DNA from: a virus
Strand: one strand, 5' to 3'
Length of the DNA stretch: 27,758 bases
Virus record (IMG/VR): IMGVR_UViG_3300045051_001514
Coordinates: 1-27,758 of that record
In this document: one piece after another, positions 1 to 27,758 of the stretch
Layout: each line of letters opens with the position of its first letter
Position numbering within the stretch: position 1 is the stretch's first letter
Made by a program: the position numbers and the translations under genes
The notes under the pieces: generated by a model
Database searches by the model: none
The model's input: only the letters and a program-made list of their open reading frames with translations
Told to the model about the DNA's origin: nothing

Positions 1-327
1 ATGACGACCGAACCCTTAACCGTAAACATCCCAAAAAGACCCGCCGAGCGGCGGGCGTGGATCATCTTTCAGCTGCGGATGCGGAACAGTTCGTTCCGCG
101 TCCTGGCGGACCGCGAAGGCGTGTCGGTGGCTGCGGTCAGCAGTGCTGCTGGCGGCAAGGCATCGTCGCACCTTCAGGCGGTCCTGGCGGCCGAAGTCGG
201 CCTGCCGGTCCAACGTCTGTTCCCCGAGTTGTATGACGACCACGGGAAACGGATGGGCTGGACCCGTGAGAAGCAGCGTATCACGCGCCGCCCGGCGTGC
301 AATGTCGAAGAGGGGAAAGTGGCGTGA
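1..327 (+). CDS. ner: Ner/Nlp-like DNA-binding regulator
   Basis: This 108-residue protein resembles the Ner/Nlp family of small helix-turn-helix proteins. In phage Mu, Ner turns down early transcription and helps lytic development. Residues about 16-80 follow the family pattern: an RRAWIIFQLR helix, then a helix-turn-helix around SFRVLADREGVSVAAVSSA, and a tail ending in LPVQRLFPELYDDHGKR, close to the 'IPPEEIWPSRY' type ending of Ner. A C-terminal extension of about 25 residues is longer than in Mu Ner (about 75 residues). The ATG is the first base of the window, so the promoter and operator are not visible. The gene overlaps the next one by GTGA. The family call is by pattern recognition; its role as an early regulator is inferred from position. 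Confidence 0.75.
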   Translation: MTTEPLTVNIPKRPAERRAWIIFQLRMRNSSFRVLADREGVSVAAVSSAAGGKASSHLQAVLAAEVGLPVQRLFPELYDDHGKRMGWTREKQRITRRPACNVEEGKVA

Positions 328-659
328 ACAGCCCGGCCCACCTCGACTGGAAAGCGTCATATCTGGCGCTTGTCGGCCTGCTGATTCGGCGTCGGAAAGA
401 ACTGGGAATGACCCAGGACTACCTGGTCGCGCAACTGCGCGTCGGTCGTCGCACTTTCCAGTGCTGGGAAGCCGGCCGTGCCATGCCGCCTTCGGCGCGG
501 CTGTTCCAGTGGGCGGCGGAGCTGGGCGTGGGAATTGCGCCAGATGTGGCGCAATCGGGCGCGGTGCCGGCGACGGCGCGGCCCGCAAACTCAGGGCCGG
601 ATGTGGCAGCGCGCAATACGCCGCGTCCGGCCTCTTTTTCCAACCGGAGGCCAGAATGA
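324..659 (+). CDS. Cro/C1-type helix-turn-helix protein
   Basis: A 111-residue protein starting at the GTG at 324, where GTGA overlaps the stop of the preceding gene. An AGGGGAA ribosome binding site lies at 311-317. An in-frame ATG at 297 is possible but has no such site. Residues about 15-65 form an XRE-type HTH: LLIRRRKELGMTQDYLVAQL, then VGRRTFQCWEAGRAMPPSARLF. Here TQDYLVAQL is the first helix, TFQCWEAGR the recognition segment and LFQWAAELGV the closing helix. The last 40 residues are Ala/Pro/Arg-rich and probably disordered. It may be a Cro-like partner of Ner or a minor repressor. A true Mu-type c repressor would be expected on the opposite strand, outside the window. Confidence 0.7.
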   Translation: MNSPAHLDWKASYLALVGLLIRRRKELGMTQDYLVAQLRVGRRTFQCWEAGRAMPPSARLFQWAAELGVGIAPDVAQSGAVPATARPANSGPDVAARNTPRPASFSNRRPE

Positions 660-1168
660 CCAAAGCCCACAAGGGCCGGCGGGCTTCATCCGCACGGGTT
701 GACGACCCCCGCCAAGGGGATTTGCTCTCGCTGCTGGAAGGCGTGATCGCGCTTCCAGCGGCCCCTGAACCTCACCGCGAAGCCGGTGCGCTGGACATGG
801 ACCAGCGCCTGCGCGGCCTGCTGAACGAGGCGATTGCCGCTGGGCCGTTCGCCAATCGCGAGCAGTTGGCCGAGGCGGTCAGCTTCCACGCCGGCCGGCG
901 CATCACCAAGGCGATGATCGACAGTTGGACCGGCGCCAGCCGACCGCATGCCTTCCCCGGCCATCTGATCCCGGCGTTCTGTGCCGCCCTGGGCAATTCG
1001 GTCCTGCTACAGGGACTGGCCCAGGCCACCGGCTGCGGCGTCACCGAGAGTGCCGAGCTGATCCGCTCGCGGCTGGAGCGGCTGACCCTGTTCATCCGTT
1101 TCGCCAAGGCCGAGCAGCGCCGCTTGGTAGCGGCCACCCCGCTGTTCGCGGAGGTGCACCATGGCTGA
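656..1168 (+). CDS. Early regulator, putative HTH protein
   Basis: A 170-residue protein whose ATG at 656 overlaps the previous stop (ATGA). After a basic N-terminus of about 45 residues, the segment REQLAEAVSFHAGRRITKAM, followed by IDSWTGASRPHAFPGHLIPAF, looks like the regulator often found just before the transposase gene of Mu-like prophages. It combines an HTH-like unit with a 'FPG..IPAFC..LGN..LL' helix. The C-terminal 40 residues are helical and basic (RSRLERLTLFIRFAKAEQRR). I do not know an established function. Its place between the Cro-like gene and the transposase suggests control of early transcription or transposition. It overlaps the next short ORF by 8 nt. Confidence 0.65.
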   Translation: MTKAHKGRRASSARVDDPRQGDLLSLLEGVIALPAAPEPHREAGALDMDQRLRGLLNEAIAAGPFANREQLAEAVSFHAGRRITKAMIDSWTGASRPHAFPGHLIPAFCAALGNSVLLQGLAQATGCGVTESAELIRSRLERLTLFIRFAKAEQRRLVAATPLFAEVHHG

Positions 1169-1346
1169 GGTCAATAATCCCCAGATAGCGCTGCCGACAT
1201 GGGCGGAGACGCTCATGCGGCTGTACTGCCGGCCGATGAAGCCGCCCATCACCATTGTTCTTCGCATGTGGCCGGAGGGCGAAAGCAAGCCCAGCTACGA
1301 CCAGGCCCGGCGCTTCTTGCGCCGGATGGGGGTGCGCCATGATTGA
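1161..1346 (+). CDS. Stand-alone copy of a transposase DNA-binding subdomain
   Basis: This 61-residue ORF has residues about 13-57 (AETLMRLYCRPMKP to SYDQARRFLRRM) nearly identical to residues 194-238 of the adjacent transposase. By position this corresponds to the Igamma part of the MuA end-binding region (established for Mu, inferred here). DNA identity is high too: about 108 of 130 aligned bases between 1200-1329 and 1918-2050 by hand, with one in-frame 3-base gap. The reading frame has survived the duplication. The ATG follows a GAGGTG site (1151-1156) and overlaps the preceding gene by 8 nt; its stop overlaps the transposase start by 8 nt. It could be a translated mini-protein that competes with the transposase for DNA, or simply a decaying duplication remnant that stays open by chance. 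Confidence 0.55.
   Translation: MAEVNNPQIALPTWAETLMRLYCRPMKPPITIVLRMWPEGESKPSYDQARRFLRRMGVRHD
1200..1329 (+). repeat. Direct repeat, copy 1 (transposase segment)
   Basis: This segment matches 1918-2050 in direct orientation, with about 83% identity over 130 aligned bases by hand count and a 3-base gap. The longest exact runs are 32 bases (1213-1244 against 1931-1962) and 21 bases (1287-1307 against 2008-2028). It lies in the small ORF just before the transposase. Confidence 0.9.
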
Positions 1347-3432
1347 AGACTGGCGCAGCGCGGCACTGTGGGCGGCCGAGGCCAAGGCGCTCGGCATCGA
1401 CCGCAAGATCATGCCCCACAGCGAGCGCAATGTCCGCGAAAAGGCCGACCGCGAGTCGTGGCCCTTCCGCGAGCGTCAGCAGAGCGGTGGCGGCCGGGAA
1501 TACCCGTTGTCCGCCCTGCCGGCCGCCTTGAAGAAGGCGCTGGCCAACCAGGTGGTCAAGGTGGAGAAGCCGTTGCCGCCGGCGCAGCTGGACCTGGCGC
1601 TGCCCCGCATCGAGGACATGAAGGACTACCAGAAGAAGCCGCTGGAGGCCCGCGCCGTCCTGCTGGCCGAACTGGACCGTATGGTGCTGACCGGCCACAA
1701 GCTGACCCACGCCATGCAAGCGATGGCGGCGGCGGCGGCCAGGGGCGAGCTGGCCCCCGAGCTGCAACGCCTGGTGCCCATCGCCAACGCCCGGTCGGGC
1801 GACGGCCGCGCCCTGTCGGTGCGCTCGCTGAAGCGGTGGCTGTCCGACCGCCGCCGCGCCGGCGGCAAGGTCGAGGCGCTGGCGCCCAAGGCGGTGCCCG
1901 AGGCGCCGGTGCAGAAGTGGGCGGCGACCTTCATGCGGCTGTACTGCCGGCCGATGAAGCCGACCATCACCGAGGTGCTGGAGGATTTGTGGCCGGCGGG
2001 CGAGGCCAAGCCCAGCTACGACCAGGCCAAGCGCTTCCTGCGCCGGGTCGACGCCATCACCAAGTCCAAGGGCCGCCTGGGGCCGAAGGCGTTGCAGACC
2101 ATGAAGGCGTACACCGCCCGCGACGTGTCGGAACTGTGGCCGGGCGCGGTGTTCATCGGCGACGGCCACACCCACAAGTCCCGGGTGGCACACCCCATTC
2201 ACGGCGGCCCGTTCCGCCCCGAGGTGACGGCGATCCTGGACGTGTACACCCGCAAATGGGTGGGGTGGTCGGCGGCGCTGGCGGAAAACACCTGGGCGGT
2301 GGCCGATTCCCTGCGGCACGCGCTCACCACCACCACCTGCTGCGACATCTTCTATTACGACAATGGCTCGGGCGCCAACAACAAGACCTGGGACGACGAT
2401 TGCACCGGCATGGCCGCCCGCCAGGGCTTTACCAAGCTGAACAGCGCCCCGTGGTCGAGCCAGGCGCGCGGCATCATCGAACGCTTCCATTCGTCGGTGC
2501 TGCACCGAGTGGCGCGGCGCAGCATCTCCTATGTCGGCCAGCGCATGGACGACGAGGCCCGGCAACGGGTCTACAAGCTGACCGAGCAGCACATCAAGGA
2601 ATCCGGCCAGTCGCCGCTGCTGCCCAGCTGGGCCGACTTCATCGCCGAGATCGACGCCGAGATGGAGCGGTACAACACCCGTCCCCATGACGGCTTGCCG
2701 AAGATCATCGACCCGGCCACCGGCAAGCGGCGGCACATGACGCCGAACGAGGCGTGGGACAAGGCTGTCGCCGATGGCTGGACGCCCGATCCGCTGTCAG
2801 CCGAGGACGCGCGGACCCTGTTCCGCCCTGCGGTGCGCCGCAAGGTCAGCCGCGAACTGGTGTCGTGGGCGGGCAACGACTATCACGCACCCGAGTTGGA
2901 GACCCTGCACGGCGAATGGGTGATGGTCGCCTACGACATCCACGACGCCACCAGCGTCAGCGTGTCGCTGCTGGATGGCCGCCATGTGTGCGAGGCCAAG
3001 TGGGACGGCCACAAGACCAGCTATGTGCCGGTCACCTTCGCCCAGTCCGCCCACGAGAAGCGGGTGGCCAACCGCCTGAAGCTCAACGACAGGCGGCGCG
3101 ACAAGATCATGCTGGAGGCCGGGCCGACCCGCACCATCGAGCATCAGCCTGCGGAAACCTTCACCCCTGAAATCCTTCAGGCGGCCGAGGCGGAGTATGT
3201 GCGGCTGGAAACGAAGGCGGCGGCGACGGATCAAGTTCCCATCCGCATGGCGGGTGGCCGTCCGACCTTCGCCGACGACGTCTCGTGGGCCAGATGGGTC
3301 CTGGAAAACCCACAAGACGCCCTCGACGAGGATCGCAGCGAACTGCGGCGAAAACTGCGCAACCGCAGCTTCCGGATGCTGCTGGAGGTGCAAGGACTGG
3401 ACGTTGGCGCGCTCTCAGCCCTTGCCGCTTAA
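1339..3432 (+). CDS. A: Mu-type DDE transposase (MuA-like)
   Basis: This 697-residue protein carries out DNA cutting and strand transfer for integration and replicative transposition. MuA is 663 residues. Residues about 1-75 resemble the Mu-type N-terminal DNA-binding domain (REKADRESWPFRERQQSGGG, then EYPLSALPAALKKAL). Residues 194-238 match the Igamma-like end-binding segment. The catalytic core carries the triad D275 (in GDGHTH), D341 (in YYDNGSG) and E381 (in GIIERFH), spaced much as MuA D269, D336 and E392. A Mu C-terminal beta-barrel follows from about 495 to 560. The last 120 residues should contact the MuB-like ATPase. The start is the ATG at 1339 overlapping the previous stop; the in-frame extension upstream to 1255 lies inside the preceding ORF. 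A copy of the 16-bp palindrome lies inside codons 610-615. Confidence 0.96.
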   Translation: MIEDWRSAALWAAEAKALGIDRKIMPHSERNVREKADRESWPFRERQQSGGGREYPLSALPAALKKALANQVVKVEKPLPPAQLDLALPRIEDMKDYQKKPLEARAVLLAELDRMVLTGHKLTHAMQAMAAAAARGELAPELQRLVPIANARSGDGRALSVRSLKRWLSDRRRAGGKVEALAPKAVPEAPVQKWAATFMRLYCRPMKPTITEVLEDLWPAGEAKPSYDQAKRFLRRVDAITKSKGRLGPKALQTMKAYTARDVSELWPGAVFIGDGHTHKSRVAHPIHGGPFRPEVTAILDVYTRKWVGWSAALAENTWAVADSLRHALTTTTCCDIFYYDNGSGANNKTWDDDCTGMAARQGFTKLNSAPWSSQARGIIERFHSSVLHRVARRSISYVGQRMDDEARQRVYKLTEQHIKESGQSPLLPSWADFIAEIDAEMERYNTRPHDGLPKIIDPATGKRRHMTPNEAWDKAVADGWTPDPLSAEDARTLFRPAVRRKVSRELVSWAGNDYHAPELETLHGEWVMVAYDIHDATSVSVSLLDGRHVCEAKWDGHKTSYVPVTFAQSAHEKRVANRLKLNDRRRDKIMLEAGPTRTIEHQPAETFTPEILQAAEAEYVRLETKAAATDQVPIRMAGGRPTFADDVSWARWVLENPQDALDEDRSELRRKLRNRSFRMLLEVQGLDVGALSALAA
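1918..2050 (+). repeat. Direct repeat, copy 2 (inside transposase gene)
   Basis: The parental segment within the transposase gene, encoding residues 194-238, to which 1200-1329 is homologous. It is assigned as the parent because it sits in the expected domain order of a full MuA-like protein. Confidence 0.9.
3166..3181. repeat. 16-bp palindrome CCTGAAATCCTTCAGG, copy 1
   Basis: A perfect 6-bp inverted repeat around ATCC, inside the 3' part of the transposase gene (codons for PEILQ). The same 16 bases recur at 11250-11265 and 18910-18925. No T-run follows, so it is not a terminator. It may be a regulatory site about 290 nt upstream of the MuB-like gene. Confidence 0.85.
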
Positions 3433-3453
3433 CAACACTCTGACCGTGGGAAA

Positions 3454-4221
3454 ATGACCATGAAGCCCAGCTTCGTCAAGACCGAGAACTACACCCGCTT
3501 CCTGGCCAGCCTGCTGGCGCTGAACGAGCGCGGCGCCGAGGAAGCCTGCTTCATGGTGGTGGACGGCGAGCCCGGCATGGGCAAGACCACCATCATCTAT
3601 CGTTGGGTCACCCAGGAAGGCGCCGTCTATCTGCGGGCCAAGAAGGAATGGACGCCCGGCTGGATGCTGCGCGAGCTGCTGGGGCTGCTGAAGGTCACGC
3701 CCGAATACAGTTTCGAGCGCATGTACAAGCAGGCCCTGGCGGCGTTGGCCGAGCAGGCCAAGATCGCCGAGCGCGAGGGCACCACCTTCGCGGTGGTGGT
3801 GGACGAAGCCGACCACATCAGCCGGCGCGGGGAAATCCTGGAGACCCTGCGCGACCTGTCGGACATGCTGGAAATCCCCTTCATCCTGGTGGGCATGGGA
3901 CGCATCCGGGCCAACCTGACCCGGTTCAAGCAGATTTCCAGCCGCGTTGGCCAGTCGGTGGAATTCCAGCCGTGCTCGCTGGCCGACGTGGAGGGCTTGG
4001 TCAAGGGGCTGTCCGAGGTGCCGGTGGCCGCCAATCTGGTGGCGTACCTGCACAAGGTGTCCGAGGGCTACACCCGCGAGATCAAGGAGGGCATCGCCGC
4101 CATCGAGCGGTTCGGCAAGCGCAGCCCGGGCCAGACCATCGACTGTGCCATGATGAACGGCCAGCCGCTGCTGACCGACCGGCGCACCGGAAAGGCCATC
4201 ATCGTGCGGGCGGAGCGTTAA
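3454..4221 (+). CDS. B: MuB-like AAA ATPase, transposition target protein
   Basis: A 255-residue AAA ATPase. In Mu, B binds DNA with ATP, chooses the target and activates the transposase. Walker A is GEPGMGKTT (residues 38-46, K44) and Walker B is VVVDEAD (114-120, D117/E118). A sensor-type strand ILVGMGRIRANL lies near 148-158, with a likely arginine finger in FKQISSRVG. The protein starts almost directly at the ATPase domain, so the N-terminal HTH domain of Mu B (312 residues) appears to be missing. It lies 21 nt after the transposase stop, the usual A-B order. ATG codons at 3454 and 3460 are both possible; the ribosome binding site is weak (GTGGGA). Confidence 0.93.
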   Translation: MTMKPSFVKTENYTRFLASLLALNERGAEEACFMVVDGEPGMGKTTIIYRWVTQEGAVYLRAKKEWTPGWMLRELLGLLKVTPEYSFERMYKQALAALAEQAKIAEREGTTFAVVVDEADHISRRGEILETLRDLSDMLEIPFILVGMGRIRANLTRFKQISSRVGQSVEFQPCSLADVEGLVKGLSEVPVAANLVAYLHKVSEGYTREIKEGIAAIERFGKRSPGQTIDCAMMNGQPLLTDRRTGKAIIVRAER

Positions 4222-4222
4222 G

Positions 4223-4837
4223 ATGGCCGCCGAGAACGGCCCCCAGGCGGCCATCCTCGACACCTTGTCGGTGGGGGCGTGCCTGACCCTGGACGCGCTG
4301 GACGAGGCGATTCCCGCCATCGCGCGGCGCCAGTTGGTCAATGGCGCCTGCCGGTTGGTCGAACGCGGCCTGGTCGAGCGGGTCGAGCGCGGTTGCTTCC
4401 AACTGACCGCCGAGGGCGCCGCCTTCAAGGCCGCCGGTGGGGTTATCAAACCCGGTCCGCGCGGCCCCATGCAGCGCACCAACCCGGTGCGTGGCGGCCT
4501 GAACACCCGGCTGTGGCGGGCCATGCGGCTGAAGGGGAAGTTCACCATCCCGGCGCTGCTGGAACTGGCCGCGCGCGACGAAAAGAACCCGAGATCGGCG
4601 GCGGGCCGCTATGTGCGCCTGCTGGAGCGGGCCGGATACCTGCGTCGGCTGCCCCGGCGCGAGTCGGGGACCAGCCTGACCAGCAACGGCTTCATCCGTT
4701 GGGCGCTGATCCGCGATACCGGCATCAATCCGCCCATGCCGCGCCGTGGCGGCCAGGAGATTTACGACCCGAACACCGGTGAGGTGGCGAATTGCGGGCC
4801 TGCGCCCGCAGGCGAGGCGCTGCCATGCATTGGCTGA
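4223..4837 (+). CDS. Early protein with winged-helix-like halves
   Basis: A 204-residue protein, 1 nt after the B gene. The N-terminal half (residues 8-70) reads like a winged helix: ILDTLSVGACLTLDALDEAI, then RRQLVNGACRLVERGLVERV, and a short wing ending in AEGAAFKAAGG. The second half repeats a similar plan (RLWRAMRLKGKFTIPALLEL, then AAGRYVRLLERAGYLRRLPR, then a TSLTSNGFIRWAL wing), so it may hold two DNA-binding units. This kind of protein is common after B in Mu-like prophages of Proteobacteria, but I know of no assigned function. A role in DNA binding or early regulation is inferred. Confidence 0.7.
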   Translation: MAAENGPQAAILDTLSVGACLTLDALDEAIPAIARRQLVNGACRLVERGLVERVERGCFQLTAEGAAFKAAGGVIKPGPRGPMQRTNPVRGGLNTRLWRAMRLKGKFTIPALLELAARDEKNPRSAAGRYVRLLERAGYLRRLPRRESGTSLTSNGFIRWALIRDTGINPPMPRRGGQEIYDPNTGEVANCGPAPAGEALPCIG

Positions 4838-5157
4838 CCCTCTTGGCCGAGGACGTGGCGCGCACCGGCAGCAAGGCCAAAACCGCCGCCCGCATCGGAA
4901 TCTCGCGCTCGGCGGTCTCGCTGGCGCTGGCCGGTCGCTATCCCGCCGCGACGGACAAGCTGGAGGCCAAGGTGCTGGAGGCGCTGGCCGGGATGGTGCC
5001 CTGCCCATACGACAGCCAGGACATCCCGCGCCGGTCGTGCCGCGACCGCGCCTTACGGCCGATGCCGATGTCCAGCGCGCGCGAGCTGCGTTCCTGGACC
5101 GCCTGCCAATCCTGCCCGCACCAGCCCAAGGAGGCCGCCCATGGCCCTGCCGTCTGA
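4825..5157 (+). CDS. HTH protein with C-terminal Cys cluster
   Basis: A 110-residue protein starting at the ATG at 4825, 13 nt inside the previous gene, with a GGCGAGG-like site just upstream. Residues 3-55 are a helix-turn-helix: LTLLAEDVARTGSKAKTAARIGISRSAVSLALAGRYP, split here as LTLLAEDVARTGSKAKTAAR and IGISRSAVSLALAGRYP. The C-terminal half holds cysteines in PCPYDS, RRSCRD and TACQSCPHQP, which could bind zinc. Small HTH proteins with Cys clusters of this kind are frequent in Mu-like early regions. The specific role is unknown. It overlaps the next gene by 17 nt. Confidence 0.7.
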   Translation: MHWLTLLAEDVARTGSKAKTAARIGISRSAVSLALAGRYPAATDKLEAKVLEALAGMVPCPYDSQDIPRRSCRDRALRPMPMSSARELRSWTACQSCPHQPKEAAHGPAV

Positions 5158-5416
5158 CCACCTGACCACCGAATTGGAGCGGCTGCACCACGGCTTCTAT
5201 GCCATGGCGCGTACGTTCCGTGAGTTTTCCGCCACCGGCGGCAAGTATCTGGGGGCCGCCGAATGTGCCGACATGGCCGCCTATTTCGAGGGCAAGGCGG
5301 TCTATCTGGCCGAGGTGCTGGCCCATCACGCCAAGGGGCTGATCGCATTGGCACCGCCGCCGGTCGTCGCCAGCCGGCCGCGCCTGGTGGTGCGGGACGG
5401 CGAGGTGCTGTCATGA
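5141..5416 (+). CDS. Hypothetical early protein
   Basis: A 91-residue protein with a good site for its ATG (AAGGAGG at 5128-5134, just upstream). It is mostly helical: LTTELERLHHGFYAMARTFR, then GAAECADMAAYFEGKAVYLAEVL, read here as two segments. The last 25 residues are Pro/Arg-rich. I do not recognise the family. Its tight packing (overlap with both neighbours) argues that it is a real gene of the early operon. Confidence 0.6.
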   Translation: MALPSDHLTTELERLHHGFYAMARTFREFSATGGKYLGAAECADMAAYFEGKAVYLAEVLAHHAKGLIALAPPPVVASRPRLVVRDGEVLS

Positions 5417-5736
5417 CCGCCGCCCTCACCATCGGCGCCCGGGTGTGCATCCCCGCCCACAGCGTCACCGGCCGGATCGTCACCTATTCCGGCGAGGCGC
5501 CGCACCGTCAGGTCAGCATCGAACTGGCCGACGGCAGCATCATGACGGTGCGCGAGGCCGACGTGGCTGACGACGATACGCCCCCGCCACCGGTGCCCGA
5601 GCCGGGCCATGTTCTCGACCTGGTGGTGTTCGCCCGCGACCTGGCGCGGCGGACCCAGCACGCCACCACCGAGGAATGCCAGGCGCTCAACGCCCTGGCG
5701 CGCGGCTACCTGTTCGCCACGGGGCGCAGTCCTTGA
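5413..5736 (+). CDS. Hypothetical early protein, small beta-barrel-like
   Basis: A 107-residue protein starting at the ATG at 5413 (ATGA overlap with the previous stop). The first 55 residues alternate in a way typical of a small beta-barrel (ALTIGARVCIPAHSVTGRIV, then QVSIELADGSIMTVREADV), similar in feel to SH3- or KOW-like folds. A Pro-rich linker (DDDTPPPPVPEPG) follows, then a helical tail (VFARDLARRTQHATTEECQA). I cannot assign a function. Confidence 0.6.
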   Translation: MTAALTIGARVCIPAHSVTGRIVTYSGEAPHRQVSIELADGSIMTVREADVADDDTPPPPVPEPGHVLDLVVFARDLARRTQHATTEECQALNALARGYLFATGRSP

Positions 5737-5999
5737 CGCGGCGCGGCGCCACCCCGGCGAAACGGGGCAGCCTGGCCGAGGCCATCCGCCACCAGCTGGT
5801 GGCGCTGTCCACCAGTCTCGGCCGCCTGGTCGACGAGTTCGGCACCAAGGCCGACGCCGTCAAGTACGGCACCTTCCAGCGCGGCATGGAGCAGATCGCC
5901 GAGCAGCTGGCCAGGGCCGAGGCCAAACCCATCCGCAACCCCGAGCGCCTGCATCTCGGCGGCGCCATTTCCGACCCCCGCAAGAGGACGTTTCAATGA
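5733..5999 (+). CDS. Hypothetical early protein
   Basis: An 88-residue protein that probably starts at the TTG at 5733, overlapping the previous stop (TTGA); an in-frame ATG at 5676 would lie deep inside the preceding gene. It is rich in helices (GSLAEAIRHQLVALSTSLGR, then TFQRGMEQIAEQLARAEAKP) and basic near both ends. The amphipathic segments could form a coiled coil. The stop overlaps the start of the DUF3164 gene. No family was recognised. Confidence 0.5.
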   Translation: MTRRGATPAKRGSLAEAIRHQLVALSTSLGRLVDEFGTKADAVKYGTFQRGMEQIAEQLARAEAKPIRNPERLHLGGAISDPRKRTFQ

Positions 6000-6961
6000 C
6001 CACCAAGACCCATCCTGCCGCCGTCACCGTCAACGGCGTCCAGTACCTGCACGACGCCCAGGGCAATCTGGCGCCGCTGGCCAACATCAAGGCCGTGCAC
6101 CTGCTGGAGGACGAACTGGTGCGCAAGATCGTCGGCTACGGCGAAAGCCTGTCGGCGGAGCTGGCGCGTTATTCCATGCACACCGATGCCGATATCGCGG
6201 CTTTCGACGCCCTGCTGGCGCAGGAATACAAGGTCGAGCCGCGCGAGACCAAGGGCAACCGCACATTCACCAGCTATGACGGCCTGCTCAAGGTGCAGGT
6301 GGCAGTGGCGCAGCGCATCCGCATGGGATCGTCGCTGGAAGAGGCCAAGGCGGTGCTCGACGCCATGATCCGCGAGCGCGGCGAAGGCGTCGACCCGTTC
6401 CTGATCACCCTGATTCAGCGCGCTTTCAAGGTCGACCAGGAAGGCAAGGTCGACGTCCGCTCCATCCTCGCCCTGCGCCGCCTCGACGTGGACGACCCGC
6501 GCTGGCCCGACTTCTGCCGCGCCATCGACGATGCGGTCCAGCCCGACGGCAGCAAGCGTTATGTCCGCCTGTCCCGCCGCGCCACCATCCAGGCGCCGTG
6601 GCAGATGGTCCCGCTCGACCTGGCCGCCGTCCAGCCGACGCCGGCGGCGCTGGAGCATCCCAGCCTGCGGCGCCAGGTGGAGCAGCTGCAGGCGGAACTT
6701 GAGCTGGCCAAGGCTCCCCAGGCGATAACTGTGGATACCGCCCCCAGCATAGACTTCCTCGCCCGCATGGACCTCGGCGGGCTTCCCGCTGACGTGCTGC
6801 TGCGCCACGCCAAGGTTTTGACCGATACGGCGATGCGCGTCGCCCTTGCGGCCTCGGGTCAGACCACTGATGCCGACGAGCGCAAATTCGTCGCCGAGGT
6901 GGCCGACGCCCTGGCGGTGGCCGGAGGCGACTTCGACACCGCGCTCAACCGGGCGCAGTGA
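5996..6961 (+). CDS. DUF3164 family protein
   Basis: A 321-residue protein starting at the ATG at 5996 (ATGA overlap). The central part (residues about 40-210) matches DUF3164, a family nearly always found in the early region of Mu-like phages: KAVHLLEDELVRKIV, the segment TKGNRTFTSYDGLLKVQVAV, then FLITLIQRAFKVDQEGKVD and ILALRRLDVDDPRW. The function is unknown. After it come a likely coiled coil (LRRQVEQLQAELELAKAP) and a helical tail to residue 321. Typical members are, to my knowledge, about 200-220 residues, so the last 100 residues look like an added domain. Association with transposition or replication is inferred only from the company it keeps. Confidence 0.82.
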   Translation: MTTKTHPAAVTVNGVQYLHDAQGNLAPLANIKAVHLLEDELVRKIVGYGESLSAELARYSMHTDADIAAFDALLAQEYKVEPRETKGNRTFTSYDGLLKVQVAVAQRIRMGSSLEEAKAVLDAMIRERGEGVDPFLITLIQRAFKVDQEGKVDVRSILALRRLDVDDPRWPDFCRAIDDAVQPDGSKRYVRLSRRATIQAPWQMVPLDLAAVQPTPAALEHPSLRRQVEQLQAELELAKAPQAITVDTAPSIDFLARMDLGGLPADVLLRHAKVLTDTAMRVALAASGQTTDADERKFVAEVADALAVAGGDFDTALNRAQ

Positions 6962-7269
6962 GCATCGCTATGCGCCGCGTCGGCCGCACCTTCCGCATCC
7001 GCGTCACCCGAGGCGAGCCCGACGCCGCCGGCATCTGCCGGGCGCGGGTCTATCACGGCCGCCGCAAGGTCGAGGAGTTCGAGACCACCCCGGCCGAGTT
7101 CACCCAGCTGGTTTTCGAAATCCGGGGGCGCCCCGTGCCGCCGAAGGTCGCGGCGGCCGCCGAGGCCGCCCGACAGGCCCGTGAGGATCTGGGCCGCACT
7201 ACCCACTGGCGGCTGATCGCCGCGCTTCGTCTGACCACGCCGCTGGGACACCCCCAGCCGGCCTTCTAG
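6958..7269 (+). CDS. Hypothetical basic protein
   Basis: A 103-residue basic protein. The GTG at 6958 overlaps the previous stop (GTGA); the ATG at 6970 is an alternative. The first half looks like beta strands (RVGRTFRIRVTRGEPDA, then ICRARVYHGRRKVEEFETTP). The second half is a helix rich in Ala, Glu and Arg. No family was recognised. It sits between the DUF3164 gene and the XRE regulator. Confidence 0.55.
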   Translation: MSIAMRRVGRTFRIRVTRGEPDAAGICRARVYHGRRKVEEFETTPAEFTQLVFEIRGRPVPPKVAAAAEAARQAREDLGRTTHWRLIAALRLTTPLGHPQPAF

Positions 7270-7279
7270 GAGTACCGCC

Positions 7280-7762
7280 ATGAACGCCATGTCCATGCCC
7301 ACCACCAAGCCCGCTGCCGGCCCCCGTTCCCGCTCCCGTGGCCGCACGCCCTCGGGCAAGCCCAACCCCATCGACGTCCATGTCGGCGCCCGTACCCGCC
7401 TGCGCCGCACCCTGCTGGGCATGTCCCAGGAGCAGCTGGGCGAAGCCCTGGGCCTGACCTTCCAGCAGGTGCAGAAGTACGAGCGCGGCGCCAACCGCGT
7501 CGGCGCCTCGCGCCTGTTCGATCTCTCGCGCATTCTCGACGTGCCGGTCAGCTTCTTCTTCGACGATATGTCCGAGGAGATCGAGGCGGCGTCGCCGCGC
7601 CAGATCGCCGGCTTGGCCGCCGACCCGGCCGTGCCCGACGCCGACCCCATGCTGAAGCGCGAGACCATCGATCTGGTGCGCGCCTATTACCGCATCGCCG
7701 ACCCGCAGGTCCGCCGCCGCGTCCACGAGCTGGCCAAGGCGCTGGCCGGCGCGGAGGGCTGA
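7280..7762 (+). CDS. XRE-family regulator of alphaproteobacterial type
   Basis: A 160-residue transcription factor with a clear AGGAG site (7268-7273). After a Pro/Arg-rich N-terminus, residues about 30-92 are an XRE HTH: NPIDVHVGARTRLRRTLLGM, SQEQLGEALGLTFQQVQKYE and RGANRVGASRLFDLSRILDV, followed by PVSFFFDDMSEE. This is nearly the consensus of a regulator family carried on many alphaproteobacterial chromosomes, rather than a typical phage repressor. The C-terminal half holds DLVRAYYRIADPQVRRRVHE, also typical of that family. It therefore points to the host group and may let the phage imitate a host regulator. Target genes cannot be told from the sequence. Confidence 0.88.
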   Translation: MNAMSMPTTKPAAGPRSRSRGRTPSGKPNPIDVHVGARTRLRRTLLGMSQEQLGEALGLTFQQVQKYERGANRVGASRLFDLSRILDVPVSFFFDDMSEEIEAASPRQIAGLAADPAVPDADPMLKRETIDLVRAYYRIADPQVRRRVHELAKALAGAEG

Positions 7763-7766
7763 ACCC

Positions 7767-8354
7767 ATGACCATCATCAGCCCGAATTCGCCGGCCCCCG
7801 GACTGCTGTCCATGCTGGCCACCGCCTACCGTAACCGCCGCGTCGCCTATGTGTCGGTGCCGCGCGAATGCCGGCCGCCGCGCATCGTCATCGAGTTCGC
7901 CGCCGAGGGCGAAGTCGGCGCCTTCGAACGCGCCCTGCGTGACCTGGCCACCGCCGATCCCGCCATCCCCCAGCTGTTGCAGCAGGTGGTGGGCGCCATT
8001 TCCAACCTGTCGCTGGACACCCCACGCCTCACTCCCGACGCCTGGAAATGGCTGCTGCAGATGGACGTGGAGAAGCTGCTCGACGTGGCCGAGGACCACG
8101 GCCCGGTCAAGGTGCTGCGCGTCTCGCCCGACTATCGGGAGTATCTGGTGTCCATCGCCGCCATCGCGCTGGCCGCCCTCATGCGCTGGGACCGCGACAA
8201 CGCCCCCGGCGAGGCCGGCGACGTCGTCCACCCTGAACCTGTCCCCGCCGCCCGGACGGTCGACACCCGGACCGCCGCCTGCACCGACGGCCTGCGCCCC
8301 GATGTCATCCGAGGCCCGTGCACCAACACCGATGAGGAGATCCGCCATGTGTGA
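7767..8354 (+). CDS. Hypothetical early protein
   Basis: A 195-residue protein with GGAGGG upstream, 4 nt after the XRE gene. The N-terminal 80 residues mix strands and helices (RRVAYVSVPRECRPPRIVIE, then GAFERALRDLATADPAIPQL). The middle is helical (DAWKWLLQMDVEKLLDVAED, then YLVSIAAIALAALMRWDRD). The last 45 residues are low in structure. The hydrophobic stretch IAAIALAALM is short and probably a buried helix rather than a membrane segment. No family was recognised. Confidence 0.6.
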   Translation: MTIISPNSPAPGLLSMLATAYRNRRVAYVSVPRECRPPRIVIEFAAEGEVGAFERALRDLATADPAIPQLLQQVVGAISNLSLDTPRLTPDAWKWLLQMDVEKLLDVAEDHGPVKVLRVSPDYREYLVSIAAIALAALMRWDRDNAPGEAGDVVHPEPVPAARTVDTRTAACTDGLRPDVIRGPCTNTDEEIRHV

Positions 8355-8580
8355 GTGTATCGACACCGTCAACAAGCTGCTGGCGGAACACAATGCCCGG
8401 TTGGTCTGCACCTACAACCTCTCGACCGGCCGCGACTTTCCCAAGCTGGGAGTCGAGAAGATCGAGACCCGCAAGCGCGGCAGCGCGCCGCTGATGATCC
8501 CGACCTATTGCCCGTTCTGCGGCGAACCCTACGAGTCCCAGGCAGCGGTGCCGGCGGACGGCACCCAGGTGGAGGCGTGA
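8347..8580 (+). CDS. Small CxxC protein, possible zinc ribbon half-site
   Basis: A 77-residue protein starting at the ATG at 8347, overlapping the previous gene by 8 nt, with a GAGGAG site at about 8334-8339. It opens with MCECID and contains PTYCPFCGEPY near residue 60, so C2, C4 and the CPFC pair could together bind one zinc ion. Small proteins with a late CPFCG motif are frequent in Mu-like early regions. The function is unknown. Confidence 0.65.
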   Translation: MCECIDTVNKLLAEHNARLVCTYNLSTGRDFPKLGVEKIETRKRGSAPLMIPTYCPFCGEPYESQAAVPADGTQVEA

Positions 8581-8584
8581 CGCC

Positions 8585-9007
8585 ATGACCCAACCTCTCT
8601 CCGAGATGTTCCACTTCATGGTCAGTCAGGCCATCGACGCCGACGGCATCTATCCCCATCCGGCGGCGGTGCTTGACCATCAGGGCGGCGTGTCCGTCAT
8701 GTCGCTCGCGCTTCCTCCCACCGACACGCTCCGCACGGTGGTGCGCGCCGCGTTCGCCACCAACACCTCCGAACTGATCTTCGGCATGGATCGCGTCACC
8801 CAGCCCGGCCAGGGAACCGAGTTCAAGGACGTTTTCGCCGCCGCGTGGTTCCGCAAGGGACAGGGCTGGAAGGTGGGCGTCATCAACTATCAGCACGCCC
8901 CGCGCATCGTCCGTCCGTGGGACTGGGATAACGCCTTCTGGATCAGCGCTGTCACCAGCGAATTGATGCAGTTCGGCGCCCCCCAACCGGTGACCGGGAG
9001 GTTCTGA
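8585..9007 (+). CDS. Hypothetical early protein
   Basis: A 140-residue protein 4 nt after the previous gene, with GGAGG upstream and the junction TGACGCCATG. It is a compact, soluble-looking sequence: PTDTLRTVVRAAFATNTSEL, then IFGMDRVTQPGQGTEFKDVF, AAAWFRKGQGWKVGVINYQ and DWDNAFWISAVTSELM. The strand pattern suggests an alpha/beta domain. I do not recognise the family or a catalytic motif. Confidence 0.6.
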   Translation: MTQPLSEMFHFMVSQAIDADGIYPHPAAVLDHQGGVSVMSLALPPTDTLRTVVRAAFATNTSELIFGMDRVTQPGQGTEFKDVFAAAWFRKGQGWKVGVINYQHAPRIVRPWDWDNAFWISAVTSELMQFGAPQPVTGRF

Positions 9008-9011
9008 CGCC

Positions 9012-9809
9012 ATGGACATGATCGCCAACACCACCGCCCTGGCCGGTCCGGCGCTGCGCCTGCACCTGCTGGAACTGTTCCTGGCCGAGAGCGACATGCC
9101 CGACCAGGCTCTGCCGATGGCGCAGGCGGCCGAGGCGTGGATCACCGGGGACGAAAGCGTCCCCGACATGCCGCGCCACGGCCACCTCCTGCTGGACGAG
9201 GAGGTCCATCAGGCCAAGGAAGACGGCGTCGACCAGCCCGAGCAAGCGGCGGCCGTTGTCGCTCAGCCCGACGCCGGCGACGCGCCAGCTCCGGTTAGCC
9301 GCGGCGACAAAAAGGCTTCCCTGATCGCCTGCTTCAGCGAGGGGCTGGAAACCAGGGAAATCTGCGAGCGTCTGGGGATGCCGGCCGGCACCGTTACCGG
9401 CTGCGCCGCCAAATACGGCTGGTCCGCCGCATGGCGCGAGGCCCGCGAGCGGCGGCGCGCCACGCCCGTCGCCGCTCCCCAGGCACCAGCGGTCGAAGAG
9501 GCCGAGGCACCGGCGGCACCCGCGTCGGCGCCGGTGATCGCCCCCAAGCCCCAACCGGCCAGCGAGCAGGCGCTGGTCCGCGATCTGCCCGAGGACCGGC
9601 TGCGGCGGATGCCGGCCCCCGTCGACGCGCCGGCCGATATGGAGGCGGTCGAGACGTGGCTGCGCAACAATGGCAGCAAATTGGTGGTGGAAGCCCCCGG
9701 CCTCTATTTCTGCGACGGCGCCATGCTGACGGCCACCGAACTGGTCAAACGCGCCAACAAGGCACGCAAGGCCCTGCACCTGCCGCCCTTCACCGTGCGG
9801 AAGTCCTGA
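9012..9809 (+). CDS. Hypothetical three-part protein with central HTH
   Basis: A 265-residue protein. Residues 1-60 are helical. After an acidic Ala/Pro-rich linker comes an HTH-like unit near residues 100-145 (KKASLIACFSEGLETREICE, then RLGMPAGTVTGCAAKYGWSA) of the kind found in phage DNA-packaging and replication proteins. A second long Ala/Pro linker follows. The last 60 residues make a separate small domain (DMEAVETWLRNNGSKLVVEA, then GLYFCDGAMLTATELVKRAN). The C-terminal unit may be a DNA-binding or protein-contact domain. It shares the TGACGCCATG junction with its neighbours. The function is unknown. Confidence 0.6.
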   Translation: MDMIANTTALAGPALRLHLLELFLAESDMPDQALPMAQAAEAWITGDESVPDMPRHGHLLLDEEVHQAKEDGVDQPEQAAAVVAQPDAGDAPAPVSRGDKKASLIACFSEGLETREICERLGMPAGTVTGCAAKYGWSAAWREARERRRATPVAAPQAPAVEEAEAPAAPASAPVIAPKPQPASEQALVRDLPEDRLRRMPAPVDAPADMEAVETWLRNNGSKLVVEAPGLYFCDGAMLTATELVKRANKARKALHLPPFTVRKS

Positions 9810-9813
9810 CGCC

Positions 9814-10467
9814 ATGACCAACCCCGATCCCCGCCGCCAGTTGCTGGCGAAAATCCACATGGGCAAGGCCGCGCTCGGCATGGCTGAGGACGACTACCGT
9901 GCGCTGCTGGGACGCATCGCCGGCGCCGCCAGTGCCGCCGATCTCCGCGTGCCCCAGCTGGCGGCGGTGGTCGAGGAGTTGAAGCGTCTGGGCTGGGCCG
10001 ACAAGCCCAAGGCGCCCAAGCGCGCGGGCAACCGGCCCCAGGCCGGCGACCCGCAATCGGCCAAGATCAGGGCGTTGTGGCTGGCGCTCTATCACCTTGG
10101 CGAAATCGCCAACCCCGAGGAGGTGTCGCTGGCGGCCTTCGCCAAGCGTCAGACCGGCGTCGACGCCCTGCAATTTCTAACGGTGTATCAAGCCCGAAAG
10201 GTGACCGAGGTGCTCAAGTCCTGGTGCGCCCGTATCGGCTATCAGGTGCCCAGCGACAAGCCACTGCTGGCCAAGGTGCTGCTGGTGCGCGCCCAGTGGG
10301 CCAGACTGATCACCGCCGGCGCCGTCGACCCCGGCCAGTCGCTCGGCGACTGGCTGTCCGGCATCGGCCTGGCCGTGCCGGTCAACCTGATGTCCATGGC
10401 CCAGCTCGACCACGCCGCCGAGGCGCTGGGAAAGCGGGTGCGGGCGATGCGGAGCAACACCAAGTGA
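9814..10467 (+). CDS. gemA: GemA-like regulatory protein (DUF1018)
   Basis: A 217-residue protein of the GemA/DUF1018 family. In Mu, GemA alters host gene expression and DNA supercoiling. The N-terminus shows the family motif RRQLLAKIHMGKAALGMAED followed by DYRALLGRI. The centre has SAKIRALWLALYHLGEIANP, and the later part has FAKRQTGVDALQFLTVYQAR and KVTEVLKSWCARIGY. It lies at the end of the early operon directly before the Mor-like gene, as gemA does relative to mor in Mu, and overlaps it by GTGA. The exact molecular action of the family is not firmly established. Confidence 0.87.
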   Translation: MTNPDPRRQLLAKIHMGKAALGMAEDDYRALLGRIAGAASAADLRVPQLAAVVEELKRLGWADKPKAPKRAGNRPQAGDPQSAKIRALWLALYHLGEIANPEEVSLAAFAKRQTGVDALQFLTVYQARKVTEVLKSWCARIGYQVPSDKPLLAKVLLVRAQWARLITAGAVDPGQSLGDWLSGIGLAVPVNLMSMAQLDHAAEALGKRVRAMRSNTK

Positions 10468-10865
10468 ACGACAACGTCGTCTCTTACGCGGTGATCGCCG
10501 GCCTGATCGGCGAGGCCAAGGCACTGGAGCTGTCGAAAAAACGCGGCGGCCGCGCGCTTTACATCCCGTCGCCGGAGCGCCTGGGCCCCACCACCCCGGT
10601 GGTCGCCATGCTCGGTCCGGATGTGGCCGAAAAACTGGCGGCGCGCTTCGGCGGTACCCATATCGACGTGCCGCTGGGTCCGGGGAAACGCGCACGGATA
10701 TGGGAACTGCGTGAGGGTGGCAAGAGTATCAGCGCCATCGCCGGGGTGATGAACTGCACCGAGCGTACCGTCTATTACATCCTGTCCGGCCCCCGGCCCA
10801 AGGCACTGGGCGCGCCGCCGGCAAGCGAACTGCCGCCGCTGCTGGCGTTCATCGCCAAGCGGTGA
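10464..10865 (+). CDS. mor: Mor/C-family middle or late transcription activator
   Basis: This 133-residue protein starts at the GTG at 10464, overlapping the gemA-like stop by 4 nt. It matches the Mor family: GGRALYIPSPERLG (residues 28-41) corresponds to the 'GGGQVYIPRG' dimer segment of Mu Mor, and the C-terminal HTH is ARIWELREGGKSISAIAGVM followed by NCTERTVYYILSG (about 77-109). Mu Mor is 129 residues. In Mu, Mor turns on the middle promoter and its homologue C turns on four late promoters. Only one Mor/C-type gene is visible in this window, so this protein may do both jobs. The palindromes at 11250 and 18910 are candidate targets (inference). Confidence 0.85.
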   Translation: MNDNVVSYAVIAGLIGEAKALELSKKRGGRALYIPSPERLGPTTPVVAMLGPDVAEKLAARFGGTHIDVPLGPGKRARIWELREGGKSISAIAGVMNCTERTVYYILSGPRPKALGAPPASELPPLLAFIAKR

Positions 10866-10956
10866 CGGTCAACTCATCGCATATGAAGCTTCATTGGCAC
10901 ACCGACATTTGGTAGCTAATACTGCCGCCACCCTTAAAAATGGATAAGGAGAAACC
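10866..10956 (+). promoter_or_regulatory. Possible middle promoter region with 12-bp palindrome
   Basis: A visibly AT-richer gap after the Mor-like gene. It holds the perfect palindrome ATGAAGCTTCAT (10883-10894). Overlapping its last base is a candidate -35 TTGGCA (10894-10899), followed after 17 nt by TAATAC (10917-10922) as a weak -10. A strong AAGGAG site (10946-10951) serves the next ORF. In Mu, the middle promoter lies just downstream of mor and carries a dyad site. Assignment as a promoter is inference. Confidence 0.45.
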
Positions 10957-11142
10957 ATGGAACACCCAGGCGTCGTGGCTGACGGAGCATCCACTGTCAT
11001 GAACGGTCGTTCTCAGGTTGAGGCGATGGCGGATAAAGCCGCCAGTTATGCGACGGCGGCAATGTGGTGCCTGATAGTAGCTGCTGGCGCTACTGTCGTT
11101 AAGGCGGTGGCCGTGTTGTCGCCCCTCCTCAGCAGCCCCTAA
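10957..11142 (+). CDS. Small predicted single-pass membrane protein
   Basis: A 61-residue ORF with the best ribosome binding site of the region (AAGGAG, 5 nt before the ATG). The first half is polar. Residues about 32-57 form one hydrophobic segment (YATAAMWCLIVAAGATVVKA, then VAVLSPLL), interrupted by one lysine. It stands alone between the possible middle promoter and the lysis genes, where Mu carries its C gene. It may be a pinholin-like or lysis-timing protein, or a middle gene of other function. No family was recognised. Confidence 0.5.
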   Translation: MEHPGVVADGASTVMNGRSQVEAMADKAASYATAAMWCLIVAAGATVVKAVAVLSPLLSSP

Positions 11143-11290
11143 ACCCGGGGCCTGATGGCAAATCAGAGTGGCGAGTTCCTGAAGTTTTGCCGGTTGATCG
11201 CCGCCGCCATCCGCTGCAAGATCGCGCAGGACAGCCGGTTTTGGGCTCACCTGAAATCCTTCAGGCCTGAAAACCACAAGGGGTAATTGC
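11143..11290 (+). other. Structured non-coding stretch before the lysozyme gene
   Basis: This stretch holds two short stem-loops near its start. GCCCC/GGGGC spans the preceding stop codon, and CTGAT/ATCAG flanks GGCAA (11152-11166). The 16-bp palindrome follows at 11250-11265. A 43-codon ORF (11155-11286, MANQSGEFLK...) is open across it but has only a poor start site. I regard the stretch as regulatory first. Confidence 0.45.
11250..11265. promoter_or_regulatory. 16-bp palindrome CCTGAAATCCTTCAGG, copy 2 (before lysozyme)
   Basis: This copy is identical to those at 3166-3181 and 18910-18925. Here it is directly followed by CCTGAA, so TTCAGGCCTGAA (11260-11271) forms a second, perfect 12-bp palindrome. 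TAATTG at 11284-11289, about 29 bp downstream of its centre, could act as a weak -10. That arrangement would suit an activator-dependent late promoter like Mu Plys (inference). Confidence 0.6.
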
Positions 11291-11322
11291 ACCCTCAGGG
11301 ATAGTCATCCCTGGGGGTTTTT
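11291..11322 (+). terminator. Rho-independent terminator-like hairpin at lysozyme start
   Basis: A 12-bp stem (11291-11302 pairing with 11307-11318, one G-U pair) with loop AGTC, followed by a run of five T ending 2 nt before the lysozyme ATG. It could end the middle transcript. The G-run in its right arm (11313-11317) is also the only plausible ribosome binding site for the lysozyme gene, so the hairpin may also hide that site. Confidence 0.75.
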
Positions 11323-11323
11323 C

Positions 11324-11875
11324 ATGCCCGACACTCCGTTTATGACGCTCATCGACAGCCTGATCGGCCGCGAGGGCGGTTACAGCAACAATCCGTCCGA
11401 TGCTGGTGGCGAAACCATGTGGGGCATTACCGCCACCACGGCCCGCGCCCATGGCTATTCCGGCCCCATGGCCGCCATGCCGCGCCAGATCGCGGTCGAG
11501 ATCTACCTGCAGCGTTACGTCATCGACCCCGGCTTCGGCCAGGTACATGCGCTGTCTCCCCGCCTGGCCGAGGAACTGGTGGACACCGGCGTCAACATGG
11601 GACCGAAATTCGCCACCACCACCCTGCAACGCTTCCTCGCCGCGCTCAACCGCCAGGGTCGCGACTATCCCGACCTGACGGTCGATGGCGTACTGGGGGC
11701 GGCCACCCTATCCGCTCTCAAGACGTTCCTCGCCCAGCGCGGCCCACGCGGCGAACAGGTGCTGCTCGCCGGCCTCAACTGTGTCCAGGGTGCCCGCTAC
11801 CTGGAACTGGCCGAAAGCCGGCCCGCCAACGAGGATTTCCTGTTCGGCTGGCTCAACGCCCGCGTGGCCGGCTGA
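11324..11875 (+). CDS. lys: Endolysin, glycoside hydrolase family 108
   Basis: A 183-residue lysozyme-like enzyme that cuts peptidoglycan at the end of the lytic cycle. The GH108 signature is at the N-terminus: LIGREGGYSNNPSDAGGETM, then WGITATTARAHGY, with E17 as the expected catalytic glutamate. The C-terminal half matches the peptidoglycan-binding part found in this family (LTVDGVLGAATLSALKTFLA, then NEDFLFGWLNARV). No signal peptide is seen, so release should need the holin encoded downstream. It is the first late gene, as in Mu. The start at 11324 sits right behind a terminator-like hairpin. Confidence 0.92.
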   Translation: MPDTPFMTLIDSLIGREGGYSNNPSDAGGETMWGITATTARAHGYSGPMAAMPRQIAVEIYLQRYVIDPGFGQVHALSPRLAEELVDTGVNMGPKFATTTLQRFLAALNRQGRDYPDLTVDGVLGAATLSALKTFLAQRGPRGEQVLLAGLNCVQGARYLELAESRPANEDFLFGWLNARVAG

Positions 11876-11887
11876 GGGGGAACCGAC

Positions 11888-12151
11888 ATGCACCTGATCA
11901 TCGCCATCGCCTATGGCGTCATCGCCATTACCGCCACCGCCATCGGCTTCGTCGTGCTGCCGTGGGCCACCGCCGCACTCACGCTGGGGGCCGCGGCTCT
12001 CGCCTGGGCCCTGGTCGGCGGCCTGTACATCAAGGAAACCGAGAACGGCGAAGCCTTCAGCGGCGCCGGCATCCTGATCATCATCCAGATGACCGTGCTC
12101 ACCCTGTCCGGCCTGACCTTGCTGGGCCTCGGCGCGCTGTGGGGGGCGTGA
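11888..12151 (+). CDS. Small membrane protein of the lysis cassette
   Basis: An 87-residue, very hydrophobic protein, 12 nt after the lysozyme gene with a GAGGGGGA site. Three hydrophobic stretches are visible: residues about 2-24 (LIIAIAYGVIAITATAIGFV), 28-47 (TAALTLGAAALAWALVGGLY) and 60-84 (GILIIIQMTVLTLSGLTLLG). The loop between the last two carries IKETENGEAFS. A place beside the lysozyme and the 3-TM holin suggests a holin or antiholin role, but no family was recognised. Confidence 0.65.
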   Translation: MHLIIAIAYGVIAITATAIGFVVLPWATAALTLGAAALAWALVGGLYIKETENGEAFSGAGILIIIQMTVLTLSGLTLLGLGALWGA

Positions 12152-12762
12152 TGGACATCACCTGGTCCGACGTCGGCGACGTCCTCAAGAAGGCCGCCCC
12201 CATCGCCGCCGGCATCCTTACCGGCGGCACCTCGACCGCCATCACCACGGTGGCCGGCCTGGTCGCCTCGGCGCTGGGCTGCGATCCGACCCCGGAGGCC
12301 GTCCAACAAGCCATCCAATCCGACCCGCAGGCGCCGTTCAAGCTGGCCGAGCTGGAGGCCAATCACCGCCGCGACATGGCAGCGCTGGCGCTGCAAGCCC
12401 GCGCCAACGAACTGGCGGCCGACACCGCCCGGCTGGCCGAAATCAATGCCACCATGCGGACTGAATCCGCCTCGGAAAAGTGGTGGGTGTCCGGCTGGCG
12501 CCCGTTCTGGGGATTCGTCTCGGGGCTGGCCTTCGCTTTCACCGCCGGTCAGGTCTGCTGGCTCGGTTTCCGGGCGGTCAGCGGCGGCAACCAGGACGCC
12601 ATGCGCATGGTGCCCGATCTGGTCAGCGCCATGGCCATGCTGTTCGCCATCCCCGGCGCCATCCTCGGCGTCGCCAGCTGGCATCGCGGCAAGGAGAAGC
12701 GGCTGCGCGCCGGCGAGCCGGTCGGGCCCGGCCTGCTCGCCTCGGTCATGGGGGGCAAATAA
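12151..12762 (+). CDS. 3-TM holin (GTA-type)
   Basis: A 203-residue protein whose ATG shares a base with the preceding TGA. Residues about 15-45 are a hydrophobic, Gly/Ala-rich first segment. A long charged helix (AELEANHRRDMAALALQARA and onward) leads to KWWVSGWRPFWGFVSGLAFA, a hallmark of the 3TM holin family also used by gene transfer agents, and to a last membrane segment around LVSAMAMLFAIPGAILGVAS. The tail is basic. Holins let the lysozyme reach the wall. The family assignment is by pattern; function is inferred from the family and from position. Confidence 0.82.
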   Translation: MDITWSDVGDVLKKAAPIAAGILTGGTSTAITTVAGLVASALGCDPTPEAVQQAIQSDPQAPFKLAELEANHRRDMAALALQARANELAADTARLAEINATMRTESASEKWWVSGWRPFWGFVSGLAFAFTAGQVCWLGFRAVSGGNQDAMRMVPDLVSAMAMLFAIPGAILGVASWHRGKEKRLRAGEPVGPGLLASVMGGK

Positions 12763-13157
12763 TGGGGGAGTGGCTTCTCAAATGGTGGCCCATCATCGGC
12801 TCTCTGTTCGGCACCGTGATCAGCATCCTGGTGGGCTGGATCGCGTGGTCGGCCAAAAAGCAGTTCGTCACCCACGACGACTTCACCGCTTTCCGCGACG
12901 AACACTCGGCGGAGCACGGGAAAATCGACGCCGCCCTCGCCAACGGCGATGCGGAATTCCGCGTCATCCGCACCCGGCTGGAGAACCTGCCGAGCCGGCA
13001 GGAGATCGAGGAGACGGTCGGCCGCGCGGTCGCGCCCTTGGCGGTGTCGATCGAGGCGGTGAAGACCTCGACCGATGGCATCCAGGAACTGTTCCAGACC
13101 CTCTTGAATCACGAACTCGCCGAGGCCCGCCAGGCCAAGGCCAAGGGGAACTTGTGA
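12762..13157 (+). CDS. DUF2730 protein (Mu gp25-like)
   Basis: A 131-residue protein starting at the ATG at 12762, which overlaps the previous TAA. One N-terminal membrane segment (residues 8-29, WWPIIGSLFGTVISILVGWI) is followed by a long, mostly helical soluble part with coiled-coil character (DDFTAFRDEHSAEHGKIDAA, then EFRVIRTRLENLPSRQEIEE). This layout is that of DUF2730, found at the same place in Mu-like phages (Mu gp25). It may work as an inner-membrane lysis accessory such as a spanin-like part, but this is not shown. Confidence 0.78.
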   Translation: MGEWLLKWWPIIGSLFGTVISILVGWIAWSAKKQFVTHDDFTAFRDEHSAEHGKIDAALANGDAEFRVIRTRLENLPSRQEIEETVGRAVAPLAVSIEAVKTSTDGIQELFQTLLNHELAEARQAKAKGNL

Positions 13158-13753
13158 TGGACATCATCGAACGTCTTTCCAGCCACGTCCGCCTCGCCAT
13201 CCTGCTGTCGCTGATGGAGGAGCCGGTCGAGGAACGCCTGCGCTACGCCTGCTTGCGTATCCTGTCCCGCATCCCCGGCCGCGCCGGCACCGCCAGCTTC
13301 CTGGAAGAGGTGCTGCCCGATTATGGTTTCGAGGTGACGCGCGACCAGGTGGTGGCGGCGCTGGCCTGGTGCCATCGCTCGCGCCTGGTGGCGATGTCAG
13401 AGGACGACGGCGTCATCGGTGCCCTGGTGCTCGATCTCGGCCGCGATGTCGCCGCCGGCAAGGTCACGGTGCCCGACGTGGCACCGGCGCCGACCGCGAC
13501 CTGGCTGCAGGACAATCTGTCGGCCAAAAGCCTGCGCCAGTCGCAGGACGAGGTGACCGAGCAGTTATCCTGGCTGGGCGAACGCAAGCTGGTGCGGTGC
13601 GACGGCGGCGGCGACGTCCTGGTGGTCATGCTGACCCGCCAGGGCCGCGACGTGGTGCTGGGCCGCGCCGAGGTCGCGGGCGTTAAATCGCCGTCGTCCA
13701 GCACCATCATGCGGCTGGCGTCTAACGCCGCCCGCGACCGTCTGGGCGGCTGA
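13157..13753 (+). CDS. gp26-like (VpaChn25_0724) protein with internal duplication
   Basis: A 198-residue protein with an ATG that overlaps the previous TGA. Family members usually hold one winged-helix-like unit in about 100 residues. Here residues 60-112 (TRDQVVAALAWCHRSRLVAM, ending GRDVAAGKVTVPDV) and residues 128-182 (SQDEVTEQLSWLGERKLVRC, ending GRDVVLGRAEVAGVKSP) are clearly related to each other. The protein thus looks like a tandem duplication of the unit. The N-terminal helices RLRYACLRILSRIPGRAG belong to the first copy. The function of Mu gp26 is unknown. It sits directly before the gp27-like gene, as in Mu. Confidence 0.8.
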   Translation: MDIIERLSSHVRLAILLSLMEEPVEERLRYACLRILSRIPGRAGTASFLEEVLPDYGFEVTRDQVVAALAWCHRSRLVAMSEDDGVIGALVLDLGRDVAAGKVTVPDVAPAPTATWLQDNLSAKSLRQSQDEVTEQLSWLGERKLVRCDGGGDVLVVMLTRQGRDVVLGRAEVAGVKSPSSSTIMRLASNAARDRLGG

Positions 13754-13754
13754 T

Positions 13755-14255
13755 ATGGCCCGCCCGCCCGAGGAAAAGCGCGCCGTCCGCGACGCCTACG
13801 TCGTCGACAAGCTGGAGCTGGCCCAGGCCGCCGCCCGCGCCGGCGTGCCGTTCGACACCGCCCGCAAGTGGAAGGCCACGGCCGCCGGCGCCGGCGACGA
13901 CTGGGACAAGGCCCGCGCCGCCCACAGCCTGACCAGCTCGGGCGCCGGCACCATCGCCCAGCTGGTGCTGCATGACTTCCTGATCATGTACCAGGCCACC
14001 GTCGACGGCGTGAAGGAAGCCGAGGGCATGGCGGCCAAGGACAAGGCCGAGACGCTGTCCCGCCTGGCCGACGCTTTCCAGAAGACCATGAGTGCCGTTG
14101 CCAAGGCGGCACCCGAACTGGGCCGCTATGCGGTGGCCACTGAGTTGATGGCCGACCTTGCCGAGTTCGTCGCCAAGCGTTTCCCCCAGCACCGCGCTGC
14201 CTTCATCGAGCTGCTGGAACCGTTCGGCGCCTACGTGTCCCAGAAATACGGCTGA
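13755..14255 (+). CDS. DUF1804 protein (Mu gp27-like, putative small terminase)
   Basis: A 166-residue protein starting 1 nt after the previous stop. Residues 1-45 form a HTH-like unit (AVRDAYVVDKLELAQAAARA, then GVPFDTARKWKATAA), followed by a long helical part with GTIAQLVLHDFLIMYQATVD and TLSRLADAFQKTMSAVAKAA. This is the DUF1804 pattern of Mu gp27. Its position just before the large terminase supports a small-terminase, DNA-recognition role (inferred from the family and context). Confidence 0.87.
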   Translation: MARPPEEKRAVRDAYVVDKLELAQAAARAGVPFDTARKWKATAAGAGDDWDKARAAHSLTSSGAGTIAQLVLHDFLIMYQATVDGVKEAEGMAAKDKAETLSRLADAFQKTMSAVAKAAPELGRYAVATELMADLAEFVAKRFPQHRAAFIELLEPFGAYVSQKYG

Positions 14256-14259
14256 CGCC

Positions 14260-15912
14260 ATGGCCAGGGGTGCCAAAGCGAAAAAGGAGGAATTCCTCAA
14301 GGCGCTGGCCGAGATCGCAGCCGAGCAGCGCCGCCTGATCGAAACCGAATGTCCGGGCTTCGACATGGACCCGGCCGCTTCGGCCGCACGCCGGGCCAAG
14401 GCGCTCGGCGATGACGACGACGCCTTCAAGTTCTTCTGCCAGACCTACTTCCCGCATTACATCAAGGGCGAGGCGAGCGCCTTCCACGCCTGGCTGTTCG
14501 TCCATTTGCCCCTGGTCGCCCGGGCGCCGGACGGCAAGCGCGAGCTGATCGCGGCGCCGCGCGGCAATGCCAAGTCCACCGTGGTGACGCTGTTGTTTAC
14601 GGCCTGGTGCATCCTGAAGCGCCTCAAGCGCTTCCCGGTCATCCTGTCCGACACCTTCGACCAAGCCGCCGTCCACCTGCAGGCGCTCAAGTCCGAGCTG
14701 GAGTTTAACCCGCGCCTGTCCGCCGACTTCCCCGACGACGTCGGCCAGGGGCCGGTGTGGCAGGCCGGCGAGGTCGTCTGTGCCAACGGCGCCAAGGTGA
14801 AGATCGGCGGCTCGTGCAAGGCCCTGCGCGGTTTCCGCCATGGTGCCCAACGCCCAGATCTAGTCATCGCCGACGACCTGGAGAACGACGAGAACGTTCA
14901 GAACCCGGACCAGCGCAACAAGCTGGAGAAGTGGATCGACAAGACGGTGGAGCCGCTGGGGCCGCCCGACGGGTCCATGGACCTCATCTGGGTGAACACC
15001 TTCCTACATTTCGACGCCGTGGCCATGCGTAAGTCGCGCAATCCCATGTGGCGGACAAAAATCTTCCAGGCCGTGCTGCAATGGCCCGACCGCATGGATT
15101 TGTGGGAGGAATGGGAAGGCATCCTGCGCAATAGCGACCACGAGATCGCCGAGGCGCTGGCCGACCAGTTCTATGCCGAGCACCTGGCCGAGATGCTGGC
15201 CGGCAGCAAGGTGCTGTGGCCGGCAGTGCAGTCTCTGGTCAAGCTGATGAAGATTCGCGTCCGCATCGGCGACGACGCCTTCAGCTCGGAATACCAGAAC
15301 CAGCCTATCGACGGCGATGCCCAGATGTTCGCCAAGCTGACCTTTTGGGTCTCGCAACTGGCGGAGTGGGTGTTCGTCGGCGCCTGCGACCCAAGCTTGG
15401 GCAAGGCCAACAAGCGTAACGACCCCAGTGCTATTGGCGTCGGCGGCTTCAACCGCTCCACCGGCATCCTGGACGTGGTCGAGGCGTCGATCCGCCGCCG
15501 CGTCCCCTCGGTGATCATGTCCGATATCGAAGCACTGCAGCGCGAATACCGCTGCCTCAAGTGGGGCGTGGAAACCGTCCAGTTCCAGGCCTTCTTCGCC
15601 GAACAGCTGGTCAAACAGAGTGCTATCCGAGGCACCCCAATCCCAATGGTGCCGATCCAGTCGACAATCGAAAAGGCGCTGCGCATCGAAAGCCTGGAGC
15701 CACACGTCCGCAACGGACTGATCCGCCTGCACCACAGCCAGTCCGTGATGCTGGAACAACTGCGCTTCTATCCCCAGCACCCCCATGACGATGGCCCCGA
15801 CATGCTGGAGATGCTGTGGCAGATGGCACAGAGCATCCGTTCGGGTACCGGTGCCGTCCGCACTGGCGGGACACGCACCGCTACCGCCAACAACCTCCGA
15901 GGCTACCGTTGA
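14260..15912 (+). CDS. Terminase large subunit (Mu gp28-like)
   Basis: A 550-residue packaging motor and nuclease. The ATG at 14260 follows the junction TGACGCC. The ATPase part has an atypical Walker A, APRGNAKST (residues 99-107, K105), common in this terminase branch, and a Walker B, DLVIADDLE (200-208, D205/D206). The nuclease part begins at VFVGACDPSLG with D377 as a likely metal ligand; later acidic residues (SDIEAL and HDDGPDMLEM) fit a RuvC/RNase H-like fold. In Mu the enzyme cuts host DNA beyond the prophage end and fills heads. Length and gene order agree with Mu gp28. Confidence 0.93.
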   Translation: MARGAKAKKEEFLKALAEIAAEQRRLIETECPGFDMDPAASAARRAKALGDDDDAFKFFCQTYFPHYIKGEASAFHAWLFVHLPLVARAPDGKRELIAAPRGNAKSTVVTLLFTAWCILKRLKRFPVILSDTFDQAAVHLQALKSELEFNPRLSADFPDDVGQGPVWQAGEVVCANGAKVKIGGSCKALRGFRHGAQRPDLVIADDLENDENVQNPDQRNKLEKWIDKTVEPLGPPDGSMDLIWVNTFLHFDAVAMRKSRNPMWRTKIFQAVLQWPDRMDLWEEWEGILRNSDHEIAEALADQFYAEHLAEMLAGSKVLWPAVQSLVKLMKIRVRIGDDAFSSEYQNQPIDGDAQMFAKLTFWVSQLAEWVFVGACDPSLGKANKRNDPSAIGVGGFNRSTGILDVVEASIRRRVPSVIMSDIEALQREYRCLKWGVETVQFQAFFAEQLVKQSAIRGTPIPMVPIQSTIEKALRIESLEPHVRNGLIRLHHSQSVMLEQLRFYPQHPHDDGPDMLEMLWQMAQSIRSGTGAVRTGGTRTATANNLRGYR

Positions 15913-17459
15913 CCACCGACACCCCCGCCGCTACCCCGGCGCCCGTGCTGCGCCGGGAAATCGCCTCCGCCCGTCGCGACATCCTGCAGCCGGTCTTCGG
16001 CAACCTGATGCGCCCGACCGACGACGTCCTCATCCAGCAGGGCGGCGGCAAGGGCCTGAAGATCTACGAGGAGCTGGAGCGCGACCCGCTGCTCTATGCG
16101 GTCATTCAGAAGCGCAAGCTCGCCCTGGTGGCGCGCGACTGGGTGGTCGAGCCGGGCGGCCCGCGTCGGGAGGACCGCAAGGCGGCCGAGCTGGCCGAGC
16201 GGGTGCTCAACGGCGAATGGGGCCTGTCCTTCGACAAGGTCTGCATCGACCTGCAGGACGCCATCCTCAAGGGTTACGCCGTAGCCGAAATCATCTGGGA
16301 CACGATCGACGGCTTCATCGTGCCGCGCGAAATTAAACCGAAGGATCAGCGGCGCTTTGTCTTTAGCGCCGAGGGCGAACTGCGCCTGCTGACCTGGGAG
16401 GCCATGGCCGAGGGCGAGGAACTGCCCGAGCGCAAATTTCTGGTCCACCGCTTCGGCGACAAGACCGGCGACCCCTACGGTCGTGGCTTGGGGCACCAAG
16501 CGTTCTGGTGGGCCTATTTCAAACGCATGGTCGTCCAGTTCTGGCTGGTGTTTGCCGAGAAGTTCGGCAGCCCGACCGTCAAGGGCGAATACGATCCCCA
16601 GGTCGTCGGGGAAAAGGAACAGGATGAGCTGCTGGCCACCCTGTCCAGCTTGGCGCAGCAGGGCGCCATCACCCTGCCCAAGGGCACCGAAGTCGGCTTA
16701 CTGGAGGCTCTGCGTTCCGGCACCGTCACCTATCCCGAGCTGGTCGATTACTGCGACCGCATGATCATGCTGGCCGTGCTGGGCAACACGCTCACCACCT
16801 CCGAAGGCAATGCCGGCAGCCGGGCGCTGGGCCAGGTCCACGCCAGCGTCGAGGACACCATCGTCGACGCCGACGCGGACCTCCAGGCCGCCACGCTGAA
16901 TAGCCAGCTGCTGGCCTGGCTGACCTGGTTCAATTATCCCGACGCCCGGCCGCCCCGGGTGGAGCGCCCGCGCCCAACCGAGGAGATGGCCGAGGCCAAG
17001 CTGCAGCAGGAGCAAATCAAGTCAAACGCCGATGCCCTGGGCCACGTCCTGGCCATGCGCAATGCCGGTTATGAGCCCGAGGACCCCAAAGCCAGCGTGG
17101 TGGAGCAGGCGCTCGGCTCATGGACCTATGTCGGCAAGTCTCCAGAGGTGGCGAACCTGCCACCACTCGACCAGATCGCGCTGGCGGCTCCGGTGTCGCA
17201 GGCGCAGGGTGGTGGCGCTGATCCGTCCGGAGTCCGCGACCTGGTCGATCATTTGGACCAGGCCGCCGGCGGCGCCATGGATGCGCTGATCGGTCGGGTG
17301 CGTGCCATGCTCGACCGGGTCGAGACGCTGGAAGAGGCCCAGGTGGCCTTGGCCGACATCTATCCCGAACTGGACACGTCGGATCTAGCGCTGGTGATCG
17401 GCCGGGCCCAGGCGCTGGCCAATCTGACCGGCCGCGTGGATATCGCCGATGGGCACTGA
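15909..17459 (+). CDS. Portal protein (DUF935, Mu gp29-like)
   Basis: A 516-residue portal protein, the ring through which DNA enters and leaves the head. The start is taken as the TTG at 15909 (TTGA overlap), preceded by GAGG (15898-15901); an ATG at 15816 in frame is too far inside the terminase gene. DUF935 features include RDPLLYAVIQKRKLALVARD, then DWVVEP, FDKVCIDLQDAILKGYAVAE, IIWD, and the loop PYGRGLGHQAFWWAYFKRMV. The part LAVLGNTLTTSEGNAGSRAL is strongly typical. The C-terminal 100 residues are helical and vary among phages. It overlaps the F-like gene by 11 nt. Confidence 0.94.
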   Translation: MTTDTPAATPAPVLRREIASARRDILQPVFGNLMRPTDDVLIQQGGGKGLKIYEELERDPLLYAVIQKRKLALVARDWVVEPGGPRREDRKAAELAERVLNGEWGLSFDKVCIDLQDAILKGYAVAEIIWDTIDGFIVPREIKPKDQRRFVFSAEGELRLLTWEAMAEGEELPERKFLVHRFGDKTGDPYGRGLGHQAFWWAYFKRMVVQFWLVFAEKFGSPTVKGEYDPQVVGEKEQDELLATLSSLAQQGAITLPKGTEVGLLEALRSGTVTYPELVDYCDRMIMLAVLGNTLTTSEGNAGSRALGQVHASVEDTIVDADADLQAATLNSQLLAWLTWFNYPDARPPRVERPRPTEEMAEAKLQQEQIKSNADALGHVLAMRNAGYEPEDPKASVVEQALGSWTYVGKSPEVANLPPLDQIALAAPVSQAQGGGADPSGVRDLVDHLDQAAGGAMDALIGRVRAMLDRVETLEEAQVALADIYPELDTSDLALVIGRAQALANLTGRVDIADGH

Positions 17460-18699
17460 GGTCAACGGCGCGCCGCTGGCCTTCCAAGAGGCCATCGACT
17501 ACCACACGAACAAGCTGGCGCTGCCGTCCAAGGCCTGGACGGATATCTGGGGCCGCGAACACGGGCGCGGCTTCATCGTCGCCGGCGCCGCCACCGACGA
17601 CTTGGTGACCGGCTTCCACGAGGCCATCGGCAAGGCGCTCAAGGACGGCCGCACCTTGACCGACTTCCGCAAGGATTTCGACCGCCTGGTCACCGAACAC
17701 GGCTGGAGCTACAACGGCTCGCGCGGCTGGCGCTCGGCCGTCATCTACAACACCAATCTGTCGCAGGCGTACAGCGCCGGGCGTTGGGAACAGGGCAAGA
17801 GCCTGCCCGACGCCGTCGGTCGCTACCGGCATAACTCCGGCGCCCATGAGCGCAAGGAACACGCGGCGTGGAACGGTATCACCCTGCCGCTGGGGCATTC
17901 ATGGTGGGGTACTCACTGGCCCATCAACGCCTGGGGCTGTCACTGCCAGGTGGACATCCTGTCGTGGCGGGCGGCGCGGGCGGCGGGCTGGGACGTTTCG
18001 GACGATCCGTCACCGGACGAGATGGTCACCAAGACCGTCAACACCCCCCAGGGGCCGAGGACGGTCACGGTGCCCAAGGGCATCGATCCGGGGTTCGACT
18101 ACAATCCCGGCGAGGCGGCGTTCGGCCACCGCCTGAACGACCAGGTCATGGAAAACTGGCGAAAGGAGGGGCGCAAATACGAGCGGCTGACCGCTGGCGA
18201 CTGGGTCAGCGCCGGCCGCCCGGAGCGGGTGCCTGCCGATAATCCGGTCGCCAAGCTGGGACAAGCCGCCACGTCGAAGGCGGACATGGTGAAGATGGTT
18301 CGGGAAACCATCGGCGGCGTGGAGCGGATATACAAACTGCCGGACGGCAGCCGGGTGTTGGTGGACGCGGTCAGCCTGGGCAATCACCTGGCCAAGGATT
18401 TAGCCCGAGGCTCCTTCCTGCCGTTCCTGCAGGAGGTGATCGAGCAGCCGTTCGAGGTCTGGATGTGCTTCGAGCGTCACCCGGCCACCGGAAAGGTCGA
18501 ACTGCGCCGGCGCCTGGTCAAGGTGCTGGAGTTGGGCGACAAGAACCGTCCGCTGGTCTTCACCGCGCAGGTCAAGCAGGGGCGGCTGGAGGACTATACC
18601 TTCCATCCGGTGCGGAACATCAACCGCGAGCGGCAAGGGAAACTGGTGTGGGGAAGACCTCTCACCGAAGCGGCCGGTGGAGGACCGGGCGATGGTTGA
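17449..18699 (+). CDS. F: F-like minor head protein fused to a PBECR-type nuclease domain
   Basis: A 416-residue protein. Residues about 30-185 are the Mu F / SPP1 gp7 minor head domain: IYNTNLSQAYSAGRWEQGKS (99-118), then RYRHNSGAHERKEHAAWNG, and the WGCHCQV signature with C164/C166. In Mu the F protein (gp30) acts in head assembly. Residues about 275-410 form a second domain: VRETIGGVERIYKLPDGSRV, FEVWMCFERHPATGKVELRR and VFTAQVKQGRLEDYTFHPVR. This resembles the PBECR class of barnase/EndoU/ColE5/RelE-like nucleases that phages attach to head proteins. Nuclease activity is inferred; catalytic residues were not assigned. A non-coding gap follows. Confidence 0.85.
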   Translation: MGTEVNGAPLAFQEAIDYHTNKLALPSKAWTDIWGREHGRGFIVAGAATDDLVTGFHEAIGKALKDGRTLTDFRKDFDRLVTEHGWSYNGSRGWRSAVIYNTNLSQAYSAGRWEQGKSLPDAVGRYRHNSGAHERKEHAAWNGITLPLGHSWWGTHWPINAWGCHCQVDILSWRAARAAGWDVSDDPSPDEMVTKTVNTPQGPRTVTVPKGIDPGFDYNPGEAAFGHRLNDQVMENWRKEGRKYERLTAGDWVSAGRPERVPADNPVAKLGQAATSKADMVKMVRETIGGVERIYKLPDGSRVLVDAVSLGNHLAKDLARGSFLPFLQEVIEQPFEVWMCFERHPATGKVELRRRLVKVLELGDKNRPLVFTAQVKQGRLEDYTFHPVRNINRERQGKLVWGRPLTEAAGGGPGDG

Positions 18700-18992
18700 C
18701 AGGGCCGTTCCCGACCATCGCCTTCGTTGACCCGATTTTAGCGCCGCCAGCCGCGAAAGACAATTCCGCCGGGGCGAGCTAGTCCGAAAGGGAGACACCC
18801 CCCGTTAGACCCCCGTTAGAGGACGGCGGCGGGGCCATTGGGTCAACAGGGGTGGACAGTATCGGCGACAGGGGGCATGGTGTGGGCCTTCCCGACCAAA
18901 CGGCCCGGACCTGAAATCCTTCAGGGTTAATCCCATGGCCGCCTGCCCATAGGCTTCAACGCATGGTCCAACGACCCATGCGGGGAAGTCCT
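18700..18992 (+). promoter_or_regulatory. Late intergenic region before the protease gene
   Basis: About 290 nt without a convincing gene, by far the largest gap in the late operon. It holds an 11-nt tandem repeat CCCCCGTTAGA twice (18799-18820), an 8-bp inverted pair GTTGACCC/GGGTCAAC (18726-18733 and 18840-18847), and the 16-bp palindrome at 18910-18925. CATAGG (18948-18953) is a weak possible -10 about 33 bp past the palindrome centre. In Mu the same place, between G and I, carries the PI late promoter and the strong gyrase site near the genome centre. Confidence 0.5.
18910..18925. promoter_or_regulatory. 16-bp palindrome CCTGAAATCCTTCAGG, copy 3 (before protease)
   Basis: A third exact copy of the palindrome, 67 nt before the preferred GTG start of the protease gene. 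Its place matches the Mu PI late promoter. No T-run follows, so it is not a terminator. Confidence 0.6.
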
Positions 18993-20192
18993 GTGTCCGA
19001 CAACGTCACCATCACCGACATCGATATCCTCAAGCCCGGCACCTACTGGGATGCCAGCGGCAACAAGGTCGTGGTGACTGCCGCCGACGTGGCGGAACTG
19101 GCGGCGGCGTATGAGCCCGAGCTGCAGGACGCGCCGGCCGTCGTCGGCCATCCCAAGATCAATCATCCCGCCTATGGCTGGATGCGCAACCTGCGCGTCG
19201 ACGGCGACGTGCTGCTGTGCGACCTGGTCGACGTCGACCCCGAATTCGCCGACACCATCAAAGCCAAACGCTACAAGAACCGCTCGCTCGCCTATTTCGG
19301 CCGCACCAGCAAGGGCAACCCCAAGCCGGGCAAGCTGTACCCCAAGCATCTCGGCTGGCTGGGCGCCAAGGCGCCGGCGGTCAAAGGGCTCAAGGAAATC
19401 GCGCTCTCCGCCGACGACGAGGCCATCGTTATCGAACTGGCGTCGCCGTCCTGGTCGTGGCGCCTGAATTACGCGCTGCGCACCATCGCCGATACCTTCC
19501 GCCGCCAGCGTGAAGCCGCCATTGCCGACGGTGGCGTCGACGCCGGTGACCGGCTGATCCCGGCTTTCGTCATCGACGAACTGACCAGCGCCGCCAACCA
19601 GATCGACGCCGACATCGCCGCCGAGGCTGACACCGCGTCCGCCCATTTCGCATCCCCCGACAACCAAGGAGGCCAGATGGCCACGCCCGAAGAGATCGCG
19701 GCCCGCGAAGCCGCGCTTGCACAAAAGGAGGCCACCCTGGCCGCCCGCGAAAAGTCCATCGGTGACAAAGAGGTCGCCCTGGCCGCCGCCGAAACCACCG
19801 CTCGGCGCAAGGACGATGCCGAGCTGGTGGACAAGCTGATCGGCGAGGGCCGCCTGCGCCCGACCGAGAAGAACGATGTCCTGGCCGAGCTGGCGGCGCT
19901 CGACGACGTCGACACCACCATCGAGCTGTCTTCCCCCGATGGCGCCAAGGTCACCCTGACCCCGCGCGACGCCCTGCGCCGCCGCCTGTCCGCCAGCCCC
20001 AAGCTGGTCGCCCTTGGCGCCCATCCCGACAAGGGCGGCCCCGGCGCCGACGGCATCATCGAGTTCGCCGCGCCCGATGGCATGAGCGTGGACGCCGACC
20101 GCTTGGCCCTGCACCAGCGCGCCCTGGCCTACCAGACCGCCCACCCCAACACCGACTACATCGCCGCCGTGCGCGCGGTGTCCAAGCCGTAA
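18993..20192 (+). CDS. I: Head maturation protease with scaffold tail (Mu I-like)
   Basis: A 399-residue protein if started at the GTG at 18993, which has GGGGAAG (18982-18988) before it; ATGs at 18963 and 18978 are alternatives without a clear site. Residues about 5-150 match the Mu I protease: DILKPGTYWDASGNKVVVTA, then DAPAVVGHPKINHPAYGWMR, and KAKRYKNRSLAYFG, which carry the conserved His and Ser positions of this family (roles from the family, not proven here). After a linker comes a scaffold-like coiled coil from residue 229. The protease should cut the scaffold during head maturation. Confidence 0.9.
   Translation: MSDNVTITDIDILKPGTYWDASGNKVVVTAADVAELAAAYEPELQDAPAVVGHPKINHPAYGWMRNLRVDGDVLLCDLVDVDPEFADTIKAKRYKNRSLAYFGRTSKGNPKPGKLYPKHLGWLGAKAPAVKGLKEIALSADDEAIVIELASPSWSWRLNYALRTIADTFRRQREAAIADGGVDAGDRLIPAFVIDELTSAANQIDADIAAEADTASAHFASPDNQGGQMATPEEIAAREAALAQKEATLAAREKSIGDKEVALAAAETTARRKDDAELVDKLIGEGRLRPTEKNDVLAELAALDDVDTTIELSSPDGAKVTLTPRDALRRRLSASPKLVALGAHPDKGGPGADGIIEFAAPDGMSVDADRLALHQRALAYQTAHPNTDYIAAVRAVSKP
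19677..20192 (+). CDS. Z: Nested scaffold protein (Mu Z-like), internal start in the I gene
   Basis: An internal ATG at 19677 in the frame of the protease gene has a full AAGGAGG site (19666-19672), which is unusual inside a coding region. It would make a 171-residue protein equal to the C-terminal part of the protease. It begins with a long coiled coil (ATPEEIAAREAALAQKEATL, then AAREKSIGDKEVALAAAETT) and ends in a conserved tail (ALAYQTAHPNTDYIAAVRAV). In Mu, the scaffold gpZ is made from the 3' part of gene I in the same way. Confidence 0.82.
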   Translation: MATPEEIAAREAALAQKEATLAAREKSIGDKEVALAAAETTARRKDDAELVDKLIGEGRLRPTEKNDVLAELAALDDVDTTIELSSPDGAKVTLTPRDALRRRLSASPKLVALGAHPDKGGPGADGIIEFAAPDGMSVDADRLALHQRALAYQTAHPNTDYIAAVRAVSKP

Positions 20193-20201
20193 GGAGGCAG
20201 C

Positions 20202-20549
20202 ATGCAGCCCCTGTCCTGTGCCGTTTACACCCGTTCGGCGATCGCTGCCGGCGCCGTCACCCAGCGCCGCTTCGTCAAGGTTTCCGGCGCCCAGGCCACC
20301 GTCCAGGGCGAGAAAGTCCTGGGCGTGTCCAAGTACACCGCCCCCGATCAGGGCGACCTGGCGCTCGACGTCCTCGGCTCCTCGGTGGTGGAGGCCGGTG
20401 CCGCCGTCGCCGCCGATGCCGACGTCATCACCGATGCCGATGGTCGTGCCATCACCGCCACCGGCGCCGCCGGCGAGCGCATCGTCGGTCGCGCCCTGTC
20501 CGTCGCCTCGGCCGCCGGCGCCGCCATCGAAATCCTGCTGACCCCGTAA
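20202..20549 (+). CDS. DUF2190 capsid decoration (cement) protein
   Basis: A 115-residue protein with GGAGG just before the ATG. The sequence is Ala/Gly/Val-rich and beta-strand-like: AGAVTQRRFVKVSGAQATVQ, then GVSKYTAPDQGDLALDVLGS and ATGAAGERIVGRALSVASAA. This is the pattern of DUF2190 capsid cement proteins, which sit on the outside of phage heads and stiffen them. It lies between the scaffold and the major capsid gene, the usual place. Function is inferred from the family. Confidence 0.8.
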   Translation: MQPLSCAVYTRSAIAAGAVTQRRFVKVSGAQATVQGEKVLGVSKYTAPDQGDLALDVLGSSVVEAGAAVAADADVITDADGRAITATGAAGERIVGRALSVASAAGAAIEILLTP

Positions 20550-20562
20550 GGAGAACGCCTTC

Positions 20563-21537
20563 ATGCCTCCGCTTCCGCCCGTCGTCGGCCCGCATACCGT
20601 CCGCCAGGTCGACCCGGTCCTTACCACCGTCGCCCACGGCTATCGCAACAATGCCCGTTCTGTCGGCTATGCGCTGTTTCCGCAGGTGCCGGTCTATGCC
20701 CGGGCCGGCATCATCCTCAAGTTCGGTGACGAGTCCTTCCGCCTCTACAACCTGCGCCGCGCCCCCGGTGGTCCGACGCTGGAAGTGCAGTTCGGCTATG
20801 ACGGCGGCCAGTATTCCATCAAGCAGAACGCCCTGGCTGGCAAGATCCCGGTGGAAATCCAGTCGGAGGCCCAGAACGTCCACGGCGTCGACCTGGGCGC
20901 CGGCGCCATGGCCATGACCATGCAGGTCCAGGACCTCGCCATGGAATACGAGCAGGCCGGTCTGGCCCGCGACGCCGCCAATTACGACAACGACCACAAG
21001 ATCGCGCTGGGCGCCGGTACCGAGTGGATCGACCCCGACAGCAACCCGCTGGACCACATCTCGACCGCCAAGGAAGCCATTTCCGACACCACCGGCGAGG
21101 ACGCCAACACCCTGGTGCTGTCGGCCAAGGCGTGGAAGGGCGCGCGCGAGAACCCCCATGTGATCGAGCGTTTCAAGTACACCACCGCTGGCCCGATTAC
21201 CCTGCAGCAGCTTGCCAGCTTGGTCGAGGTCGACAATGTGGTCATCGGCCGCAAGCGCTATGTCGACCAGGACGGCAAGTTCCAGCCGGTGTGGGGTACC
21301 GACGCCGTTCTCGCCTGGGTGGCCCCCGGCGCGCGTGACGCCGGCGCCGCGCCGAACCCGCTGCAACGTGCCATGCCGTCGTACGGCTACACCTACACCC
21401 TGGACGGCTCGCCGGTGGCGGAAGCGCCGTACTACGACGACAACACCCGGTCGTGGAAGTACCCGACCATCCACGAGGCGCAGGCCCAGCTGACCGGCAT
21501 GACGGCCGGCTACCTGTTCCAGGGCGCGGGTGGCTGA
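20563..21537 (+). CDS. Major capsid protein, not of Mu gpT type
   Basis: A 324-residue protein with AAGGAG before the ATG. It matches a capsid family seen in many other tailed phages: RQVDPVLTTVAHGYRNNARS, then VGYALFPQVPVYARAGIILK, FGDESFRLYNLRRAPGGPTL, HISTAKEAISDTTGEDANTL and VLSAKAWKGARENPHVIERF, followed by VEVDNVVIGRKRYVD. An HK97 fold is expected. It does not look like Mu gpT. Position after the scaffold and decoration genes supports the capsid call. Confidence 0.85.
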   Translation: MPPLPPVVGPHTVRQVDPVLTTVAHGYRNNARSVGYALFPQVPVYARAGIILKFGDESFRLYNLRRAPGGPTLEVQFGYDGGQYSIKQNALAGKIPVEIQSEAQNVHGVDLGAGAMAMTMQVQDLAMEYEQAGLARDAANYDNDHKIALGAGTEWIDPDSNPLDHISTAKEAISDTTGEDANTLVLSAKAWKGARENPHVIERFKYTTAGPITLQQLASLVEVDNVVIGRKRYVDQDGKFQPVWGTDAVLAWVAPGARDAGAAPNPLQRAMPSYGYTYTLDGSPVAEAPYYDDNTRSWKYPTIHEAQAQLTGMTAGYLFQGAGG

Positions 21538-21538
21538 C

Positions 21539-21967
21539 ATGCGGCGCTATACCGTCATCACCCCGCTGGCCGTCCCCGGCCGGCGGGAGCCGCTGCCGCC
21601 CGGCTCGCCCGTCGAGATGGACGAGACCGCCGGCGACAAGCTGGTCGCCAAGGGCATCCTGGCCCCGGCCAAGGATCATGCCGCCGAATCGACCACCGAC
21701 ACCGCCGTGCTGGAGTCCCGCATCCGTACCCTGGAGGAGCAACTGGCGGACGCCCAGTCGGCCCTGCTCGCCCAGGTCGAGGTGACGGAAGCGGTCGAGG
21801 AACGCGCCCGCCAGGCGGAGACGCAGCGCTTCGCCGCTGAAGCCCGCGCCCAGCACGCCGAGGCCGGACTGGTGGCACTGCGCGCTCATCCCGTCGCGCC
21901 GCCGGTCGAGCCGCCGCCGCCCCAGGAACCGCCGCCCGAGGCCAAGAAGACGGCCAAGGCCAAGTGA
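21539..21967 (+). CDS. Coiled-coil head-region protein (gp35-like position)
   Basis: A 142-residue protein; the ATG at 21539 lies just after the capsid stop, and a GTG at 21530 would overlap it. Residues 1-45 look like a small beta domain (RRYTVITPLAVPGRREPLPP, then MDETAGDKLVAKGIL). Residues about 55-110 are a coiled coil (LESRIRTLEEQLADAQSALL, then VEERARQAETQRFAAEARAQ), and the tail is Pro-rich then Lys-rich. Its position corresponds to Mu gp35, of unknown function. The next 122 nt are non-coding. Confidence 0.65.
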   Translation: MRRYTVITPLAVPGRREPLPPGSPVEMDETAGDKLVAKGILAPAKDHAAESTTDTAVLESRIRTLEEQLADAQSALLAQVEVTEAVEERARQAETQRFAAEARAQHAEAGLVALRAHPVAPPVEPPPPQEPPPEAKKTAKAK

Positions 21968-22089
21968 TACCAGGGCGCATCCGCCGGAGGTCCGGCTAAC
22001 CGGCGGCCAGCCCATACAGCCCCGGGGCGTCGTCGCCGGGTTTCCGTCGACGCCCCGGCCCCCATCCGCAGCCTTTCGAGAGCGTTAGA
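21968..22089 (+). other. Intergenic gap with two strong hairpins
   Basis: Two perfect stems lie between the coiled-coil gene and the gp36-like gene. The first is CCGCCGG/CCGGCGG (21981-21987 with 22000-22006). The second is an 11-bp stem CCGGGGCGTCG/CGACGCCCCGG (22022-22032 with 22048-22058). Neither has a T-run, so a simple rho-independent terminator is unlikely. They may limit or process the late message between head and tail genes. Confidence 0.65.
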
Positions 22090-22515
22090 ATGACCTACGC
22101 CACCCGAGACGACATGATCAAAGCGTTCGGCGAGGACGAGTTGATCGAACTGACCGACCGAGCCGAAACCGGTGCCATCGACGACGAAATCCTGGCAGCG
22201 GCACTGGTTTCCGCCTGCTCGGAAATCGACGGCTATGTCGGCCGGGTGGCGGAGCTGCCGCTTACCGTGGTGGTGCCGCAGTTGCGTCAACTGGCGCTGA
22301 CCATCGCCCGTTATCGCCTGTCCACCGACCAGGGCGAAGGCCGCGCCCGGCTGGATTACGAGGACGCCGTCCGCATCCTGGAGCGCATCGCCCAGGGCAT
22401 GATCAAGCTCGATCTTCCGGCCGAGGACGAGGCCGCCGTGGTCACTCACCGGGTCCGGGGCCGCTCGGCGCCGGCGACGTTCACCGGGAAACGCCTGGGG
22501 AGTGACTGGCCGTGA
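22090..22515 (+). CDS. DUF1320 protein (Mu gp36-like)
   Basis: A 141-residue protein of the DUF1320 family: TYATRDDMIKAFGEDELIEL, then EILAAALVSACSEIDGYVGR and VPQLRQLALTIARYRLSTDQ. The family is found in Mu-like and related phages as a head-tail connector component, structurally linked to the gp6/gp15-type adaptors. This function is inferred from the family. The upstream GAGAGCG is a modest site. Its stop overlaps the GTG of the next gene by GTGA. Confidence 0.9.
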   Translation: MTYATRDDMIKAFGEDELIELTDRAETGAIDDEILAAALVSACSEIDGYVGRVAELPLTVVVPQLRQLALTIARYRLSTDQGEGRARLDYEDAVRILERIAQGMIKLDLPAEDEAAVVTHRVRGRSAPATFTGKRLGSDWP

Positions 22516-23033
22516 CCGGCGCCACCCTGGTTTCCGACTTTGCCGGCCTCGACCGTGTCCAGGCACTGCTGCGCCAGGCCGGCGACAGGTTGGCTGATCC
22601 CAGCCCGTTGCTGCGCGAGATCGGCGCCGCGCTGGTGCAAAGCACCCGCGAACGTTTCGACACCATGAGCGACCCCACCGGCAAGAAGTGGGCGGCGCTG
22701 TCGCCCGACACCAAGCTGTCGCGCATGGGCGGGGCGCGCCGCGTCTACACCAAGAAAATGACCTTCCGCAAGGGTGCGGCGGACAAGATGTCGCGGATGA
22801 CGATCCTGTTCCGCCAGGGCCACCTGCGCAACTCCATCACCGCGCGGGCGAACCGCACCGGCGTCGAGATCGGCACCAATCTGGTCTACGGCGCACTGCA
22901 TCAATTCGGCGGCCGCGCGGGCCGGGGACAGAAAATCACCATCCCGGCGCGCCCCTATCTCGGCGTGTCGGCCACCGACGAAGACCGTATCGCCACCCTG
23001 GCCCAGGAATACCTGCGTGAGGTGCTGCCGTGA
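22512..23033 (+). CDS. G: Virion morphogenesis protein (Mu gpG / phage_tail_S-like)
   Basis: A 173-residue protein with a GTG start overlapping the previous stop. Family features are LLREIGAALVQSTRERFDTM, then DPTGKKWAALSPDT, LFRQGHLRNSITARANRTGV, and VYGALHQFGGRAGRGQKITI with PARPYLGVS. Mu gpG belongs to this family and is thought to act in tail assembly or as a tail completion protein. In Mu, G lies directly after F; here the gene has moved to the position after gp36, as in several Mu-like relatives. The stop overlaps the next start. Confidence 0.9.
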   Translation: MTGATLVSDFAGLDRVQALLRQAGDRLADPSPLLREIGAALVQSTRERFDTMSDPTGKKWAALSPDTKLSRMGGARRVYTKKMTFRKGAADKMSRMTILFRQGHLRNSITARANRTGVEIGTNLVYGALHQFGGRAGRGQKITIPARPYLGVSATDEDRIATLAQEYLREVLP

Positions 23034-23656
23034 TCTTCGCCGAACTGGAAGACGCCATCATCAGGCGCATCACCGAACACGCCGGCAGCGGCGAGGGCAA
23101 GCTCGGCTATGCCCTCAACGTCGGCAGCTATGGCGGGGAATTCGACAGCGAAGCCGAACTGGAGGCGGCGCGGGTCAAATTCCCATGCGCGCTGGTGCTG
23201 ATGAAGGAAATCGGTCGCGGCACCGCCACCAGCACCGGTCAGAAGGTGCCGGTGACCTACACGGTGTTCGTCGCGGCACAGAACCGGCGGGGCGAGCGTG
23301 CCCGCCGCCGGGGTGCCGCCGGCGCCATCGGCACCTATCAGATCGCCTGGGACATCCGTCAGCTGCTGAAGGGGCAGATGCTGGGTTTTGACGCGGAGAT
23401 CGACCGCCTGGTGCCGGGCTCCATCAGCAGCATCATCAACGGCGTGTTCAGCAGCAAATCGGTGTCGGTCTACGCCTGCAGCTTCTCGACCACCTGGTAC
23501 GAGGATCTGACGGCGGTTTCCGACGAATGCTTGGGCGAATTCCTTGAATTGGACGCGGCCTGGGACATCCCGCCGCTGGGCAACGTCCAGCCGCCGCTGC
23601 CCGCCGCCGAGGCCGACGCCCGCGACCTGATCAAACCAAGGGAGACGACCCCGTGA
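23030..23656 (+). CDS. gp37-like protein (DUF1834)
   Basis: A 208-residue protein starting with GTG at 23030 (GTGA overlap). The DUF1834/gp37 pattern is seen in MIFAELEDAIIRRITEHAGS, then LKGQMLGFDAEIDRLVPGSI and VSVYACSFSTTWYED. These proteins stand between the connector genes and the sheath and are thought to act as tail terminators or in head-tail joining (from the family). The last 40 residues are Pro-rich and variable. The stop overlaps the next GTG. Confidence 0.85.
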   Translation: MIFAELEDAIIRRITEHAGSGEGKLGYALNVGSYGGEFDSEAELEAARVKFPCALVLMKEIGRGTATSTGQKVPVTYTVFVAAQNRRGERARRRGAAGAIGTYQIAWDIRQLLKGQMLGFDAEIDRLVPGSISSIINGVFSSKSVSVYACSFSTTWYEDLTAVSDECLGEFLELDAAWDIPPLGNVQPPLPAAEADARDLIKPRETTP

Positions 23657-23886
23657 AAACCCTGCACCTCAAGCCGGCGCTGCTGGACGGCAAGCCCATG
23701 GTGATCCGCAATCCGGCCACCGGCCTGCCGATCCCGGCCCATGGCATCAGCGTGCCGGCGACGCCGTTCTGGATCACCGCTCGCCGTGTCGGCGACGTGG
23801 TCGATACCACTGTGGACGATATCGCCGCCGCCGAGAACATCGCCGTCGAAGCCACCGCCAAGCCCGCCCGCAAGGCCAAGGAGTAA
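23653..23886 (+). CDS. DUF2635 protein (Mu gp38-like)
   Basis: A 77-residue protein starting with GTG at 23653 (GTGA overlap), preceded by AGGGAG. The DUF2635 pattern is LHLKPALLDGKPMVIRNPAT, then ATPFWITARRVGDVV, with a Lys-rich tail. This family always lies just before the tail sheath gene in Mu-like phages. The role is unknown; a small tail assembly function is inferred. Confidence 0.87.
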   Translation: MKTLHLKPALLDGKPMVIRNPATGLPIPAHGISVPATPFWITARRVGDVVDTTVDDIAAAENIAVEATAKPARKAKE

Positions 23887-23889
23887 GGC

Positions 23890-25362
23890 ATGTCCATCCA
23901 GTTCAACACCATTCCCATCGATCTGCGCAGCAGCGGTCAGTACGTCGAGTACAACAACAGCCGCGCCGGCCAGAAGCTGGTGGGCATGCCGGTCAAGATC
24001 CTGCTTATCGGGCACAAATCGGCCAGCGGCAGCATGCCGTTCCTTAAGCCGGTGCGTGCGGCGAGCCCGGCCGATGTGGCCGCCCTGGTGGGGCCCGGCT
24101 CACAGCTGTACGGCATGTACGATGTGAAGCTGGCGGCCAACACCTCCATCGAAACCTGGATGGTCGCAGTCCCCGAGGACGAGGCGGCGCAGGCTGCCGC
24201 CGGCGGCATTACCTTCGGCGCGGCGGCGCCGGTCTCGGGCACCTTCACCCTGCGGATCGACGGCATCCGCGTGCGCATGGGGGTCGCCAGCGGCCAGGCG
24301 CCGGCCTCGCTGGCCACCGCCCTGGCGGCCGCCATCAACGCGGTGGTGACGCTACCGGTCACCGCCACCGCCGCCGGTGGCGTGGTGACCTGGACCTGCC
24401 GCTGGAAGGGGCTGTCGGGTAACGATATTCCGGTGATCGCCGGCTACTACGAAGAGGAAGCGCCGCCGCCGGGGCTGGACTTCACCCTGGCCCCCATGTC
24501 GGGCGGCACCGCCAACCCGGACGTGGGCGGCGCCCTGGCAGCGGTGGCCAGCGACTGGTACACCGACGTGGTCTGCCCGTTCTCCGACACCGACAACGTC
24601 ATCCAGTTGGAAGCCGATGGGGCGCGCCGCTGGGCTGGAACGGTGATGACCGATGCCCATTACTACATCGGCAAGCACGGCACCTATGGCGCTCTGGCCA
24701 GCTGGGGCAATGTCCGCAACAGCCCCAACGTCAGCTATATCGGCGGCAGCAACAGCCCGTCCAGTCCGTGGAAATGGGGTGCGGCGCTGGCCGGCATCTG
24801 CGCCTTCGAAGCCAAGCAGGACCCGGCACGGCCATACCAGACCCTGGTGCTGCCGCGCACCAAGGTGCTGGCGCCGCCGGTCGAGGACCGCTTCGGCCTG
24901 GATGCGCGCGAGCAATTGCTGAAGGACGGCATCTCGACCTGGTGGGTGGATGACGACGGCTCGATCCGCCTCGACAACATCATCACCAGTTACCAGCGCA
25001 ACGCCAATGGTTACGAGGACACTTCGTACCTGCAACTGGAGACGGTCAAGACGCTGTCGTTCCTGCGCTATTCCATGCGCGCCCGCATCGCCCAGCGCTT
25101 TCCCCGCCACAAGGCGGCCAGCGACAGCTTCGAGCGGCGTCCCGGCCAGCTGGTGGCGCGCCCCATGGATATCCGCGATGAGCTGATCTCGCTGGCCTAT
25201 GACTGGCAGGACGCCGGTCTGGTGGAAAACATCGAGCAGTTCAAAGCCGACCTGGTGGTCGAGCGCGACGATCAGAACCCCAACCGTTTCAACACCATCG
25301 TGCCGCCCGACCTGGTCAACCAGTTCCGCGTGTTCGCGGCGCGCATCGATTTCATCAACTAG
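23890..25362 (+). CDS. L: Tail sheath protein (Mu L-like)
   Basis: A 490-residue contractile tail sheath protein, close to the Mu L length (495). The N-terminus IQFNTIPIDLRSSGQYVEYN is typical, and the central parts are PFSDTDNVIQLEADGARRWA, then SYIGGSNSPSSPWKWGAALA and TLVLPRTKVLAPPVEDRFGL. The C-terminal domain is also standard (EQLLKDGISTWWVDDDGSIR, then NTIVPPDLVNQFRVFAARID). The presence of a sheath shows a contractile, myovirus-type tail. It is followed by the tube gene 10 nt later. Confidence 0.95.
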   Translation: MSIQFNTIPIDLRSSGQYVEYNNSRAGQKLVGMPVKILLIGHKSASGSMPFLKPVRAASPADVAALVGPGSQLYGMYDVKLAANTSIETWMVAVPEDEAAQAAAGGITFGAAAPVSGTFTLRIDGIRVRMGVASGQAPASLATALAAAINAVVTLPVTATAAGGVVTWTCRWKGLSGNDIPVIAGYYEEEAPPPGLDFTLAPMSGGTANPDVGGALAAVASDWYTDVVCPFSDTDNVIQLEADGARRWAGTVMTDAHYYIGKHGTYGALASWGNVRNSPNVSYIGGSNSPSSPWKWGAALAGICAFEAKQDPARPYQTLVLPRTKVLAPPVEDRFGLDAREQLLKDGISTWWVDDDGSIRLDNIITSYQRNANGYEDTSYLQLETVKTLSFLRYSMRARIAQRFPRHKAASDSFERRPGQLVARPMDIRDELISLAYDWQDAGLVENIEQFKADLVVERDDQNPNRFNTIVPPDLVNQFRVFAARIDFIN

Positions 25363-25372
25363 GACGACCAGC

Positions 25373-25738
25373 ATGAGCGGCAAACTCGCGAGCCAAGTCA
25401 CCATCACCAAGAACGGCACGTTGCTGCGGACGCTGCCCAAGGGCGAAGTTTATCTGGGTGGCGAAAAACGCAAGATCCACATGGGCGGCAATGGCAAGCC
25501 CACGGGCTACACCGTCGAGTACGAAAACGGTCACCTCAAGGCTACCGGACAGCTGGGCGTCGGCGAGAAGCTGTCGGATTTCTCCTTCGAGGACGCCACG
25601 GTCATCGCGACGTTGAATACCGGCCAAAAAATCCTGTTCCGCGATGCACTGACCCTGGTGCCGCCGAAATGGGGTTCGGGCGACGGCGAGGTCGAACTGG
25701 AGATCGGCTCCGCCAGCGGCAACCCGGAGGAACTGTGA
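25373..25738 (+). CDS. M: Tail tube protein (Mu M-like)
   Basis: A 121-residue tail tube subunit (Mu M is about 118). The start is the ATG at 25373, with AGGA upstream. It has the tube pattern ASQVTITKNGTLLRTLPKGE, then KIHMGGNGKPTGYTVEYENG and LSDFSFEDATVIATLNTGQK, followed by DALTLVPPKWGSGDGEVELE. Many copies make the inner tube surrounded by the sheath. Its last base is shared with the ATG of the next gene. Confidence 0.9.
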   Translation: MSGKLASQVTITKNGTLLRTLPKGEVYLGGEKRKIHMGGNGKPTGYTVEYENGHLKATGQLGVGEKLSDFSFEDATVIATLNTGQKILFRDALTLVPPKWGSGDGEVELEIGSASGNPEEL

Positions 25739-26121
25739 TGGCCGAGATCAAGGTCGATCTGCCCAAGGGTTCGAAGTTCGGCGAGCGCACCGCCACCACC
25801 GCCTATCTGCGCGAACTGGGCACCGGCGACATCATCGGCGCGGGCGAGGATTCCGAAAAGTGCGTGCTGGGCCCCGACGGCCAGTACCACCTGGTGGTTT
25901 CGCCGACACTGTCGGGCCTGCATCTGCTGCGCCGCCAGATCGCGCGGCTGGAGGATGCCGCCGGCAAAGTGCTCGACGGTCCCCTTGATACCGCCACCTT
26001 CTTCCGGTTGGAGCCGCAAGATTTCATGGCCATCCAGCAGAAGGCCGAGGACCTGGATCAGGCCGGCCAGGCGGCGGGGGAGCACATGACCGCGCGGGGG
26101 CGAGATCGTCCGGCATCGTGA
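25738..26121 (+). CDS. Tail assembly chaperone, short form (Mu gp41-like)
   Basis: A 127-residue protein whose ATG overlaps the tube-gene TGA; GGAGG lies just upstream. The pattern is MAEIKVDLPKGSKFGERTAT, then TAYLRELGTGDIIGAGEDSE, SGLHLLRRQIARLEDAAGKV and FFRLEPQDFMAIQQKAEDLD. It is the position and size of the first tail chaperone, which coats the tape measure before tube growth. Its last seven residues (ending RDRPAS) would be replaced when ribosomes shift frame at the G-run. Confidence 0.85.
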   Translation: MAEIKVDLPKGSKFGERTATTAYLRELGTGDIIGAGEDSEKCVLGPDGQYHLVVSPTLSGLHLLRRQIARLEDAAGKVLDGPLDTATFFRLEPQDFMAIQQKAEDLDQAGQAAGEHMTARGRDRPAS

Positions 26122-26245
26122 GCTGTATGCCGACCTGGCCCTGACCCTGCCGGGCAGGGTCGGGTGTGGCCGGCAGGATGTGTTGGCGATGTCGGTACGC
26201 GAAATCACACGGGTGGTGCTGAAGATGGCCAAGCGCAATGGCTGA
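25738..26245 (+). CDS. Tail assembly chaperone, frameshift long form (Mu gp41/42-like)
   Basis: At GCG CGG GGG CGA (26092-26103) a -2 slip of the codon GGG (26098-26100) back to 26096-26098 would let ribosomes enter another frame with GGC at 26099 and continue to TGA at 26243-26245. The product is 121 + 48 = 169 residues. The added part is GEIVRHRELYADLALTLPGR then QDVLAMSVREITRVVLKMAK, closely like the second chaperone of other Mu-like phages. That frame is closed upstream by TGA at 26087-26089 and has no good start, so it is probably made only by frameshifting. A +1 shift would give the same frame. Confidence 0.75.
26094..26103 (+). promoter_or_regulatory. Programmed frameshift site (G-run)
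   Basis: The sequence GCGGGGGCGA, with five G in a row, lies in the zone where the two chaperone frames overlap (26090-26121). As I recall, Mu uses a -2 shift at a C-G-run-CGA sequence at this gene junction; the resemblance supports a -2 mechanism here. Direction (-2 or +1) was deduced from the frames only. Confidence 0.65.
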
Positions 26246-27758
26246 TCTGGCGACTTATATCGGGCTGTACGTCCGGGGCGACGCCGCCCATCGGGTGGCC
26301 GAGGTGGAACAGAGCTTCGAACGCCTGTCCACCCGTGGTGCCCAGCATACCAGTGCGCTGTCGCGGTCCATGGGGCTGGCGGGCCAGGGCATCGACAAGC
26401 TGGCCAACCGTTACACCGCCCTACTGTCGGGCGCCGCCGGTGCCGGCGCCATCAAGTTCACCGGCGATCTGCAAGAGCGCATGAACTACATGGGCATCAC
26501 CGCCGGAAAATCGGCGCAGGAGATGGATGCCCTCAAGCAGAAGGTGTTCGCCGTCGCCCAGATGCCGGACATCAGGCTGGACCCGGCCCAGCTCCTTGAT
26601 GCCATCGACACCATTGTCGAAAAGACCGGCGACATGGACTTCGCTACCGCCAATCTGGAAACCATGGGCCGCGCCATGCGGGCCACCAAGGCTGGCGGTG
26701 CGGAGATGGGCGCCTGGGTGGCGCAGCTGGGCGAGAAGTTCGCCATCAAGACGCCCGAGGGCGTTCTGGCGGCGATCGACCACTCCATCAATGCCGGTAA
26801 GGCCGGCGCCTTTGCCTTCAAGGATCTCGCCAGCCAGGGTGAGCGGCTGACCGCCGCCTATGGCGCCATGGGCCGCAGCGGTCCCGAAGCCGGCGCCGAA
26901 CTGGACGCGCTGATCCAGATGATCCGCAAGGGCACCGGCAGCTCCGAGCAGGCCGCCACCGCGTTCGAAGCGTTGATGCGCACCTTCGGCGACGCCAAGA
27001 AGCTGGAGAAGCTGAAGGCGGTCGGCATCAAGGTGATGGACGACAAGGGCCAGATGCGTTCGGGCATCGAGCTGTACAAGGAGATCATCAGCAAGTCCAA
27101 GGGTGACGTCGTCAAGCTGTCCAGTGTCTTCGACGCCGAAGCCATGCGCGCCTTCAGCGCCGGTGTCACCGAATTCAAGAATACCGGCGGCCTCAAAAGC
27201 CTGGATGACTTCATGAACGTGGCGGCCGACGGCACCACGGTGAAGGCCGATGCCCTGCGTGCCAATTCGCGCAATATCAATGCCTCGGTGACCGCCTTGA
27301 CCACGGCGGGAAAGCAGTTCGCCGACGTCAATCTGGCTGGGCCGGTCGGCGATCTGGCGGACGCCATCGGCAAGCTTCAGCCCGAACAGGTGCAGGCCAC
27401 CATGAAGGCCATCGCCTGGGGCGCCGGCGCGCTGGGGGCCGTCATCGCCGTCAAGAAGGGCGTCGATGCCGTGCGCTGGACCATGGACACCGTCCGTTAC
27501 GTCCGGGGCGGACGCTCCGCCGGCCGGGGCGGCGGCGCCTTGGCCGATGCCGCTGGTGCCGTGGGCGGCGGCCAACCAATGCCGGTCATCGTGATGAACT
27601 GGCCCGGTGCCGGCGGCGGGTTCGCGGGCAGCGGGTTCGGCTCCCCGGCCAACGACACCAGCAGTGATGGCAAGCTGGGCAAGGCAACGCCAAAAAGCGC
27701 CATTGGCCGACTGGCGGCGCGCGGCGGCCGGGCACTGGATGTTGGTATCCGCTCCATG
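26238..27758 (+). CDS. Tail tape measure protein, truncated by window end
   Basis: An open frame of 507 codons that continues past the window. It begins at the ATG at 26238, overlapping the chaperone long-form stop by 8 nt. The start MADLATYIGLYVRGDAAHRV is followed by a tape-measure core: LQERMNYMGITAGKSAQEMD, then LEKLKAVGIKVMDDKGQMRS, GIELYKEIISKSKGDVV and AEAMRAFSAGVTEFKNTGGL, all typical of the TP901-type core region. A hydrophobic helix lies near residue 395 (AIAWGAGALGAVIAVKKGVD). This protein sets tail length and is the usual neighbour of the chaperones. The final part seen is Gly-rich. Confidence 0.88.
   Translation, partial: MADLATYIGLYVRGDAAHRVAEVEQSFERLSTRGAQHTSALSRSMGLAGQGIDKLANRYTALLSGAAGAGAIKFTGDLQERMNYMGITAGKSAQEMDALKQKVFAVAQMPDIRLDPAQLLDAIDTIVEKTGDMDFATANLETMGRAMRATKAGGAEMGAWVAQLGEKFAIKTPEGVLAAIDHSINAGKAGAFAFKDLASQGERLTAAYGAMGRSGPEAGAELDALIQMIRKGTGSSEQAATAFEALMRTFGDAKKLEKLKAVGIKVMDDKGQMRSGIELYKEIISKSKGDVVKLSSVFDAEAMRAFSAGVTEFKNTGGLKSLDDFMNVAADGTTVKADALRANSRNINASVTALTTAGKQFADVNLAGPVGDLADAIGKLQPEQVQATMKAIAWGAGALGAVIAVKKGVDAVRWTMDTVRYVRGGRSAGRGGGALADAAGAVGGGQPMPVIVMNWPGAGGGFAGSGFGSPANDTSSDGKLGKATPKSAIGRLAARGGRALDVGIRSM

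Follow-up and report, generated by a model that had tools for sequence, protein, structure and literature searches.

A repeated palindrome at predicted late promoters of a Mu-like phage, the probable operator of a Mor/C-type activator

Results

The window analysed here, an IMG/VR fragment of 27,758 bases, holds the 16-mer CCTGAAATCCTTCAGG at 3166-3181, 11250-11265 and 18910-18925 (copies 1, 2 and 3), the only three exact occurrences found on scanning its whole length. Each copy has the form CCTGAA-N4-TTCAGG with the central ATCC in identical orientation, and no other 16-mer of the window occurs three times. No further match with three or fewer mismatches was found in the window, and 100 dinucleotide-preserving shuffles of it averaged 0.10 matches, with none reaching three. 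Thus an earlier sequence-only reading was right that the three exact copies are unlikely by chance, that each is an inverted repeat and that the window has no near copies elsewhere.

Copies 2 and 3 lie directly upstream of lysis and protease genes, as Mu-type late promoters do. Copy 2 (11250..11265, plus strand, as are all features below) is adjoined by a degenerate tandem element, CCTGAAAACCACAAGG, at 11266..11281, and is followed after 24 nt by a -10-like hexamer, CACCCT (11290..11295), whose position is constant across phages; a comparable tandem dyad pair precedes the lysis genes of the related prophage G005. The first late gene under copy 2 encodes a lysozyme (11324..11875; Pfam PF05838, E 1.4e-20) with glycosyl hydrolase 108 and peptidoglycan-binding domains. 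Copy 3 (18910..18925) is likewise followed after 24 nt by a -10-like hexamer, TAGGCT (18950..18955), and here CATAGGCT is conserved in the related prophage G002 although the spacer has diverged. Downstream lies the gene for a Mu I-like head maturation protease (18963..20192; PHROG 976, E 3.2e-84), whose translation more probably begins at the in-frame GTG of position 18993 than at the ATG of position 18963. A promoter weight matrix scored copy 2 at 40.5 and copy 3 at 49.2, against a shuffle maximum of 11.2, with CCTGAAAACCACAAGG as the third-best match of the window (17.7). A scan for the sigma-70 consensus gave no match at copies 2 and 3.

The -10 hexamer and leader of the lysis gene are overlapped by a terminator-like 12-bp hairpin with a T-run at 11291..11318 (-21.5 kcal/mol fold; stem p 0.005), which would be formed by read-through RNA, while transcripts beginning at the late promoter would be missing its 5' arm. 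A first cut of a hairpin test gave 14/38 vs 1/35 (p 3e-4), and a version restricted to start codons gave a weaker result (12/32 vs 3/23, p 0.07).

The gene at 10464..10865 encodes a Mor/C-like late transcription activator of 133 aa with a GTG start, an assignment that draws on PHROG 836 (late transcriptional activator, E 1.3e-18), on Pfam Mor and on relatives with 66-74% identity. The Pfam Mor match (PF08765, 25.0 bits at a cutoff of 24.9) is marginal taken alone, and 13 of 14 relatives also match this family. Profile searches matched 1rr7, representing the Mor fold, at E 0.001 and 9l0x, one of two PDB entries for Mu C (the other is 9vw8), at E 0.015; the AlphaFold model (pLDDT 73; Foldseek match to 1rr7 at E 0.48) is too weak to establish that fold. 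The recognition helix reads ...CTERTVYYIL, with Tyr104 as the predicted base-reading residue. A single Mor/C-type gene was detected in the window, in agreement with the earlier proposal of one Mor/C protein. Scanning viral contigs with the single Mor protein returned no relatives; they were recovered with a four-sequence alignment.

In the 39 prophages that carry Mor/C and have called sites, a dyad directly follows mor or stands ahead of a lysis gene, usually with a matching second dyad downstream, mostly at 6.6-8.7 kb, which precedes the protease gene where one was located. The dyad sequence varies among phages and matches within one phage. In the window and in G001, G002, G003, G005 and G006, one copy precedes the lysis genes and another is placed between F and the protease gene; copy 3 is conserved in the same place in G001, G002, G005 and G006. 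The assignment of copies 2 and 3 to the Plys and PI positions is thereby upheld, and so is the expectation that the 16-mer would recur in related Mu-like prophages: G001, about 30% identical to the window in portal and F and 72% in Mor, carries it exactly twice, and paired dyads recur across relatives. Repeated dyads were found in 17 of the 37 windows that follow mor and at 6.8% of random anchors (p 6e-11) in the stricter of two versions of this control. About half of the Mor-bearing loci have no confident repeated dyad, some of them because of short contigs or imperfect sites. In a remnant (G143) the exact 16-mer is directly upstream of mor, with TAACCT 24 nt later. No third promoter was found in G001, G005 and G006 on scanning 24-26 kb beyond mor, and candidate third copies of the dyad were seen in G007 and in Pseudomonas phage B3. 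The window itself stops 16.9 kb past mor; in Mu, PP lies 16.9 kb past C.

The spacing of the -10 box (TANNNT or CANNNT, together YANNNT) was assessed by its offset from the dyad centre. TANNNT stands exactly 32 nt away at 13/49 sites and within 31-33 nt at 17/49, against 0-1 of 49 sites at nearly all other scanned offsets; YANNNT is found at 32 nt in 26/49. A held-out set gave 7/27 for TANNNT and 17/27 for YANNNT at the same offset. In the annotated Plys, PI and PP promoters of Mu, the half-site CATAA is followed after exactly 24 nt by TAGACT, CAAACT and TATCCT, respectively, a spacing common to Mu and the window promoters.

Across the 39 phages, base 3 of the half-site varies with one residue of the recognition helix, Tyr, Phe or Trp occurring with T, Arg with G and Glu with C, with exceptions. 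Distances between Mor HTH regions correlate with those between half-sites (Mantel r 0.48, p 2e-4), as compared to 0.17 for the N-terminal half. A strict one-residue recognition code was rejected: L228 (Arg with T) contradicts it, and L252 and L264 hinge on the choice of register. A tree-controlled independent-pairs test of the covariation was underpowered, with few supported branches.

Discussion

The sequence and its comparison among these phages establish the sites and where they lie, the constant distance to the -10 box, their conservation and their covariation with the Mor recognition helix. Judged on this basis, copies 2 and 3 are very probably docking sites of a Mor/C-type master activator for lysis and capsid genes. 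We regard it as highly likely that they are the operators of P_lys and P_I, activated by the Mor/C-like protein, and that copy 1 is not a promoter.

Binding, activation, the dimer state and the residue-base contact belong to a model that we infer. The Mor/C-like protein would be made from 10464-10865, the gene that ends the early operon, and bind CCTGAA-N4-TTCAGG as a dimer on a palindrome centred near -44.5, close to the -43.5 of a Mu-type late promoter. The bound dimer would stand in for a -35 box, and host RNA polymerase could then initiate at two weak -10 boxes, CACCCT and TAGGCT, 24 nt past the palindrome, giving two late promoters, P_lys ahead of the lysozyme gene and P_I ahead of the head protease gene. 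Base 3 of the half-site (T) would probably be read by Tyr104.

This arrangement resembles Plys, PI and PP of Mu in genome place, in an activator site directly upstream, and in a half-site exactly 24 nt from a weak T/CANNNT -10 box without a -35 box. On the other hand, the Mu half-site is CATAA, and the dyad of the window is unlike the Mu C site; no PP was seen in the window, which ends where PP would be expected; and its only detected Mor/C homologue is encoded directly upstream. The Mor element of Mu Pm is also a dyad of 16 bp, spanning -51 to -36, which replaces the -35 box (PMC4287176, PMC4390567). However, Pm precedes and drives C, whereas the sites described here are usually found after mor and would drive late genes directly. 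In RcapMu of Rhodobacter capsulatus, a Mor/C-like gene is followed by a perfect dyad, CCGGACCTGTGTCCGG, which occurs only once more, ahead of the protease gene; it differs in its half-site (CCGGAC, with Arg at the recognition position), in a T-run after the dyad and in the weaker-matching hexamers at 24 nt (AGAGGT, AAGGGT). Phage B3 carries one dyad family, TTTCG-N6-CGAAA, whose copies are confined to positions ahead of the lysis, protease and tape-measure genes; unlike the window, it has mor at its extreme left on the opposite strand, a different arm spacing and no clear -10 box.

Lone 16-mers do occur in 42 IMG/VR DNA stretches, mostly from unrelated phages, as might be expected if the palindrome were a widespread repeat of the chromosomal or uptake type, or a product of chance. 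Yet the arms pattern has no copy in the two Magnetospirillum-type genomes (4.9 and 3.5 Mb) with the closest chromosomal mor genes, and its background in 317 genomes of the order (mostly 0-2 per genome, a few with 3-9) is similar to that of a reversed control pattern; on these counts the 16-mer is not a common host repeat, which answers the concern, raised with the original proposal, that it might abound in host chromosomes. Together with the conserved position among relatives and the -10 box, the counts refute this explanation for copies 2 and 3, leaving it a vanishingly small probability. That the dyads are intrinsic terminators ending the mor and F operons would fit their location at operon ends, the T-runs after the dyads of RcapMu and L125, and the terminators predicted directly ahead of Plys and PI in Mu. 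Nevertheless, we consider it very improbable: the dyad stem in the window is 6 bp (-5.7 kcal/mol) without a T-run, at least five T in the next 8 nt are present at only 2/49 sites, a terminator scan of the window did not list the dyad copies, and the true terminator-like hairpin is separate (11291-11318). Moreover, the B3 lysis dyad is far from mor, and termination would leave the fixed -10 spacing, the sequence shared within each phage and the covariation with the Mor helix unexplained. We assign a similarly slight chance to binding of another late-gene regulator (c-repressor or Ner-like), for which the early region offers several other small reading frames as possible candidates, as read from their sequence; the site sequence, though, follows the Mor HTH, the G001 site goes with its Mor gene and not with the structural genes, and the geometry is that of the Mor/C activators of Mu.

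Copy 1 (3166..3181) is a bare dyad in the reading frame of transposase A (codons T-PEILQ-A), and the sequence-only reading had it coupling transposition to late expression. A functional Mor/C site of this kind (a roadblock, a decoy or an early shut-off) may be argued for from the low chance of an exact 16-mer (arms expected 0.0007 times in the window), from extra arm-perfect copies inside genes of other phages (two in L136, one in G003), and from a total of 4 extra copies vs 0.065 expected in 26 phages, a count biased by the recovery of the window and G003 through the 16-mer search itself. However, three of the four extras encode P-E-x-L-Q in frame. Copy 1 has no -10 box on either strand and scores at noise level (2.1 forward, 6.1 reverse); it falls towards the C-terminus of A, in a variable part where PEILQ is not conserved and where no dyad is present in any of 54 A relatives, and no relative has a copy in the same place. 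Because both a -10 box and conservation are missing, the coupling is not supported and appears unlikely. Copy 1 is apparently not a promoter but a coincidence or a site of unproductive binding. Hence the proposed Mor/C-like binding site is kept for copies 2 and 3, where position, Mu-type geometry and covariation with the Mor/C-like protein strongly favour it, and the promoter role of copy 1 is dropped.

This kind of promoter is known from Mu; our literature searches found no description of these dyad sites, and the sites, their spread and the covariation appear undescribed in the literature searched. As a generalization that we hold with evenly balanced confidence, a palindrome specific to each phage and recognized by a single Mor/C protein may mark the late regulon across transposable phages, with base 3 largely set by one helix residue (aromatic-T, Arg-G, Glu/Gln-C) and the lysis -10 region often forming the 5' arm of a hairpin that, in read-through RNA, hides the RBS of the lysis gene. 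If base 3 is so determined, the activator and the two or three promoters it serves would change specificity together, and late regulons would therefore be predictable from sequence.

Overall, the analysis corrects the earlier speculation about the transposase copy, which is not a promoter, and provides predicted late promoters and their predicted activator for many Mu-like phages of Alphaproteobacteria, where we found none described. Paired dyads, each with a -10 box at a distance of 32 nt from its centre, constitute a rule for finding late promoters from sequence, and the covariation yields a rule of recognition, open to testing, for the Mor/C family, which in the literature searched has been treated only in Mu.

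The palindrome and its surroundings

The window is the entire IMG/VR record (27,758 bases), itself a fragment, and derives from a Mu-like prophage. It encodes transposases A and B, a Mor-like protein, a GH108 lysozyme, Mu-type portal and F proteins, a head protease, sheath and tube. Among chromosomal sequences, the Mor-like gene (10464-10865, + strand) has its closest relatives in Paramagnetospirillum caucaseum and in a genome of Magnetospirillum. The palindrome CCTGAAATCCTTCAGG occurs at 3166-3181 (copy 1), 11250-11265 (copy 2, before the lysozyme gene) and 18910-18925 (copy 3, before the head protease gene). As the sequence-only reading had it, these three exact copies have no near copies elsewhere: a search of the window allowing up to 3 mismatches returned no fourth match, and shuffled windows gave a mean of 0.10 matches.

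Two small reading frames (10957-11142 and 11155-11286), one of them probably membrane-spanning, lie between mor and the lysis promoter on an insert absent from close relatives, with copy 2 inside the second frame. At its C terminus the Mu F-like protein (17449-18699) has a PBECR2 domain of nuclease type (Pfam E 1.4e-15), possibly a phage-borne toxin domain. Upstream of the transposase gene there is a partial duplicate of 140 bases of its sequence (1189-1325 and about 1925-2065, 82% identity).

Promoter geometry

Alignment of 49 dyads (palindromic candidate activator sites) on their centres, with the start offsets of TANNNT and CANNNT scanned, placed TANNNT at offset 32 in 13/49 sites and at 31-33 in 17/49, against 0-1 at nearly all other offsets; CANNNT accounted for many of the remaining sites in this set. 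Among 27 sites found later, TANNNT began at offset 32 in 7 and YANNNT in 17. The corresponding -10-like hexamers in the window are CACCCT (11290-11295) for copy 2 and TAGGCT (18950-18955) for copy 3. If the -10 box begins at -12, the dyad centre falls at -44.5, to be compared with -43.5 for Mu Mor, whose 16-bp binding dyad spans -51 to -36 in place of a -35 box (PMC4287176; PMC4390567). In the positive control, Plys, PI and PP as annotated in Mu, a CATAA half-site is followed after exactly 24 nt by TAGACT, CAAACT and TATCCT, respectively. A consensus scan detected no sigma-70 promoter at copy 2 or copy 3, in agreement with the expectation for activator-dependent promoters.

Copy 1 lies in the reading frame of transposase A (codons T-PEILQ-A) and has no -10 on either strand, its promoter matrix scores being 2.1 and 6.1 versus 40.5 for copy 2, 49.2 for copy 3 and a shuffle maximum of 11.2. 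It falls in a variable part of A, and no conservation was found among the relatives, so that the suggested coupling of transposition to late expression received no support. On the other hand, its exact occurrence by chance is unlikely (0.0007 expected for the arms), and extra arm-perfect copies of a phage's own dyad, inside genes and lacking a -10, are also present in L136 (-7693 and -5992 from the mor end) and G003 (+13674), making 4 over 26 phages (copy 1 included) versus 0.065 expected. Copy 1 may thus be a non-productive binding site.

Occurrence in other phages

A scan of viral contigs found the exact 16-mer in 42 stretches, mostly unrelated but including some Mu-like relatives. In G001 there are two copies, one following mor and the other following F; in G002 it precedes the protease, CCTGAAGTTCTTCAGG precedes the lysis genes, and CATAGGCT is retained at the -10 distance despite a diverged spacer. 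CCTGAACCCCTTCAGG and CCTGAACGCCTTCAGG occupy the two corresponding places in G003. G005, picked up through its protease, has CCTGAAATCCCTCAGG directly upstream of that gene and, ahead of the lysis genes, a tandem pair of degenerate copies. In a prophage remnant of genome G143 the exact 16-mer stands just upstream of mor, with TAACCT 24 nt on, and a protease-like gene follows mor. Since G001 keeps the exact site and a Mor 72% identical to that of the window, while its portal and F are only ~30% identical, the site travels with Mor and not with the capsid genes.

Mor relatives and their surroundings were collected at two levels, the order (317 genomes) and the class (385 genomes). At many loci a dyad of 13-18 bp lies no more than about 100 nt from the end of mor, and a same-armed copy follows 4.7-13 kb (mostly 6.6-8.7 kb) further downstream, the arms varying by phage (CCTGAA, CCGGAA, CCGGAC/CGGACA, CCTGAC, CCCGAC, GGTGAC, GGCGCA). 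With identical 6-bp arms demanded, a partnered dyad was present in 17/37 post-mor windows versus 6.8% of random anchors within the same sequences (p 6e-11). In RcapMu of Rhodobacter capsulatus the dyad occurs nowhere but after mor and before the protease; the identical CCCCCGGACCTGTGTCCGGGGGTTTTGC at 13949 and 22370 is terminator-like too, and may therefore serve both purposes in this phage.

A dyad that follows mor so closely could merely be the mor terminator. However, Pseudomonas phage B3, whose mor is far from the lysis dyad and on the other strand, has exactly three TTTCG-N6-CGAAA dyads (11567, 19836 and 26819), which stand only in front of its lysis, protease and tape-measure genes; these are probably the late promoters of Beetrevirus.

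As for a third promoter, Mu PP begins 16.9 kb past the end of C, and the window stops 16.9 kb past mor. None was found in G001, G005 or G006 (sequence to 24-26 kb beyond mor); in G007 a third exact dyad lies at +15.1 kb.

Covariation of activator and site

The correlation of distances between Mor proteins with those between half-sites was r 0.48 (p 2e-4) for the C-terminal helix-turn-helix versus r 0.17 for the N-terminal half. Across the initial 25 phages, half-site base 3 corresponded in every case to the residue that follows the conserved Val of the recognition helix: Tyr, Phe or Trp went with T, Arg with G and Gln with C. The pattern was noticed post hoc and was therefore tested on 14 additional phages: Tyr went with T in 3/3, Glu with C in 3/3, and His and Lys with T (one each); Arg went with G in L133, L227 and L230 and with T in L228, and L252 (Arg) and L264 (Gln) were register-dependent. 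The cultured phage RcapMu combines Arg with CCGGAC. On the Mor tree base 3 changed at least 7 times, with too few supported branches for a formal test. These comparisons point to a strong residue-base association, controlled in part only for shared ancestry, rather than a strict code.

A predicted hairpin at the lysis promoter

The ribosome-binding site of the lysis gene is often covered by the 3' arm of a predicted hairpin (11291-11318 in the window), the 5' arm of which is the -10 region of the promoter. Such pairing was observed in 14/38 lysis promoters versus 1/35 protease promoters (Fisher p 3e-4), including those of G001, G002, G005, G006, L116, L119, L126, L135, L138, L139 and L146, with sequences differing between phages; a stricter test tied to the start codon gave a weaker result. 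Read-through RNA from the early operon would mask the lysis gene start, and RNA started at the late promoter would be without the 5' arm, so the hairpin is a possible lock against early lysis. The proposed mode of control resembles that of T4 gene e.

Overall, the -10 spacing, the covariation with the Mor helix-turn-helix and the relatives allow copies 2 and 3 to be assigned from sequence, with high confidence, as Mor/C-type late promoter elements; the original proposal of a Mor/C site is thus well supported for these two, and copy 1 has no promoter signal. This kind of promoter is already known from Mu; what appears to be new, judged by the papers searched, is the sequence of the site, how widely it occurs and its covariation with the activator.
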